From Halomonas beimenensis (GTDB taxonomy: Bacteria > Pseudomonadota > Gammaproteobacteria > Pseudomonadales > Halomonadaceae), in contig NZ_CP021435.1 of the NCBI RefSeq assembly GCF_002549795.1, forward strand, positions 2,046,001 to 2,110,000: 64,000 nt of DNA, read 5' to 3'. The notes beneath the pieces are model-generated. The model did not search any database, was not told the DNA's origin, and was given only the letters and a program-made list of their open reading frames with translations. Position 1 is the first letter of the stretch, and each line of letters starts with the position of its first letter. The position numbers and the translations under genes are program-made. Shown here one piece after another: positions 1 to 64,000 of the stretch.

Positions 1-225
1 CGCAGCGCCCTGTCGCGCCAGGGTCTGTTCGGCAGCCGGCCGGTCTGGGTGGCGATCGGCCTGGCGGTGGCGATACAGCTCGCCTGGACCTATGTGCCCG
101 TCCTGCAGCGGCTGTTCGGCGCCGCGGGCCTTGCCCCGTCCCACTGGGCGGCGATCCTGGCCACCGCCGCGGTCCTGATGCTGGTCGTCGAGGCGGAGAA
201 GGCGCTGCTGCGCCGCCGGGGCTGA
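1..225 (+). CDS. Cation-transporting P-type ATPase, C-terminal end (partial)
   Basis: The frame is open from base 1 and closes at the TGA at 223-225, so only the last 74 residues are visible. They contain two hydrophobic helices (about residues 15-28 and 49-63) joined by the segment WTYVPVLQRLF, and end in a short basic tail, EKALLRRRG. A helix ending in W-T-Y-V-P, a short amphipathic linker and a last helix followed by E-x-E-K is how the membrane domain of Ca2+/Mg2+-type P2 ATPases usually closes. The phosphorylation and nucleotide-binding domains would lie upstream of the window, so the ion cannot be named. The gene converges on hrpB with only 15 bases between the stop codons. The family call is inferred from the tail alone. 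Confidence 0.6.
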   Translation, partial: RSALSRQGLFGSRPVWVAIGLAVAIQLAWTYVPVLQRLFGAAGLAPSHWAAILATAAVLMLVVEAEKALLRRRG

Positions 226-240
226 CCGGCGCCGGGTCCT

Positions 241-2694
241 TCACCGCTTGCGCTTGGTGCGCGCGGTGGCCTCGGCCGACCAGGGGTCCTCCGGCCAGGG
301 ATGCTTGGGATAGCGACCCCGCATGTCCTTGCGCACCTCCGGGTAGCCGTTGTCCCAGAAGCTCGCCAGGTCCGCCGTGACCTGCAGGGGCCGCCGGGCC
401 GGCGACAGCAGGTGCAGCAGCGGCGCCACCCGCCCGTCCACCAGCCGCGGCGCCTCCCGCCAGCCGAACACCTCCTGGAGCTTGACCGCCAGCACCGGCG
501 TCCCGTCCCGGTAGTCCAGCCGGATCCGCGAGCCGCTGGGCACCTCGAGGTGCGTCGGCGCCAGCTCGTCGAGGCGGGTGCGCAACGACCAGTCCAGGCG
601 GTCGAGCAGGATGCGCGACAGCGGCAGACGCTCCACCTCGTCGAGCCGGCTCAGCCCCGCGAGGTAGGGGCCGAGCCAGGCGTCCAGGTCGTCGAGCAGC
701 GCCGCCTCGGACCAGTCCGGCCAGGGCTCGCCGAGCTCGCGGCGCAGCAGCGCCACCCGGGCGCGCAGCTGCTCGGCCTCCGGGTCCGGCGGCAGGCCCC
801 GCCGGCGCAGCGCCTCGAGCAGGGCCCGGCGCACCGCCTCGGGGGGCAGGTCGGTCAGGGGACGACGCTCGAGCACCACCGCGCCCAGCCCCCGGCGCCG
901 CTCGCCGACCAGGCGCCCCGCCGACTCGGACCACTCCAGGTGCTCCCGCCACTCGCCGGCCTCGGCATGCAGCGCCGGCAGTCGCGCGGGATCCAGGGCC
1001 GCGGCGCGGAAGATACGCCCGCCCCCGCCCCCGCCCTCGCCGTCGAGGGCCACCGCCACCAGCAGCTCGGCATGGCCCAGCGGATGCTCGTCCGGCAGGC
1101 TCGCCCGGCCCCCCCCGGCCAGCCGGAAGCGTCCCGGCTCGAGACGCTGGGCGATGCGTTCGGGCCAGGCCAGGGCCAGCAGCTCGCCGAGGGGCTCGAG
1201 GCTCGACGCCTCGAGCCGGCAACCCATCCGGTCGGCCAGGCGCCGGGCGTCGCGTCGCCAGGCCCGATGCTCGCCGGGGGCGGCGAAGCGGCGCTCGAGC
1301 GCCGCCGCCAGGTCGCGCTCGTCGTCGCCGTCGCCGCCCTCGACCAGGGCGGCCAGGCCGCAGGCCAGGCCCCGCGCCTCGAGCTCGCCGGCCCGCGTCA
1401 GCATCACCGCCAGGCGCGGATGGACGGGCCAGCGGGCACAGGCCCGACCCAGCGCGGTCAGGCGGTGCGTCTCGTCCAGGATCCCGAGGCGGATCAGCAG
1501 GTCCCGACCGGCGGACAGCGCCCCCGCCGGGGGAGGCGTGACCCAGGTCAGGGCGTCGGGCTCGGCGATGCCCCAGCGGGCCAGCTCGAAGGCCAGCGGC
1601 GACAGGTCCCCCTGGCGGATCTCCGGCTCGCGATCCGGGGCCAGGGGCTGCTCCTCGGCCCAGAGGCGATAGCAGACCCCGGGGCCCAATCGGCCGGCCC
1701 GTCCGCGGCGCTGATCGGCGCTGGCCCGGTTGACGCGGCGGGTCTCCAGCCGGGTCAGGCCGGAACGCGGCTGGAACACCGGCAGGCGCTCGCGGCCGGC
1801 GTCGATGACCAGGCGCACCCCGGGCACGGTGACGCTGGACTCGGCGATGGCGGTGGCCAGCACCACTCGCCGTCGCCCCTCGGGCGCCGGGGCGAGTGCC
1901 CGGCGCTGTGCCTCCAGCGGCAGCCGACCATGGAGCTCGCCGACCGCCACGTCCGGGAGTCGCTCCGCCAGCGCGCGGCCCAGACGGCGGATCTCGCCGA
2001 CCCCGGGCAGGATCACCAGGGCATCGCCGGCATCGGCGGCCAGAGCCTCGGCGACCACCGCCGCCTGGTGCCGAACCGGGTCCTCCCTGGCATGGGCCGG
2101 CCGATATCGGGTCTCGACGGGGTACTGGCGGCCGGGACAGTCGATCACCGGCGTGGCCTCGCCGAGCGCCGCGGTCAGCGTGGCGACGTCGAGGGTCGCC
2201 GACATCACCAGCAGGCGCAGGTCGTCGCGGACCGACTGGGCGTCCAGGGCCAGCGCCAGCCCCAGGTCGGCCTCGAGGCTGCGTTCGTGGAACTCGTCGA
2301 AGATCACCCCGGCCACGTCCTCGAGCAGGGGATCGTCCTGGAGCATCCGGGTCAGCACCCCCTGGGTCACCACCTCGAGCCGGGTGGCCGGCCCCACCCG
2401 CGACTCGCCACGCATCCGGTAACCCACGGTCTCCCCCACCGCCTCGCCCAGCAACTCGGCCATGTGCCCCGCCGCCAGCCGGGCGGCGACCCGGCGCGGC
2501 TCCAGCAGCAGCAATCGCCGGCCCCGGCACCAGTCGGCCTCGAGCAGGTCCAGGGGCACCCGGGTGGTCTTGCCGGCACCGGGCTCGGCCACCAGCAGGA
2601 CACGGGCATGCGCCGCCAGGGCGGCGCGGATGTCGGCCAGGCGCTCCTGGATGGGCAAGGACGCGGGCGGCGCGTCGTCAACGCTTGTCTTCAT
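241..2694 (-). CDS. hrpB: ATP-dependent RNA helicase HrpB
   Basis: An 817-residue DEAH-type (SF2) helicase at the normal length for HrpB. The Walker A motif AEPGAGKTT is at residues 36-44. The family-specific DEFH box (FDEFHERS) is at about 134-137, and the SAT motif at about 166-168. The helicase C-terminal domain (ESSVTVPGVR, QRRGRAGR) and the HrpB-specific C-terminal region (ending near HPWPEDPW) follow. HrpB is a cytoplasmic RNA helicase of unsettled cellular role in gammaproteobacteria. The start at 2694 places MKTSVDD ahead of the helicase core; upstream on the minus strand is a weak purine-rich stretch (GAGCGAGCGA). The gene stands alone, is convergent with the ATPase fragment, and faces away from the purine permease. 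Confidence 0.95.
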   Translation of the reverse strand: MKTSVDDAPPASLPIQERLADIRAALAAHARVLLVAEPGAGKTTRVPLDLLEADWCRGRRLLLLEPRRVAARLAAGHMAELLGEAVGETVGYRMRGESRVGPATRLEVVTQGVLTRMLQDDPLLEDVAGVIFDEFHERSLEADLGLALALDAQSVRDDLRLLVMSATLDVATLTAALGEATPVIDCPGRQYPVETRYRPAHAREDPVRHQAAVVAEALAADAGDALVILPGVGEIRRLGRALAERLPDVAVGELHGRLPLEAQRRALAPAPEGRRRVVLATAIAESSVTVPGVRLVIDAGRERLPVFQPRSGLTRLETRRVNRASADQRRGRAGRLGPGVCYRLWAEEQPLAPDREPEIRQGDLSPLAFELARWGIAEPDALTWVTPPPAGALSAGRDLLIRLGILDETHRLTALGRACARWPVHPRLAVMLTRAGELEARGLACGLAALVEGGDGDDERDLAAALERRFAAPGEHRAWRRDARRLADRMGCRLEASSLEPLGELLALAWPERIAQRLEPGRFRLAGGGRASLPDEHPLGHAELLVAVALDGEGGGGGGRIFRAAALDPARLPALHAEAGEWREHLEWSESAGRLVGERRRGLGAVVLERRPLTDLPPEAVRRALLEALRRRGLPPDPEAEQLRARVALLRRELGEPWPDWSEAALLDDLDAWLGPYLAGLSRLDEVERLPLSRILLDRLDWSLRTRLDELAPTHLEVPSGSRIRLDYRDGTPVLAVKLQEVFGWREAPRLVDGRVAPLLHLLSPARRPLQVTADLASFWDNGYPEVRKDMRGRYPKHPWPEDPWSAEATARTKRKR

Positions 2695-2829
2695 TCGCTC
2701 GCTCTCTCGAAAGTCGCGCCACGCTCGGCTCCATCGGCCGATCCATGGAGTCCATGCTTCGTTGAATGCCGATACAAGGCGGCCGCTTGCCCGGCCTCTG
2801 TGCCGGGACTAGCCTTGGCTTCGACCATC

Positions 2830-2845
2830 TTGACCGAAAGGTCAG
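2830..2845. promoter_or_regulatory. RutR-type palindromic operator upstream of the NCS2 permease
   Basis: The sequence TTGACCGAAAGGTCAG contains the perfect inverted repeat TGACC-N4-GGTCA. It matches the E. coli RutR consensus TTGACCANNTGGTCAA at 11 of 14 defined positions. It lies 48 bases before the preferred permease start at 2894. A closer match lies in front of xdhA at 5046-5061, and the gene between the two sites encodes a RutR-like TetR protein. Binding is inferred. Confidence 0.65.
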
Positions 2846-2893
2846 GAAATGACACCTTCCACCTACCGCCCACAACAACAACAGGGTTCAATC

Positions 2894-4267
2894 ATGCAAG
2901 AGACAACCACCCGCACCGCCGGGGAGCTTCGCTCGGACACCCCTCGCCAGGAGGGCCTGCCGCTCCTCGACCAATGGTTCGGCGTCAGCCGCCGCGGCTC
3001 GACGCTGAAGACCGAGATCCTGGCCGGCATCGCCACCTTCCTGGCCGGCATGTACATCATCGTGGTCAACCCCGCCGTCCTCAGCGACGCCGGCATCCCC
3101 TTCTCCGCCGCCCTCTCCGCCACGGTGCTGATCAGTTTCATGAGCAGCCTGGCGATGGGCCTCTATGCCCGCAACCCCATCCTGGTGGCGCCGGGCATGG
3201 GCATGAACGCGCTCTTCACCTACACCCTGGTGCTGGGCGCCGGACTGACCTGGGAGGTGGCGCTGGGCTGCGTCTTCTGGTCGGGGGTAATGTTCGCCGT
3301 GCTGGCGCTGTTCAACGTGCGTCGCGCGATCATCGAGGCCATCCCGCCGTCGCTGCGCTACGCCATCACCTGCGGCATCGGGCTGTTCATCACCTTCATC
3401 GGGCTGCAGAACGCCGGCTTCATCGTCGGCAGCGACGCCACCCTGGTGTCGCTCGGCGCCATGGACGCCAGCCTGGCGACCTTCTTCGTCGGTCTGGTGG
3501 CCACCGCGGTGTTCGTCATCCTGCGCTTCAACGGCGCCCTGATCATGGGCATCGCCCTGACCACCCTGCTGGCCGCCCCCATGGGTCGGCTGTGGGGCGA
3601 GGAGGTGATGGTGGCCTGGAACGGCCTGGCCGCCTGGCCGGACTTCGGGGCCGTCATGCACGTGGACATCGTCGGCGCGCTGAAGGTGGCCTACCTGCCC
3701 TTCATCTTCGTGATGCTGTTCACCAACTTCTTCGACGCCCTGTCCTGCTTCATGGCGCTCTCCGAGTCCGCCGACCTCAAGGACGAGAACGGCAATCCCC
3801 GCAACCTCAAGCGCTCCATGACCGTGGACGCCTTCGCCTCCATGATCGCCGCCCCCCTGGGAACCAGCGCCGCCCAGACCTTCATCGAGTCCGGCGCCGG
3901 CGTCGCCCAGGGCGGTCGTACCGGCCTGGTGGCGGTGACCATCGCCCTGCTGTTCCTGCCCTTCCTGTTCCTGTCGCCGCTGCTGTCCCTGGTGCCCGGC
4001 ATCGCCACCGCCCCGGCCCTGGTGCTGGTGGGCCTGTTCATGATGGCGCCCATCGGCAAGATCGACTGGAACCACTTCGACCAGGCCTTCCCGGCCTTCC
4101 TGGCCATCATCCTGATGCCGCTGACCTACTCCATCACCCTGGGGATCGCCTTCGGCTTCATGAGCTTCGTGCTGATCAAGGCGCTGACCGGTCGCCTGGC
4201 CGAGATCAAGCCCGCCATGTGGGTCAGTGCGGCACTGTCGGTGCTGATGCTGCTCACCGCTCAGTGA
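2894..4267 (+). CDS. NCS2-family purine base permease (AzgA/GhxP-like)
   Basis: A polytopic inner-membrane protein of 457 residues with about 12-14 hydrophobic segments. Family signatures are GMGMNALFTYT near residue 95, TNFFDALSCF in the middle, and the motif SAAQTFIESGAGVAQGGRTG that marks AzgA-type NCS2 carriers. These import adenine, guanine or hypoxanthine with protons. I chose the ATG at 2894 because it gives the usual family length and leaves the operator at 2830-2845 in the untranslated leader. An in-frame ATG at 2849 would add 15 polar residues and put the operator across its ribosome binding site. The stop overlaps the end of the convergent tetR gene by 14 bases. Neighbouring xanthine dehydrogenase and guanine deaminase genes support a purine substrate; the exact base is not decidable here. 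Confidence 0.88.
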   Translation: MQETTTRTAGELRSDTPRQEGLPLLDQWFGVSRRGSTLKTEILAGIATFLAGMYIIVVNPAVLSDAGIPFSAALSATVLISFMSSLAMGLYARNPILVAPGMGMNALFTYTLVLGAGLTWEVALGCVFWSGVMFAVLALFNVRRAIIEAIPPSLRYAITCGIGLFITFIGLQNAGFIVGSDATLVSLGAMDASLATFFVGLVATAVFVILRFNGALIMGIALTTLLAAPMGRLWGEEVMVAWNGLAAWPDFGAVMHVDIVGALKVAYLPFIFVMLFTNFFDALSCFMALSESADLKDENGNPRNLKRSMTVDAFASMIAAPLGTSAAQTFIESGAGVAQGGRTGLVAVTIALLFLPFLFLSPLLSLVPGIATAPALVLVGLFMMAPIGKIDWNHFDQAFPAFLAIILMPLTYSITLGIAFGFMSFVLIKALTGRLAEIKPAMWVSAALSVLMLLTAQ

Positions 4268-4937
4268 GGGTCGCCGAATCCTCGGCACGGGCCGCGGGGT
4301 GCTTCACCCCGCAGCCCTTGATCACCACCCGGGTCAGGAACTCGGTGATCTCCTCCAGGTCCTGGTCGCTGAGCGCGTCGCGCCCGGTGATGCCCAGCAC
4401 CTGGGCCTCGAAGTCGGCGTAGTGCTGGGTGGTGGACCAGATCAGGAAGATCAGCCAGACCGGGTCGACCGGATCCATCAGGCCCCGATCGGCCCACTCC
4501 CGGAACACCGCCGCCCGGCTCTCCACCCAGTCGCGCAGCTCGCCCTTCAGGTAGTCCTGGAGGAAGGGCGCCCCGCCGAGGATCTCGCTGGCGAACAGTC
4601 GCGAGCCCTCCGGATGGGTCCTCGAGAGCTGCATCTTGGAGCGGATGAAGGCCGAGAGCACCTCGGCCGGATCGTCCTCGGGCGAGATGTCGTCGAGCAT
4701 GGCGTTCCAGCGCTCCATCATCCGCTCGAGCAGCCGCACGTAGAGCTTGCGCTTGCTGCCCATGTAGTAGAGGACGTTGGACTTGGGCAGGCCCGCCTGC
4801 TCGGCGATCTCCTGCAGGCTGGCCCCGCGATAGCCATGGCGGGCGAAGACCCGCTCGGCCGCCGCCAGGATCGCCCGCTCGTTGCGCCGGCGGATGGCGC
4901 CCCCTTCCTGTTCGCTGGTGTTGTCTACCTTGGCCAT
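4254..4937 (-). CDS. TetR-family transcriptional regulator, RutR-like
   Basis: This is a 227-residue TetR repressor. The N-terminal helix-turn-helix (residues about 20-66) includes LQEIAEQAGLPKSNVLYYMG. The C-terminal ligand domain carries SRLFASEILGGAP and STTQHYADFEAQVLGITG, which closely resemble the corresponding parts of E. coli RutR, the uracil/thymine-sensing repressor of pyrimidine catabolism. Here it sits between a purine permease and the xdhABC genes and is divergent from xdhA. A near-perfect RutR-type palindrome lies in the shared intergenic region and a second one precedes the permease. The inference is a repressor of both units, and of itself, that senses a pyrimidine or purine base. 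The effector is unknown. It could be orthologous to RutR or a paralogue that has switched to purines. Confidence 0.85.
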   Translation of the reverse strand: MAKVDNTSEQEGGAIRRRNERAILAAAERVFARHGYRGASLQEIAEQAGLPKSNVLYYMGSKRKLYVRLLERMMERWNAMLDDISPEDDPAEVLSAFIRSKMQLSRTHPEGSRLFASEILGGAPFLQDYLKGELRDWVESRAAVFREWADRGLMDPVDPVWLIFLIWSTTQHYADFEAQVLGITGRDALSDQDLEEITEFLTRVVIKGCGVKHPAARAEDSATLTER

Positions 4938-5036
4938 GGGCCCTCGCTGTTCGAACCGGTCATGGGGCGAAAGCTTGCCTGAGAGGCCGGTGCCAAGGCA
5001 ATTCGGCGGTCCGCCGAAAAAAAGTGCCGACAGCGC

Positions 5037-5065
5037 TTGCGAAAGCTGACCACATGGTCAAGAAT
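5037..5065 (+). promoter_or_regulatory. Probable sigma-70 promoter of xdhABC
   Basis: TTGCGA (5037-5042), a 17-base spacer and AAGAAT (5060-5065) form a moderate -35/-10 pair about 50 bases before the xdhA start. The RutR-type palindrome lies in the spacer and reaches into the -10 box, a classic repressor geometry. The promoter is read by eye. Confidence 0.45.
5046..5061. promoter_or_regulatory. RutR-type palindromic operator between tetR and xdhA
   Basis: CTGACCACATGGTCAA matches the E. coli RutR consensus TTGACCANNTGGTCAA at 13 of 14 defined positions and contains the perfect repeat TGACCA-N2-TGGTCA. It lies between the divergent RutR-like regulator and xdhA, within the likely xdhA promoter. 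Confidence 0.8.
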
Positions 5066-5114
5066 CAGATCATCCCTTGCCAATCGGCTGACACAACCAC
5101 AATCGGAGCCGGCC

Positions 5115-6588
<1,474 letters not shown>

Positions 6589-6605
<17 letters not shown>

Positions 6606-9033
6606 ACTCGACCTGCCCCGCGACGAGACCCGGCGCAACCAGGGTGACGCGCCCCTGGCCCGCGAGACCGTCGACCCCCAGGGCGGCGCGGGCACCTCCC
6701 GGGCCCACGAGAGTGCCGTCAAGCACGTGACCGGCCGCGCCGCCTATATCGACGACATCCCGAGCCCCGCCGGCACCCTGCACCTGGCGCTGGGCCTGTC
6801 GCCGGTGGCCCATGGCCGCCTGACCCGCCTGGACCTGGAGAAGGTCAAGGCCGCCCCGGGGGTGGTGGACGTCGTCACCCTGGCCGACGTCCCCGGCCAC
6901 ACCGACATCGGCCCGGTCTTCCCCGGCGACCCGATCTTCGCCGACGACGAGATCAGCTACCTGGGCCAGTGCCTGTTCGCCGTCGCCGCCGAGAGCCACA
7001 AGGCCGCCCGCCTGGCCGTCGAGGAAGCCGTGGTCGAGATCGACGAGCAGACGGCCTCCCTGGATCCGGTCGCCGCCGCCGAGCGCGAGGACTTCGTGCG
7101 GCCCACTCACGTCCACGAGCGCGGCGACTGGCAGCAGGCCCTCGCCGGTGCCCCTCACGTGCTGGAGGGTGAGCAGTTCGTCGGCGGCCAGGAGCACTTC
7201 TACCTGGAGGGCCAGGCCTGCCTGGTGCTGCCCACCGAGGACGAGGGGGTGATGGTCTACACCTCCAACCAGCATCCCAGCGAGACCCAGAAGCTGGTCG
7301 CCGAGGTGCTGGGCATCCCCTTCCATGCGGTGACCATGGAGATGCGCCGCATGGGCGGCGGCTTCGGCGGCAAGGAGACCCAGGCCTCTCCCTGAGCCTG
7401 CATCGCCGCCCTGGTCGCCCGGCGCACCGGCCGGGCCGCCAAGATCCGCCTGCCCCGAGCCGAGGACAGCCGCGCCACCGGCAAGCGCCACCCCTTCCAC
7501 AACCGCTATCGGCTGGGCTTCGACGACCAGGGCGTGCTGGCCGGCGGCGAGATCACGGTGATCGGCGACTGCGGCTATTCCCCGGACCTGTCCGACGCCA
7601 TCGTCGACCGGGCCATGTTCCATTCCGACAACGCCTACTCGCTGGGCGACGCCCGGGTCACCGGCCAGCGGGCCAGGACCCACAAGGCCTCCAACACCGC
7701 CTTCCGCGGCTTCGGCGGCCCCCAGGGGATGATGATCATCGAGCGGGCCATGGACGACATCGCCCGTCACCTGGGCGAGGATCCGCTGACCATCCGCAAG
7801 CGCAACCTCTACCGGCAGGGCCGCGACGTGACCCATTACGGCCAGCGGGTCGAGCAGCTCGGCCTGCTCCACGACCTCGTCGCCCAGCTCGAGGCCAGCA
7901 GCGACTACTGGGGCCGTCGCCGCGAGATCGCCGCCTTCAACGCCCAAAGCCCGATCGTCAAGAAGGGCCTGGCGCTGACCCCGGTGAAGTTCGGCATCTC
8001 CTTCACCGTCCAGCACCTCAACCAGGCCGGCGCCCTGCTGCTCGTCTATACCGACGGCAGCGTGATGATCAACCACGGCGGCACCGAGATGGGCCAGGGC
8101 CTGCACACCAAGGTGTGCCAGGTGGTCGCCCGGGAGCTGGGCCTCGACCTGGAGCGGGTGCGCATCAGCGCCACCCGCACCGACAAGGTGCCCAACACCT
8201 CGCCCACCGCCGCCTCCAGCGGCGCCGACCTCAACGGCCAGGCGGCTCGGGACGCCGCCTGCAAGCTGCGCGAGCGGCTCTTCGACTTCGCCGCCGCCCA
8301 CTTCGACCGCGAGGCCGGCGGGCTCGACCGCGAGAGCATGCGCCTCGAGGATGGCCACCTGGTGGCCGGCATCGGCGAGGCCGAGCGACGCATCCCCTGG
8401 GGGGAGCTGGTCCAGGCCGCCTACATGGGGCGGGTCTCGCTGTCCGAGAAGGGCTTCTACGCCACCCCGCTGATCCACTACGATCGCGCCACCGGCCGCG
8501 GCCGGCCCTTCTACTACTACGCCCACGGCGCCGCCGTGGCCGAGGTGGAGGTCGACACCCTGTCCGGCGAGTACCGGGTCAGCCGGGCCGACATCCTCCA
8601 CGACGTCGGCGACTCCCTGAACCCGGCCATCGACATCGGCCAGATCGAGGGCGGCTTCATCCAGGGCATGGGCTGGCTGACCAGCGAGGAACTGGTGTGG
8701 AACGACGCCGGCCGCCTGGTCTCGGACGGCCCCGCCACCTACAAGATCCCGGCCTTCGGCGACCTGCCCGAGACCTTCAACGTCGCGCTGCTCCAGGGCC
8801 ACCCCAACTCCCAGGCCAGCATCTACCGCTCCAAGGCGGTGGGCGAGCCGCCCTTCATGCTGGCGATCTCGGTGTGGTCGGCGCTGCGCGACGCCCTGGC
8901 GAGCCTCGCCGACTACCGGCTCAGCCCGGCGCTGGACACCCCGGCCACCCCCGAGCGGGTGCTGATGGCCGCCGAGGCCCTGCGCCAGGCTCATGACGCG
9001 CCGACGACGAGGCCCGACCATGCGCCGGCCTGA
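6589..9033 (+). pseudogene. xdhB: Xanthine dehydrogenase large (molybdopterin) subunit, interrupted by in-frame TGA
   Basis: The frame from ATG 6589 to the stop at 9031-9033 would encode 814 positions, normal for XdhB, but a TGA at 7393-7395 ends translation after 268 residues. Homology resumes in the same frame immediately afterwards (ACIAALVARRTGRAAKIRL), with no frameshift or deletion. Molybdopterin-binding motifs lie on both sides: MGGGFGGKETQ before the stop, and AFRGFGGPQG, EMGQGLHTKV and the catalytic-Glu motif VGEPPF after it. In relatives this position is often Trp (family recollection), so a single TGG-to-TGA change explains it. Downstream the frame has stayed open for 545 codons, so the lesion is recent, or is a sequencing error. 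Without readthrough the product lacks the active site. It overlaps xdhA and xdhC. Confidence 0.88.
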
Positions 9034-9886
9034 GCCCTGGCACGGGGCCCTGGACCGCCTGCAGCGCCAGGCCCGGCCCCATGCGCTGGCCAGCGTGGTG
9101 GGGGTGGCGGGTTCCACGCCCCGCGAGCCCGGCGCCAAGATGGTGATCACCGAGGACGCCGTTCACGACACCCTGGGCGGCGGCACCTTCGAGTGGCAGG
9201 TCATCGAGGCGGGCCGGGAGGCGCTGGCCGCAGGCCAGGCCGGCACCCGGCTGGAGGCCTTCCCCCTGGGCGGGCGCTCCGGCCAGTGCTGCGGCGGCTA
9301 CGTCCACGTGCTGATCGAGCTGTTCGCCGGCGCCGAGATGACGGTGGCGCTGTTCGGCGCCGGCCATGTGGGCCAGGCCCTGGTCGAGGTGCTCGCCCCC
9401 CTGCCCTGGCGCATCCTGTGGTTCGACAGCCGGGAGGACGCCTTCCCGGACGGCGGGGCCGACCGCGAGCGCCTGCATCACCGGCGCTTCGTCATGGGGC
9501 CCGAGGGCCCGGACGTGGCCGCCGCGGTGGCCTCGCTGCCGCCGGGCTGTCATGCCCTGGTGATGACCCACGACCACGCCGAGGATCGCGCCCTGGTGGA
9601 CGCCCTGCTGCGGCGCGGCGACTGCGCCTCGATCGGCCTGATCGGCTCGGACAGCAAGTGGGCGAGCTTCCGCCGTCGGCTGGCGGATGCCGGCCACGGG
9701 GAGGCGGCGCTGGCAACGGTGCGCTGCCCCATCGGCGTGCCCGGCGCCCACGGCAAGCGGCCCTACGAGATCGCCCTGTCGGTGGCCGCCGAGCTGCTGA
9801 CCCTGGCGCCGGCGCCCGAACGGGCCGAGCGCCGCGGCGTGGCCCCGGAGGCCCTGCGCGAGACCTTTTCCCCTTCACGCGACTAG
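9020..9886 (+). CDS. xdhC: Xanthine dehydrogenase accessory protein XdhC
   Basis: A 288-residue molybdenum-cofactor chaperone/sulfuration factor required to insert sulfurated cofactor into XdhB. The N-terminal XdhC/CoxI domain has STPREPGAKM and GGRSGQCCGGYVHVL. The C-terminal Rossmann domain has LFGAGHVGQALVEVL and the segment VMTHDHAEDRALV followed by IGLIGSDSKWASFRRRL, all typical of XdhC. The ATG at 9020 has a GACGAGG box upstream and overlaps the end of xdhB by 14 bases; an ATG at 8993 would add nine arginine-rich residues and is less likely. It is the third gene of the xdhABC operon. Its intact state, next to a broken xdhB, argues that the xdhB lesion is new or an artefact. Confidence 0.93.
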   Translation: MRRPEPWHGALDRLQRQARPHALASVVGVAGSTPREPGAKMVITEDAVHDTLGGGTFEWQVIEAGREALAAGQAGTRLEAFPLGGRSGQCCGGYVHVLIELFAGAEMTVALFGAGHVGQALVEVLAPLPWRILWFDSREDAFPDGGADRERLHHRRFVMGPEGPDVAAAVASLPPGCHALVMTHDHAEDRALVDALLRRGDCASIGLIGSDSKWASFRRRLADAGHGEAALATVRCPIGVPGAHGKRPYEIALSVAAELLTLAPAPERAERRGVAPEALRETFSPSRD

Positions 9887-9925
9887 TCGCATTTTTCAAA
9901 CCGCTGCAAAGGAGATGGGCTTTCC

Positions 9926-10140
9926 CGGCGACAAGCCTCCGCGAGGGCGCTGTAGCCCCTTCCCTGGGCGCTACTTTTGCCCTGCGGCGCTAAAGCATCC
10001 TGCGCCGCTTGCAGGGCCTGGGTTGGCCATCCGTGGCCAACCCGCTCGGCGGGAAGAACATTCACTGGATGTTCTTAGCTTTCCGCCTCGCCCATGGCAA
10101 AAGCCCCTCGCTACGCCTTATCCCCGGCGCTCATCTCGCG
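9926..10140 (+). repeat. Dispersed structured intergenic repeat, copy 1
   Basis: This fills most of the 314-base gap between xdhC and guaD and is clearly related to the stretch at 61874-62060 in the same orientation. Shared blocks include GGCGACAAGCCT, GCCCTGCGGCGCT, TCCTGCGCCGCTTGCAGG, GGCCATCC, TGGCCA and TCCCCGGCGC. Two hairpins are evident: GGGTTGGCCA/TGGCCAACCC with a TCCG loop (10020-10043), and AAGAACAT/ATGTTCTT (10054-10076). No open frame is conserved between the copies. It may be a non-autonomous mobile repeat or a structured RNA. Confidence 0.75.
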
Positions 10141-10200
10141 CGGCTTTTGATAACGAGGATGACTGAGCGTCGGCCATGCCGGCGCCCATAGGAGAGCCCC

Positions 10201-11568
10201 ATGACCGACCCCCGCACCCAGATGCGCGTCCTGCGCGGTCCCCTGCTGAGCTTCGACGCCGACCCCGGCGACGACGACGCCCCGGCGCCGGACAGCGTCC
10301 GCTACCTGGAGGACGGCGCCCTCTGGCTGGTCGACGGCCAACTCCGCGCCGTCGCCGACTACGCCGAGCTGGCCCCCCACCTGCCGTCGGGCATCGAGGT
10401 GGTGGACTACTCGGGCAAGCTGATGATGCCGGGCTTCATCGACAGCCACGTGCACTACGTCCAGCTCGACATCATGGCCTCCTACGGCCGCCAGCTGCTC
10501 GACTGGCTCAACGACTACACCTTCCCCGAGGAGTGCCGCTTCGCCGAGCGCGCCCATGCCGAGGCCGTGGCCGAGGCCTTCCTCGACGAGTCGCTACGGG
10601 TGGGCACCACCACCGCCCAGGTGTTCTGCACCTCACACCCCGGCTCGGTGGACGCCTTCTTCGCCGCCGCCAGGCGCCGGGGCCTGCGCATGCTGGCCGG
10701 CAAGGTGCTGATGGACCGCCACGCCCCGGAGGCCCTGGTGGACGACACCCTGGGCGGGCTGCGCGACAGCGAGCGGCTGATCGGCGACTGGCACGGCAAG
10801 GGCCGGCTGGGCTACAGCCTGACGCCGCGCTTCGCGCCGACCTCGACCCGCGAGCAGCTCGAGGCCACCGGGGCCGTGCTGCGCAACGCCCCGGACCTGC
10901 ACCTGCAGACGCACCTCTCGGAGAACGAGGGCGAGATCGCCTGGGTGGCCGAGCTCTTTCCGGAATGCGAGGACTACCTGGGGGTCTACGAGCGTTACGG
11001 CCTGGTGGGGCCGCGCAGCACCTTCGCCCACGGCATCCACCTGGACCAGGGCATGCGCCGGCGCCTGGCCCAGGCCGGGGCCAACATCGCCTTCTGCCCC
11101 ACCTCCAACCTCTTCCTGGGCAGCGGCCTGTTCGATCGCCAGGCCTGCCGCGAGGCGGGACTCGCCACCAGCCTGGCCAGCGACGTGGGCGGCGGCACCG
11201 ACCTCTCCGGCCTGGCCACCCTCAAGGCCGCCTACCAGGTCGGCCAGCTGCTCGGCCAGCCGCTCACCGCCTGGCAGGGCTTCTACCGCCTGACCCTGGG
11301 CAACGCCCGGGCCCTGCACCTGGACGACCGGGTCGGCCGGCTGCGCGAGGGCGGCGAGGCCGACATCCTGGTCCTCGACCCCGAGGCCACGCCGCTGCTG
11401 GCCCGGCGCACCGCGCGCTGCCGCACGCTCGCCGAGCGGCTCTTCGCGCTGATGATGCTGGGCGACGACCGGGCGGTCCACGCCACCTGGGCGGACGGGC
11501 GCCTGGTTCACCGCCGCGACACGGCGGCTCACCGATCGACCGTCGAGGCGACGCCCCTCGACGACTAG
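10201..11568 (+). CDS. guaD: Guanine deaminase
   Basis: A 455-residue amidohydrolase that converts guanine to xanthine and ammonia in the cytoplasm. The metal-binding signature PGFIDSHVHYVQLD is at about residues 79-92. Further motifs typical of guanine deaminase are QTHLSEN (second metal His), FAHGIHLD, FCPTSNLFLGSG and SDVGGGTDLS with the metal-binding Asp. The length matches bacterial GuaD. The ATG at 10201 follows a good AGGAGAG box. It lies downstream of xdhC, separated by the dispersed repeat, so it may have its own promoter. Its product, xanthine, is the substrate of the xanthine dehydrogenase next door. Confidence 0.95.
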   Translation: MTDPRTQMRVLRGPLLSFDADPGDDDAPAPDSVRYLEDGALWLVDGQLRAVADYAELAPHLPSGIEVVDYSGKLMMPGFIDSHVHYVQLDIMASYGRQLLDWLNDYTFPEECRFAERAHAEAVAEAFLDESLRVGTTTAQVFCTSHPGSVDAFFAAARRRGLRMLAGKVLMDRHAPEALVDDTLGGLRDSERLIGDWHGKGRLGYSLTPRFAPTSTREQLEATGAVLRNAPDLHLQTHLSENEGEIAWVAELFPECEDYLGVYERYGLVGPRSTFAHGIHLDQGMRRRLAQAGANIAFCPTSNLFLGSGLFDRQACREAGLATSLASDVGGGTDLSGLATLKAAYQVGQLLGQPLTAWQGFYRLTLGNARALHLDDRVGRLREGGEADILVLDPEATPLLARRTARCRTLAERLFALMMLGDDRAVHATWADGRLVHRRDTAAHRSTVEATPLDD

Positions 11569-11591
11569 TGGAGTTGGGTGTGGTACCCCTT

Positions 11592-11625
11592 GGGCGGCGC
11601 CGTCGCGGACGGGCCGCCCCTTTTT
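11592..11625 (+). terminator. Rho-independent terminator of guaD
   Basis: The stem GGGCGGC (11592-11598) pairs with GCCGCCC (11613-11619) and is followed by CTTTTT. It starts 23 bases after the guaD stop codon. Confidence 0.8.
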
Positions 11626-11682
11626 ATGGTGCTTCGCGAATGAGGCTGAAACAGGTTACGCCCGGTGTCGGCCGGATAAGCC

Positions 11683-11768
11683 GTGTAGGGCGGGTAAGCG
11701 AGCCTGCGAGCGCACCCGCGATGCCTCGCGGGCCAGCACTGGTGGATGCGCTAACGCTTATCCACCCT
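11683..11768. repeat. REP-like palindromic intergenic element, target of the IS110 insertion
   Basis: There are two imperfect hairpins: GCGGGT...ACCCGC, and GGTGGAT-GCG-CTAA-CGC-TT-ATCCACC at 11741-11766. The IS110-family element begins exactly at the foot of the second hairpin. The bases following the element at 13213 onward (CTACACGGGCGC) look like the severed other side of the same element. IS110-family transposons are known to favour REP-type sites. Only the left part is seen intact, so copy number elsewhere cannot be judged. Confidence 0.5.
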
Positions 11769-11953
11769 TGTGTCTCTCCAGTGGGGAGTGATTAGCTACC
11801 ACCCCCACGGCCTGGGAGAAACCCGGATCTACCCTGACGGTTTCGAACCTGTTCCGTAGATTGGTCTCCCAGGCTTCTATCTCGCAAACCTGAACGGTAT
11901 CCAATGCCCCCTTCCGGCGAGGAGAGGCTGTACGCACAAGGGAAAGTGGTGAG

Positions 11954-12091
11954 ATGGCACATATCGGCATCGATATCGGCAAGAAGAAACTGGATTGCCT
12001 TGTGTCTCTCCAGTGGGGAGTGATTAGCTACCACCCCCACGGCCTGGGAGAAACCCGGATCTACCCTGACGGTTTCGAACCTGTTCCGTAG
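11954..12091 (+). pseudogene. Truncated IS110 transposase start (duplicated left end)
   Basis: The ATG at 11954 begins the same 15 residues as the intact transposase (MAHIGIDIGKKKLDC). It then runs out of homology at the tandem junction into leader sequence and stops at 12091 after 45 codons. It retains the first catalytic Asp but nothing else of the RuvC-like domain. It is a by-product of the left-end duplication, not a functional gene. Confidence 0.85.
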
Positions 12092-12185
12092 ATTGGTCTC
12101 CCAGGCTTCTATCTCGCAAACCTGAACGGTATCCAATGCCCCCTTCCGGCGAGGAGAGGCTGTACGCACAAGGGAAAGTGGTGAG
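11999..12185 (+). ncRNA. Candidate bridge RNA of the IS110 element
   Basis: This is the 187-base non-coding left end of the complete element, close to the 177 nt of the bridge RNA described for IS621. ATCTACCCT at 12059-12067 matches the genomic target ATCCACCCT at 11760-11768 at 8 of 9 positions; the one difference would form a G-U wobble with the bottom strand. GTAG at 12088-12091 is complementary to the core plus AC of the right target. CACAAG at 12167-12172 is complementary to the element's own left end CTTGTG, as expected of a right donor guide. A second identical copy lies at 11767-11953. Confidence 0.55.
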
Positions 12186-13175
12186 ATGGCACATATCGGC
12201 ATCGATATCGGCAAGAAGAAACTGGATTGCCTCTGGCTTCGTGATATGGAGAAGGGCAAGGTCAAAACCAAGGTCTTTACCAATCGGCACCAGGATTATC
12301 CAGCGCTGCTGGACTGGCTGACCCGGCAGACCGGTGAGTCTCCCGAAGCGTTGCATGTCTACATGGAAGCCACGGGGATCTACCATGAGCCCCTGGCTTA
12401 TTGGCTCCATGAGGCTGGCGTCAATGTCTACGTGCTCAACCCCGCACACGCGCATCATTATGCCAAGAGTGCAGGTCGCCTTCACAAGACGGACAAGGCA
12501 GACAGCCGTGTCCTAGCAGAGTTCGGCGCGTCCCGAAGCCACCGGCGGTGGACACCGGAGCCTGAAGAAACGCGTGAGCTGAAGCGCCTGGTGGCGCGCC
12601 TCGAAGCGGTTTATCAGGATATTCAGCGCGAAAAGAATCGTCTCGAGAAAGCTCAATTCAGCCGTGATACAGGGGCCGAGACCTCGATCGGCCATGTCCT
12701 GGCGGCCCTGGAGCGCGAAGCCAAGCGCTTACAGGAGGAGATCGAGACGCACCTCGACCGCCATGATCATCTAAAACGAGATCGACAGTTGCTGATGAGC
12801 ATTCCTGGCATCGGTCCCGGGCTTTCCACAAGGCTGGTCGCGGTCCTGCGAAGCCGACCATTCGAGAGTGCTCGACAGGCGGCCGCTTTCCTGGGGCTCG
12901 TGCCGACGTATTACACCTCTGGCACGTCGGTCAAGAAGACACCAACCCTCTCCAAGACGGGGAGTGCCGTGATGCGTCGGAAGTTGTACATGGGAGCCGT
13001 GGTGGCCATGACACACAACCCGGATATCCAGGCGCAATATGCCCGGCTGAAGGCACGAGGGAAGCACAGCATGTCGGCCCTCGGGGCGGCCATGCGTAAG
13101 CTGGTGCATATCGCCTATGGCGTCCTGAAGACGCAAACCGAGTATCGACCCCAACCCATCCCTGCGGGGGGTTGA
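12186..13175 (+). CDS. IS110-family DEDD transposase/recombinase
   Basis: A 329-residue recombinase. The N-terminal RuvC-like domain has the DEDD tetrad visible as D7 (IGIDIGK), E61 (YMEATG), D103 and D106 (KTDKADS). A coiled-coil stretch spans about residues 130-195. The C-terminal Tnp2 (transposase_20) domain has SIPGIGPGLSTRL and YYTSGTSVKKTPTLSKTGS, including the likely catalytic Ser245. Members of this family recombine donor and target DNA guided by an RNA from the element's own end. Base composition is less GC-rich than the neighbouring genes, as expected of an imported element. The frame is intact, so the element could be active. It separates guaD from the adenine deaminase gene. Confidence 0.93.
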   Translation: MAHIGIDIGKKKLDCLWLRDMEKGKVKTKVFTNRHQDYPALLDWLTRQTGESPEALHVYMEATGIYHEPLAYWLHEAGVNVYVLNPAHAHHYAKSAGRLHKTDKADSRVLAEFGASRSHRRWTPEPEETRELKRLVARLEAVYQDIQREKNRLEKAQFSRDTGAETSIGHVLAALEREAKRLQEEIETHLDRHDHLKRDRQLLMSIPGIGPGLSTRLVAVLRSRPFESARQAAAFLGLVPTYYTSGTSVKKTPTLSKTGSAVMRRKLYMGAVVAMTHNPDIQAQYARLKARGKHSMSALGAAMRKLVHIAYGVLKTQTEYRPQPIPAGG

Positions 13176-13263
13176 GGTCGGTCGGGAGAGACGGTATCTA
13201 CCTGGCACGCGGCTACACGGGCGCTCCCCGGTGAAGCGCGATGAACCGGTTATCCCGCCGAGG

Positions 13264-14259
13264 TCAGCGACAGGCCGCCAGACGGTCGCGCAGCTCGGCG
13301 CGACGCCCCTCGTCCATGAAGGCGGCCTCGATCGCGTTGCCGGCCAGGGCCAGGAAGACCTCCCGGCTCCAGCCGAAGGCCCGCCGGCAAGCTATGTAGT
13401 TGTCCAGCAGGCCGCCGCCGAAGTAGGCGGGGTCGTCGGAGTTCAGGGTGATGTTCAGGCCGGCATCGAGCATGGCCGGCAGGGGATGATCCTCGAGACG
13501 CTCGACGACCCTGAGACGCAGGTTGGAGAGCGGGCAGACGGTCAGCACCATGGCCTCCTCCCGCAGCCGCTCGACCAGGGTCGGGTCCTCCAGGCAGCGC
13601 ACCCCATGGTCGATGCGGCAGACGTCCAGCACGTCAAGGGCCTCGAGGATGTAGTCCGGCGGCCCCTCCTCGCCGGCGTGGGCGACACGGGCCAGCCCCA
13701 GGGACCTGGCGCGCTGGAAGGCCTCGGCGAACTTGGCCGGCGGATGGCCGAGCTCGGCGCTGTCGAGCCCGACGGCGTCGAGGGTCTCCCAGTAGGGGGC
13801 GGCACGTTCCAGCAGGTCGAGCGCCTCCTCGGCGGGCCGGTCGCGCAGGAAGGCCAGGATCAGCGCCGAGGACAGGTCCAGCTCGCGTTCGGCCCGGCGC
13901 CGCGCCCGGCCCAGCCCCTCCATCACCGTGGCGAGCTCGATGCCCCGAGCCAGGTGGGCCTGGGGATCGACGTGCATCTCCACGTGGACCACCCCTTCGG
14001 CCGCGGCGCGGCGGAAGTAGTCCATGGCCAGGTCCTCGAAGTCCTGGGCGGTGCGCAGCACGCTCATGCCCTGGTAGTAGAGGTCGAGGAAGGACTGCAG
14101 GTCGGAAAAGTCGTAGGCGGCCCGGATCGCCCCCACGGAGTCGTAGGACAGGTGCACCCCGTTGCGATCGGCGAGCGTCAGCATCAGCTCGGGTTCCAGG
14201 GTGCCCTCGATGTGCAGATGGAGTTCGGCCTTGGGCAGGGCCTTGAGGAAATCCCGCAT
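13264..14259 (-). CDS. add: Adenine/adenosine deaminase (metal-dependent, ADE-like subgroup)
   Basis: A 331-residue TIM-barrel hydrolase. The zinc ligands HLH are at residues 14-16, followed by VAHAGEEGPP, IDHGVRCLED and NSDDPAYFGG. The segments VGLDSAELGHPPAKF and ITLNSDDPAYFGG resemble the adenine deaminases of the adenosine-deaminase superfamily (Pseudomonas type, which make hypoxanthine from adenine) more than classical adenosine deaminase. The substrate call is inferred from that similarity and from the purine context. The start at 14259 has a GAGGTG box. The frame is open far upstream, but that part is the antisense of cydC. It lies 26 bases downstream of cydC on the same strand and might be co-transcribed with the cyd genes. 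Confidence 0.9.
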   Translation of the reverse strand: MRDFLKALPKAELHLHIEGTLEPELMLTLADRNGVHLSYDSVGAIRAAYDFSDLQSFLDLYYQGMSVLRTAQDFEDLAMDYFRRAAAEGVVHVEMHVDPQAHLARGIELATVMEGLGRARRRAERELDLSSALILAFLRDRPAEEALDLLERAAPYWETLDAVGLDSAELGHPPAKFAEAFQRARSLGLARVAHAGEEGPPDYILEALDVLDVCRIDHGVRCLEDPTLVERLREEAMVLTVCPLSNLRLRVVERLEDHPLPAMLDAGLNITLNSDDPAYFGGGLLDNYIACRRAFGWSREVFLALAGNAIEAAFMDEGRRAELRDRLAACR

Positions 14260-14285
14260 GATGCACCTCGCGTCGACGCTTTGCC

Positions 14286-16022
14286 CTATCCTGAAAGATT
14301 CCTCACGGGGGCGCAAAGCCCCCTTCGGGACCCGGTGACCAACGCTTGCCAACGATGCACCCCCGGGGGCGACGTCTCCCCACGCCGGGCGTGCACCAGG
14401 AAGAGGGCGCTGCGCCCCGCGAGCCAGCGGTCGAGCCGGCCGGCGATGCGTCCGGCGAGCGCCGGGTCGAGGCCGGCGAAGGGCTCGTCGAGGATCACCA
14501 GCCCCGGATCGCGAAGCAGCAGCCGGGCCAGCGCCAGGCGGCGAGCCTGGCCCCCGGAGAGTCGCCGACCGCCCTCGCCCACCCGGGTCTCGAGCCCCCG
14601 CGGCAGGGCCGCCGCCCAGTCCGCCAGTTCCACCGTCGCCAGCGCCGCCCAGAGCCGTGCCGCCTCCGCCTCGGGGGCGGCGAGGCGCAGGTTGGCCGCC
14701 AGGCTGTCGTCGAAGAGCTCGGTCGACTGGGTCAGGCAGGCCACGGCGTCGGTCCGCCGCCTCGGGTCCAGCGTCTCGGGGGCCAGGCCGGCCAGGCGCA
14801 CCGCGCCGGCATCGGGGAGGAGCTGGCCGGTGAGCAGTGACGCCAGGCTGGACTTGCCGCTTCCCGAGGCGCCGTGGACGGCCAGCCGTTCTCCCGGGGC
14901 CAGGTGGAGGGCGAAGTCCTCGAACACCGGGGTCAGGCTTCCCGGATAGCGCAGCGTGACACCCTCCAGGCTCACGGAGAGCGGTCCCGCGGACACCCCC
15001 GGGCTCGGCCCGCGGGGTTCGGGCCGGCGCACGGCGTCCAGGGCATTGAGTCGCTCCGCGGCGGCCAGGGTGCCGCCGGCCTGGGTGAAGGCCAGGGGCA
15101 AGGCCGCGAGCGCCTCCTGCAGGGCCAGCACCGCCAGGGGCGTCATCACCATCACCGGCCCGGACAGCGCCCCGGCCTGCCAGGCCCGGGCCGCGAGCCA
15201 GAAGGCGGCGAGCCAGGCCAGCCCCACCGCGAGCCCCGCCAGGGCCTGCCCCAGGGCGCCGACGAGCCCCAGGCGGCGCTGGTCGGCAAGCAGGCGGTCC
15301 TCGATGACGGCGAGTCGCCGCCGCTGGGCGGCGAGGGACCCGTAGGCCTCGAGCTCGGCGAGCCCCTGGAAGCCTTCCAGGGTGGCGCCCCGCAGCGCTT
15401 CCAGCTCGGCCACCCGTCGACGGCTCGCGGCCAGGCCCAGGCGCGCCTGGCCCAGGGTCAGCCATAGCCAGGCGACGCCGAGCAGCGCCGCCACGGCGAG
15501 CCCCACCGCCGGGGACCAGAGCGCCAGGAAGGCGGAGAGGGCGAGGATCGCCGTCAACGCCACCCCGGCCGGCGCCAGCAGGCGCAGGAAGAGGCCGTCC
15601 AGGGTGTCGATGTCGGCGGTGAGGCGATTCAGCCAGTCGCTGGCGCGGCGACGGGCCAGCGCCCGGGCGTCGAGGCCGGCGAGCACGGCGAACATCCGGC
15701 CGCGAAGGTCGGCCAGCAGGCGCAACACGGTGTCGTGGTTGTAGAGGCGCTCGCCATAGCGAGCCACCGTGCGGGTCAGGGCGAAGGCGCGGATGCCGCC
15801 CCCGGGCACATAGACATCGAGGGTCAGTGCCGCGCCCGCCGCCATGGCCAACCCTGCCAGACCGGTGGCGGTGATAAACCAGCCGGACAGGGCCAGCAAT
15901 CCCAGGGCGGCCGCCAGGGCCAGGGCCATCAGGGCCGCCCCGGCCAGCAGCCGGCCCCGACGCCGTCCCAGCAGCCGCAGCCAGGGGGCCAGGGTGGCGA
16001 GTGGCGTTCGGCCGTCAGCCAT
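14286..16022 (-). CDS. cydC: Heterodimeric ABC exporter subunit CydC
   Basis: A 578-residue ABC half-transporter. Six transmembrane helices occupy residues about 20-310. The ATPase domain has Walker [10 protein letters not shown], signature LSGGQARRLALAR and Walker B LVILDEPFAGLDP. With CydD it forms the inner-membrane transporter needed for cytochrome bd assembly; reported substrates are thiols and, more recently, haem. It overlaps the end of cydD by eight bases (start 16022, cydD stop at 16015), so the two are translationally coupled. The C-terminus after the H-loop (LVHARRGE) is a little divergent from the family norm, but the frame is intact. Confidence 0.93.
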   Translation of the reverse strand: MADGRTPLATLAPWLRLLGRRRGRLLAGAALMALALAAALGLLALSGWFITATGLAGLAMAAGAALTLDVYVPGGGIRAFALTRTVARYGERLYNHDTVLRLLADLRGRMFAVLAGLDARALARRRASDWLNRLTADIDTLDGLFLRLLAPAGVALTAILALSAFLALWSPAVGLAVAALLGVAWLWLTLGQARLGLAASRRRVAELEALRGATLEGFQGLAELEAYGSLAAQRRRLAVIEDRLLADQRRLGLVGALGQALAGLAVGLAWLAAFWLAARAWQAGALSGPVMVMTPLAVLALQEALAALPLAFTQAGGTLAAAERLNALDAVRRPEPRGPSPGVSAGPLSVSLEGVTLRYPGSLTPVFEDFALHLAPGERLAVHGASGSGKSSLASLLTGQLLPDAGAVRLAGLAPETLDPRRRTDAVACLTQSTELFDDSLAANLRLAAPEAEAARLWAALATVELADWAAALPRGLETRVGEGGRRLSGGQARRLALARLLLRDPGLVILDEPFAGLDPALAGRIAGRLDRWLAGRSALFLVHARRGETSPPGVHRWQALVTGSRRGLCAPVRNLSG

Positions 16023-17679
16023 GCCCCGCCTCCTCGAGACGCCCGTGGACGAGGCGCAGGTGACGATCGGCCAGCGCCAGGGGCGCGGCCTGGTGACTGG
16101 CGATCACCAGGGTGCGCCCCGCGGCGGCCAGCGCCCCCAGGGCCTCGAGGACCTCCGCCTCGCTGGCGGCGTCCAGGCTGGCGGTGGGCTCGTCGAGCAG
16201 CACCAGCGGCGCCTCGGAGAGGAAGACCCGAGCCAGGGCCAGGCGCTGGGCCTGGCCGCCGGAGAGCCCCGCCCCCCGCTCGCCGAGCGACGTGGCCACC
16301 CCCTCGGGCAGGGTCGCCACCAGCTCGCCCAGACCGGCGGCGGCCAGCGCCCGCGCCAGGGCCGCCGGGTCGGCGTCGGGGGCCCCCAGGCGCAGGTTGT
16401 CCGCCAGGCTGCCCTGGATCAGCAAGGGGCGCTGATCCATCCAGGCGAAGGTCACGCCCCCGGCCAGGCGACGCTCGCCCGTCTCGGGGGCGACGAAGCC
16501 GGCCAGCAGCTGCAGCAGGGTCGACTTGCCCGCCCCGGAGGGGCCGCTGACCGCCAGGATCTCCCCCCGGTACAGCGCCAGGTCCAGGGGGCCCAGCACC
16601 CGGCCCCGCTCGGGGTGATCCACCGTCACCCCTTCGAGCTCGACCAGGGCAAGGGGATCCCGGGTCGGCGCCGGCCTGCCGGCCGGGCGACGCGGTCGTT
16701 CCTCCAGCAGCGTCACCATGCCGTCGGCGGCCCCCAGGGCCGCCGCCCGGTCATGGTAGTGCTGGGCCAGGCTCCGCAAGGGCTGGAAGAACTCCGGGGC
16801 CAGCAGCAACACCAAGAGCCCGGAGAACAGCGTCAGCTCATCGGCCGGCCCGAAGGTGATATAGCCGAGCAGGCCGAAGCCCACGTAGATGGCCACCACC
16901 GCGATGGCCACGGCGGCGAAGAACTCGAGCACCGCCGAGGACAGGAAGGCCAGGCGCAGGGTTCGCAGGCTGCGCCGCCGGTAGTCGTCGGCGGCGGCGT
17001 GCACCTCCGCCGTGGCCGCCTCCGTACGCCCGAACAGCTGCAGGGTGGCGATGCCCCTCACCCGGTCGATGAAGTGCCGCGAGAGCCGGGCCACGGCGTC
17101 GAACTGGTCGCGGTTGAGGCGTTCGGCGCCCATGCCCACCAGGGCCATGAACAGCGGGATCAGGGGGGCGGCGAGCAGCAGGAAGAGCGCGGCCAGCCAG
17201 TCGAGCCAGGCCACCACGCCGAGCACCATCAGCGGCAGGCCGACGGCCAGGTATTGCTGGGGCAGGAAGCGCGCCACATGGCCGTCCAGCGCCTCCACCT
17301 GATCGACCACCCGCTGCGCCAGGCTGGCACTGTGGTGGCCGGTCAGCCCCACCGGCCCCAGCCGCTCCAGGTGATCGAGCAATTCGGCACGGGCCCGGCG
17401 GCGCAGGCGCAGGCTGGCGGCGAGGCCCGAAGCCTCCTGCCCCCACTGGGCCAGGGCGCGCACGGCCAGGAGCCCGGCCAGCCCGGCCAGCGCGGGCATC
17501 AGCTCGGCGAGCGAACGGCCCTCCACCAGCAAGGCGCTGACCAGCCAGGCCAGCAGCGCCAGCTGGGCCAGGGTCGAGACCCCGGCGACCAGGCCGCAGG
17601 CCACCGCCAGGGCAAGGCGCGGCCGCTCGACGCCCTCCAGGCGGGCCAGCCAGGCCCGTGCGATCGGTGCGTCCGCCAT
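16015..17679 (-). CDS. cydD: Heterodimeric ABC exporter subunit CydD
   Basis: A 554-residue ABC half-transporter and partner of CydC. The transmembrane domain spans residues about 25-300. The nucleotide-binding domain has Walker A GPSGAGKSTLL, signature LSGGQAQRLALAR and Walker B LVLLDEPTASLD. Only four bases separate it from cydB upstream, and it overlaps cydC downstream, giving the gene order cydA-cydB-cydD-cydC. Having the exporter in the same operon as the oxidase it matures is a common arrangement outside E. coli. Confidence 0.93.
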   Translation of the reverse strand: MADAPIARAWLARLEGVERPRLALAVACGLVAGVSTLAQLALLAWLVSALLVEGRSLAELMPALAGLAGLLAVRALAQWGQEASGLAASLRLRRRARAELLDHLERLGPVGLTGHHSASLAQRVVDQVEALDGHVARFLPQQYLAVGLPLMVLGVVAWLDWLAALFLLLAAPLIPLFMALVGMGAERLNRDQFDAVARLSRHFIDRVRGIATLQLFGRTEAATAEVHAAADDYRRRSLRTLRLAFLSSAVLEFFAAVAIAVVAIYVGFGLLGYITFGPADELTLFSGLLVLLLAPEFFQPLRSLAQHYHDRAAALGAADGMVTLLEERPRRPAGRPAPTRDPLALVELEGVTVDHPERGRVLGPLDLALYRGEILAVSGPSGAGKSTLLQLLAGFVAPETGERRLAGGVTFAWMDQRPLLIQGSLADNLRLGAPDADPAALARALAAAGLGELVATLPEGVATSLGERGAGLSGGQAQRLALARVFLSEAPLVLLDEPTASLDAASEAEVLEALGALAAAGRTLVIASHQAAPLALADRHLRLVHGRLEEAGHG

Positions 17680-17683
17680 GGCC

Positions 17684-18685
17684 TCAGTGGTATCCCTCGC
17701 CCTCGCGGACCTTGCCGCGGAACACCCAATACGTCCAGGCGGTATAGGCCAGCACGATGGGAATGACGAAGAGCATGCCGAGCAGCAGGAAGAGCTGGGA
17801 CTCGGGGGCCGAGGCGGCGTCCCAGAGCGTATGGTCCGGCGGGACGATCACCGGCCACTTGCTGGCCACCAGCCCCAGGTAGGTGAAGGCGAACAGCCCC
17901 AGGGTGGCGACGAAGGGCTGCCCCTCGCGCCGCTCGCTCACGGACCGCCACAGCCAGGCCGCGCTGGCCAGCGCCAGCACCGGGAAGACCCAGAGCAGGT
18001 GCAGATGGCCGAACCAGCGATCCCGGACCGCGGCGTCGACGAAGGGGGTCCACAGGCTGATGATCGCGAACACGGCCAGCACCGCCAGCAGCAGCTTCGG
18101 CGCCAGCCGATAGGCCCAGTCCTGGGTGTGTCCCTCGGACTTCATGATGAGCCAGGTGGCGCCCAGCAGCGCATAGCCGGCCATGAGTCCCAGCCCGGTG
18201 AGCACGGTGAAGGGCGTCAGCCAGTCCAGCGCTCCCCCCACGTAGACGAAGTCCTCCACGGCGAAGCCCTGGATATAGGCGCCGACCACCGCGCCCTGGG
18301 CGAAGGCCGCCACCGCCGATCCCCAGCTGAAGGCCCGGTTCCACCAGCGGCGGTTGCGGTGGGACTTGAAGCGGAACTCGAAGGCGATGCCCCGGAAGAT
18401 CAGCCCGGCGAGCATCAGGAAGACGCCGATGTAGAGCGCCGGCAGGAACACCGAGTAGACCAGCGGGAAGGCGGCCAGCAGGCCGGCGCCGCCCAGCACC
18501 AGCCAGGTCTCGTTGCCGTCCCACACCGGCGCCACCGAGTTCATCATCACGTCCCGACTGCCCTCGTCCGGAGCGAAGGGGAAGAGGATCCCCACCCCCA
18601 GGTCGAAGCCGTCCATGAGCACGTACATGATCACCCCGAAGCCGATGATCACGGCCCAGATCAACGACAGATCGAACATTTCCAT
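17684..18685 (-). CDS. cydB: Cytochrome bd-type ubiquinol oxidase subunit II
   Basis: A 333-residue inner-membrane protein with about eight or nine helices. Family motifs are MDGFDLGVGILFPF near residue 25, SVAPVWDGNETWLVLGG near 50-66 and PFVATLGLFAFTYLG near the C-terminus. The short length (about 335 rather than the roughly 380 residues of E. coli CydB) matches CioB-type subunits. It starts with ATG at 18685, three bases after the cydA stop, and is followed by cydD at a four-base gap. Confidence 0.93.
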   Translation of the reverse strand: MEMFDLSLIWAVIIGFGVIMYVLMDGFDLGVGILFPFAPDEGSRDVMMNSVAPVWDGNETWLVLGGAGLLAAFPLVYSVFLPALYIGVFLMLAGLIFRGIAFEFRFKSHRNRRWWNRAFSWGSAVAAFAQGAVVGAYIQGFAVEDFVYVGGALDWLTPFTVLTGLGLMAGYALLGATWLIMKSEGHTQDWAYRLAPKLLLAVLAVFAIISLWTPFVDAAVRDRWFGHLHLLWVFPVLALASAAWLWRSVSERREGQPFVATLGLFAFTYLGLVASKWPVIVPPDHTLWDAASAPESQLFLLLGMLFVIPIVLAYTAWTYWVFRGKVREGEGYH

Positions 18686-18688
18686 GGC

Positions 18689-20098
18689 TCAGTTCCTCCC
18701 CGGATGGCTGGCGGCGTCCTCGAAGGGCACGTGGGCGGCGGAGAAGGGCCGCTTGGGTCGCTCCACCTCGTCCTCGTGGGGCGGCTCGGGCAGCATGCCC
18801 TGGCGCACCACCCGGGTCAGGTAGAGGATGCCGGCCCAGAACACCACGGCATAGACCAGGCCGTAGCCGACCAGGGTGAACAGCGCCATGCCCCCGGTCA
18901 GCGACGGGGTCAGCGCCTCGGCCTGGTCCATGATGCCGTAGACCAGCCAGGGTGCGCGGCCGGTCTCGGTGACGAACCAGCCGGCGAGCACGGCCAGGAA
19001 GGGCGTCACCGTCATCCCCCGCATCAGTTGCAGGTAGCCGCGATGATCATAGAGCCGTCCCTTGAGGCGGAGCCAGAGGCCGGCGAGGGCCACGGCGATC
19101 ATCAGCAGGCCCATGGCGACCATGATCCGGAACGACCAGAACACGATCCACACGGGGGGCTGCTCCTCCGGCGGCACGGCGCTCACCCCGGGCACCTCGC
19201 CGTCCAGGTGATGCGTCAGGATCAGGCTGGCGAGCCCCGGAATCCCGATCTCGAAGTGATTCTCCTGGGCGGTCTGGTCGGGCCAGGCGAACAGCAGTAG
19301 AGGCGCGCCCTCCCGGGTCTCCCAGTTGCCTTCCATGGCCGCGACCTTGGTGGGCTGGTGCTCCAGGGTGTTGAGGCCATGGAAGTCCCCGACCACCGCC
19401 TGGGTCGGGGCGAGCAGCAGCAGCAGCCACAGGCACATGGAGAACGCCTTGCGGTTGGCCTCCACGTCCCGCCCGAGCAGCAGGTACCAGGCGCTGACGC
19501 CGGCCACCACGAAGCCCCCGGTCAGGAAGGAGGCCAGCGCCATGTGGGCGAAGCGGTAGGGAAAGGAGGGATTGAAGATCGCCTCGCTCCAGGAGGTCAC
19601 GTGGAATCGGCCATCGACGAGCTCCATGCCCGCCGGCGTCTGCATCCAGCTGTTGGCGGCCAGGATCCAGAACGACGAGATGAAGGTGCCCAGCGCCACC
19701 ATGACGGCGGCGAAGAGGTGCACGCCCTGGGGCACCTTGCCACGGCCGAACAGCAGCACGCCGAGGAAGGCGGCCTCCAGGAAGAAGGCGGTCACGACCT
19801 CGTAGCTCAGCACCGGCCCGAGAAAGTTGGAGGCCGCCAGGGAGAAGTTGCTCCAGTTGGTGCCGAACTGGAAGGACATGACGATGCCCGAGACCACCCC
19901 CATGCCGAAGACCACGGCGAACACCCGGGTCCAGAAGGACGCCAGGCGTTCCCAGGCGGGGTTGTCGGTACGGTAGAAGAGTCCGTTGAGCACGGCGATG
20001 TAGGATGCCAGCCCGATGGTGAACACCGGGAAGATGGCATGGAAGGACACCACGAAGGCGAACTGCAGCCGCGACAGCAGCAGGGGATCCAGCTCCAT
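18689..20098 (-). CDS. cydA: Cytochrome bd-type ubiquinol oxidase subunit I (CioA-like)
   Basis: A 469-residue haem-bearing subunit of a quinol:oxygen oxidoreductase of the inner membrane. His20 (VSFHAIFPVF) is the expected axial haem ligand. FLEAAFLG carries the conserved glutamates of the proton path, and GDFHGLNTLEHQPTKVAAMEG starts the Q-loop. That loop is short and lacks the long insert of E. coli CydA, which places the protein with the cyanide-insensitive (CioA) subgroup. The start at 20098 follows a GAGGAG box on the minus strand. It is the first gene of cydABDC. A TGGAAT-N6-ATTCCA palindrome lies 164 bases upstream. Confidence 0.93.
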   Translation of the reverse strand: MELDPLLLSRLQFAFVVSFHAIFPVFTIGLASYIAVLNGLFYRTDNPAWERLASFWTRVFAVVFGMGVVSGIVMSFQFGTNWSNFSLAASNFLGPVLSYEVVTAFFLEAAFLGVLLFGRGKVPQGVHLFAAVMVALGTFISSFWILAANSWMQTPAGMELVDGRFHVTSWSEAIFNPSFPYRFAHMALASFLTGGFVVAGVSAWYLLLGRDVEANRKAFSMCLWLLLLLAPTQAVVGDFHGLNTLEHQPTKVAAMEGNWETREGAPLLLFAWPDQTAQENHFEIGIPGLASLILTHHLDGEVPGVSAVPPEEQPPVWIVFWSFRIMVAMGLLMIAVALAGLWLRLKGRLYDHRGYLQLMRGMTVTPFLAVLAGWFVTETGRAPWLVYGIMDQAEALTPSLTGGMALFTLVGYGLVYAVVFWAGILYLTRVVRQGMLPEPPHEDEVERPKRPFSAAHVPFEDAASHPGRN

Positions 20099-20262
20099 GA
20101 GACACTCCTCGTTCCTGCGGATCGATGGGTCAAGGATGCGTCAGGCACTGGCCGTGCTCTTGTGCGTGGGGCCCAGGGGGACCCTGCCGCATTCCTGCGA
20201 AGATCAAGGAACAGCCTAGCCAGTCCGGGGGAACGTGAGTGCCTTACGAACCAATTCCCTGA

Positions 20263-20280
20263 TGGAATAAGCTAATTCCA
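20263..20280. promoter_or_regulatory. Palindrome upstream of cydA
   Basis: TGGAAT-AAGCTA-ATTCCA is a perfect six-base inverted repeat in the 273-base gap between cydA and the exchanger gene. A related half-site (AATTCC) lies just before it at 20253-20258. It may be an operator for the cyd operon; no regulator can be named. The rest of the gap shows no other clear signal. Confidence 0.3.
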
Positions 20281-20371
20281 TGATCCGTTGTCCATGATAC
20301 GTCGTCGAGGGCACATGATGCGTGCCCGAGGGCGTCTCTTCCCTGTGTCGCGTTGTCGCAGCGCGCCCGGC

Positions 20372-21355
20372 TCAGCCGGTGGCCGAGCCCACCACCAGGC
20401 TGATCATGAAGCCGATGTAGGCGACGTACATGGCCAGCAGGGCCCCGCCCTCCAGCCGGTTGATGCGGCCGGCCCGGCCTCGCCAGCCCATGGCGAACAC
20501 CATCATGAGCGCCGTCATCGCGGTCATCAGGCTCCAGTCGCGCAGCAGCACCTCGCGGCCGGCGTCGATGGGGGCGATCACCGCCGCCAGGCCCACCACG
20601 CCCAGGGTGTTGAAGAGGTTGGACCCCACCACGTTGCCCAGCACCAGGTCGTGCTCGCCGCGGCGAAGCGCGCTGATCGAGGAGGCGAGCTCCGGCAGCG
20701 AGGTGCCCACCGCCACCACGGTCAGGCCGATGATCAGGTCGCTGACCCCGAAGCTCTGGGCGATCTCCACCGCCCCCCACACCAGCAGACGGGAACTGGC
20801 CACCAGCAGCACCAGCCCCAGGGCGGTCCAGCCCAGGGCGGTACGCAGGGACATGGGATGCGACGCGAGATCGGTCTCGGTGTCCGTGGAAAGCGGATCG
20901 GCGCCCGTCTTGAGGCCCTGGAAGACGCTCACCGCCATGAAGGCGGCCAGCAGGACCAGCAGCAGGCCGCCCTCCAGCCGGCCGATGCCGCCGCCGAGCA
21001 GCAGCAGGGCCGACAATAGCGTCGCCCCGCCGAGTACCGGCAGCTCACGGCGGATCACCCCGGATTGCACGGCCAGGGGCGAGATCAGGGCCACCAGCCC
21101 CAGGATCAGGCCGATATTGGCGATATTGGAGCCGTAGGCGTTACCCAGCGCCAGTCCCGGATTGCCCTGGCCCGCGGCGATGGCCGACACCACCAGTTCC
21201 GGGGCCGAGGTGCCGAAGCCGATCACCAGCATGCCGATCAGCAATGGGGAGAGTCCGAGTCGAGCCGAGGTCGCCGCCGCGCCATCGACGAAGCGCTCGG
21301 CGCTCCAGACCAGCAGGATCAGGCCTGCCAACACCGCCAGGGCGGGAAGCATCAT
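20372..21355 (-). CDS. Calcium/sodium antiporter family protein (YrbG-like)
   Basis: A 327-residue inner-membrane exchanger of the CaCA superfamily. It shows the duplicated alpha repeats that define the family: GFGTSAPELVVSA and GNAYGSNIANIG in the first half, and AVGTSLPELASSISA and GNVVGSNLFNTLG in the second. About ten hydrophobic helices are present. The start ATG at 21355 (or 21352, the next codon) is preceded by a GGAG box; the upstream ATG at 21433 would add an unlikely cysteine-rich leader. It stands alone on the minus strand and is divergent from pqiA. The ion specificity is inferred from the family. Confidence 0.92.
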   Translation of the reverse strand: MMLPALAVLAGLILLVWSAERFVDGAAATSARLGLSPLLIGMLVIGFGTSAPELVVSAIAAGQGNPGLALGNAYGSNIANIGLILGLVALISPLAVQSGVIRRELPVLGGATLLSALLLLGGGIGRLEGGLLLVLLAAFMAVSVFQGLKTGADPLSTDTETDLASHPMSLRTALGWTALGLVLLVASSRLLVWGAVEIAQSFGVSDLIIGLTVVAVGTSLPELASSISALRRGEHDLVLGNVVGSNLFNTLGVVGLAAVIAPIDAGREVLLRDWSLMTAMTALMMVFAMGWRGRAGRINRLEGGALLAMYVAYIGFMISLVVGSATG

Positions 21356-21472
21356 GGTATCTCCATCAGTACATTCGGGACATCCGAAGGCCGCATGGTT
21401 GACTATGGTGCCCCCTGCGTCAACGTGACACACTCAAGAGATCCCGTTCCGTCGTCAGGAGGACGCCACCCC

Positions 21473-22831
21473 GTGCCAAGGCCGGCCTTTCGCCATGTCG
21501 CCCTGTCACCGCAGGCGCCGCTCGTCGATCGTGCCCCGCCGGAGGTCCGGCCCACCCTCAGGCGGCTGCGCGCCTGCCACGAGTGCGACTGGCTCATGGC
21601 CCTGCCCCCGCTGCGTTCGGGCGACCAGGCGGTCTGCCCCCGTTGCGGGCATGTAGAGGTCCGCCGCCACCGCTATCCGGCCCAGCGCAGCCTGGCGCTG
21701 GCCCTGGCGGCCCTGGCGGCCCTGCTGCTGGCGCTGAGCTTCCCCTTCCTGGGTTTCAGCGTGCGCGGCGTGGGCCATCGGATCGAGCTCAGCCAGACCG
21801 CCACCGACCTGATCGGCCAGCACGCGCCGCTGGTGGCCGTCGCCGTGCTGTTGACCACCCTGGTGCTGCCGGCCCTCTACCTGCTCGGCGTCGTCTGGCT
21901 CCAGGCGGGCCTGCTGCGAGGCGCCCCCCTGCCGGCAAGCCGCGCCACCGCCCGCACCCTCGCCCATCTCGAGCCCTGGATGATGGCCGACGTCTTCCTC
22001 ATCGGCGCGCTGGTCAGCCTGATCAAGATCGCCGGCCTGGCCCACATCGAACTGGGGCCCGCGTTCTGGGCCTTCGTCGCCTTCGTCGTGCTGCTGCTCG
22101 CCACCACCCAGTCGGTGGACCGCGACTGGCTATGGTTCGCCCTGGCCGGCGAGCCCCCCGCTCCCGAGGGCAGCCGGACCGGGCGCACCGCGGCGCCCCA
22201 GGGCCTGACCGGCTGCCCGACCTGCGGCCTGGTCAACCGCCTCGAGCCGGGCGGCCACGGCCACTGCCGGCGCTGCGGCGAGCCCCTGCATGCCCGGCTG
22301 CCCCACAGCCTGCAGCGCACCTGGGCGCTGCTCGCGGCCGCGGCGGTGCTGTACGTGCCGGCCAACGTCTACCCGATCATGACCACCACCAGCCTGGGAC
22401 GCAGCGACCCCTCCACCATCCTCGGCGGCATCGTGGAGCTGATCGAGATGGGCTCCTGGCCGGTGGCCCTGGTGATCCTGGTGGCCAGCGTCATCGTCCC
22501 CCTGGGCAAGCTGATGGCCCTGGCCTGGCTGTGCCTGGTCGCCCCCCGCGCCCATGAGTTCAACGCCCTGGCCCGGACCCGCATGTATCGGCTGACCGAG
22601 TTCATCGGCCGCTGGTCGATGGTCGACATCTTCGTGGTGGCCATCCTGGTGGCGCTGATCCGCGCCGGCAACCTGATGGCGGTCGGCCCGGGGCCCGCCG
22701 CCCTGGCCTTCGGCAGCGTGGTGGTGCTGACCATGCTGGCCGCCATGACCTTCGACCCCAGGCTGATCTGGGACGATCCCCACCGCCCCGCTCAGGACGA
22801 GGACGCCCCGCATGAACGACACGCCCCGTGA
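21473..22831 (+). CDS. pqiA: PqiA/YebS-family intermembrane transport protein
   Basis: A 452-residue inner-membrane protein made of two homologous halves. Each has a zinc-ribbon-like pair of CxxC motifs (CHECDW...CPRCGH near residue 40-60; CPTCG...CRRCGE near 250-275) followed by four helices, with PANVYPIM in the second half. It works with the MCE protein PqiB in lipid transport between inner and outer membranes. I chose the GTG at 21473 because an AGGAGG box lies ten bases upstream and no suitable ATG precedes the first CxxC. It overlaps pqiB by 20 bases. The operon is pqiA-pqiB-pqiC. Confidence 0.9.
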   Translation: MPRPAFRHVALSPQAPLVDRAPPEVRPTLRRLRACHECDWLMALPPLRSGDQAVCPRCGHVEVRRHRYPAQRSLALALAALAALLLALSFPFLGFSVRGVGHRIELSQTATDLIGQHAPLVAVAVLLTTLVLPALYLLGVVWLQAGLLRGAPLPASRATARTLAHLEPWMMADVFLIGALVSLIKIAGLAHIELGPAFWAFVAFVVLLLATTQSVDRDWLWFALAGEPPAPEGSRTGRTAAPQGLTGCPTCGLVNRLEPGGHGHCRRCGEPLHARLPHSLQRTWALLAAAAVLYVPANVYPIMTTTSLGRSDPSTILGGIVELIEMGSWPVALVILVASVIVPLGKLMALAWLCLVAPRAHEFNALARTRMYRLTEFIGRWSMVDIFVVAILVALIRAGNLMAVGPGPAALAFGSVVVLTMLAAMTFDPRLIWDDPHRPAQDEDAPHERHAP

Positions 22832-24494
22832 CGACGCGCCCGAGGAGGCGCATCGCGCCCGGGCCACCCGCCAGGCCCCGCTCTCCCCCATCTGGGTGGT
22901 GCCCATCGTGGCCCTGCTGATCGGCGCCTGGCTGGTCTACGACACCTACATGAGCCGCGGCCCGCTGATCACCCTGACCATGGAGAGCGCCGACGGCATC
23001 GAGGCCGGCAGCACCCTGATCAAGACCCGCAACGTGGAGATCGGCCGGGTGGAGTCGGTAACCCTGTCCGAGGACCTGTCCCGGGTGGTGCTGAAGGCAC
23101 GCATGACCCCCGAGGCCACGCCGATGCTCGTCGAGGACAGCTACTTCTGGGTGGTCAAGCCGCGCATCGGACGCGAGGGCATCAGCGGCCTCAACACCGT
23201 GCTGTCGGGAGCCTACCTGCAGCTCGAGCCCGGCGAGAGCGAGGAAGAGGCGCGAACCTTCGACGTCCAGGAGAAGCCGCCGGTCGCCCCGCCCGGAGCC
23301 GAAGGCCTGCGGATCAACCTGCTCAGCCGGGTGGGCAGCTCGTTGAACGTGGGCGACCCCGTCACCTACCAGGGCTTCACCGTGGGCCGGGTGGAGGAGG
23401 CGACCTTCGACGTGGAGACCCGACGGATGCATCACCGCATCTTCATCGAGAGTCCCTACCATCGTCTGGTCACCACCAACACCCGCTTCTGGACCACCAG
23501 CGGCATCGACCTGCGCCTCGATTCCGAGGGCGTGCGCGCCCGGCTGGAATCCCTCGAGGCCATGCTTGCCGGTGGCGTCACCTTCGGCGTGCCCGAGGAA
23601 CTGCCCCGCGGGGTGATCGCCGACCCCGACACCACCTTCACCCTCTATGCCGACGAGGACAGCGCCCGGGAGGGAACCTTCGACCGCTATCTGGAATACG
23701 TGCTGTTGATCGAGGACACGGTCCGCGGACTCGGCCGCGGCGCCCCGGTGGAGTTTCGCGGGGTCCGGATCGGCACCGTGGCCAGCGTGCCCTGGAACTT
23801 CACCGCCCCCCAGCCGGACCGGGACGCGCGGCTCGCCATCCCGGTACTGATCCGCATCGAGCCGCAGCGACTCGGCATCGACAGCCAGACGCTGGACCTC
23901 GATGCCTGGCGGGAACGCTTCGACCGGCTGTTCCAGCGAGGGCTGCGTGCCTCGCTGAAGAGCGGCAACCTGCTGACCGGGGCGCTGTTCGTCGATCTCA
24001 CCCTGGACCCCCAGCGGGCCGGCAGCCACGCGCCCGAGACCTTCGCCCAGCGCCCCGTCTTCCCCACCACCTCGGGGGGGCTGGCCCAGATCCAGGCCCA
24101 GGTCACCACCCTGCTGGACAAGCTCAATGCCCTGGAGGTCGAGCCCATCCTCGACGGCCTCTCGCGTAACCTGGCCACCTCCGAAGCCATGCTCGGCGAG
24201 GTCCGCGAGCTGACCGCCGGCCTCCAGACCCTGCTCGACGACCCCCGGGCCCGGGCCCTCCCCGGCAATCTCAACTCGACCCTCGCGGCGCTGCGCGACA
24301 CCCTGGCCGGCCTTTCCCCCGGCGCCCCGGCCTACCGGGATCTCACCGAGACCCTGGACCAGCTGGAACGCCTGCTGCGCGATCTGCAACCCTCCGCCCG
24401 CCGCCTGGGTGACGCCCCCGGCGCCCTGCTCTTCGACCGCCTGGACGCCGCCGACCCCGTGCCGCGGGCACCGACCGACAGGACCTCGCCATGA
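22812..24494 (+). CDS. pqiB: MCE-domain intermembrane transport protein PqiB
   Basis: A 560-residue protein with one N-terminal membrane anchor (residues about 28-46, [18 protein letters not shown]) and three MCE/MlaD domains (roughly 52-145, 165-260 and 300-400). A long helical C-terminal region with leucine-rich heptads (about 430-540) follows. In E. coli, PqiB hexamers form a hollow tube across the periplasm for lipid movement. It overlaps pqiA by 20 bases and pqiC by four (ATGA). The number of MCE domains and the length match PqiB rather than the seven-MCE YebT. Confidence 0.92.
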
Positions 24495-25081
24495 TGCCGT
24501 CTCCCCTGCTGCTCGCCCTCCTGCCCCTGCTCTGGCTGAGCGGCTGCGCCATCGACGGCGAGCCGGCCACCCGCTATGCCCTGCCCCAGCCGGCCCCCTC
24601 CGCGGCCGCGGCCGACGTCGAGGCCACCCGGGCGCTGGTGGTGCGCCCCTTGCGCCTGGCTCCCTTCCTGGACGTGGAAGGCATCGTCGTCCAGCTGGAC
24701 GACGTGACCCTGCACGAGGCCAGCGGCCATCGCTGGGCCGAGCCCCTGGGCGGGCAGCTGGAGCGGCGGCTGCGGGATCGGCTGGCCATCGCCCTGCCCG
24801 ACACCCGGGTCGTCCTGGAGGACGACGCCGGAGCCGGCGCCGACGGCCTGCAGCTGCGCGTCACGGTGGAGCGCTTCCAGGGCCGCCCGGACGGCCATGC
24901 CGTGGCGGCGGGGCGCTGGCGACTCCTCGACGCCGAGGGAGCCCTGCGGGACGCGGCGTCCTTCGAGGTCGCCACGCCCCTGGCCCGCGACGGCTATCCG
25001 GCGCTGGTGCGGGCCCTGGGACGCAGCTGGAGCCGGCTGGCGGACGAGCTCGCCGAGGCGCTTCGGCCCCGGCTGCGCTGA
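24491..25081 (+). CDS. pqiC: PqiC-like outer-membrane lipoprotein
   Basis: A 196-residue lipoprotein of the ABC-type transport auxiliary (PqiC/YmbA) family. The signal peptide ends in the lipobox LSGC, giving Cys19 as the lipidated residue. The mature part has ATRYALPQP and a domain ending with [28 protein letters not shown], as in the family. It would anchor the PqiB tube at the outer membrane. The start overlaps the pqiB stop by four bases, so it is the last gene of the operon. Confidence 0.9.
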
Positions 25082-25156
25082 GGCCGCCGCTGTGCCATAA
25101 TGGCGACCCTCGCGGCCGACCCCACCGCCGCGACCCACCCCATTTCCACGCTCCGG

Positions 25157-25194
25157 CCCCGGCCCGCCGCCCCAGGCGGCGGGGGCGGCCGGGG
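25157..25194 (+). promoter_or_regulatory. Strong GC hairpin in the rhlE leader
   Basis: CCCGCCGCC-CCA-GGCGGCGGG is a perfect nine-base-pair stem (25163-25183). It is extended by an outer CCCCGG/CCGGGG stem after an internal bulge. It ends 18 bases before the rhlE start and lacks a T-tract, so it is not a terminator of pqiC. A CATAAT box at 25096-25101 could be the rhlE -10 element, which would put the hairpin in the mRNA leader. Confidence 0.45.
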
Positions 25195-25212
25195 CGTCGC
25201 CGCGGAGACCGC

Positions 25213-26520
25213 ATGACCTTTTCCGATCTTGGCCTGTGCCCCGAACTGCTGCGCGCCATCGACGCCCAGGGCTATTCCACCCCCACGCCCATCCAGCGAC
25301 AGGCCATTCCCGCCGTCCTCCAGGGCGGCGACCTGCTGGGCAGCGCCCAGACCGGCACCGGCAAGACCGCCGGCTTCACCCTGCCGATGCTGCAGCGGCT
25401 GAAGGATGGCCGCCGCCCCGCCAAGCGCGGCGTGCGCGCCCTGGTGCTGACCCCCACGCGGGAACTGGCCGCCCAGGTGGGCGAGAGCGTGCGTGCCTAT
25501 GGCCGTCACCTGCCCCTCAGCTCCCACGTCATCTTCGGCGGGGTCGGCCAGCAGCCCCAGGTGGACGCCATCCGGCCCGGCCTCGACATCCTGGTGGCCA
25601 CGCCGGGCCGACTGCTCGACCTGCACCAGCAGGGCCACGTGGACCTCTCCGCCGTGGAGATCCTGGTCCTGGACGAGGCCGACCGCATGCTCGACATGGG
25701 CTTCATCCACGACATCCGCAAGGTCCTGAAGCTGCTCCCCGAGAAGCGCCAGAACCTGCTGTTCTCGGCGACCTTCTCCAACGAGATCCAGGCGCTGGCG
25801 GGCAAGCTCCTCGACGCGCCCACCCTGATCGAGGTGGCCCGGCGCAATACCACCGCCGAGACCGTGGACCAGGCCGTCTACCGGGTGGATCGCGAGAAGA
25901 AGCGCGACCTGCTGGCTCACCTGATCCATTCCCAGCGCTGGTTCCAGGTGCTGGTCTTCACCCGCACCAAGCACGGCGCCAACCGACTGGCGGAACACCT
26001 CGGCAAGCGCGACATCCCCGCCATGGCCATCCACGGCAACAAGAGCCAGTCGGCGCGGACCCGGGCGCTGTCCGCCTTCAAGGCCGGCGAGCTGCAGGTC
26101 CTGGTGGCCACCGACATCGCCGCCCGCGGACTCGACATCGACGAGCTGCCCCATGTGGTCAACTTCGAGCTGCCCAACGTGGCCGAGGACTACGTCCACC
26201 GCATCGGGCGCACCGGCCGGGCCGGCAACGACGGCCAGGCGGTGTCGCTGGTCTGCGTGGACGAGCATGGGCTGCTCAAGAACATCGAGAAGCTGATCAA
26301 GCGGGACCTGGTCAAGCACGTCGAGCCGGGCTTCGAACCGGACCCCGATGCCAAGCCGGAGCCCATCGAGAACGGCCGCGGCAAGCGCGGCGGCGGTCGT
26401 GGCCGTTCGGGCAACGGCGGCGCCCGGTCCCGGCAGGACCGGGGAGCGCGCGACGGCAACGACGCCCAGCGCCCGGCCCGCCGGCGCCGGCGGGGCGGCC
26501 AGGGCCGCCAACAGGCCTGA
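25213..26520 (+). CDS. rhlE: DEAD-box RNA helicase RhlE
   Basis: A 435-residue SF2 RNA helicase. The Q motif precedes [13 protein letters not shown] (Walker A). Then follow [13 protein letters not shown] ([13 protein letters not shown]), SAT (FSATFS), [12 protein letters not shown] and [10 protein letters not shown]. The last 70 residues are a Gly/Arg-rich tail, typical of RhlE and used for RNA contact. The start at 25213 gives [16 protein letters not shown], the usual N-terminus, with a GGAG box. It follows pqiC by 131 bases containing a probable -10 box and a strong hairpin. RhlE acts in ribosome assembly and RNA decay. Confidence 0.93.
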
Positions 26521-26528
26521 GTGGCCGA

Positions 26529-26546
26529 CTCATATCGGAATATGAG
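26529..26546. promoter_or_regulatory. Inverted repeat between rhlE and the next gene
   Basis: CTCATAT-CGGA-ATATGAG has perfect seven-base arms and lies nine bases after the rhlE stop. It has no T-tract. It is unusually AT-rich for this genome and could be an operator for the downstream genes 26590-28853. Confidence 0.3.
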
Positions 26547-26589
26547 AATGTGACCATCATGCACTCCCGCCGATGCGCAAGGAAGGCTC

Positions 26590-27093
26590 ATGGACTCTGA
26601 TGCCCTGCTTCACGACTATCATCGCTGGCGTCGTTTCCAGCGTCAGGACCGCCTCGACCGGGAACACCGGGCGGCCTGGCAGCAGATGGAGGCGGCGGGG
26701 ATCCCCGCCCGACGTACCGTCGAGGCCTACCGCAGCATGGCCGAGAAGGCCGCGGCCCAGGGCGCCTGCTACCGGACCCTGTACCTCCAGGCCCACGAGG
26801 GCGGCCACGCCCTGGCCTGCGAGGGCTGGCTGTTCGTGCGTCGGGTGCTGGCCGGCGAGGGCCAGACCCGGATCCGGGCGGCCCTGCTGCCGACCTTCAC
26901 CCTGGAGGACGGCCCCCTCTCTCCCGGCGATCGCCCGGCCGACGCCATGACCCTCGAGGTATTCGATGCGGTCAGCCTGGATCGCGGCCTGGCCAGCGTG
27001 GCCCGCGTGGATCGAGTCGATGCCCCGGGCCAGACGCGCTTCATCACCCTGATCGACCAGGTCAGGGGAGACCTACGCAGCCATCTGGAATAA
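26590..27093 (+). CDS. Uncharacterised protein
   Basis: A 167-residue soluble protein whose family I do not recognise. It is charged, with a helical N-terminus (HRWRRFQRQDRLDREHRAAWQQME), then a mixed region with the dipeptide patterns RTLYLQAHEGGHALACEGWLFVR and TFITLIDQ-like beta character. No signal peptide or membrane segment is present. The start has an AAGGAAGG box. Only four bases separate it from the next gene, so it forms a unit with 27098-27646 and the MFS gene. The preceding inverted repeat may regulate the group. Codon use and GC content match the neighbours, so this is a native gene. Confidence 0.75.
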   Translation: MDSDALLHDYHRWRRFQRQDRLDREHRAAWQQMEAAGIPARRTVEAYRSMAEKAAAQGACYRTLYLQAHEGGHALACEGWLFVRRVLAGEGQTRIRAALLPTFTLEDGPLSPGDRPADAMTLEVFDAVSLDRGLASVARVDRVDAPGQTRFITLIDQVRGDLRSHLE

Positions 27094-27097
27094 CGCC

Positions 27098-27646
27098 ATG
27101 TGGAAGAAGCTCTTCGGCCGCTCCCCGATCCGCGTCTGGGTGATCAAGCAGGTCGACCGCGATCTGCTGCACCTGTGCGGCGAGGGGCGCATCGAGCCCG
27201 AGGCCAGGCGTGACGACGTGATCGCGGCCCTCCACCGGGGCGAATACGCCGGACCGGTGCGCATGCCCGGCGGCGGCCTGGTGCTCAACTCGCGCCTGTT
27301 CGCCGCCCTGACGGCGCATGACGGCCTGCACCTGGGGGCCGACGGCCAGGCCCACTGGCAGGGCCACCTGTGGCGCGTCGCCCAGGTCCCCCAGCGCTGC
27401 TGGGCCTACGAGGGACGCCTGGTGGCCCAGGCCACCGGCCAGGGCCCCCTCGACCTGGTCAGCAGCGAAGACACCTCCGCCATCCGCCACCGCGCCCGGG
27501 AAGAGAACCAGGCGCCGCCGGGAACCGTCAGCTTCCGCGCCGCCGACGAGCTCGAGGACGAGGCCCGCTTCGCCGAACGCTGGCGCCGGGAGGCGGCCAA
27601 GCCCGGCCGCCTGAGGGAATGGCGCCATGACGATGAAGAGCGCTGA
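27098..27646 (+). CDS. Uncharacterised protein
   Basis: A 182-residue soluble protein whose family I do not recognise. It begins MWKKLFGRSPIRVWVIKQVDRD and has a compact central region (GLVLNSRLFAALTAHDGLHLGADG). The highly charged, proline-containing C-terminus ends WRHDDEER. No signal peptide or membrane helix is present. It starts four bases after 26590-27093 and overlaps the MFS transporter gene by 20 bases, so the three genes are almost certainly co-transcribed. Function unknown. Confidence 0.75.
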   Translation: MWKKLFGRSPIRVWVIKQVDRDLLHLCGEGRIEPEARRDDVIAALHRGEYAGPVRMPGGGLVLNSRLFAALTAHDGLHLGADGQAHWQGHLWRVAQVPQRCWAYEGRLVAQATGQGPLDLVSSEDTSAIRHRAREENQAPPGTVSFRAADELEDEARFAERWRREAAKPGRLREWRHDDEER

Positions 27647-28853
27647 GGGGCACCGCGCGCTCGGCCCCTCTGCCGGGGTCTTCGTCGCCCTGATGATCCT
27701 GGTGGGGCTGAACCTGCGACCGGCCTTGTCGTCGCTGGCCCCGCTGCTCCCGCGCATCGAAGCCCAGACCGGCCTGCCGCTGCTGGCCATCGGCGCCTTG
27801 ACCACCCTGCCGGTGCTCTGCCTGGGCCTCTTCGCGCCTCTGGCGCCCTGGCTGTCTCGTCGCCTCGGCGCGGAACGGACCCTGTCGCTGGCCCTGCTGG
27901 TCCTGGCCCTCGGCCTGGTCATGCGGGGCCTGGCCGGATCCGCCGGGCTGTTCGCCGGCACCCTGCTGGTCGGCGCCGCCATCGGGGTGGCGGGCACCCT
28001 GCTCCCGGCCCTGGTCAAGCGCGAGCTGCCCGCCGGCGCCGACCTGATGACCGGGGTCTACACCATGGCGCTGTGCCTCGGGGGCGCCCTGGGCGCCGGG
28101 CTGAGCATCCCCCTGGCCGACGGCCTGGGCGGCTGGCCCCGAGCCCTGATGAGCTGGGCGGCCCTGGCCGCGCTGGCCCTGGCCGCCTGGCAGGCCTGGA
28201 TGCCGACCCCGGTGCGGCGCCCGCCCCCCTCTCCGCGAACCGGCAATACCCGGGCCCTGCTCGGCCAGCCCCTGGCCTGGCAGGTCACCCTCTACATGGG
28301 CTGCCAGTCCTCCCTGGCCTATATCGTCTTCGGCTGGCTGCCGACCCTGCTCGTCGCCCGGGGCCATGGCGAGGCGGAGGCGGGCTGGCTGATGGGCGTC
28401 TCGGTGATGGTGCAACTCGGCTCGGCCCTGGCCGCCCCCTGGCTGGCCCGCCTGGGGCGCGACCAGCGTCCCGCCCTGGCGCTGGTGCTATGCCTGGTCG
28501 CCGCCGGCTTCTGGGTACTGCTCGAGGGCCCCCTCGCCTGGCGCTGGGGAGGCGTGATCCTGCTGGGGCTCGGCCAGGGCGGCGGCTTCAGCCTGGCCCT
28601 GTCGCTGATCGTCCTGCGTACCGCCGATGCGCGGCTCGCCGGCAAGCTGTCGGGCATGGTCCAGGGCGGCGGCTACACCCTGGCCGCCCTGGGCCCCCTC
28701 GGGGTCGGCGTCATGCTGGACCTGGGGCTGGCGCTGTCCACCATCAGCGGCGTGCTGCTGGGCGTGGTGGCCGCGGCCGGCGCCTTCGCCCTGCTCGCGG
28801 GGCGCGATCGGCGCCTGATGACCGACGAGGCGGGCCGCCTGACGGTGCGTTGA
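27627..28853 (+). CDS. MFS transporter, CynX/NimT family
   Basis: A 408-residue inner-membrane carrier with twelve predicted helices. Features typical of the CynX-type group are LNLRPALSSLAPLLPRIEAQTGL in the first helix and loop, APWLSRRLGAERTL in the loop between helices two and three, and the late GLGQGGGFSLALSLIVLRT segment. Substrates in the family include cyanate and 2-nitroimidazole, but most members are uncharacterised. The start at 27627 overlaps the preceding unknown gene by 20 bases; ATG 27633 is an alternative two codons in. It is the last gene of a three-gene unit. Confidence 0.85.
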   Translation: MTMKSAEGHRALGPSAGVFVALMILVGLNLRPALSSLAPLLPRIEAQTGLPLLAIGALTTLPVLCLGLFAPLAPWLSRRLGAERTLSLALLVLALGLVMRGLAGSAGLFAGTLLVGAAIGVAGTLLPALVKRELPAGADLMTGVYTMALCLGGALGAGLSIPLADGLGGWPRALMSWAALAALALAAWQAWMPTPVRRPPPSPRTGNTRALLGQPLAWQVTLYMGCQSSLAYIVFGWLPTLLVARGHGEAEAGWLMGVSVMVQLGSALAAPWLARLGRDQRPALALVLCLVAAGFWVLLEGPLAWRWGGVILLGLGQGGGFSLALSLIVLRTADARLAGKLSGMVQGGGYTLAALGPLGVGVMLDLGLALSTISGVLLGVVAAAGAFALLAGRDRRLMTDEAGRLTVR

Positions 28854-28860
28854 GCCCCGC

Positions 28861-28880
28861 CCCTTGACCGAGCGCAAGGG
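28861..28880. promoter_or_regulatory. Hairpin/inverted repeat between the MFS and ABC genes
   Basis: CCCTTG-ACCGAGCG-CAAGGG has perfect six-base arms and starts eight bases after the MFS stop. It could end transcription weakly or be an operator for the export module at 28936. No T-tract follows. Confidence 0.3.
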
Positions 28881-28935
28881 TGAGCTCCCGGGCACCTGCT
28901 AGGCTGTAGCCGTGTTCCCCGACACGGGCCCGGCC

Positions 28936-29649
28936 ATGGCGACACCCGAGATCGTCCTCGACGCCCGGGGACTGACGCGCACCTACCTGACCGGCGAGGT
29001 CGAGGTGCCGGCCCTGCGCGGCGTGGACCTCGCCCTGTCCCGCGGCGAGCTGGTGGTGATGCTCGGCGCCTCGGGCTCCGGCAAGTCCACCCTGCTCAAC
29101 ATCCTCGGCGGGCTGGATCGTGCCGATGCCGGGCGGCTGCGCTACCTCGACCAGGATCTGTCCGGCGCCACGCGGCGCCGGCTCACCGACTACCGCCGTC
29201 GGCACGTGGGCTTCGTCTTCCAGTTCTACAACCTGATCTCGAGCCTCACCGCCCGGGAGAACGTGGCCATCGTCGCCGATATCAGCGAGGCGCCGATGGC
29301 GCCGGAGGACGCCCTCGAGCTGGTCGGCCTGGGGCATCGGCTGGATCACTTCCCCTCCCAGCTGTCCGGGGGCGAGCAACAGCGCGTGGCCATCGCCCGA
29401 GCGCTGGCCAAGCGGCCCGCGCTGCTGTTCTGCGACGAGCCCACCGGCGCCCTGGACTTCCGCACCGGCATCCGCGTCCTGGAGGTCATCGAGCGCGTCA
29501 ACCGGGACACCGACACCACGGTGGCGATCATTACCCACAATGCGGTCATCGGCGGGATGGCCGATCGGGTCCTGCACCTGCGTGACGGACGCCTCGAGGC
29601 CCAGACGCGCCCCGAGCAGCGCCAGGCCGCCGGAGCGCTGGTCTGGTGA
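28936..29649 (+). CDS. ABC transporter ATP-binding protein (LolD/MacB-like)
   Basis: A 237-residue cytoplasmic ATPase. It has Walker [11 protein letters not shown] near residue 44, Q-loop FVFQFYNL, signature [15 protein letters not shown], Walker [13 protein letters not shown] and H-loop ITHN. The sequence is of the type that drives FtsX-fold (MacB-class) permeases. The ATG at 28936 begins just before the ATPase fold; a GTG at 28912 would add eight residues. The last codons overlap the permease start (GTGA). With the two genes that follow it forms an ATPase-permease-adaptor module. Confidence 0.9.
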
Positions 29650-32003
29650 GCGCCACCCTGGCCCTCAAGCGGCGGCGAGACCTGTGGCGGCTCAAGACCC
29701 AGGTCCTGGCCATCGGCGTGGTCATCGCCGGCGGGGTCATGACCCTGGTGCTGGCACTCAGCATGATCGAGACCCTGACCGAGGCCCGGGCCGCCTTCTA
29801 TGCCAGCCATCACTATGCCGAGGTGTTCGCACGCGTCAGCCGGGCCCCGGAGGGCCTGGTGACCCGCCTGCAGCGGCTGCCCGGGGTCAACCTGATCGAG
29901 TCCCGGGTCGGCGCCCCGGTGCGACTCGCCGTGGCCGGCTTCGAGGATCCGGTCCAGGGCCGGGCCCTCTCCCTGCCGGACGGGCGCCAGCCGGTCCTCA
30001 ACCGCCTGCACCTGCTGCGCGGCGGCCTGCCCGGGCCCGGCCGCGAGGACCAGGTGGTGATCAGCGACGCCTTCGCCGAGGCCCACGACCTGGCGCCCGG
30101 GGACGCGCTGGAGGCCATCCTGGAGGGCCGGCGGATCCGGCTGCTCATCAGCGGGGTGGCGCGCAGCCCCGAGTTCCTCTATCAGGCCGGCCCCGCCGAC
30201 CTGGTGCCCGACTACCACCGCTATGCGCTGCTGTGGATGAATCGCCGCGCCCTGGCCGAGGCCATCGACATGAGCGGTGCCTTCAACGAGCTGAGCCTGA
30301 CCCTGCAGGCCGGTGCCGAGCGCGAGGGGGTGATCGATGCCCTGGACCTGGCCCTGGCGCGATACGGCGGCACCGGCGCCGGGACCCGCCATGATCAGCA
30401 GTCCCACCGCTTCCTCGAGGAGGAACTGGCCATGCAGCGCGCCCAGGCCAGGGTGCTGCCCACGGTCTTCCTGCTGGTCTCGGCCTTCCTGCTCCACGTC
30501 ATCATGGTCCGCACCATCCGGACTCAGCGCGAGCAGATCGCCGTCCTCAAGGCCTTCGGCTTCCGTGACGGCGAGCTCGCCCGTCACTATGCCGGCCTCG
30601 CCGGGGGGATAGTGCTGCTGGGATGGGGCCTCGGGGTGGGGCTGGCCGCCTGTGCCGCCCAGGCGATGGCCGACCTCTATGCGGAATACTTTCGCTTCGC
30701 CGACCTGCCCCTGCGACTGTCGATCGAGGCCATGGTGCTGTCGCTGGCCCTTTCGGGCCTGGCCGGGCTCGGCGGCTGCTGGCGGGCGGTCTGGGTGGCC
30801 GTGCGCCGTCCGCCCGCCGAGGCCATGCGCCCCCCCGCGCCACAACGCTTCCGACGCACCTGGCTGGAACGCTGCCTGCCGGGCGGCGGGCCTGCCGCAC
30901 GCATCGTGCTGCGCCATCTGGGCCGCCACCCGGTCAAGGCGAGTTTCTCGATCACCGGGATCGCCCTCTCGGCGGGATTGCTGATGATGGGGGCCTGGCA
31001 GCTCGATGCCGTGGAGCGCATGGTGGACCGCCAGTACCGGGACATCATGGGCATGGACATCGAGCTGAGCTTCACCGAGGCCGTCCCCGCCAGGGCGGCC
31101 GGCGAACTGCGTCACCTCCCCGGCGTCCTCGGGGTGGAGACATGGCGCACCGTCCCCGTGACCCTGAGCCATGGCCACCGTCGCTACCGGACCCGGCTGA
31201 CGGGCCTGCCGGACTGGCCCAGGATGCGCCGAGTGGTCGCCGCCGGGCCTCCCCGGCCGGTGCCCGACACGGGGCTCTGGCTGACCCGTTACCTGGCCGA
31301 GTGGCTCGGCGACCGGCCGGGCGACCCGGTGGAAGTGGCGGTCATGACCGGGCATCGCCGTCGCGTCGCCCTGCCCCTGACCGGGCTCGTCGACGAACCC
31401 ATCGGGGTCGGCGCCTACCTCAGCCGAGATGGCCTCAATCGCCTGATGCGGGAAGGGCCCGCCGTCAGCGGCGCCTGGTTGCTGGTCGACGCCGCCCGTC
31501 GCGAGGCGCTGCTCGACGAACTTCACGGCCTGCCCGCCGTGGCCGGCATCGGCCTGCTCGACGAGGCCGAGCGGGGCGTGCGCGCCTACCTGGACGAGAC
31601 CATGGGGGTCTTCGCGACCATCTTCGTGCTGCTGGCCGGGTCCATCGCCTTCGGGGTGATCTACAACGACGCCCGCATCAGCTTCGCCGAGCGCGCCCGC
31701 GAACTGTCGACGCTGCTGGTCCTGGGCTACACCCGCCTCGAGGTATCGCGGATACTGGTGGGGGAGATCCTGCTGCTCACGCTGCTGGCGATCCCGCCGG
31801 GCTGGGCGCTGGGCGCCGGCTTCTGCTGGCTGCTCGGCGAGGCCGTCAGCAACGACCTCTTCCGCATCCCGCTGGCGCTCACCCCGCGCACCCTGGCGCT
31901 CGCCGCCAGCGGGGTCCTCGGCGCCGCGGCGCTGGTCGGCCTGCTGATGCTGCGCCGCCTCGGACGCCTGGACATGATCGCGGTGCTCAAGGCACCGGAG
32001 TGA
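29646..32003 (+). CDS. ABC transporter permease with two FtsX domains
   Basis: A 785-residue inner-membrane protein. It has an N-terminal helix (residues about 20-40), a large periplasmic domain, and three helices around 275-390 forming the first FtsX core. A second anchor near 425-445 and a second periplasmic domain follow, then a final three-helix FtsX core (about 660-775). Duplicated FtsX cores in a single chain are typical of lipoprotein- and lipid-type exporters. It starts with GTG at 29646, overlapping the ATPase gene by four bases, and is followed 13 bases later by a HlyD-type adaptor. The substrate is unknown. Confidence 0.88.
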
Positions 32004-32016
32004 CGAAGGAGACCCC

Positions 32017-33225
32017 ATGCGCCCCCCCCACCCGACGCTGGTCCGCCTGGGCTGGGCAGTGCTCGCCCTGGCCCTGGCCGGCCTGCTGGCCTGGGCCCTG
32101 CGCCCGGCTCCCGAGACGGTGACCACCGCCCCGGTGACCTCGGCTCCCTTCACCGACAGCGTCCGCGAGGAGGGCCGGACGCGGCTGCGCGATACCTGGC
32201 ACGTCTCCGCCCCCATCGACGGCTACCTGCAACGGGTCACCCTGGAACCCGGCGACCCGGTGTCCCCGGGGCAGGTGCTGTTTCGTCTGGAGCCCAGCCC
32301 CGCGCCGGCCCTCGACGCCCGCAGCCGCGAACAGGCGGAGGATGCCCTCTCGGCCGCCCGCGCCCGACTCCACGCCGCCGAGGCCAACCTGGAGACCGCC
32401 GAGGCCGAGCGGCGCTTCGCCGAAGCGGAGTACCAGCGCTACCGGCGCCTGCACGAGCGCCAGCTGGTGTCCACCGCCGAGCTCGAACACTACGCCAGCC
32501 GGCGCGACCGCCAGCGCGCCCTGGCCCGGGCCGCCGCCTCCGGGGTGGAGGCGGCACGCTTCGAGGTCGAGAGCGCACGCGCGGTGCTGGCGGTGGCCAG
32601 TGGCACCCGCGGCGACGACGACACGCCCTGGCTCGAGGTGTCGTCGCCGGTGGGCGGCGTGGTGCTCGAGCGCATGCGCTGTTGCGAGGGGGCCGTGGCC
32701 GCAGGCGAGGCCATCCTCGAGATCGGCCGACTCGCCGACATGGAGGTCCGGGTGGACCTGCTGTCGATGGATGCCGTGCGCCTGACACCGGGCATGGCGG
32801 TGGAGATCGGCGGCTGGGGCGGCCCGCCGTTGCGGGGGCGCGTGCGACGCATCGAGCCGGCCGGCTTCACCCGGGTCTCGGCGCTGGGGGTCGACGAGCA
32901 GCGGGTGCCGGTGATCGTCGACTTCGCCGAGGACGTGGCCCCCGCCGAGCTGGGGCTCGGGGTGGGCTTCCGGGTCGAGGCGACCTTCCTGATCTGGCAG
33001 GCCGAGGACGTCCTGCAACTCCCCACCAGCGCGCTCTTCCGCGATGCCGGGCGCTGGGCCGCCTTCGTGGTCGAGGACGGCCGTGCCCGCCTGCGCCATC
33101 TGGAGATCGGCCGCCAGAGCGGGCTGGTCACCCAGGTGAGCGACGGGCTGGAGGCGGGAGAGACGGTCATCGTCCATCCCGGGGAAGGGATCGAGGACGG
33201 CATCGCGGTGGCGCCTCGCGCCTGA
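32017..33225 (+). CDS. HlyD-family periplasmic adaptor protein
   Basis: A 402-residue membrane-fusion protein. An uncleaved N-terminal anchor covers residues 10-28. A barrel/lipoyl half-motif (TWHVSAPIDGYLQRVTLEPGDPVSPGQVLFRLEP) precedes a helical hairpin at about 105-185 rich in Ala, Glu and Arg. The second lipoyl half (VSSPVGGVVLERMRCCEGAVAAGEAILEIG) and a beta-barrel region follow. A GGAGA box precedes the ATG at 32017. It completes the ABC-FtsX-adaptor set. No outer-membrane TolC-type partner is encoded nearby, so a shared TolC is presumed. Confidence 0.9.
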   Translation: MRPPHPTLVRLGWAVLALALAGLLAWALRPAPETVTTAPVTSAPFTDSVREEGRTRLRDTWHVSAPIDGYLQRVTLEPGDPVSPGQVLFRLEPSPAPALDARSREQAEDALSAARARLHAAEANLETAEAERRFAEAEYQRYRRLHERQLVSTAELEHYASRRDRQRALARAAASGVEAARFEVESARAVLAVASGTRGDDDTPWLEVSSPVGGVVLERMRCCEGAVAAGEAILEIGRLADMEVRVDLLSMDAVRLTPGMAVEIGGWGGPPLRGRVRRIEPAGFTRVSALGVDEQRVPVIVDFAEDVAPAELGLGVGFRVEATFLIWQAEDVLQLPTSALFRDAGRWAAFVVEDGRARLRHLEIGRQSGLVTQVSDGLEAGETVIVHPGEGIEDGIAVAPRA

Positions 33226-33283
33226 CTTGCCTGGGGCGTCCATGCCCGTATCATGACGCCATTGCCAAGCACCCGGAGCCGAC

Positions 33284-34342
33284 ATGACGCCTTCTCCCTC
33301 TCCCCTGCTGGTGATCTACACCGGCGGCACCCTGGGCATGGTCGACAGCCCCGAGGGGCTCGCCCCGGGCCGTGACATCGAGGCCCGACTGCGGCGCGCC
33401 CTGGCCGGCCTGCCGCCGGCACGCCAGGCCGCCCTGGCCGAGTTCCAGGTCCTCGAGACGGCGACCCCGATCGACTCCAGCAGCGCCACGCCGACCGACT
33501 GGCAGGCCCTGGCGGGATTGATCGCCGAACGGTACGCCACCTATGCCGGAATCGTGGTCATTCACGGCACCGATACCCTGGCCTGGACCGCCGCCAGCCT
33601 GGCCTACCAGCTCCAGGGGCTCGACCGGCCGGTCGTGGTCACCGGGGCCATGCGACCGCTGGAGGCGCCCGGCAGCGACGCCCTGGCCAACGTCGAGGTC
33701 GCCCTGCGCTTCGCCGCCGACCCCCGCCTGCAGGAGGTCGCGGTGTGCTTCGCCGGCCGATTGCTGCGGGGCGTACGCAGCCGCAAGTGGCAGACCCGTG
33801 AGGCGGATGCCTTCGTCAGCCCCAATCTCCCGCCGCTCGGCGAGTGCGTGGACGAGGATGCCGTGCTCTACCCCGGCCGCGGGCTGGAGCGCCAGCAGCG
33901 CGGCGCCCCGCGCTTCGAGCTGCCGGACTACACCCCCCTGGCCCACGGGGCCGTCCCGCGCATCGTCCTCTGGCCGGGGATGACCGCCTGGCAACTCGAG
34001 GCCTGGCTGGCGGACGATCGGGTCCAGGGCGCCCTGCTGGAACTCTGGGGGGGCGGCAACCTGCCGGGCGATCCGTCTCTGGCCGGCGTGCTGGGCCGGG
34101 CCAGCGGCGAGGGCAAGCTGTTGGCCGCGGTCAGCCAGTGTCCCTACGGCGCCGTCGCCATCGGCGACTATGCCGCCGGACGCCCGCTGATCGAGGCCGG
34201 GGTCCTGTCCGGCGACGACATGACGCCCGAGGCCGCGGTCACCAAGCTGGTCCACCTGCTGGCCCAGCCGCTCCCCGAGGCGGAACGACGGCGCCGCTTC
34301 CTCCTTCCGCTGGTGGGGGAACGCTCCCCCCCCGAGCGTTGA
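33284..34342 (+). CDS. Type I L-asparaginase (AnsA-like)
   Basis: A 352-residue cytoplasmic amidohydrolase that converts asparagine to aspartate and ammonia. The first active-site motif, IYTGGTLGM, is at residues about 9-17 and carries the nucleophilic Thr. The second, HGTDTLAWTA, is near residue 95. No signal peptide is present, and the length fits the cytoplasmic AnsA group rather than periplasmic AnsB. The start at 33284 is read from the strong homology beginning within ten residues. It stands alone between the export module and a small DUF2789 gene. Confidence 0.9.
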   Translation: MTPSPSPLLVIYTGGTLGMVDSPEGLAPGRDIEARLRRALAGLPPARQAALAEFQVLETATPIDSSSATPTDWQALAGLIAERYATYAGIVVIHGTDTLAWTAASLAYQLQGLDRPVVVTGAMRPLEAPGSDALANVEVALRFAADPRLQEVAVCFAGRLLRGVRSRKWQTREADAFVSPNLPPLGECVDEDAVLYPGRGLERQQRGAPRFELPDYTPLAHGAVPRIVLWPGMTAWQLEAWLADDRVQGALLELWGGGNLPGDPSLAGVLGRASGEGKLLAAVSQCPYGAVAIGDYAAGRPLIEAGVLSGDDMTPEAAVTKLVHLLAQPLPEAERRRRFLLPLVGERSPPER

Positions 34343-34415
34343 AGCCGGGCCCTGCCCCGCTCGAGGGCGTCGGACTAGAGTGGGGGATACACCGCGATGG
34401 GACAGGAGAGCCGCC

Positions 34416-34652
34416 ATGGAACACCCCGATCACCCCTTCAGTGAACTCTTCGAGCAGCTCGGCCTGGCCTCGGACCCGGAGTCCATCAAGCGCTTCCTCG
34501 AGCGGCATGCCCCCATTCCCGAGGAGGTGGAGCTGCCCGACGCCCCCTGCTGGAACGAGGGGCAGGCCGAGTTCCTGCGCGAGGCCATCGCCGAGGACGC
34601 CGACTGGGCGGAGGTCGTCGATCACCTGGACGCCTCGCTGCGCAAGGCCTGA
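34416..34652 (+). CDS. DUF2789 family small protein
   Basis: A 78-residue acidic protein. The conserved block runs from HPFSELFEQLGL to APCWNEGQAEFLREAIAEDADWAEVVDHLD, the hallmark of DUF2789, a gammaproteobacterial family of unknown function. It starts with ATG at 34416 behind an AGGAG box; the in-frame ATG at 34380 has no such box. No membrane or signal segment is present. It is flanked by asparaginase and the HDOD-GGDEF gene, with gaps of 73 and 126 bases, so it is probably a single-gene unit. Confidence 0.85.
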   Translation: MEHPDHPFSELFEQLGLASDPESIKRFLERHAPIPEEVELPDAPCWNEGQAEFLREAIAEDADWAEVVDHLDASLRKA

Positions 34653-34778
34653 TCCGTTGAAGCGGGCAGACCCCTGCGAGCAAGCGCGATAGACTGCACC
34701 GCACGACCCGTCAGGGCGCTTGACGAGCCGACCCCGGCGGTCGCCCCGTCTGCCCTCGCCACGACAAGGAGAACAGGC

Positions 34779-36314
34779 GTGCCCGCGATCGAGACAGACC
34801 CGCCCGCGTCGGTCACCCACCGGCCCCGGGGGCTCCCCATGCTGCCCGATGCCCTGGCGCTCCGGCTGGAGGACTGTGACACCCTGCCTTCCCTGCCCTC
34901 CGCCGTGCTGCGGGTCCTGGAGCTGTCGCGCTGCCCGGAGGCATCGACCAGCGACTATGCGGCGGCCATCGAGCCCGACCCCGCCCTGACCCTGAGGGTG
35001 ATGGCGCTGGCCAACAGCGCCTTCTACTCCCGCCAGGCCGGCGAGGTGCATCAGTGTCAGGATGCCGTGGGACGACTGGGCACCGATGCCACCACGGCCG
35101 CGGCCCTGAGCTTCGGGCTGCGAGACCTCGAGGTTCCCGACCGCTTCTGGCATCGCGCCCTGACGGCCGCCACGGCGGCCCGGGAGCTGGCGCGTCGCCT
35201 GTGCCCCGAGGCCGCGAGCCGGCTGTTCACCGCCGCCCTCCTCCAGGACGTGGGCATCCTCGCCCTGGTCGCCCTCGAGGGCGAGGCCTACGCGAGCCGG
35301 CTGGAGTGTCTCGTTCAACACCCTGAGCTCGCGGTGGCCGAGCGCGAGGCCTACGGCTGCGACCATGCCCGGGTCGGCGCCTGGCTGGCCCGCGACTGGG
35401 GGGCCTCCCTGGACCTGGCCCGGCTCATCGCCGACAGCCACGGCCCGCTGACGGCCGACGATCCCCAGCGGCTCTGCCTGCGCCTGTCGGGGCGGGTCGC
35501 CGACGCCCACCTGGCCGACGATGCCTCCCTGGCCTTCGCCAAGCTCGGCCAGCTCCTGGAGCGGTTCGGTGACCTCGAGGGTCTTCCGAGCCTGTCCCTG
35601 GAGCGGCTGCTCGGGGAGGTCTGCGACGCCCTGCCGGCCATGACCGAGCTGTTCGCCCTGACCGGGATGCCTAGCCTCGACCGGACCCAGGTGCTGCTCG
35701 AGGGCAAGCAGCGGCTGTTCGCCCTGACGCTGCACCTCTGCGCGCGCCTCGAGGACCACCATCGCCAGCTCGACGCCCTGCGCGAGGAAAACGACGCGCT
35801 GGACATCAAGACCCGCACGGACCCCCTCACCGGCCTCGCCAATCGCGGCTGGCTGGAACACAGCATCGAGCAGCGTCTCCAGGCGGCGGAGCGCGCGGGG
35901 CAGGGCCTGGCGCTGCTGTTCATCGACCTGGATCACTTCAAGGCGCTCAACGACCGGCACGGGCATGGGGTCGGCGATACCGCCCTGGTCAACTTCGCCA
36001 CGGCCCTGCGCGACCTGATCCGGGAAGGCGACCTGGCCGGCCGTTACGGCGGCGAGGAGTTCCTGGTGGTCCTGCCGGACCAGGGAAGCGACGGGGCCCG
36101 CCGGGTGGCGGCCCGGCTGCTGAGGCTGCTCGAGGCGCAGCCGATGGCCGAGGGACAGGATGAGACGCTGTACCTGTCGGCCTCGATCGGCATCGCCACC
36201 CTGGAAACCGGCCCGTTCCGCTCGGCCATGCAGATGATCGATGCCGCGGATCGCCAGATGTACCGCGCCAAGCGCGGTGGCCGTGGGCGGGTGGCCTCCT
36301 TGAAGCCGGCCTAG
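34779..36314 (+). CDS. HDOD and GGDEF domain protein (probable diguanylate cyclase)
   Basis: A 511-residue cytoplasmic signalling protein. Residues about 35-240 are an HDOD domain (LPSLPSAVLRVLEL...DPALTLRVMALANSAFYS), a helical module related to HD hydrolases but lacking catalytic residues. A helical linker (about 285-345) leads to a GGDEF domain (about 350-505) with DPLTGLANR, FIDLDHFKALND and an intact active site, RYGGEEFLVVLP. Catalytic activity making cyclic di-GMP is therefore likely. I see no RxxD inhibitory site directly before the active-site motif. It starts with GTG at 34779, eight bases after AAGGAG. HDOD presumably controls the cyclase. Confidence 0.9.
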   Translation: MPAIETDPPASVTHRPRGLPMLPDALALRLEDCDTLPSLPSAVLRVLELSRCPEASTSDYAAAIEPDPALTLRVMALANSAFYSRQAGEVHQCQDAVGRLGTDATTAAALSFGLRDLEVPDRFWHRALTAATAARELARRLCPEAASRLFTAALLQDVGILALVALEGEAYASRLECLVQHPELAVAEREAYGCDHARVGAWLARDWGASLDLARLIADSHGPLTADDPQRLCLRLSGRVADAHLADDASLAFAKLGQLLERFGDLEGLPSLSLERLLGEVCDALPAMTELFALTGMPSLDRTQVLLEGKQRLFALTLHLCARLEDHHRQLDALREENDALDIKTRTDPLTGLANRGWLEHSIEQRLQAAERAGQGLALLFIDLDHFKALNDRHGHGVGDTALVNFATALRDLIREGDLAGRYGGEEFLVVLPDQGSDGARRVAARLLRLLEAQPMAEGQDETLYLSASIGIATLETGPFRSAMQMIDAADRQMYRAKRGGRGRVASLKPA

Positions 36315-36356
36315 GAGCCTGGCCGGTGGTCGCGTGACGCGGGCACCGGGGCTCTC

Positions 36357-36767
36357 CTAGAGACGCGCCGCCACGCGGTCCAGGATCTGCTGGCTGACCT
36401 TGTTGACCAGGGGCCGCATCGCCCGGTTGACGGCCTTTTCCACCAGGCGGTTCTTGATCTCGTACTCCAGGGTCAGCGCCACCTCGGTGCCCTCCGGCAC
36501 CGGGGTCAGATGGTAACGCCCGCGGTTGTGCACCCCGGACAGGGATTCCCAGGCCAGTACCTCCGGCGCCCGGGACTCGGTGATCTCCACCTCGAAGGTC
36601 CAGTCCATGCCCACGGCATGCACGTGCCAGCGATAGCGGCCCTCCCCCAGGGACTCGATGTCCCGGATGAGGTCGGCGTAGTCGACGAAGTCCTCCACGC
36701 GCTCGAGCAGGGCGAAGACCCGCTCGGGAGGCGCCTCCAGGGTGGCACTGTGCTCGATGATGGCCAT
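36357..36767 (-). CDS. SRPBCC-fold (START-like) protein
   Basis: A 136-residue protein of the polyketide-cyclase/START superfamily. It begins MAIIEHSATLEAPPERVFALLERVEDFVDYADLI, the usual first strand and helix. A central WHVHAVGMDWTFEVEITE sheet and a long C-terminal helix ending QQILDRVAARL follow. Members bind hydrophobic ligands or act as coenzyme-Q or ribosome-associated factors; nothing here decides between them. It is an isolated gene between HDOD-GGDEF and trhP and converges on the former. Confidence 0.8.
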   Translation of the reverse strand: MAIIEHSATLEAPPERVFALLERVEDFVDYADLIRDIESLGEGRYRWHVHAVGMDWTFEVEITESRAPEVLAWESLSGVHNRGRYHLTPVPEGTEVALTLEYEIKNRLVEKAVNRAMRPLVNKVSQQILDRVAARL

Positions 36768-36904
36768 GCCGGTTCCTTGTGCTGAGGGTCATCGGGGCGG
36801 CAGGGCCGACTCGGCCCTGCCCCCTCCAGCTTCCTCGAAGGCCGCGGCCGATGTCCAGCCGGGGCTCAGGCCAGGAGCAGCGCTGAGTGATCTCGCGAGC
36901 GTTT

Positions 36905-38317
36905 CTACAGGTCGCGCATCAGCAGGGCGAACTCGATCCGCGAGGCCTCGATGGGCTCCCCCGGCACCGGGATGCGGACCACGTGGCCCGAGCCGGGCGC
37001 CGCGCCCACGGGCTCGCCTCGCTTGTTCTCGATGTGCTCCAGGACGAAGCGACGATTGCCGCCGGGCAGCATCAGTTCCATGCCGTCGCCGACCTCGAAA
37101 CGGTTCTTGACGTCGATCTCGAGCACGCCGCGATCCGGGTCGTAACCGGTGATCTCGCCGACGAACTGCTGGTGGACGCCCACCGAGTTGCCCTGCTCGT
37201 AGTTCTGGTACTCGTCGTGGACATGGCGACGATAGAAGCCTTCCGTGTAGCCGCGGTTGGCCAGGTTGTCGAGTTCGTCCATCAGCCGCATGTCGAAGGG
37301 GCGGCCGGCCACGGCGTCGTCGATGGCACGCCGGTAGACCTGGGCGGTGCGCGCCACGTAGTAGTGGGACTTGGTGCGCCCCTCGATCTTCAGCGAGCTC
37401 ACCCCCATCTCGGTCAACCGGGGCACGTGCTGGACGGCGCGCAGGTCCTTGGAGTTCATGATGTAGGTGCCGTGCTCGTCCTCGAAGACCGGCATCAGCT
37501 CGCCGGGCCGGGTGCGGTCCTCGATCAGCGCCGAGAGCTCGTCCTGGCCCTCCACGCCGCCGGCGGTGGCGGTGCTCGTCTCGGCGCTGCCGCCGGCGGA
37601 GGCGATCATGCCGCCGCCCTGCTCCGGCGTCCAGATGCCGCTGGCGGCATGGGCCCGGGCCGAGTTGGCCGGGACCAGGTCGCCGGTCTCGTCCTCGGCG
37701 GCGGCCACGGTGTTGTACTTCCAGCGGCAGGCGTTGGTGCAGGTGCCCTGGTTGGGGTCGCGGTGATTGAAGTAGCCGGACAGCAGGCAACGCCCCGAGT
37801 AGGCGATGCACAGTGCGCCATGAACGAAGGTCTCGATCTCGAGGTCCGGGCACTCGGCACGGATCTGGGCGATCTCCTCCAGCGACAGCTCCCGGGACAG
37901 GATGATCCGGCTGATGCCCTGCCGCTGCCAGAACTTCGCCGCGGCATAGTTGACCACGTTGGACTGCACCGACAGGTGGATCACCTGATCCGGCCAGCGC
38001 TCGCGGATCATCATGATCAGGCCGGGATCGGACATGATCAGGGCGTCGGGGCCGGCCTCGATCACCGGCTCCATGTCCCGCAGGTAGGTCTTGAGCTTGC
38101 TGTTGTGGGGGGCGATGTTGGAGGCCACGTAGAACTGCTTGCCCCGCTCGTGGGCATAGGCGATGCCCTTGTGCAGGTTGTCGAGCTTGAAGTCGTTGTT
38201 GCGCACGCGCAGGGAGTAGCGCGGCTGGCCGGCATAAACCGCGTCCGCGCCATAGGCGAAGGCATAGCGCATGTTCTTGAAGGTGCCGGCGGGCGACAGC
38301 AGTTCGGGGGCTTGCAT
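36905..38317 (-). CDS. trhP: tRNA 5-hydroxyuridine synthase TrhP (U32 peptidase family, YegQ)
   Basis: A 470-residue member of the U32 peptidase-like family that hydroxylates U34 of tRNA using prephenate. MQAPELLSPAGTFKNMRYAFAYGADAVYAG at the start, HGALCIAYSGRCLLSGYFNHRDPNQGTC in the centre (including the family cysteines) and KIEGRTKSHYYVARTAQVYR near residue 330 align closely with E. coli YegQ from memory. The start at 38317 gives the standard N-terminus; the frame stays open further upstream only through the heptamer repeat. A TATAAT -10 box lies upstream at 38381-38376 on the minus strand. It is divergent from queC, another tRNA wobble-modification gene. Confidence 0.93.
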   Translation of the reverse strand: MQAPELLSPAGTFKNMRYAFAYGADAVYAGQPRYSLRVRNNDFKLDNLHKGIAYAHERGKQFYVASNIAPHNSKLKTYLRDMEPVIEAGPDALIMSDPGLIMMIRERWPDQVIHLSVQSNVVNYAAAKFWQRQGISRIILSRELSLEEIAQIRAECPDLEIETFVHGALCIAYSGRCLLSGYFNHRDPNQGTCTNACRWKYNTVAAAEDETGDLVPANSARAHAASGIWTPEQGGGMIASAGGSAETSTATAGGVEGQDELSALIEDRTRPGELMPVFEDEHGTYIMNSKDLRAVQHVPRLTEMGVSSLKIEGRTKSHYYVARTAQVYRRAIDDAVAGRPFDMRLMDELDNLANRGYTEGFYRRHVHDEYQNYEQGNSVGVHQQFVGEITGYDPDRGVLEIDVKNRFEVGDGMELMLPGGNRRFVLEHIENKRGEPVGAAPGSGHVVRIPVPGEPIEASRIEFALLMRDL

Positions 38318-38375
38318 GGGGTTCACCGTTGTCAGGACGATGGCGCGCTTGAGCGCAGGAAACGAAGGGGGACGG

Positions 38376-38381
38376 ATTATA
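38376..38381 (-). promoter_or_regulatory. Probable -10 box of trhP
   Basis: On the minus strand this reads TATAAT, a perfect consensus -10 hexamer, 59 bases upstream of the trhP start. The -35 position falls inside the GCCGAAC heptamer tract and has no good match to TTGACA. Confidence 0.55.
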
Positions 38382-38386
38382 ACAGC

Positions 38387-38435
38387 GCCGAACGCCGAAC
38401 GCCGAACGCCGAACGCCGAACGCCGAACGCCGAGC
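38387..38435. repeat. Heptamer tandem repeat (GCCGAAC)6 GCCGAGC
   Basis: Six perfect copies of GCCGAAC followed by one GCCGAGC, in the intergenic region between divergent trhP and queC. The tract starts five bases upstream of the trhP -10 box, so it occupies the -35 region. Reverse-complement copies of the variant unit (GCTCGGC, twice) occur at 60610-60623. Confidence 0.97.
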
Positions 38436-38439
38436 CAGC

Positions 38440-38469
38440 TTGGCACTTGTCTCGACGGTCAAGTACACT
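38440..38469 (+). promoter_or_regulatory. Possible promoter of queC-queE-queD
   Basis: TTGGCA (38440-38445), an 18-base spacer and TACACT (38464-38469) form a moderate sigma-70 pair. This would start transcription about 50 bases before the queC ATG. It is read by eye and not unique. Confidence 0.35.
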
Positions 38470-38478
38470 GGGGGCTTC

Positions 38479-38510
38479 CCGGACCGGACCCCGGTTAAGC
38501 AAATTCTCCG
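38479..38510 (+). promoter_or_regulatory. Candidate preQ1-I-like pseudoknot in the queC leader
   Basis: CCGG (38479-38482) can pair with CCGG (38491-38494). The enclosed loop contains CGGA (38485-38488), which is complementary to TCCG (38507-38510) after a TTAAGCAAATTC tail. Short stem, C-rich loop end (ACC), A-containing tail and loop-tail pairing are the features of class I preQ1 riboswitches, which control queuosine genes. The stem is only four pairs and the tail is less A-rich than usual, so this is a weak candidate. Confidence 0.25.
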
Positions 38511-38525
38511 ACCCACAGGTACCCC

Positions 38526-39215
38526 ATGTCCCATCATTCCGCTCCTGCCACCGTGGTGATCTACTCCGGCGGCATGGATTCCTATACCGTGCTTCACCGC
38601 GCCCTGCGCGAGGGCCGCGAGGTGCATGCGCTCTCCTTCGACTACGGCCAGCGCCACGCCCGCGAGCTGGAGGTCGCCCGCCGGGTCTGCCGAGAGCTCG
38701 GCGTGCCCCACCAGGTGGTCGACATCACCGCCATCCACGGCCTGATCGACGCCTCCGCGCTGACCGACGCCAGCCGCGAGCTGCCCGACGCCGACTACGC
38801 CGAGGACAACCTGCAGGACACCGTGGTGCCCAACCGCAACATGATCCTGCTCTCGCTGGCCATCGCCAAGGCGGTGAACATCGGCGCCGACCGGGTCGAC
38901 TACGGCGCCCACGGCGGCGATCACGTCCTCTACCCGGACTGCCGGCCCGAGTTCGTCGAGGCCATGAATGCCGTGGCCGCCATCGCCAACTTCGCCCCGA
39001 TCGAGATCCACGCCCCCTACCTGCGTGCCGGCAAGGCCGAGATCCTCGCCGACGGCCTGGCCATGGGCCTGGACTATGCCCGCACCTGGACCTGCTACCG
39101 GGGCGAGGCCCTGGCCTGCGGTCGCTGCGGCAGCTGCCGGGAGCGGCTGGCGGCCTTCGCCGCCAACGACGCCGTCGACCCCCTGGCCTACGCGGGGGAG
39201 CCCGGGGATGTATAG
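38526..39215 (+). CDS. queC: 7-cyano-7-deazaguanine synthase QueC
   Basis: A 229-residue ATP-dependent enzyme that turns 7-carboxy-7-deazaguanine into preQ0 in queuosine biosynthesis. The PP-loop motif YSGGMDSYT is at residues 13-21. [24 protein letters not shown] and [14 protein letters not shown] follow, and the zinc site ends with [11 protein letters not shown] near residue 200. Met replaces the more usual Leu or Gln in the PP-loop, which is tolerated. The stop overlaps queE by eight bases. It heads the operon queC-queE-queD-ykgJ-like and is divergent from trhP. Confidence 0.95.
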
Positions 39216-39852
39216 CGTCAAGGAGGCCTTCTACTCGCTGCAGGGGGAAGGCGGCCAGGCCGGCCGGGCCAGCGTCTTCTGCCGCTTCAGCGGCTGCAAC
39301 CTCTGGTCCGGCCGCGAGGCCCACCGGGCCGCGGCCGCGTGCCGCTTCTGCGACACCGACTTCGTCGGCACCGACGGCCAGCACGGCGGGCGCTTTACCT
39401 CGACCGCCGCCCTGGCCGACCATCTGGTGGCCCTGTGGCCGGAGGCCCCTGGCACGGCGACGCCCCAGGTGATCTTCACCGGCGGCGAGCCCCTGCTGCA
39501 GCTCGACGAGGCCCTGATCGCCGCCATGCACGAGCGCGGCTTCGACGTCGCCGTGGAGACCAACGGCACCCTGCCGGCGCCCGCGGGCATCGACTGGCTG
39601 TGCGTCAGCCCCAAGGGCCAGGCGCCGCTCGTCCAGACCCGCGGCGACGAGCTCAAGCTGATCCATCCCCAGCCCGACGCGCCGCCCGAACGCTTCGTCG
39701 ACCTGGGCTTCCGTCACTTCTTCCTGCAGCCCATGGACACCGCTCCCCTGGGGGGCGGCGGCGACAGCCTGGCCGAGACCGTGGCCTATTGCCTGGCCCA
39801 TCCGCAATGGCGGCTGTCGCTGCAGACCCACAAGATCGCGGGGATCGACTGA
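39208..39852 (+). CDS. queE: 7-carboxy-7-deazaguanine synthase QueE
   Basis: A 214-residue radical-SAM enzyme that rearranges 6-carboxytetrahydropterin to 7-carboxy-7-deazaguanine. The [4Fe-4S] cysteines are spaced C-x14-C-x2-C (residues 31, 46, 49), the variant of the motif seen in proteobacterial Que[15 protein letters not shown] at the start and [15 protein letters not shown] and VAVETNGT in the middle are typical. The ATG at 39208 lies inside the end of queC. The stop codon shares one base with the queD start (TGATG), so translation is coupled. Confidence 0.95.
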
Positions 39853-40742
39853 TGACCCTCTTCGTCCATCGCCTCACCCACCTGGACATCTCGCTGTGGT
39901 GCCCCGAGCGCGGGCTCGTCGGCGCGAGCTGGCTCGTCGACGCCGAGCTCGACGGCGAGCTCGGCGAGGACGGCATGCTCTTCGACTTCGGCGAGGTCAA
40001 GCCCTGGATCAAGTCGCGCCTCGACCGCGGGGCGGACCATACCCTGCTGGTGCCCACCGAGGCGGCGGGCATCGCGGTCCGGGACTGCCCGGAGGGCCTC
40101 TGCGTGCGGGCCGAGACGCCCTATCCGTTCGAGGTGCGCGGCCCGCGCCAGGCCTTCACCCTGCTGCCCTGGGACGCCGTCACCCCGTCGCGGCTCGCCG
40201 AGCGGCTGGCCACGGAACTGATGCGTCAGCCCCCGCCCAGGGTCGAGGCCATCCGCCTGGCCCTGCGCGAGGAGGCCATCGCCGGCGCCCACTACACCTA
40301 CAGCCATGGGCTCAGGCGCCATGCGGGCAACTGCCAGCGCATCGCCCACGGCCATCGCTCGCGGCTTCACGTCTGGCAAGGGGGGGAACGATGCCCTGCC
40401 CTGGAGGCCGACTGGGCCTCTCGGCTCGCGGACCGCTACCTGGTGGACGAGGCGGATGTGGTGGAGGGGCAGGACGCCTCCTTCCTGGGTCGGCTGACCA
40501 CCCGCTACCGGGCCGAGCAGGGACGGTTCGCGCTGAGCCTGCCCCGGGAACGCTGCGTGGTGATGCCATGCCCCACCACGGTGGAGCACATCGCGGCCTG
40601 GCTGGCCGGGGAGATCGCCGGGGAAACGGGACGGGCCACCCGGGTCCAGGCCTTCGAGGGCGTCGACAAGGGGGCCCTGGCGGAGGCCCGCCCTGAGGCC
40701 GGTGCCCCGGAACGCCGGCCGGAGACGCACGCAACGCCATGA
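39852..40742 (+). CDS. queD: 6-carboxytetrahydropterin synthase QueD, tandem T-fold form
   Basis: A 296-residue protein, more than twice the usual length of about 120. The N-terminal half (residues about 1-110) has a T-fold with MLFDFGEVKPWIKSRLDRGADHTLLVP, matching the core D-F-x-x-V and DHxxL elements of QueD, but lacks the zinc histidines. The C-terminal half has HAGNCQRIAHGHRSRLHVW with the catalytic Cys and zinc His-Gly-His, then CPTTVEHIAAWLA and AFEGVDKGA, the usual substrate-binding ends. The two halves together carry one set of active-site motifs. Its place after queC and queE supports the QueD reaction. It overlaps the next gene by four bases. Confidence 0.85.
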   Translation: MTLFVHRLTHLDISLWCPERGLVGASWLVDAELDGELGEDGMLFDFGEVKPWIKSRLDRGADHTLLVPTEAAGIAVRDCPEGLCVRAETPYPFEVRGPRQAFTLLPWDAVTPSRLAERLATELMRQPPPRVEAIRLALREEAIAGAHYTYSHGLRRHAGNCQRIAHGHRSRLHVWQGGERCPALEADWASRLADRYLVDEADVVEGQDASFLGRLTTRYRAEQGRFALSLPRERCVVMPCPTTVEHIAAWLAGEIAGETGRATRVQAFEGVDKGALAEARPEAGAPERRPETHATP

Positions 40743-41008
40743 GTCACGAACCGTCGGCCCCCGGTTGTCGCCCGGGCTGCGGCGCCTGCTGCATCGCGCC
40801 CTCGATCAGTTCCCCGATCCCCGGCATGCCGGCGGGCAAGCCCGCCGGGGAACGCTGCGTGCAGCTCGACGACGACAACCTCTGCCGCCTGTTCGGCGAC
40901 CCCCGCCGCCCCGGGGTGTGCGCCCGGTTCGACTTCGACCCGGCACTGTGCGGGGAGCACCGCGACCAGGCGCTCGAGCGCATCGCCGCCCTGGAGGTCG
41001 CGACCTAG
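40739..41008 (+). CDS. YkgJ family cysteine-cluster protein
   Basis: An 89-residue protein with the cluster CRPGCGACCIAPS near the N-terminus, CVQLDDDNLCRLF in the middle and CARFDFDPALCG near the end. This pattern defines the YkgJ/CxxCxxCC family of putative iron- or zinc-chelating proteins. The ATG overlaps the queD stop (ATGA), so it is translationally coupled to the queuosine operon. A role in metal supply to the iron-sulfur enzyme QueE or the zinc enzymes QueC and QueD is an attractive but untested inference. Confidence 0.85.
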   Translation: MSHEPSAPGCRPGCGACCIAPSISSPIPGMPAGKPAGERCVQLDDDNLCRLFGDPRRPGVCARFDFDPALCGEHRDQALERIAALEVAT

Positions 41009-41015
41009 CGGCCGC

Positions 41016-44000
41016 TCAGTCCTCGGCGTCGGCGGTGTGGGGCAGGCGCTTGTCGAGCAGGGTGCGCCAGCGTACCAGCACCGGGGCGTCGCTGTGGCTG
41101 ACCTCGCCGAGCAGGGCGCGGAAGTCGGCGCGGGCGGCCTCGTCCTCCGGGTCGACCAGGGTCAGCCAGGCCTCCAGGGCACACAACTCCTGGTGCAGGT
41201 TACCGTCGTCCCGGGCCTGCTCCAGGGCCTGCTCGGTCAGGGCCCGAACCTCCTCGGCGGGATGGCCGAGGCGGAGGAGCACCCGGGCCAGTTGCACCGC
41301 CAGCTCGGGCACGAACAGGGTGGTACGCTCCCGGGCGATCAGCAGGCTCTGGTCCAGGTAGTCCTCGGCGCGGGCCAGCTCGCCCAGGGAGATGCAGGCA
41401 TCGACGAACCACAGCGCCGGCCGCTGATAGGGGTCACGGCCGGTGACCTCGGCGAGCTCGTCCAGCGCCGCCTCGATGCGGGCGAGCCCCTCGCGGTCGC
41501 CGGACAGGGCCCGCTGCCAGCCGAGCACCAGGCGGGCCGAGACCTGCCAGAGGTGCAGGTCCGGCGTGCCGGTGATCTCGTAGGCGCGCTCCGCCCGGCT
41601 GGCGGCCAGGTGGACGTGCCCCACCTGGCGGTAGAGGGCCGCGGCGTACATCAGCGCCATGGCCAGGCTGCCGGGATGATTGATGCGCTCGGCCAGCCGG
41701 ATCGCCGATTCCACCTGCTGCTCGGCGCGACCATAGTCGCCGCGCAGGCACAGCGCCCAGCCCTGGAAGCAGGCGGCGGCCACCTGGGGATGATCGGAGA
41801 ACGGCAGCCACTCGATCATCATCGGCGCGTTGAGCGGATCGATCTCCTCCAGGTGCTCGTAGGCCTGCTGGATGCGTCCCGCCCAGTACTCGCAGCTGGC
41901 CCGCGCGAAGTCGGCCAGGCGACGATAGCGCGGATCCTCCAGCCGGCCGGCCAGGTCGGCCAGCCGCGAGGCCAGCAGGAAGGCATCGGCGTGGGCGTTG
42001 CGCTGGCTGCACCCTACCCACAGGCCCCACTTGACCAGGAAGGCCTGCTCCAGGTCCTCGCTCTCCTCCGGCGCCTCGTCGGCGCAGGCCAGCAGCTCCC
42101 GGGCACGCACGAAACTCTCGTGGGCCGTGGGCGAGCCGTGTCCCTCCAGGGCGAAGGCCGCCTGGCCACGCACGGTGTGCAGGCTGATCTCGCGTTCGGC
42201 CTGGCCCTCCACATGGCGCAGGCTGGCCAGCCCGAAGTCGGCCATCTTCAGGGCCGTGCGGTTGGCGCTGACCTTAAGCGCCTCGCGGGCGGCCAGCTCG
42301 AAGTAGCGGGCGCCCCGGGCGTAGTGGCCGCTGCGCCTCAGGTGGGTGGCGAAGTCGCCGGGATGCCGGCTGATCCACATCGGGAAGCGTTCCTCGATCA
42401 GGCCGACCACCTGGCGGTGCAGGGCCACCCGCACGTCCCGGGGGCAGGACAGGTAGGCGGCCTCCTGGAGGAGCTGATGGGTGAACTGGTATTCACGCCC
42501 CTCGTCCTCGCCCTCCACCGGCTCGATGATCTCCAGGCGCACCATCTGCTCCAGGGCGAAGGTCAGCCGCGGCATCTCCCAGCCGCTGCACTCGGCGAGG
42601 AAGTCGAGCCGGAAGCGACGCCCCAGGACCGCGGCCACATGAGCCACCTCGCGATCGGCGTCGAGCTGGTCGATGCGGCTGGCCAGCAGGCCGAGCAGGC
42701 CCCGTGGCAGCTCGTCGAGCTGCACGCTGCGCCCCTCGCGACGGTCCATGTCGACCCGCCGGCAGATCTCCTGCAGGTAGAGCGGCACGCCGTCGCAGCG
42801 TTCGATGATCTGGCTGCGCAGCCGCGGACTCAGGTGCAGGCGATAGCGGCGGGCCAGCTGGGAGAGCAGGCGCGAGGCCTGCATGGGATCGAGCCGGCCC
42901 AGGGTGATCTGCTGGTCCCAGTCGAGCTTGGCGGGCAGCGCCTCGCGGCCATGGTGACTGGCGACCAGCAGGAAGGGGCAATTGATGGGCAGCCGGGCCT
43001 GGAGGCCGGCCAGCACCTTGAAGGAGGGCTCGTCGAGCCACTGCAGGTCGTCGATCATCAGCACCAGCGTACGCCGCTCGGTCAGGCGATCGATCAGTCG
43101 GTGCAGCAGGGCCACCACCAGCTCGACGGCCTCGCCGCTCTGGGCGATCACGGCCAGCTCGCGGGGCTCGCGCACGCCCAGGGCCTCCTCCAGCAGCAGG
43201 CCTTGCTCGTCGCCGAGGTCGGCGGGGACGAGCCCCTCCAGGCGGTCGCCCTCGATGGGCCCGCCCAGGTGCCAGCGCAGCAACTGCCGCGCCACGCCGT
43301 AGGGCTCCTGGACCGACAGCCGGGTGGTGGGCTGCCAGCAGATGGCCGCCTCCCGGCTCTGCTCGAGCTGCCGGAAGCCGACCAGCAGGGCCGACTTGCC
43401 GAGCCCGGAGGGCCCGCGCACCAGCACGCTCTGGCGCAGCCCGATGCCGGCCCGGGCCAGGGCATCGCGCAGGGTGCGCAGTGCCGACTCGCGCCCTACC
43501 AGGCTGGGGGGCAGGGCCTCCCGGCCGCCCTCGTTCTCGCCCAGGACAAGGGCCCGCAGGCGAACCCGGCCGTCGCTGGCCACCAGCCGCGACGACAGCC
43601 GCGGCTGCAGGTCGAGGGCCGGCGGCATGTGCTGGCTGGCCTCCTGGGAGATCACCAGCTCGCTGCCCTCGGCGGCGCTCATCAACGACAGGGCTCCCTG
43701 GGTCACCTGCCCCAGGGGATCGACCAGGTGCCGCTCGGGCAGGTAGACGACGCGGCCGCTGTTGAGGCCGGCGGCCAGGGCGATGCTGGGGGCGCCCCCC
43801 TCGCCGGTCCAGTGGCGGGCGCTCTCCTCGGGCAGCATCCGGCGGCAGTGCTCGTAGAGGGCCACCAGCTCCGCCAGCTGGTGGGCGGGGCCATGGGTGC
43901 CGAAGCAGGCCAGGCCCAGGCCCCCGGTGGCGCCGGGCAGCCAGAAGCCCCCCAGATGGTGGCATTGCTGTTCGAGCCAGCGCATCAGCTCGATCTGCAG

Positions 44001-44915
44001 GGCCAGGCAGGCGCGGGCCTCGCCGCGGGTGGCGAGGTCGGCGTCCAGGGTCAGGCGGATGGCCATCACCGACAGCTGGCGCTGCTCGATCTCGTCCTCG
44101 CGCAGCGGCGAGCTGTCCGCGGCCAGGGTCCGGGAGAAGGCGCCGCTTGGGCCCGAGGCGGCCTCGGACTTGCCGTCGGACCAGTAGCGGGCGAGCTGCA
44201 GGAAGGCCGGATCGGGCTGCTGGCCGGTCAGGGCCAGCAGTTGGAGATAGGCGTTGTACTGCTCGTGGGCGGCGGCCAGCTGCCCCTGCTCGGCGAGCTG
44301 GCGCACCAGGCGCTCATGGAAGGGCCCATAGCCGGAGAAGCGGCTCACCAGGGCCTGCAGCAGCTCGTCCGGCAGCGGATCATGCTGCTCGAGGACCGAC
44401 TCGGCGAAGCGGATCACCCGCTGGCGCCATTCGTTGCGCGCCTGGACCAGCCAGCGCTGGAACTCGGCGCAGGCGCTGAGCTGGAGCTCCTCCACCAGGT
44501 CGCCCTGGTAGCACTCCAGGATCTCCTCCAGGGTCTCCACCTCGGCCGGGGCCTCGAGCAGCGCCTGGAGCTCGTGGAGGTCGAAACGCCAGTGGTCGGG
44601 AAGGCGGAAGGCGATGGTCTGGCGGGAGACCGACAGGACCCGCTCGGCCTGCTCCCCCAGTGACTGGCGCAGACAGTGCAGGGCATGACGCAGGTTGGTC
44701 CGGCCCGACGACAGGCCCTGATCCGGCCACAGCAGCTCGGCCAGGGTCGCCCGATTCACCGGCTGATCGTGGAGCAGCAGGTAGACGAGCAGCGCCTTGA
44801 CCTTGTCGTAGCTGAAATGGGTCAGGGCATCGTCGCTCAGGGTCAGCGAGAAGTGACCGAAGAGGGCCAGGCGATCCTGGTCGTCAGGAGTAACGGCGTC
44901 GGAAGCATCCCGCAT
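41016..44915 (-). CDS. Large ATP-binding transcriptional regulator (winged-helix/BTAD, cyclase-like, STAND ATPase, TPR)
   Basis: A 1299-residue multidomain protein. Residues about 15-105 form a winged-helix DNA-binding domain of the SARP/OmpR type (SYDKVKALLVYLLLHD...LAELLWPD...GRTNLRHALHCLRQ). About 110-240 is a BTAD-like helical domain. About 275-430 resembles a class III nucleotide cyclase (AAGLNSGRVVY) but I cannot find the metal-binding aspartates. A STAND-type ATPase follows, with Walker A GPSGLGKSALL at about 501-511 and Walker B LVLMIDDLQWLDE at about 617-629. TPR-like helices fill the last 450 residues. MalT- and AfsR-like proteins have this plan. It neighbours miaE, 30 bases away on the same strand. 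Ligand and targets are unknown. Confidence 0.85.
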   Translation of the reverse strand: MRDASDAVTPDDQDRLALFGHFSLTLSDDALTHFSYDKVKALLVYLLLHDQPVNRATLAELLWPDQGLSSGRTNLRHALHCLRQSLGEQAERVLSVSRQTIAFRLPDHWRFDLHELQALLEAPAEVETLEEILECYQGDLVEELQLSACAEFQRWLVQARNEWRQRVIRFAESVLEQHDPLPDELLQALVSRFSGYGPFHERLVRQLAEQGQLAAAHEQYNAYLQLLALTGQQPDPAFLQLARYWSDGKSEAASGPSGAFSRTLAADSSPLREDEIEQRQLSVMAIRLTLDADLATRGEARACLALQIELMRWLEQQCHHLGGFWLPGATGGLGLACFGTHGPAHQLAELVALYEHCRRMLPEESARHWTGEGGAPSIALAAGLNSGRVVYLPERHLVDPLGQVTQGALSLMSAAEGSELVISQEASQHMPPALDLQPRLSSRLVASDGRVRLRALVLGENEGGREALPPSLVGRESALRTLRDALARAGIGLRQSVLVRGPSGLGKSALLVGFRQLEQSREAAICWQPTTRLSVQEPYGVARQLLRWHLGGPIEGDRLEGLVPADLGDEQGLLLEEALGVREPRELAVIAQSGEAVELVVALLHRLIDRLTERRTLVLMIDDLQWLDEPSFKVLAGLQARLPINCPFLLVASHHGREALPAKLDWDQQITLGRLDPMQASRLLSQLARRYRLHLSPRLRSQIIERCDGVPLYLQEICRRVDMDRREGRSVQLDELPRGLLGLLASRIDQLDADREVAHVAAVLGRRFRLDFLAECSGWEMPRLTFALEQMVRLEIIEPVEGEDEGREYQFTHQLLQEAAYLSCPRDVRVALHRQVVGLIEERFPMWISRHPGDFATHLRRSGHYARGARYFELAAREALKVSANRTALKMADFGLASLRHVEGQAEREISLHTVRGQAAFALEGHGSPTAHESFVRARELLACADEAPEESEDLEQAFLVKWGLWVGCSQRNAHADAFLLASRLADLAGRLEDPRYRRLADFARASCEYWAGRIQQAYEHLEEIDPLNAPMMIEWLPFSDHPQVAAACFQGWALCLRGDYGRAEQQVESAIRLAERINHPGSLAMALMYAAALYRQVGHVHLAASRAERAYEITGTPDLHLWQVSARLVLGWQRALSGDREGLARIEAALDELAEVTGRDPYQRPALWFVDACISLGELARAEDYLDQSLLIARERTTLFVPELAVQLARVLLRLGHPAEEVRALTEQALEQARDDGNLHQELCALEAWLTLVDPEDEAARADFRALLGEVSHSDAPVLVRWRTLLDKRLPHTADAED

Positions 44916-44945
44916 GATGATCGGTCCTGCTGGGCGGCGTCGGCG

Positions 44946-45578
44946 TCAGGCCGGTACGCCGCTGTGAAAACGAAATGCCGAGTCCGGCATGGTGATCAGG
45001 TCGGCCTCGCGCTCGGCAAGGAAGGCGATCCGATCGTCGATGGCCTCCGGGGCGGCCTGCCGCGCCAGCATCAGGTAATCCTCATAGTGACGCCCTTCCG
45101 ACTTAACCAGACCGCGATAGAACTTGGCAAGCTCGGCGTCAAGGTGAGGGATCAAACGGGCGAAGCGCTCGCAGCTGCGGGCCTCGATCAAGGCGCCGAT
45201 GATCAGGACATCGACCAGGCGGTACGGCTCCTCGCCCCGGGCATGGCGTCGCAGGCCCTCGGCGTAGCGCGAGGCCGAGAGGTGCCGGTAGGCGATCCCC
45301 CGGGCCTCCATCAGCCCGACGACCTGCTCGAAGTGCAACAGCTCCTCCCGCGCCAGCTGGCTCATCTTGGCCAGCAGCAGGGGCCGATCCACGTAGCGAT
45401 AGAGCAGGCTCATGGCCGTGGAGGCCGCCTTCTTCTCGCACTGGGCATGGTCGATCAGCAGCAGTTCGGGCTGCGAGAGGGCCCAGTCGACCCAGGCATC
45501 GGGCGTGGCGACGTGGAGGAAATCGAGCAGCCCGGGGGGCAACAGGTCAATTGGGGCGGCGGCAGGCATCGCGGTCAT
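44946..45578 (-). CDS. miaE: tRNA 2-methylthio-N6-isopentenyladenosine hydroxylase MiaE
   Basis: A 210-residue ferritin-like diiron monooxygenase that hydroxylates the isopentenyl group at A37 of tRNA. The iron-binding motifs are EELLHFEQV (ExxH) near residue 80 and the second ExxH-type motif SEGRHYEDYL near 165. IDHAQCEKKAASTAMSLLYRY in the first helix pair supplies further ligands. Length and motif order match Salmonella MiaE. The start is MTAMPAA at 45578 or the second Met at 45569. It is separated from the DUF1289 gene by 22 bases and from the large regulator by 30, all on the minus strand. Confidence 0.9.
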   Translation of the reverse strand: MTAMPAAAPIDLLPPGLLDFLHVATPDAWVDWALSQPELLLIDHAQCEKKAASTAMSLLYRYVDRPLLLAKMSQLAREELLHFEQVVGLMEARGIAYRHLSASRYAEGLRRHARGEEPYRLVDVLIIGALIEARSCERFARLIPHLDAELAKFYRGLVKSEGRHYEDYLMLARQAAPEAIDDRIAFLAEREADLITMPDSAFRFHSGVPA

Positions 45579-45600
45579 CTGGGGTCCGGCGGTTCAGGGT

Positions 45601-46035
45601 TCAGGGGAGAGGCGCGGCAGCGGCCCGGCGTCGCTCGGCCGCCGCCATCAGTTCGGCGGCGATGCGTGCATGCAGGGCGGCCGGCTCCAGGGGCTCGCGG
45701 GGCTCGAGGCCGTAGCGGGACAGCTCGCGGATGCGGTCCCGGCCCACGCGCAGCAGCTCCACCGCCCGGGACAGCGGCGGCTGGTCGGCGCGAAAGCGGA
45801 TGCGGTGACGCACCAGCTGGGCCTCGAGCGCGGCGGCGTCGACCACCCTCAGGTGGCGGCCGGCGGCCGCCCCGCGCAGGGCATCCAGCTCCGCCATGCG
45901 CCGCGCCCGGGCCTCACCGGCCAGGGCAGGCCATTCGCGGATCTCCTCGTCGGTCCGCTGGCAGCCCCGGCAGACCCGGTCGCCCACCGTCGTCGAGCAC
46001 AACCCCACGCAGGGGGAGGCGATTCGCCCTGCCAT
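45601..46035 (-). CDS. DUF1289 domain protein
   Basis: A 144-residue protein. The first 55 residues hold the DUF1289 motif SPCVGLCSTTVGDRVCRGCQRTDEEIREW with four cysteines likely to bind a metal. The remainder is a helical Arg/Ala-rich extension not usual for the family, which is often under 90 residues. The ATG at 46035 follows a strong GGAGAGGAG box, so I prefer it to the in-frame ATGs at 46068 and 46116. It probably starts a minus-strand unit with miaE. Function unknown. Confidence 0.8.
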   Translation of the reverse strand: MAGRIASPCVGLCSTTVGDRVCRGCQRTDEEIREWPALAGEARARRMAELDALRGAAAGRHLRVVDAAALEAQLVRHRIRFRADQPPLSRAVELLRVGRDRIRELSRYGLEPREPLEPAALHARIAAELMAAAERRRAAAAPLP

Positions 46036-46145
46036 CGACCGCTCCTCTCCGTTGATCGAAGCCGTCATGGTAACGCGACGCCGGCGTGCTGGCACCCCGC
46101 CCGAGCCGCAGACCAAAGTTCAAGGTCCCGTCACGACGGGGATTC

Positions 46146-46174
46146 TTAACATTGTCGACAGTTTCTCCTAGAAT
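46146..46174 (+). promoter_or_regulatory. Sigma-70 promoter of acnB with internal palindrome
   Basis: TTAACA (46146-46151), a 17-base spacer and TAGAAT (46169-46174) match the consensus boxes at five of six positions each, about 105 bases before the acnB start. The spacer contains the eight-base palindrome TGTCGACA (46153-46160), a common core of GntR-family operators. The remaining leader up to 46278 shows no clear further signal. Confidence 0.6.
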
Positions 46175-46278
46175 GGCGGCACCGTTGACCGTGCCGTATT
46201 CACGTGCCGAGCCCTCCCGCGCCGCGGCCAGCCCGTCGCGCGGGATGCTCGGCCACCACAACCAATGAGGGCCACCAC

Positions 46279-48882
46279 GTGCTTGAAGCCTATCGCCAAC
46301 ATGTCGAGGAGCGTGCCCAGGCCGGCGTGCCGCCGAAGCCGCTGAACGCCGAGCAGACGGCTGCCCTGGTCGAGCTGCTGAAGAACCCGCCCGCCGGCGA
46401 GGAGGAAGCCATCCTCGACCTGCTGACCAACCGGGTCCCGCCGGGGGTCGACGAGGCCGCCTACGTCAAGGCCGGCTTCCTGACCGCCATCGCCAAGGGC
46501 GAGGCCCAGTCGCCGCTGATCGACAAGGTCCACGCGGTCAAGCTGCTGGGGACCATGCAGGGCGGCTACAACATCGCCTCCCTGGTCGAGCTGCTGGACG
46601 ATGCCGAGCTGGCCCAGGAAGTGGGCGAGCAGCTCAAGCATACCCTGCTGATGTTCGACGCCTTCCATGACGTGGAGGAGCGGGCCAAGGCCGGCAACGC
46701 CGTGGCCAAGGACGTCATCCAGTCCTGGGCGGAGGCCGAGTGGTTCCTGTCCAAGCCGGCCCTGGACGAGAAGATCACCCTGACGGTCTTCAAGGTGCCC
46801 GGCGAGACCAATACCGACGACCTCTCCCCGGCCCCGGATGCCTGGTCCCGCCCGGACATCCCGCTGCATGCCAACGCCATGCTCAAGAACGAGCGCGAGG
46901 GCATCGAGCCCGTCGAGCCCGGCGTGACCGGCCCGCTCAAGCAGATCGAGGAGGTCAAGGCCAAGGGCCATCCGGTCGCCTATGTCGGCGACGTGGTGGG
47001 CACCGGTTCCTCGCGCAAGTCCGCCACCAACTCCGTGCTCTGGTTCTTCGGCGACGACATCCCCAACGTCCCCAACAAGCGCGCCGGGGGCTTCTGCTTC
47101 GGCGGCAAGATCGCGCCCATCTTCTTCAACACCATGGAAGACTCCGGCGCCCTGCCCGTCGAGATGGACGTCGAGAAGCTCGAGATGGGCGACGTCATCG
47201 ACGTCTACCCCTATGAAGGCAAGGTCTGCAAGCACGGCACCGACGAGGTGCTGACCACCTTCGAGCTCAAGACCCAGCTGCTGCTCGACGAGGTCCGCGC
47301 CGGCGGCCGCATCCCGCTGATCATCGGCCGCGGCCTGACCGCCAAGGCCCGCGAGTCCCTGGGCCTGGCCCCCTCCGAGGTCTTCCGCAAGCCGGAGCAG
47401 CCCGCCGACAGCGGCAAGGGCTTCACCCTGGCCCAGAAGATGGTCGGCAAGGCCTGCGGCATGGACGGCGTGCGCCCCGGCATGTACTGCGAGCCGAAGA
47501 TGACCACCGTGGGCTCCCAGGACACCACCGGCCCGATGACCCGGGACGAGCTCAAGGACCTGGCCTGCCTGGGCTTCCAGGCCGACCTGGTGATGCAGTC
47601 CTTCTGCCACACCGCCGCCTACCCCAAGCCGGTCGACGTGGAGACCCACCACACCCTGCCCGACTTCATCATGAACCGCGGCGGCGTCTCGCTGCGCCCG
47701 GGCGACGGCATCATCCACTCCTGGCTGAACCGCATGCTGCTGCCCGACACCGTGGGCACCGGCGGCGACTCCCACACCCGCTTCCCGATGGGCATCTCCT
47801 TCCCCGCGGGCTCCGGCCTGGTGGCCTTCGCCGCCGCCACCGGCGTGATGCCGCTGGACATGCCGGAATCCGTGCTGGTGCGCTTCAAGGGCAAGCGCCA
47901 GCCGGGCATCACCCTGCGTGACCTGGTCCATGCCATCCCCTACTACGCCATCCAGCAGGGCCTGCTGACCGTCGAGAAGTCCGGCAAGAAGAACGCCTTC
48001 TCCGGCCGCATCCTGGAGATCGAGGGCCTCGAGGACCTCACCGTGGAGCAGGCCTTCGAGCTCTCCGACGCCTCCGCCGAGCGCTCCGCCGCGGGCTGCA
48101 CCATCACCCTGGGCGAGGACTCGGTCGCCGAGTACCTGAAGTCCAACATCACCCTGCTCAAGTGGATGATCGCCAACGGCTATGGCGATGCGCGCACCCT
48201 GGAGCGCCGCATCCAGGGCATGGAAGAGTGGCTGGCCAACCCGAGCCTGATGCGCGCCGACAAGGACGCCGAGTACGCCGAGGTCATCGAGATCGACCTG
48301 GATCAGCTCGCCGAGCCGGTGCTGTGCGCCCCCAACGACCCGGACGACGCCCGCCTGCTCTCCGAGGTCGCCGGCGACAAGATCGACGAGGTCTTCATCG
48401 GCTCGTGCATGACCAACATCGGCCACTTCCGCGCCGCCGGCAAGCTGCTCGAGAAGCAGCCCGCGGGCAGCCTGAAGACCAAGCTGTGGCTGGCACCGCC
48501 GACCAAGATGGACCAGCACCAGCTCACCGAGGAAGGCTACTACGGCATCTACGGCCGCGCCGGGGCGCGCATGGAGATGCCCGGCTGCTCGCTGTGCATG
48601 GGCAACCAGGCCCGTGTCGCCGCCAAGAGCACCGTGGTGTCCACCTCCACCCGCAACTTCCCGAACCGCCTGGGCGACGGCGCCGACGTCTACCTGGCCT
48701 CGGCGGACCTGGCCGCGGTGGCCGCCGTGGAAGGCCGCCTACCGAGCGTGGAGGAGTATCGTCGCTACATGAGCGAGTTCGACGCCATGGCCGGCGAGAT
48801 CTATCGCTACATGAACTTCCACGAGATCGAGGAATTCCAGAAGGCCGCCTCGAACGTGATCCCGGTGGCTCAGCAGGCCTGA
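46279..48882 (+). CDS. acnB: Bifunctional aconitate hydratase 2/2-methylisocitrate dehydratase
   Basis: An 867-residue TCA-cycle enzyme that interconverts citrate and isocitrate. The order of domains matches E. coli AcnB: an N-terminal HEAT-like domain, the swivel domain ([34 protein letters not shown]), then the catalytic domains. The [4Fe-4S] cysteines are in [16 protein letters not shown] and [13 protein letters not shown]. The GTG at 46279 gives the canonical N-terminus [12 protein letters not shown] and follows a GAGGG box; the upstream ATG at 46204 would add 25 non-homologous residues. A promoter lies at 46146-46174 and a strong terminator follows. It is monocistronic. Confidence 0.97.
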
Positions 48883-48915
48883 GCCCCGATTCGACGCCGA
48901 TGCTCGCACCATCGC

Positions 48916-48935
48916 GGGCCCGCTCCGGCGGGCCC
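48916..48935. other. GC hairpin between acnB and its terminator
   Basis: GGGCCCGC-TCCG-GCGGGCCC has perfect eight-base arms. It lies 33 bases after the acnB stop and 14 bases before the rho-independent terminator. Without a T-tract, it may protect the 3-prime end of the mRNA. Confidence 0.4.
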
Positions 48936-48948
48936 AAGTCGATGACCG

Positions 48949-48974
48949 AAGCGCCCCATCCGGGGCGCTTTTTT
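48949..48974 (+). terminator. Rho-independent terminator of acnB
   Basis: AAGCGCCCC pairs with GGGGCGCTT around an ATCC loop and is followed by a run of T (six in total with the stem). The reverse strand begins with A-rich sequence, so it could also serve the convergent gene at 48991-49350. Confidence 0.9.
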
Positions 48975-48990
48975 CGTGTCCGGTCGCGGC

Positions 48991-49350
48991 TCAGTGGGCT
49001 CGCAGGGCCGCGGATCGCTCGCGTTTCAGAATGCCCTCGGCATCCAGGGCGGCCAGCGGGACCCGAGAGTCTGCAGGAATCTCGCCGTCCCGCTGCAGCG
49101 CCAGGTAGCGCAGGGCACAGACTCGCAGGAAGGAGGTGAAGTTGCCCAGGTCATGACCGGCGTCGAGGGATTCGTGATAGAGGCGAGTGATCAGCTGTGG
49201 CGTTTGCATCCCGTCCCGGGCGGCGATCTCCTCGAATACCCGCCAGAAGGCGGCTTCCATGCGCAGGCTGGTCACCATGCCATCGATGCGCAGCGAGCGG
49301 GTCACGCACTTCCAGAGCGCCGGATCGGCATTGACGAACAGCTGACACAT
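48991..49350 (-). CDS. Ribbon-helix-helix domain protein
   Basis: A 119-residue protein. Residues about 18-80 (TRSLRIDGMVTSLRMEAAFWRVFEEIAARDGMQTPQLITRLYHE) match the RHH_4 type of ribbon-helix-helix domain: a strand with alternating residues, SLRMEAAFW, then helices. Such proteins bind DNA as dimers; some are annotated as regulators of unknown targets. The ATG at 49350 precedes this domain directly. The C-terminal part is helical and charged. It converges on acnB and shares its terminator region. Confidence 0.75.
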   Translation of the reverse strand: MCQLFVNADPALWKCVTRSLRIDGMVTSLRMEAAFWRVFEEIAARDGMQTPQLITRLYHESLDAGHDLGNFTSFLRVCALRYLALQRDGEIPADSRVPLAALDAEGILKRERSAALRAH

Positions 49351-49437
49351 TGAGGCGACCTCCTCGATCCGGGAACTTGGGGCGTAGCATCGGCCTGGGC
49401 CGTCCCGGCCTCACGCGCCGGGACGGGGACGGCTTGC

Positions 49438-50004
49438 TCAGTCGGCCAGCAGGGCCTGGAAACGGGCCAGCCAGTCGGGGTGGGCCGGCCAGGCCGGCGC
49501 GGAGACCAGCTTGCCCTCGGTCATCGCGGCATCCACGGCAATGTCGGCATAGACCCCGCCGGCGGCTTCCACTTCCGGGCGACAGGCCGGATAGGCGGCA
49601 CAGTGGCGTCCCTCCAGGACGCCGGCGGCGGTCAGCAACTGCACCCCGTGACAGATCGCCGCCACCGGCTTGTCCGCGTCGAAGAAGTGACGCACCATCG
49701 CCAGCACCTCAGGATTCAGGCGCAGGTACTCCGGCGCCCGGCCGCCCGGCACCACCAGGGCATCGTACCCCGCGACCTCGACCGCGGCGAAATCCGCGTT
49801 GAGGGTGAAGCGGTGACCAGGCTTCTCAGTATAGGTCTGGTCCCCCTCGAAGTCGTGGATGGCCGTGGCCACGCTGTCCCCGGCCGCCTTGTCGGGGCAG
49901 ACGGCATGCACCCGGTGCCCCAGGGCCTGGAGCGCCTGGAAGGGGACCATGGTCTCGTAGTCCTCGGTGAAGTCGCCGGTGATCATCAGGATGGTCTTGC
50001 CCAT
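49438..50004 (-). CDS. DJ-1/PfpI family protein
   Basis: A 188-residue glutamine-amidotransferase-like fold. The nucleophile-elbow cysteine is in [10 protein letters not shown] near residue 117, preceded by the [11 protein letters not shown] loop. [24 protein letters not shown] at the start is typical. Family members act as deglycases, chaperones or proteases, and the general-stress proteins among them protect against carbonyl stress. This one has the EDYE motif and the C-terminal [13 protein letters not shown] segment of the long (about 190-residue) subgroup. It is a single gene, divergent from rraA. Confidence 0.88.
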
Positions 50005-50089
50005 GGGGAGGTCTCCCTGTCGTCGTCATCGTCGGCCACCGGCCCGTCCGGTGCCCGTCGATACGCTGACACGGCGCCGCCTGCTGCGG

Positions 50090-50107
50090 GTAGTAGCCGG
50101 CTACTAC
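50090..50107. promoter_or_regulatory. Perfect 18-bp palindrome between the DJ-1 gene and rraA
   Basis: GTAGTAGCCGGCTACTAC is a perfect palindrome without a spacer, in the 210-base divergent intergenic region. It lies 86 bases from the DJ-1-family start and 108 bases from rraA. The position suits an operator. It could also form a cruciform. Confidence 0.4.
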
Positions 50108-50214
50108 GCCGGACACGCCCGCCTCCGGGTGTCAATGCCGCCATCCGCGCCCTGTCCCTGACATCTCTCTGTGGCATCATGCCGATCTCATCATCAATGC
50201 CGCGAGGAGTCCCC

Positions 50215-50700
50215 ATGAATCCGATCGTCACCCCCGACATCTGCGACGCCTACCCCGAGGTGGCCGTCCTCGATCCCCTCTTCGTCAACTTCGGTGGCCT
50301 GGAAGCCTTCTGCGGGCCGGTGCGCACCGTGAAGTGCTTCGAGGACAACTCCCGGGTCAAGGAGGCGGTGAACGAACCCGGCGAAGGTGCCGTCCTGGTG
50401 GTCGACGCCGGTGGGTCGACCCGCTGTGCCATGCTCGGGGACATGCTGGCCGAAAAGGCCGCCGGCAACGGCTGGGCCGGGGTGGTGATGTACGGCTGCG
50501 TCCGCGACGTCGACGTCCTGGCCGAGACCGAGCTCGGCATCCAGGCACTGGCCGCCCATCCCCGCAAGAGCGAGAAGCGCGGCGAGGGGCAGCGGGACAT
50601 CCCGGTCGCCTTCGCCGGCGTGACGATCCACCCCGGCCAATGGCTGTATGCCGACAACAACGGCATCCTGGTGGCCGACGAGCGCCTGACCCTGGACTGA
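50215..50700 (+). CDS. rraA: Ribonuclease E activity regulator RraA
   Basis: A 161-residue protein. The characteristic block is [23 protein letters not shown] at the N-terminus, followed by [35 protein letters not shown] and a C-terminal [18 protein letters not shown]. RraA binds RNase E and inhibits its activity; close relatives are 4-hydroxy-4-methyl-2-oxoglutarate aldolases, and some family members retain that activity. The ATG at 50215 follows an excellent CGAGGAG box. Length matches E. coli RraA. Confidence 0.93.
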
Positions 50701-50772
50701 TGCCCCAGCAGGTTTGCCGGCCTGGACGCCACGGTGCCACCCTAGGAACATGACCACGACGCCACGGTACCC

Positions 50773-52656
50773 ATGCTGGCCCTGCCCCAGCTGACCGGCG
50801 ATGTGCTGCGCAGCCTGCGCGATCACCTGCGCCCTCTCGTCGCCTATCATCTGTTCTTCACCCTGCTGGCCTCGAGCCTGCTGCTGCCGGCGGCGGGCTG
50901 GACCCTGGCGCATCTGCTGGGGCGCTTCCAGCGCCCCCTGATCAGCAACGCCGTCCTGCTCGAGACCCTGCTGACCCCGGGCGGGCTGGCCTGGCTGCTG
51001 GGCGCGGTGGGCGTCACCTTCCTGGTGCTCTACCTGCAGCAGGCCGGAATGACCCTGGTCGCCGTGCGTCCCCGGGACAACCATGTCCACCTGGCCTTCG
51101 ATGCCCTCTGGACCTGCCTGCGCCGACTGCCCTCGCTGTCCGGCCTGGCGCTGCTTCAGGTGGGCAGCCACCTGGCGCTGCTCCTGCCCGCGGTACTGGC
51201 CCTGCTGACGCTGCATGACCGCCTGCTGGGGGACCTGGACCCCTACTACGTCCAGCAGGTCCGCCCTCCCGCCTTCTGGCAGTTCGTCGCCACGGCCCTG
51301 CCGCTGGTGCTGGGCTGGGCGCTGGCCGCCGCCAGCCTGTACACGCGCTGGCACCTCGCGCTGCCGGTGCTGATCCTCGAAGGCCTTTCGCCGCGACGGG
51401 CCCTGGCCCGCAGCTTCCACCTGACCCGTGGCCGAGGCCCCGGGATCGCCGCCTCGATCCTGGTGCTGCTGGCCGGCATCGTCGCCCTGCCCCTGGCGGC
51501 AGGCGCCCTCTTCGACGCCCTGTTCACGCCTCTGCTGGGTCACCTCCCCGAGCGACGCCCGGTCCTGGTGCCGGCCATGCTGGGCTATGTCGGTGCCTAT
51601 GTGCTGATCACCCTGGCCCTCGCCTTCGTCGGCATCGCCGCCAATGCCCTGATGGGGGCCTGCCTCTACCTGCGGCTCGCCCACCGGGAGCCGCGTCCGC
51701 CGGCCCCGCCTCCCGGGGCCCATCCCGGACGCCTGGCCTGGGCCGTGGAACTCACCGTGCTGCTGTTCGCGCTCGGCCAGGCCTGGTGGATCATCCATCG
51801 GTTCGAGATCCACGAGACGGTGACGATCATCGCCCATCGCGGCAGCTCGCTGGAGGCGCCGGAGAACACCCTGGCCGCCATCGACCGCGCCATGGCCGAC
51901 GGCGCCGATGTCATCGAGGTGGACGCCCGCCTCACCGCCGACGCTGCGGTGGTGCTCCACCATGACAGCACCCTGTCGAGGCTCGTCGGCGATGATCGAC
52001 GCATCGCCGACCTCGACCGGGCGGCCCTCGAGGAGATGGACGTGGGGAGCTGGTTCGGCGATCCCTTCGTCGGGGCCCGCATCCCCGGCCTGGACGAGGC
52101 CCTGAGGCGGGTCCGGGGGCGGGCCGGGTTGATGATCGAGCTCAAGCCGGATCCGGGTCGGGAACGCCGGCTGGTCGGACGGGTCCTGGAGGTGCTGGCC
52201 ACGGAGGCCGAGGCCCGGCGTCGCTGCCGGGGGCGAGCACCGGACGGCGTGCGGCGAGCCGCCTGTGGCGAACCCGCGGTGATGCGCGACATCTCGCTGG
52301 CCACCCTCTCCTACTCGCTGCTGGGCGAGATCGAACGCCAGGCCCCCGAGGCCCGCACCGTCCTGCTGGCCCAGCTCGTCATGCGCGGCACCCTGCCGAG
52401 ACGGGGCTTCGATGCCCTGGCCCTGCGCCACAATCGCATCGATGCGTCGGAGGTGCGGCGCGCCCACCACCATGGCTACCGCCTCTATGCCTGGACCATC
52501 AACGAGCCGGCCCGGATGTCCCGGCTCATCGACCTGGGCGTCGACGGCATCATCACCGACCGCCCCGACCGCCTGACCCGGCTGCTCGCCGAGCGACGTC
52601 GCCTGGGGGACGGTGCCTTGATGCTGGTGAAGCTGCGCAACTGGCTACGGGACTAG
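50773..52656 (+). CDS. Membrane glycerophosphodiester phosphodiesterase
   Basis: A 627-residue protein with two parts. Residues about 1-350 hold seven or eight transmembrane helices of the glycerophosphoryl-diester-phosphodiesterase membrane domain type. Residues about 350-600 are a GDPD catalytic domain with IIAHRGSSLEAPENTLAAI, VIEVDARLTADAAVVLHHD, IELKPDP and late YAWTINEPARMSRLIDLGVDGIITDRPD. The catalytic His pair and the metal-binding Glu/Asp are present. The fusion suggests cleavage of a membrane-derived glycerophosphodiester at the inner membrane. It lies 72 bases after rraA on the same strand and may be its own unit. Confidence 0.9.
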   Translation: MLALPQLTGDVLRSLRDHLRPLVAYHLFFTLLASSLLLPAAGWTLAHLLGRFQRPLISNAVLLETLLTPGGLAWLLGAVGVTFLVLYLQQAGMTLVAVRPRDNHVHLAFDALWTCLRRLPSLSGLALLQVGSHLALLLPAVLALLTLHDRLLGDLDPYYVQQVRPPAFWQFVATALPLVLGWALAAASLYTRWHLALPVLILEGLSPRRALARSFHLTRGRGPGIAASILVLLAGIVALPLAAGALFDALFTPLLGHLPERRPVLVPAMLGYVGAYVLITLALAFVGIAANALMGACLYLRLAHREPRPPAPPPGAHPGRLAWAVELTVLLFALGQAWWIIHRFEIHETVTIIAHRGSSLEAPENTLAAIDRAMADGADVIEVDARLTADAAVVLHHDSTLSRLVGDDRRIADLDRAALEEMDVGSWFGDPFVGARIPGLDEALRRVRGRAGLMIELKPDPGRERRLVGRVLEVLATEAEARRRCRGRAPDGVRRAACGEPAVMRDISLATLSYSLLGEIERQAPEARTVLLAQLVMRGTLPRRGFDALALRHNRIDASEVRRAHHHGYRLYAWTINEPARMSRLIDLGVDGIITDRPDRLTRLLAERRRLGDGALMLVKLRNWLRD

Positions 52657-52777
52657 CGATATCGCTGGATAGCGCGCGATTCGCCTCAATCGAGCGAACC
52701 ACTTGACTCGAAAACCGTGATTCGCGTGACGACCGGTCAGACCCGACCAGGCTGCGAGGCGCCGTGCTTCGCCGGCA

Positions 52778-53194
52778 TCAGGCCCGCCGGCTGCGCCAGG
52801 CCGCCGAGAGACCGACGCCGGCCAGGCCGGCCAGCCCCGCCGTTCCCCAGCCCAGCGCCTCGACCAGCCGGTGGAAGGCGTCGGGAGCCTCGTGGGGCCG
52901 TGCGGCCATGCCATGGGCGGCCAAGCGGGTGCCGCCGTAGAGCAGCAGGGCCAACAGCGCCAGCGGCCAGGCGCCGCCCAGATGCGCCAGCGTCCGGGTG
53001 AGGCGCCAGGCGCGCGACGGGGCGGACCGGCGTGCGGCACCGGCGCCTCGCCGTGGCTTGGCGGCGGCGCGCGACGGTGAGGCCCGCCGGGGCGCCAGGC
53101 GACCGAACAGCCAGCGACCGGCCCGCCAGAGCGCCCAGCCCAGGGTCAGGCAGACCGACAGCGCCAGGCCGCCCATCACCAGGAAATACGTCAT
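52778..53194 (-). CDS. Hypothetical small membrane protein
   Basis: A 138-residue protein of no family I recognise. It has an N-terminal helix (MTYFLVMGGLALSVCLTLGWAL) and a basic, Ala/Arg-rich cytoplasmic stretch (residues about 35-60). Two more hydrophobic helices follow near 75-90 and 118-132. Composition is biased, and the opposite strand also stays open, so confidence that it is expressed is moderate. It lies on the minus strand with the universal stress protein gene upstream, 51 bases away. The 121-base gap downstream to the phosphodiesterase gene shows nothing notable. Confidence 0.5.
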   Translation of the reverse strand: MTYFLVMGGLALSVCLTLGWALWRAGRWLFGRLAPRRASPSRAAAKPRRGAGAARRSAPSRAWRLTRTLAHLGGAWPLALLALLLYGGTRLAAHGMAARPHEAPDAFHRLVEALGWGTAGLAGLAGVGLSAAWRSRRA

Positions 53195-53245
53195 GGAAGC
53201 GATCCTGCCAGGATGGAGGCCGACATGATGCCAAAAGACGCCGGC

Positions 53246-54022
53246 TCAGGGCACCACGACCACCGGTAACGCCAGCCGGGACAGCCAGTCGGGGTCCTCG
53301 GCGAGCAGCCCGCGAAGCTCGTCGCGATGCAGCAGCAAGGCGCCGCCGCGACACACCGCGAGCCGTCTCGTCAGCGAGGCGGCGTCGCTGCGGGGTATCG
53401 GCTCCGTGCCGTCGAACAGCGCCGACAGGGGCGTGGGGACCGCCGGGGCGTCGCCGGAGGCGGGATCCACCAGGACTCGCAGCGGGCCCGGCGCCGCCGG
53501 CGTCCCCTCGTCGTCCCAGACCACTACCGGACAGGGAGCGGAGAGGATCAGGCCGAGGCTGGTGGTGCCCAGCCGGGCACCGAAATGGCCGGTCAGCCCG
53601 GCCTTGCCGAGCAGCATGAGATCGCCGGGCGTCGCCAGGGACAGCGCCTCGGCCACCACCCGGCCGCGGCTGATGCGCAATGAGTGCTGCAGACGTCGTC
53701 CGGCGACCGCGAGCTCCAGGGCCTGGGCGACCCGTTCGGCCTGTCGCGCCAGGCTGGCCTCGACGCTCGGGGCCGTGAGACGGCGGACCAGCCCCGACTG
53801 AGCCCCGATCTCGCTGGCGAACGGGAAGGCGGCGGTGTGCAGCAGATCCTGGTCCTCGACATAGAGCGCCACCAACTCGGCTCCCTGGCGCTCGGCGAGG
53901 CGCACGGCGACGGAGAGCGCCGCCAGGCTCTGGCGGGAGGCATCGAGCAGGGTCAGCACCCGGGCCACGGCCAGGGCGAGCTCTTCCCCGCCCTCGCCCC
54001 GGCGACCATCACTCTCGCCCAT
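53246..54022 (-). CDS. Universal stress protein (UspA family)
   Basis: A 258-residue protein whose first 155 residues form a UspA fold. It has LTLLDASRQSLAALSVAVRLAERQGAELVALYVED at the start and LMLLGKAGLTGHFGARLGTTSLGLILSAPCPVVVW at the nucleotide-binding end (G-x2-G-x9-G type, here GLTGHFGARLGTTS). The last 95 residues are a poorly conserved second half. The ATG at 54022 has a GGGGAG box and overlaps the end of the Lon-like protease gene by 14 bases, so the two are translationally coupled. This links a stress protein with a protease. Confidence 0.8.
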   Translation of the reverse strand: MGESDGRRGEGGEELALAVARVLTLLDASRQSLAALSVAVRLAERQGAELVALYVEDQDLLHTAAFPFASEIGAQSGLVRRLTAPSVEASLARQAERVAQALELAVAGRRLQHSLRISRGRVVAEALSLATPGDLMLLGKAGLTGHFGARLGTTSLGLILSAPCPVVVWDDEGTPAAPGPLRVLVDPASGDAPAVPTPLSALFDGTEPIPRSDAASLTRRLAVCRGGALLLHRDELRGLLAEDPDWLSRLALPVVVVP

Positions 54023-56408
54023 CGGACTCCCCCTCGTCGTCGTTGCCATCGTTACCGCTACCCGGGGGGACGGGGCGCGGCCGGCTACGCCGGACCGCCT
54101 CGCGGAACGCCGCGAGGCGCTCGGCGACCCGGTCATCCAGCGACCGCTCGTCCTCTGCCGACTCGGCCAGCAGTGCCAGCGCCTCGTCGACATGATGGAT
54201 GGCGTAGATCCGGAACCGGTCCGAGGCCACGGCCTCGCGGACCTCGCTCCCCAGCATCAGGTGCTCGACGTTGCTGGCCGGCAGGATCACCCCCTGCCCC
54301 GACAGCTCGCCGCGTGCCCGGCACACCTCGAAGAACCCCTCGACCTTCTCGTTGATGCCGCCCACCGCCTGCACCTCACCGTGCTGGTTGATCGACCCGG
54401 TGACGGCGAAGGCCTGGTCCAGGGGAAGCCGCGCGATGGCGGACACCAGCGCACAGGCTTCCGCCACCGAGGCGCTGTCGCCCTCCACCCCGCCGTAGGA
54501 CTGCTCGAAGGCCAGGCTCGCCGACAGCGACAGGGGCTCGTCGCCGGCATAGCGATTGGCCAGGTAGCGGGCCAGGATCATCACCGCCTTGGAATGGACG
54601 GGACCGCCCATCTTGGCTTCGCGCTCGATGTCCACGACCTGGCCGTTGCCCGGGCGGGCGGTGGCGGTGATGCGGATCGGCTGCCCGAAGCCGTGATCGG
54701 TCAGCCGCAACACCGTCAGGCCGTTGACCTGGCCGACGCGAGCCCCGTCGGTATCGATCATCAGGGTGCCACGGGTGATCAGCTCATGGCTGTGTTCCCG
54801 CAGCCGGTCGGCGCGGCGGCGCTGCTCGGACACCGCCCGCTCCACGGACTCGCGGCCGATCGTCTCCTGGCCGTCCTCGCCCGCCCAGTGGTTCGCCTCC
54901 ACCAGCAGGTCATGCAGATCGCGATGGCGGGCGGTGAGCTTGCGCTGGTCATCGGCCAGCCGACTGGCCCGTTCGATCACCGCGGCCACGCCCTCCGGGT
55001 CCAGGGGTCGCAGGTCCTCCTCCCGGGCGAGCATGGCGATCATGCGCGCATAGAGATGGAGCTTGTCGTGGTCGCGGTCGAACTCGTCGTCCAGGTCGGC
55101 CTGGACCTTGAACAGCTCCAGGAAGTCCGGGTCGTGCTCGCAAAGCAGGTAGTAGAGCAGGCGATCGCCCAGCAGCACGACCTTGACGTCGAGCGGCACC
55201 GGTTCGGGCTCCAGGGTCATGGTGCTGATCAATCCGTAGGCCTGTTCCAGGGATTCGGTGCGGATGCGCCCGCTGGACAGCACCCGCTTGAGGGTCTCCC
55301 AGGCGCCGGGCTGGGTCAGCAGGCCGCGCACGTCGAGCACCAGGTAGCCGCCACTGGCCCGGTGCAGGGCCCCGGCACGTATCAGGCTGAAGTCGGTGAG
55401 CAGGGTGCCGTTGTGGACCTGGTGCTCGATACGGCCGACCAGGTGCTGGTGGCTGGGCAGGTCCTGGTAGACCACCGGCGCGCCCTGGGCGTCGCCATTG
55501 TCCACCAGCAGGTTGATGCGCAGGCGACTGAACACCGCCTCCGGCGGGACCTCGGGCTCGTCGCTGCGGAAGGCATCCACGTTGTCGAGGATCGCCTGGC
55601 GAATCCCGGCGAGGTGCGCGAGCACACCTTCGGAGTCCGCATAGCGCTCCTCCAGCTCCTCCAGGGGGCCGCCGATGGCGGACTGGAGCATTTCCTCCGT
55701 CAGCGTGTTGATCTGCTCGCGCAGCGACTTGGCCAGCTTGGGCATCCGTCGGATCGCCTGGGTCAGCTTGCGCTGCAGGATCTCGACGTTCCGCTCGATA
55801 CGCTCGCGCTCCTCCTGGTCGAGGGCCTGATAGGCGTCCGGTGACAGCATCTCGCCGTTCTCGTCGGCCGGCGCGAAGGTGAAGCCGCTGGGGGTGGAGA
55901 GCAGCAGGATGTCGTGTTCCCGGGCCTCGCGGCGCACCGCCTCCACGGCATCGCGCTGGCGCTCGCCCATGGCCTGCTTGAGCTCGTGGAGGCGATTCTG
56001 GTACTCGTCGCTCTCGAAGACCGCCGGGATGGCGCTGGCGAGTTCCTCGATCAGTCGCTCGATGTCGCCGCGCAATTGTCGCCCGATCCCCGGCGGCACC
56101 CGCAGCAGGCGTGGACTGGCGGGGTCATCGAAGTTGTTGAGGTAGCAAAGATCGGGGGGCACCGAGCCCTCGGCGGCGCGATCCTCGAGGAAACGGGTGA
56201 CCAGCCCCCGCAGCCCGTGACCGGCCGGCCCCAGCACATAGAGGTTGAAGCCGTCGTGGGGAATCGCCGTGCCCAGGGTCAGGGCCTCCCGCGCCCGGTC
56301 CTGGCCGCCGATCAGGCCCAGCGGCTCGAGCTCGCTGGTCAGGGCGAAGTCGAAGGTCTCGCTCGGGCAACGCCGGAACACCGCCTCCACCGTCAAGGGT
56401 TCCATCAT
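54009..56408 (-). CDS. Lon-like ATP-binding protease (AAA_32/LonB-type)
   Basis: A 799-residue protein with an N-terminal AAA-like region. GLIGGQDRAREALTLG lies near residue 35, followed by NLYVLGPAGHGLRGLV, where the P-loop is degenerate. A long helical insert and a typical AAA_32 core with GGYLVLDVRGLLTQPGAWETLKRVL follow. The C-terminal Lon protease domain (about 560-760) has the catalytic Ser in VEGDSASVAEACALVSAI and Lys in GGINEKVEGFFEVC. The start at 56408 has an AAAGGAG box; ATG 56435 upstream has none. The Gly-His-Gly-Leu-Arg replacement of the usual GKT suggests weak or absent ATP hydrolysis at that site, as in related Lon-like proteins. It is coupled to the Usp gene. Confidence 0.88.
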   Translation of the reverse strand: MMEPLTVEAVFRRCPSETFDFALTSELEPLGLIGGQDRAREALTLGTAIPHDGFNLYVLGPAGHGLRGLVTRFLEDRAAEGSVPPDLCYLNNFDDPASPRLLRVPPGIGRQLRGDIERLIEELASAIPAVFESDEYQNRLHELKQAMGERQRDAVEAVRREAREHDILLLSTPSGFTFAPADENGEMLSPDAYQALDQEERERIERNVEILQRKLTQAIRRMPKLAKSLREQINTLTEEMLQSAIGGPLEELEERYADSEGVLAHLAGIRQAILDNVDAFRSDEPEVPPEAVFSRLRINLLVDNGDAQGAPVVYQDLPSHQHLVGRIEHQVHNGTLLTDFSLIRAGALHRASGGYLVLDVRGLLTQPGAWETLKRVLSSGRIRTESLEQAYGLISTMTLEPEPVPLDVKVVLLGDRLLYYLLCEHDPDFLELFKVQADLDDEFDRDHDKLHLYARMIAMLAREEDLRPLDPEGVAAVIERASRLADDQRKLTARHRDLHDLLVEANHWAGEDGQETIGRESVERAVSEQRRRADRLREHSHELITRGTLMIDTDGARVGQVNGLTVLRLTDHGFGQPIRITATARPGNGQVVDIEREAKMGGPVHSKAVMILARYLANRYAGDEPLSLSASLAFEQSYGGVEGDSASVAEACALVSAIARLPLDQAFAVTGSINQHGEVQAVGGINEKVEGFFEVCRARGELSGQGVILPASNVEHLMLGSEVREAVASDRFRIYAIHHVDEALALLAESAEDERSLDDRVAERLAAFREAVRRSRPRPVPPGSGNDGNDDEGESDGRE

Positions 56409-56471
56409 GGCCTGTCTCCTTTGCCGACAGGGCAAGTATGGAAGATGCGCGAGGCCTCTGCCCGAGGCGGG

Positions 56472-56918
56472 TCAGTTCAGGACATCACGGATGACGGCAT
56501 GGATGATGTCATGGGTCGCGTCCACCAGGACGACGTCCCATCCGACCCGTCGCCACTCGTAGCCTTCATGGTGGGGCAGGTCACGAAGGATGTCGGTATC
56601 GAGACGCTTGGCGATCCCCGGGGGCAAGGGCTTGCCCCGGGCCAGGTTCATGCGGATCCCCGGCGGCAGCCGCTCGCGGTCGTCGATCGCCAGGGTGTCC
56701 CGATGCCGGCGAAAGACCTCGCGGATCAGGGTCGCCTCGATGCTCGGCTCCTCGACGTGCCGCGCCGGGGGCGTCTCGTCATGGCCCCTCTCGGCCTGCC
56801 CCCCGGCGGCCTTGGCATGACCGGGCGGCTGGCCATTGCCAGGGCTGGCCACCACCGGCGATGCGGCGAGCAGCAGGCTCAGGGCCGTCACCAGGCGATA
56901 ACGGCGACGTGACCTCAT
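56472..56918 (-). CDS. CigR/RcnB-like periplasmic protein
   Basis: A 148-residue secreted protein. The N-terminal signal peptide (MRSRRRYRLVTALSLLLAASPVVA) is followed by a low-complexity Gly/Pro/His region. The conserved C-terminal domain has LPPGIRMNLARGKPLPPGIAKRL and GYEWRRVGWDVVLVDATHDIIHAVIRDVL. This domain is shared by RcnB and the Salmonella CigR group. The ATG at 56918 follows a clear AGGAGG box. It lies 63 bases upstream of the Lon-like gene on the same strand. The role is unknown; the family name comes from a Salmonella virulence context that need not apply. Confidence 0.8.
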   Translation of the reverse strand: MRSRRRYRLVTALSLLLAASPVVASPGNGQPPGHAKAAGGQAERGHDETPPARHVEEPSIEATLIREVFRRHRDTLAIDDRERLPPGIRMNLARGKPLPPGIAKRLDTDILRDLPHHEGYEWRRVGWDVVLVDATHDIIHAVIRDVLN

Positions 56919-57030
56919 GGGACCTCCTCCTTTGCCGGGTAGCTGCCCTAGTCGTCCATCGTGCAAGCGGCGAGCAGATACGACGCCGCCCGGCGGGCCG
57001 GGCGTCGTCGTCATGAGGCGGCGGCGATGC

Positions 57031-59403
<2,373 letters not shown>

Positions 59404-59439
59404 GAGACCCCCTTGGATTGGATGTCGGCACCACGGTAC

Positions 59440-59458
59440 TCATGACACGCCGTCATGA
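59440..59458. promoter_or_regulatory. Inverted repeat upstream of ppsA
   Basis: TCATGAC-ACGCC-GTCATGA has perfect seven-base arms. It sits in the 231-base gap between divergent ppsA and ppsR, 37 bases before the ppsA start. It could be an operator in the promoter or 5-prime leader of ppsA. No clear -10/-35 pair could be fixed in this gap. Confidence 0.4.
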
Positions 59459-59634
59459 ATGGATGGTGGCGACTCTACCAGCGGGGGACCATATTCGCCA
59501 TTGGTCTAACATCGAAGTCACTGGAGGTTTTTTACAACAACGCGCCGTTCGGGGCGATTCCTGTAGTCGGCGCCTTGTCTCGCCTCCCGGCAGGCTCGAC
59601 AATACCGCCATTCTTACCAGCCCGAGCCATCGCC

Positions 59635-60468
59635 ATGACGCGCACCGCCTTCTTCATCTCCGACGGCACCGGCATCACCGCCGAGAGCCTGGGCCGAAGC
59701 CTGCTGGCCCAGTTCGAGAACGTCGACATCCGCATGCTCACCAAGCCCTACATCGACAGCGTCGACAAGGCCAGGCGCCTGGTCGAGATCATCGAGGCCA
59801 CCGCGGTCAAGGACGGCGAGACCCCGATCATCATCGACACCATCGTCGACCAGGACGTGCGCAACGTGATCCGCGACGCGCCGGGCTTCAAGGTGGACAT
59901 CTTCTCTACCTTCCTCGAGCCCCTCGAGCAGGAGCTGGCCACCCACTCCTCGTACAGCGTCGGCCGTACCCACGCCATCGGCAGCGACGACGTCTACATG
60001 GATCGCATCCACTCGGTGCATTTCGCCCTGGACAACGACGACGGCGCCCGTACCCACCAGTACGACGAGGCCGACATCATCCTGGTGGGCGTGTCGCGCT
60101 GCGGCAAGACCCCTTCCTCGCTCTACCTGGCGCTGCAGTTCGGCATCCGTGCCGCCAACTACCCGCTGACCGAGGACGACCAGGACGAGGACGGCAATCT
60201 CAAGCTGCCCGGGGTGCTGGCCCGGCATCGACACAAGCTGTTCGGCCTGACCATCGACCCCCGTCGGCTGGCGGCGATCCGTCACGAGCGCCGCCCCAAC
60301 AGCCGCTACAGCTCCATCGATCAGTGCGTCCAGGAGGTCCAGCAGGCCGAGGCCCTCTACCGTCGCATGCACATCCCCTTCATCGACACCACCCGCTTCT
60401 CGGTGGAGGAGATCTCGACGCGGATGATCGCCGAGACCGGGATCAACCGGCGCTTCTCGCCGCGCTGA
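59635..60468 (+). CDS. ppsR: PEP synthase regulatory kinase/phosphorylase PpsR
   Basis: A 277-residue DUF299 protein that inactivates and reactivates PpsA by ADP-dependent phosphorylation and phosphate-dependent dephosphorylation of a Thr near the catalytic His. [24 protein letters not shown] at the start, the P-loop-like [28 protein letters not shown] near residue 150-180 and [25 protein letters not shown] are standard. The ATG at 59635 starts exactly at the conserved N-terminus. Divergent placement from ppsA confirms the partner. No ribosome binding site stands out. Confidence 0.96.
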
Positions 60469-60601
60469 GCGGCCAGGCGAAGGTTCCAGCAGAAAGTCAA
60501 AAGTAGCAAGGAAACCCAGCCAGGTGGCCCTCCTGCCAGGAGAACGCCCCGCTGGGAATCGCCGGTGGGGTCCTCTTGTCACTTTCTACTTGTCACTTGC
60601 G

Positions 60602-60623
60602 ACTCGGCGGCTCGGCGCTCGGC
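60602..60623. repeat. Short GCTCGGC heptamer repeat
   Basis: ACTCGGCG followed by two perfect GCTCGGC units, the reverse complement of the variant unit in the tract at 38387-38435. It lies between the convergent ppsR and CoA-transferase genes. The rest of this 170-base gap has an interrupted self-complementary stretch (CTTGTCACTTTCTACTTG against similar A/G-rich sequence near 60493-60512) that may end transcription from both sides. Confidence 0.5.
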
Positions 60624-60638
60624 GCTTGTAGCTCGAGG

Positions 60639-61844
60639 CTATCTCACCACCCCGGCCCGTCTGAGTCGGGCGATATCGGCCTCCGAGAGCCCCATCTCGG
60701 CCAGCAGGGCATCGCTGTCCTGCCCCAGCGCCGGCGGAGGTGCCTCGCTGGTCGCGCTCTCGCCGTCGAAGCGCAGCGGGTTGGCCACCTGGGGGATCCG
60801 GCGTCCATCGGACGGGAGCTCCCGATACAGGCCGCGATGGCGCACCTGGGGGTCGTCGAAGACCTCGCTCAGGGTGTTGATCGGCCCGGCGGGGATGCCG
60901 CGCGCCTCCAGTTCGACGAGCCAGTCGTCGCGCCCCCGGGTCAGGAAGGCCTCGGCGATCCTCGGCACCAGCACCTCGCGGTTGCCGACCCGGGCGGCGT
61001 TGGTCGCGAAGGCCGGATCCTCGGCCCATTCCGGGTGGCCGAGCAGGTCGGCCAGACGGGCGAACTGGGCATCGTTGCCTACGGTGAGCACCAGGTGGCC
61101 GTCGGCGCAGGCGAAGGCCTGGTAGGGCACGATGTTGGGATGGGCGTTGCCGTGTCGCTCGGGATCGACCCCGCTGACCAGGGCATTCAGGGCCTGGTTG
61201 GCCAGGGTGGCGACCTGGACATCGAGCAGCGCCACGTCGATATGCCGCCCCACCCCGGAGCTGCGCCGCTCGTGAAGCGCCGCCAGCACCCCGATGGTGG
61301 CGTAGAGCCCGGTCATCACGTCGGTGATCGCCACCCCGGTCTTCATGGGCATGCCGTCCGGCTCGCCGGTCAGGCTCATCAGCCCGCCCATGGCCTGGAT
61401 CATGAAGTCGTAGCCGGCCCGGTGGGCATAGGGCCCATCCTGGCCGAAGCCGGTGATGGAGCAGACCGTCAGCCGCGGGTTGCGCGCGCGCAGGCTGGCG
61501 GCGTCCAGGCCGTACCTGGCCAGCCCGCCCACCTTGAAGTTCTCCAGCACCACGTCGGCGCCGTCGGCCAGCGCCCGCACCAGGGCCTGGCCGTCCTCGG
61601 TGGCGAGGTCGACGGCCAGCGACTGCTTGCCACGGTTGGCGCACAGGTAGTAGGCCGCCAGCCGCTCCGCGCCGCCCACGCCCTCCAGCCAGGGGGGTCC
61701 CCACCCTCGGGTATCGTCGCCGCGCCCGGGGTGCTCGATCTTGATCACCCGGGCCCCCAGGTCGGCGAGCAGCTGGCCGGCCCAGGGGCCGGCCAGGACC
61801 CGTGACAGGTCCAGCACCACGACGCCGTCCATCGGTCCGCTCAT
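60639..61844 (-). CDS. CaiB/BaiF family CoA-transferase (probable glutarate CoA-transferase)
   Basis: A 401-residue class III CoA-transferase. The family core is DGVVVLDLSRVLAGPWAGQLLADLGARVIKIE at the start and LCANRGKQSLAVDL near 75. NPRLTVCSITGFGQDGPYAHRAGYDFMIQAMGGLMSLTGEPDG holds the catalytic Asp region near residue 170. The ATG at 61844 follows AAGGAG. It shares strand and neighbourhood with glutaryl-CoA dehydrogenase, 241 bases upstream, which suggests a succinyl-CoA:glutarate transferase that activates glutarate. The substrate is inferred from context alone. The dispersed repeat copy 2 lies between the two genes. Confidence 0.88.
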   Translation of the reverse strand: MSGPMDGVVVLDLSRVLAGPWAGQLLADLGARVIKIEHPGRGDDTRGWGPPWLEGVGGAERLAAYYLCANRGKQSLAVDLATEDGQALVRALADGADVVLENFKVGGLARYGLDAASLRARNPRLTVCSITGFGQDGPYAHRAGYDFMIQAMGGLMSLTGEPDGMPMKTGVAITDVMTGLYATIGVLAALHERRSSGVGRHIDVALLDVQVATLANQALNALVSGVDPERHGNAHPNIVPYQAFACADGHLVLTVGNDAQFARLADLLGHPEWAEDPAFATNAARVGNREVLVPRIAEAFLTRGRDDWLVELEARGIPAGPINTLSEVFDDPQVRHRGLYRELPSDGRRIPQVANPLRFDGESATSEAPPPALGQDSDALLAEMGLSEADIARLRRAGVVR

Positions 61845-61873
61845 CTTGACTCCTTGCTCACTCGGGGCTGATC

Positions 61874-62060
61874 CGGCGACAAGCCTGCGAGGAGGCGCTG
61901 TGAATACCTCCCTGTACGCTACCGACGCCCTGCGGCGCTCTCGCCTCCTGCGCCGCTTGCAGGACCGGTGCTGGCCATCCCTGGCCAGCCCGTTCGGAGC
62001 AGTGCTCCTCACCCCTGGCGTAGGACCTCCTCTTCGGCTTGTCCCCGGCGCCCCTCGTTG
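61874..62060 (+). repeat. Dispersed structured intergenic repeat, copy 2
   Basis: Related over its whole length to 9926-10140, same orientation. The hairpin GCTGGCCA-TCCC-TGGCCAGC (61970-61989) corresponds to GGGTTGGCCA-TCCG-TGGCCAACCC of copy 1, with paired changes on both arms. The following small hairpin GGAGC/GCTCC (61996-62008) stands where copy 1 has AAGAACAT/ATGTTCTT. It fills the gap between gcdH and the CoA-transferase gene and is antisense to both. Confidence 0.75.
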
Positions 62061-62085
62061 GGGACAACTTCGTCGTTTCCATGGG

Positions 62086-63267
62086 TCAGCAGGTAAAGGC
62101 CTGCAGGCCGGTCTGGGCGCGCCCCAGGATCAGCGCATGGACGTCGTGAGTCCCCTCGTAGGTGTTGACCGCCTCGAGGTTCATCACGTGGCGGATGACG
62201 TGGTATTCGTCACTGATGCCGTTGCCGCCGTGCATGTCCCGAGCCACTCGGGCGATGTCCAGGGCCTTGCCGCAGTTGTTGCGCTTGATCAGCGAGATGG
62301 CCTCGGGGACCAGCTGTCCCTCGTCGATCATGCGCCCCACCCGCAGGGCGGCCTGCAGGCCCAGGGCGATCTCGGTCTGCATGTCGGCAAGCTTCTTCTG
62401 GATCAGCTGGTTGGCGGCCAGGGGCCGGCCGAACTGCTTGCGCTCCAGGGTGTAGTCACGGGCGGCGTGCCAGCAAGCCTCGGCGGCGCCCATGCTGCCC
62501 CAGGCGATGCCGTAGCGAGCCCGGTTGAGGCAGGAGAAGGGCCCCTTGAGGCCGGTGACGCCGGGCAGGCGGGCGTCGTCGCCGACCTCCACGTCCTGCA
62601 GGGCGATCTGACCGGTCACCGAGGCCCGCAGGCTGAACTTGCCCTCGATCTTGGGCGCCGAGAGGCCCTTCAAGCCCTTCTCGAGCACGAAGCCACGGAT
62701 CACGCCCTCCTCGTCCTTGGCCCAGACCACGAAGACGTCGGCGATCGGCGAGTTGGTGATCCAGGTCTTGGTGCCATTGAGTCGCCAGCCGTTCTCGGTG
62801 CGCACGGCTCGGGTCGACATGCCGCCGGGGTCGGACCCGTGGTCGGGCTCGGTGAGCCCGAAGGCGCCGACCCACTCCCCGCTGGCCAGCCGGGGCAGGT
62901 ACCTGTCCTTCTGGGCCTCGCTGCCGAAGGCGTGGATGGGGTACATCACCAGGCTGGACTGCACGCTCATGGCGCTGCGATACCCGGAGTCGACCCGCTC
63001 GACCTCCCGGGCGATGAGCCCGTAGCTCACGTAGTTCATGCCGGCACAGCCGTAGCCGTCGATGGTGGCGCCGAGCAGGCCGAGCTCGCCCATCTCGTTC
63101 ATGATCTCGCGGTCGAAACGCTCGTGGCGGTTGGCCTCGAGCACTCGCGGCAGCAGCTGCTCCTGGCAGTAGTCGTGGGCGGTCTGCAGGACCATCCGCT
63201 CGTCCTCGCCGAGCTGGTCGACGAGGCGGAAGGGGTCATCCCAGGTGACGGGGGTGATCTGGCTCAT
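62086..63267 (-). CDS. gcdH: Glutaryl-CoA dehydrogenase
   Basis: A 393-residue flavoprotein of the acyl-CoA dehydrogenase family that oxidatively decarboxylates glutaryl-CoA to crotonyl-CoA in lysine and tryptophan breakdown. [21 protein letters not shown] and [25 protein letters not shown] are the FAD and substrate motifs. [25 protein letters not shown] near the C-terminus contains the catalytic Glu; this last motif and the length are specific for GcdH. An operator-like palindrome and a sigma-70 promoter lie immediately upstream. Electrons would pass to ETF. Confidence 0.94.
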
Positions 63268-63288
63268 GGTGGACGCTCCATATTAATT

Positions 63289-63311
63289 TCTACATTCCAT
63301 GTGAATGTAGA
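63289..63311. promoter_or_regulatory. 23-bp palindromic operator upstream of gcdH
   Basis: TCTACATTC-CATGT-GAATGTAGA has perfect nine-base arms and lies 22 bases upstream of the gcdH start. It overlaps the -10 box and likely start point of the gcdH promoter, the place where a repressor would bind. No regulator gene is visible in the window. Confidence 0.65.
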
Positions 63312-63332
63312 CCTTGTGCGACGCCCTGCCAA
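63304..63332 (-). promoter_or_regulatory. Sigma-70 promoter of gcdH
   Basis: On the minus strand: TTGGCA (63332-63327), a 17-base spacer and TACATT (63309-63304). The -10 box falls inside one arm of the palindrome at 63289-63311. Confidence 0.5.
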
Positions 63333-63334
63333 GC

Positions 63335-64000
63335 CTAGGCCGCCGATTCCCCGCCGGAAGACTGATCCAGCACAAGTCGCAACTGCCACCAGGCGAGCCC
63401 GGCCATCAGCAGATTGGCCGCGAGCAGGCCGGCGAAGATACCCTCGGGCCCGCCCAGCCAGCCTCCCAGCCAGGCCAGCGGCACGGTGAGCACGAAGAGG
63501 CGCACCACCGACAGGCGCATGGCCAGGGCGGGCCGGTGCAGGGCGTTGAGCGAGGACACCGAGAGGATCACCACCCCCTGGGCACCGAGGCCGAGAGGGA
63601 CCAGCCACAGGAAGGTTCGCAGCACCTCCCCCACCGCATCGCTCTCCGCATAGCTCGCCACCAGCCAGGGAGCCAGCCCCTGAAGCAGGGCCCAGACCAG
63701 CAGCTGCCAGGTCAGCACGAAGCCGAAACAACCGAAGATCGCCCGGCGCACCCGGGCCAGCTGGCCGGCGCCGGCGTTCTGGCTGACCAGCGGCGACAGG
63801 GTCATGGACAGCGCCAGCACGGCGATCTGCGAGATGGCCTCGAGACGGGTGCCGACGCCGTAGCCCGCCACGGCGGTATGCCCGTGGCTCGCCACCACCC
63901 GAGTCACCAGGGCCATGGCGATGGGCGTGAAGACGCTGGTCAGCGCGGCCGGCGCGGCGATCCGCGACAGTTCCGACCAGGAGCGCGCCAGGCGCCGCCA
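63335..64000 (-). CDS. MATE-family efflux transporter (C-terminal part, runs off the window)
   Basis: The frame is open to base 64000 and ends at 63335, giving the last 221 residues of an inner-membrane multidrug/cation antiporter. About six hydrophobic helices are visible. The second-half MATE features are GYGVGTRLEAISQIAVLALSMTLSPLVSQNAGAGQ (start of the second bundle) and VPLGLGAQGVVILSVSSLNALHRP. In window coordinates the start lies outside, so no start codon or promoter can be assigned. It is separated from gcdH by 67 bases that contain the gcdH promoter and operator. Confidence 0.85.
   Translation of the reverse strand, partial: WRRLARSWSELSRIAAPAALTSVFTPIAMALVTRVVASHGHTAVAGYGVGTRLEAISQIAVLALSMTLSPLVSQNAGAGQLARVRRAIFGCFGFVLTWQLLVWALLQGLAPWLVASYAESDAVGEVLRTFLWLVPLGLGAQGVVILSVSSLNALHRPALAMRLSVVRLFVLTVPLAWLGGWLGGPEGIFAGLLAANLLMAGLAWWQLRLVLDQSSGGESAA

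What the first reader, a model, noticed from the sequence alone, without database searches (positions are those of the whole stretch)
11760..12185. IS110 element whose leader carries a recognisable target guide for its own insertion site
ATCTACCCT in the leader (12059-12067; also 11827-11835) equals the chromosomal sequence left of and including the CT core (ATCCACCCT, 11760-11768) except for one C-to-T change that would pair as G-U. GTAG (12088-12091) fits the core plus AC on the right side, and CACAAG (12167-12172) is complementary to the element's own left end. This is the arrangement described for IS621-type bridge RNAs, here in an apparently new element with an intact DEDD recombinase (D7, E61, D103, D106, Ser245). 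It would be a candidate programmable recombinase with its natural target known.
Basis: partly seen in the sequence, partly recalled or inferred. Interest (0 to 1): 0.72.

Follow-up and report, generated by a model that had tools for sequence, protein, structure and literature searches.

The report
RNA-guided jumping gene in palindromic repeats

Summary
Element = window 12001-13199; three identical genome copies. Two lie in REP-like palindromes (ATCCACCCT|AC), one in yjbQ (ACCTACCCT|AC); the unchanged guide ATCTACCCT fits each with one, different, wobble. That duplication starts at the cleavage position, but its other end is not guide-like. No expression or activity was testable. New member of a known kind.

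The parts
11741..11768 (+). left part of the target: REP-like palindrome GGTGGATGCGCTAACGCTTATCCACCCT ending in left target ATCCACCCT (11760-11768, CT core 11767-11768)
   Evidence: sequence; 7-bp stem GGTGGAT/ATCCACC; same site uninterrupted in sister species G015
11769..12000 (+). partial upstream copy of the element: whole left end (11769-11953, guide at 11827-11835) plus the ORF start (44 nt and the ambiguous CCT); exact 232-nt duplication
   Evidence: not present at the two other copies
12001..13199 (+). intact IS110-group element, one CT core counted (13198-13199)
   Evidence: 1204-nt block 11998-13201 identical in three places of the genome
12008..12185 (+). predicted bridge RNA, about 178 nt; 5' end inferred from IS621 guide spacing (implied first base 12004-12012) and the candidate circle promoter
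12013..12040 (+). 5' stem-loop of the predicted bridge RNA
   Evidence: folding
12041..12107 (+). target-binding loop closed by 11-bp helix GGCCTGGGAGA/TCTCCCAGGCT
12059..12067 (+). left target guide ATCTACCCT
   Evidence: the corresponding guide tracks the flank in 47 of 48 loci
12088..12091 (+). right target guide GTAG, complementary to CTAC
12126..12133 (+). left donor guide ACGGTATC, equal to the element's right end ACGGTATC|T
   Evidence: length and layout as IS621 A123-C130
12164..12172 (+). right donor guide AC(GC)ACAAG, pairing with left end CTTGTGT in the split IS621 pattern (two bases left out)
12186..13175 (+). DEDD/serine recombinase, 329 aa
   Evidence: Pfam PF01548 and PF02371; NF033542 IS110 family RNA-guided transposase; IS621 2.7e-54
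13172..13177 (+). candidate -35 box TTGAGG; with the last five bases of the right end plus the first base of the left end (TATCT|T, 13195-13199 + 12001) it would form a 17-nt-spaced promoter only in the circular form (4 of 6 in each box)
13191..13199 (+). left donor end ACGGTATCT with the right-hand CT core
13198..13201 (+). right target CTAC

Best explanation
A complete IS110-group insertion sequence whose left end encodes a bridge RNA. Inferred cycle: the recombinase excises the element as a circle. Joining right and left ends makes a candidate promoter (TTGAGG-17-TATCTT) that starts the RNA near 12008. [quoted passage not shown] Its second loop holds ACGGTATC and AC..ACAAG, which pair with the joined element ends. 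The DEDD/serine recombinase then exchanges strands after the CT core without duplicating the target. Its usual landing place here is a REP-like palindrome, at what I infer is the same point in the repeat where IS621 lands in E. coli REPs; one copy landed in yjbQ because that gene happens to carry nearly the guide's sequence. Shown here by sequence: boundaries, identical copies, empty site, guide-target and guide-donor agreement across relatives, predicted fold, conserved catalytic residues. Inferred from IS621: RNA production, binding, circle formation, activity. The 232-bp partial copy is best read as a tandem duplication that began at the recombinase cleavage point beside the left CT core and was joined through the 3-nt match CCT (this sub-point: about 0.5).
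For: Three identical copies at targets that share the predicted site. Natural empty site in a sister species. Joined flanks of copy C restore a full yjbQ frame (TIGR00149). Guide vs left flank: 47 of 48 loci match at 6 or 7 of 7 non-core positions; 32 distinct pairs, 18 distinct guides, mean 6.31 vs permuted mean 3.01, best of 20,000 permutations 4.72. Right guide vs right flank in 24 loci: GTAG/CTAC 19, CTAG/CTAG 2, TTAG/CTAG 2 (U-G), TTAG/CTGA 1. Left donor guide vs right end: ACGGTATC 12 of 12, ATGGTATC 12 of 12. Right donor guide: 25 of 27 leaders pair at 7 of 7 (one of them, L097, with three bases left out instead of two), with coupled changes G13-C / A13-U and one A11-U. Covariance model built without the window: both leader copies 133.8 bits, E 5.8e-34, next hit E 0.36; it also finds the leaders of three more distant plasmid IS110s, 8e-26 to 8e-14. 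Layout and spacing as IS621. Two inner target-loop pairs with 12 of 27 sequences changed on both sides. IS621's own target pairing has a non-canonical pair at guide position 4 too (G53), the position of the wobble at the REP target here.
Against: No transcript or activity data. RNAalifold on the plain MAFFT alignment gives a weak consensus (-6.85 kcal/mol). The window leader folds only moderately better than shuffles (z -2.33, 5 of 200 shuffles as good), and its unconstrained fold pairs the target guides into a stem. No Rfam family matched. One of 48 loci (L065) matches at 0 of 7; two of 27 leaders miss one right-donor pair (L066, L102). The candidate circle promoter scores 8 of 12, below the 9 of 12 that the promoter scan demands. 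In one search two of seven sources (the host's more distant IS110 relatives L004, L005) gave no match.
Confidence: 0.95

Rival explanations
1. The recombinase itself recognises the REP palindrome, and the leader resemblance to the flank is incidental.
For: 24 of 47 distinct left flanks carry a perfect stem of 6 bp or more, against 3.1% of shuffles. A single 8-of-9 match arises in 3.9% of shuffled leaders.
Against: Copy C sits in a non-palindromic gene site that shares the guide sequence. Guide and flank change together across 18 guides. Within one genome the copy with guide GTCCACCCT has flank GTCCACCCT, while its three sisters with guide GTCCGCCCT have flanks GTCCGCCCT, GTACGCCCT and GTCCGTCCT.
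Confidence: 0.02
2. The leader is only a regulatory 5' untranslated region or antisense target of the transposase mRNA, not a guide.
For: It lies directly upstream of the start codon; small RNAs have been reported to regulate the ISPpu9 transposase (PMC8450116, start of abstract seen).
Against: A regulatory leader does not explain pairing with two different DNA partners at four segments that co-change with them.
Confidence: 0.02
3. On the partial copy: a second element inserted into the ORF of the first at GGATTGCCT|CT, and homologous recombination then removed the doubled remainder.
For: The left breakpoint falls exactly on the element boundary and the junction carries a CT; one crossover would give exactly the observed structure.
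Against: The ORF site is a poor match to the guide (4 of 11; 40 of 64 CT sites in the element, itself included, score as high or higher) and to the donor (3 of 11; 62 of 64).
Confidence: 0.25
4. On the partial copy: an assembly artefact.
For: Exact 232-nt tandem repeat; no reads could be examined. The only other upstream partial copy seen (G068) lies among scaffold gaps.
Against: Single-contig genome of 4,053,030 bases, 99.99% complete; the junction is not at a random place but on the element boundary.
Confidence: 0.15

Closest known systems
IS621 of E. coli (IS110 group; PMC11208160, PMC11208158)
   Same: Recombinase family (2.7e-54), bridge RNA in the left end, guide order and spacing (implied RNA start 12004-12012), 9-nt left target guide, 4-nt right target guide, 8-nt left donor guide, split right donor guide, CT core, promoter across the circle junction. 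Target in a similar REP: the paper lists GCTTATCAGGCCTACG among E. coli REPs, here GCTTATCCACCCTACG; that the insertion point is the same is my inference from the CTAC.
   Different: Guide and target letters differ (ATCTACCCT); protein diverged; a partial extra left end lies upstream in the window.
ISCro4 (solved structure 9t56)
   Same: IS110-family transposase, E 2.2e-51
   Different: Only the protein was compared.
ISEc21 / ISMch6 seekRNA elements (PMC11187229)
   Same: Upstream non-coding RNA with bottom-strand match before top-strand match, circle promoter, natural change of guide with target (section read)
   Different: Different targets; sequences not compared here.
Relatives in Halomonas, Billgrantia, Vreelandella, Thioalkalivibrio, Modicisalibacter, Salinicola, Pseudomonas and others (L057-L106)
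   Same: Same leader architecture where examined; protein identity up to 67% for full-length matches
   Different: Other guides, agreeing with their own flanks (47 of 48 loci, own copies included)

Membership tests
IS110 family, IS110 group | DEDD RuvC-like domain plus Transposase_20 domain with conserved serine | tested here: met
IS110 family, IS110 group | left end longer than right end (opposite in IS1111) | tested here: met
   185 nt vs 24 nt
IS110 family, IS110 group | no long terminal inverted repeats | tested here: met
   no end-to-end pair among the 16 inverted repeats of 10 nt or more listed for 11500-13700
IS110 family, IS110 group | scarless insertion at a CT core | tested here: met
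   empty site for copy A, restored yjbQ frame for copy C
IS621-type bridge RNA | 5' stem-loop, target-binding loop, donor-binding loop | tested here: met
   predicted only. The donor-loop closing stem forms in some but not all guide-constrained folds, not in the window's; it forms in the window's unconstrained fold
IS621-type bridge RNA | guides pair with target and with joined element ends | tested here: met
   sequence agreement:
IS621-type bridge RNA | promoter across the circle junction | tested here: inconclusive
   TTGAGG-17-TATCTT here, 4 of 6 in each box, under the 9-of-12 threshold of the scan tool; TTG at a spacing of 16-18 nt before TATCT in 26 of 26 right ends examined (24 also with a left end), but these are related sequences
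IS621-type bridge RNA | RNA expressed and bound by the recombinase; guided recombination | not testable with these tools
   needs RNA sequencing and a recombination assay

The most novel reading that the evidence does not exclude
The partial upstream copy is not debris but a recombinase-made extra bridge-RNA gene. Strand exchange at the left CT core duplicated the guide gene in place, leaving a second identical guide-coding left end outside the mobile unit that can be read from host transcription and drift to a new target without disabling the element: a route for guide duplication and retargeting. A degraded relative in another species of the genus (G068) also has an upstream leader copy that stops at the same ORF position, nt 44, though a scaffold gap follows it.
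Probability: 0.08. Interest if true: 0.55.

Novelty: new member of a known kind. Interest (0 to 1): 0.3.

Why it matters
It adds a well-supported bridge-RNA element with two natural targets, an empty site and a family of relatives whose guides follow their landing sites. These relatives show how such elements are readdressed in nature and could serve as alternative programmable recombinases. The principle itself was published in 2024, so the gain is in examples and in natural mismatch data (apparent wobble tolerance at guide positions 2 and 4), not in a new mechanism.

Tried and rejected
Rfam scan of the window: no family reached threshold. DNA similarity in plasmids and phages: no match. Viral contigs gave only distant relatives, 29-36% identity; two of those 33 loci were used, with weak matches (E 0.0018 and 0.0047). 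RNAalifold on a sequence alignment was too misaligned to give a clean structure, so guide-constrained folds per sequence were used. In that script the right-donor position was misplaced for L051, L089 and L097 because the pattern took a later AAG; redid that segment. The shuffled-arm control for the target-loop helix reached 8 bp in 10% of trials and 13 bp at most, so single helices prove little. A guided self-insertion as the origin of the partial copy was considered and disfavoured. A chromosomal promoter for the leader copies was sought in 11640-12300: none at the tool's threshold, which the circle promoter would not pass either. A search for similar upstream partial copies within 1 kb of 44 other leaders found none.

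Rows dropped before the 48-locus count: 57 rows were examined. Seven (L072-L077, L090) lack the left end on their contig, and two (L062, L063) have only 3 nt of flank. L052 (no left end in the locus) and L103 (29% identity, partial) were not entered. A model search of 90 genomes in that check gave 27 matches in 14 genomes; its further contig-end leaders (G001, G048) and decayed remnants (G036, G039, G049, G062) are not in the count either. The left flank of the window copy was entered as the outer flank 11760-11768, not its immediate neighbour GGATTGCCT. For L053, L054, L055 and L056 the guide was read by eye, because the pattern did not accept the letters that follow it. The 27 leaders are a hand-picked set meant to be distinct; the 18 are a subset without the window. 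The loci are related, so counts are not independent events; the permutation moved whole guides for that reason.

Full report
What is there. The ORF at 12186-13175 encodes a 329-aa IS110 recombinase (PF01548 and PF02371; NF033542 'IS110 family RNA-guided transposase'). By sequence it is related to IS621 (E 2.7e-54) and ISCro4 (2.2e-51), the only two solved relatives found at E 0.001. The paper on the IS621 structure names D11, E60, D105 and S241 in the active site (passages); the alignment places D7, E61, D106 and S245 against them once a 2-residue offset of the solved chain is allowed for (my inference).

Boundaries and copies. A 1204-nt block, window 11998-13201, occurs three times in the 4.05-Mb host genome at 100% identity. 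Reading the flanks gives the element 12001-13199 with a CT core at both sides. Copy A (window) and copy B (C1:3930404-3931607) lie in GGTGGATGCGCTAACGCTTATCCACCCT|AC, a REP-like palindrome. Copy C (C1:1425528-1426731, minus) lies in GGCGACCTACCCT|AC inside a gene. Joining the flanks of copy C restores an uninterrupted frame that matches YjbQ, TIGR00149, E 2.4e-37. For copy A, a sister species (G015) holds the same intergenic region without the element, reading ATCCACCCTACC across the junction. Insertion is thus exact, with only the CT shared.

Guide and target. The leader's ATCTACCCT differs from each natural target by one base, position 4 for the REP and position 2 for yjbQ. In both cases the RNA would have U where the DNA bottom strand has G, so both are wobble pairs. 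No site with the perfect guide sequence plus AC is in the assembled genome; three unoccupied sites of the form AYCYACCCTAC remain (the same pattern read backwards occurs five times, so such sites are not enriched).

Test across relatives. One scan of a collection of 84,980 bacterial and archaeal species genomes gave 50 loci, mostly Halomonas-group, Thioalkalivibrio and Pseudomonas. The guide was located by position and by its CT end, not by its match to the flank, except four rows read by eye. At the seven non-core positions 26 loci match 7 of 7, 21 match 6 of 7 and one (L065) 0 of 7. Among 32 distinct pairs the mean is 6.31; after permuting the 18 distinct guides it is 3.01, never above 4.72 in 20,000 trials. 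The right guide, left donor guide and right donor guide also co-change with their partners. The right donor guide follows the unusual split pairing described for IS621: two pairs, two bases left out, then five more pairs. In the window it reads A-C-(GC)-A-C-A-A-G against CTTGTGT, 7 of 7. One degraded relative read later fits its flank less well, 5 of 7.

RNA structure. Folding 12008-12188 gives a 5' stem-loop and a target loop closed by a long helix, energy -68.5 against a shuffled mean of -58.4 (z -2.33, 5 of 200 shuffles as low). With guides held single-stranded, by eye most of 27 leaders show a 5' stem-loop, a target loop and a donor hairpin, though L097 folds its target loop differently and the donor-loop closing stem is variable. 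The target-loop outer helix is 6-11 bp in 27 of 27, with 16 distinct arm pairs, mean 9.85 against 5.97 for shuffled arms; shuffled arms reach 8 bp in 10% of trials. A covariance model from 18 relatives, window excluded, finds the two leader copies at E 5.8e-34, and a chance-level third hit at E 0.36. It also finds the leaders of IS110s on plasmids of Saccharobesus, E. coli and Pantoea at 8e-26 to 8e-14, two viral-contig relatives weakly, and nothing beside two more distant IS110 relatives of the host (5 of 7 sources).

Promoter. Joining the ends as in the circle makes TTGAGG-17-TATCTT, the second box straddling the junction. A TTG at a spacing of 16-18 is kept in 26 of 26 right ends examined; TATCTT itself is complete in the 24 that also had a left end. 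It scores 8 of 12, so it would fail the scan used for the chromosome, which found no site between 11640 and 12300. The arrangement agrees with IS621, where excision builds the promoter for the RNA (section read), but is unproved here.

The partial copy. Positions 11766-11997 and 11998-12229 are identical. The duplicated piece starts at the element's left boundary and ends after nt 44 of the ORF, GATTG. Both ends share CCT. The ORF site does not resemble the target or donor guides (4 of 11 and 3 of 11), so guided insertion is unlikely. The IS621 paper reports rare deletions and inversions between insertion sites (passage), which makes recombinase-started rearrangement plausible. I favour a tandem duplication started by cleavage at the core; insertion plus homologous loss, or an assembly error, remain open. 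No such copy lies within 1 kb upstream of 44 other leaders. One degraded relative (G068) does have an upstream leader copy that also ends at ORF nt 44, but there it is followed by ten N and other gaps surround it.

What is known. IS110 bridge RNAs, their covariation with target and donor, and REP targeting are published (PMC11208160: abstract, sections 5, 6, 7, 12 and 20 and passages read; PMC11208158: passages; PMC11187229: abstract, outline and one section; PMC1525189: passages). The REP listed there for E. coli, GCTTATCAGGCCTACG, is the counterpart of the site here, GCTTATCCACCCTACG. The word Halomonas does not occur in the main text of PMC11208160. Five library searches (listings seen) showed no title about a Halomonas element of this kind or a duplicated left end; 8 papers hold both 'Halomonas' and 'IS110', none with either word in title or abstract. 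Only part of the literature is held and ISfinder is not. The nearest full-length protein found is 67% identical, so the element is probably unnamed.

Verdict. The modest score reflects that the mechanism is published.

Noticed in passing
window 11766-12229: Exact 232-nt tandem duplication of the left end plus ORF start, with its left breakpoint on the element boundary and CCT shared at the joints.
   Followed up: partly
L044 (G068), reverse strand 1112-1547: A degraded relative with a broken ORF also carries a second leader copy just upstream, ending at ORF nt 44 as in the window, then ten N.
   Followed up: partly
window 12059-12069: The DNA that encodes the left target guide is itself the best-scoring of 64 CT sites in the element (9 of 11), but is followed by GA instead of AC; this may spare the element from inserting into its own guide gene.
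   Followed up: no
L065 around 2796-2809: The only insertion of 48 whose flank does not match its guide; the flank reads ACAGAGCC-CGCT, the guide ACAGAGCCT, as if a few bases were added, and the right side is also off (CTGA).
   Followed up: no
L053-L056 (one genome, G280): Four copies in one genome with two guide versions (GTCCGCCCT, GTCCACCCT); the flank of the variant copy carries the same change. Two of the copies are adjacent.
   Followed up: partly
L066-L068, L070, L071, L091, L094, L095, L102: A Billgrantia/Halomonas/Salinicola subgroup has right guides CTAG or TTAG and left flanks roughly of the form TTTTCGGACAAAGCCT, mostly without a long stem; the right flank AG is seen only in L066-L068, the other right ends being absent or unread.
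   Followed up: no
L164 (G049), L165 (G039), L167 (G036), L168 (G062): Decayed leader remnants without an intact recombinase; in L167 the leader is fused to the ORF end and right end, in L164 it is preceded by a right-end-like stretch.
   Followed up: partly
L141 2470-2690: Beside an IS110 copy on a Saccharobesus plasmid, the flank is a tandem array of target-like repeats, and a right-end-like stretch also lies upstream.
   Followed up: no
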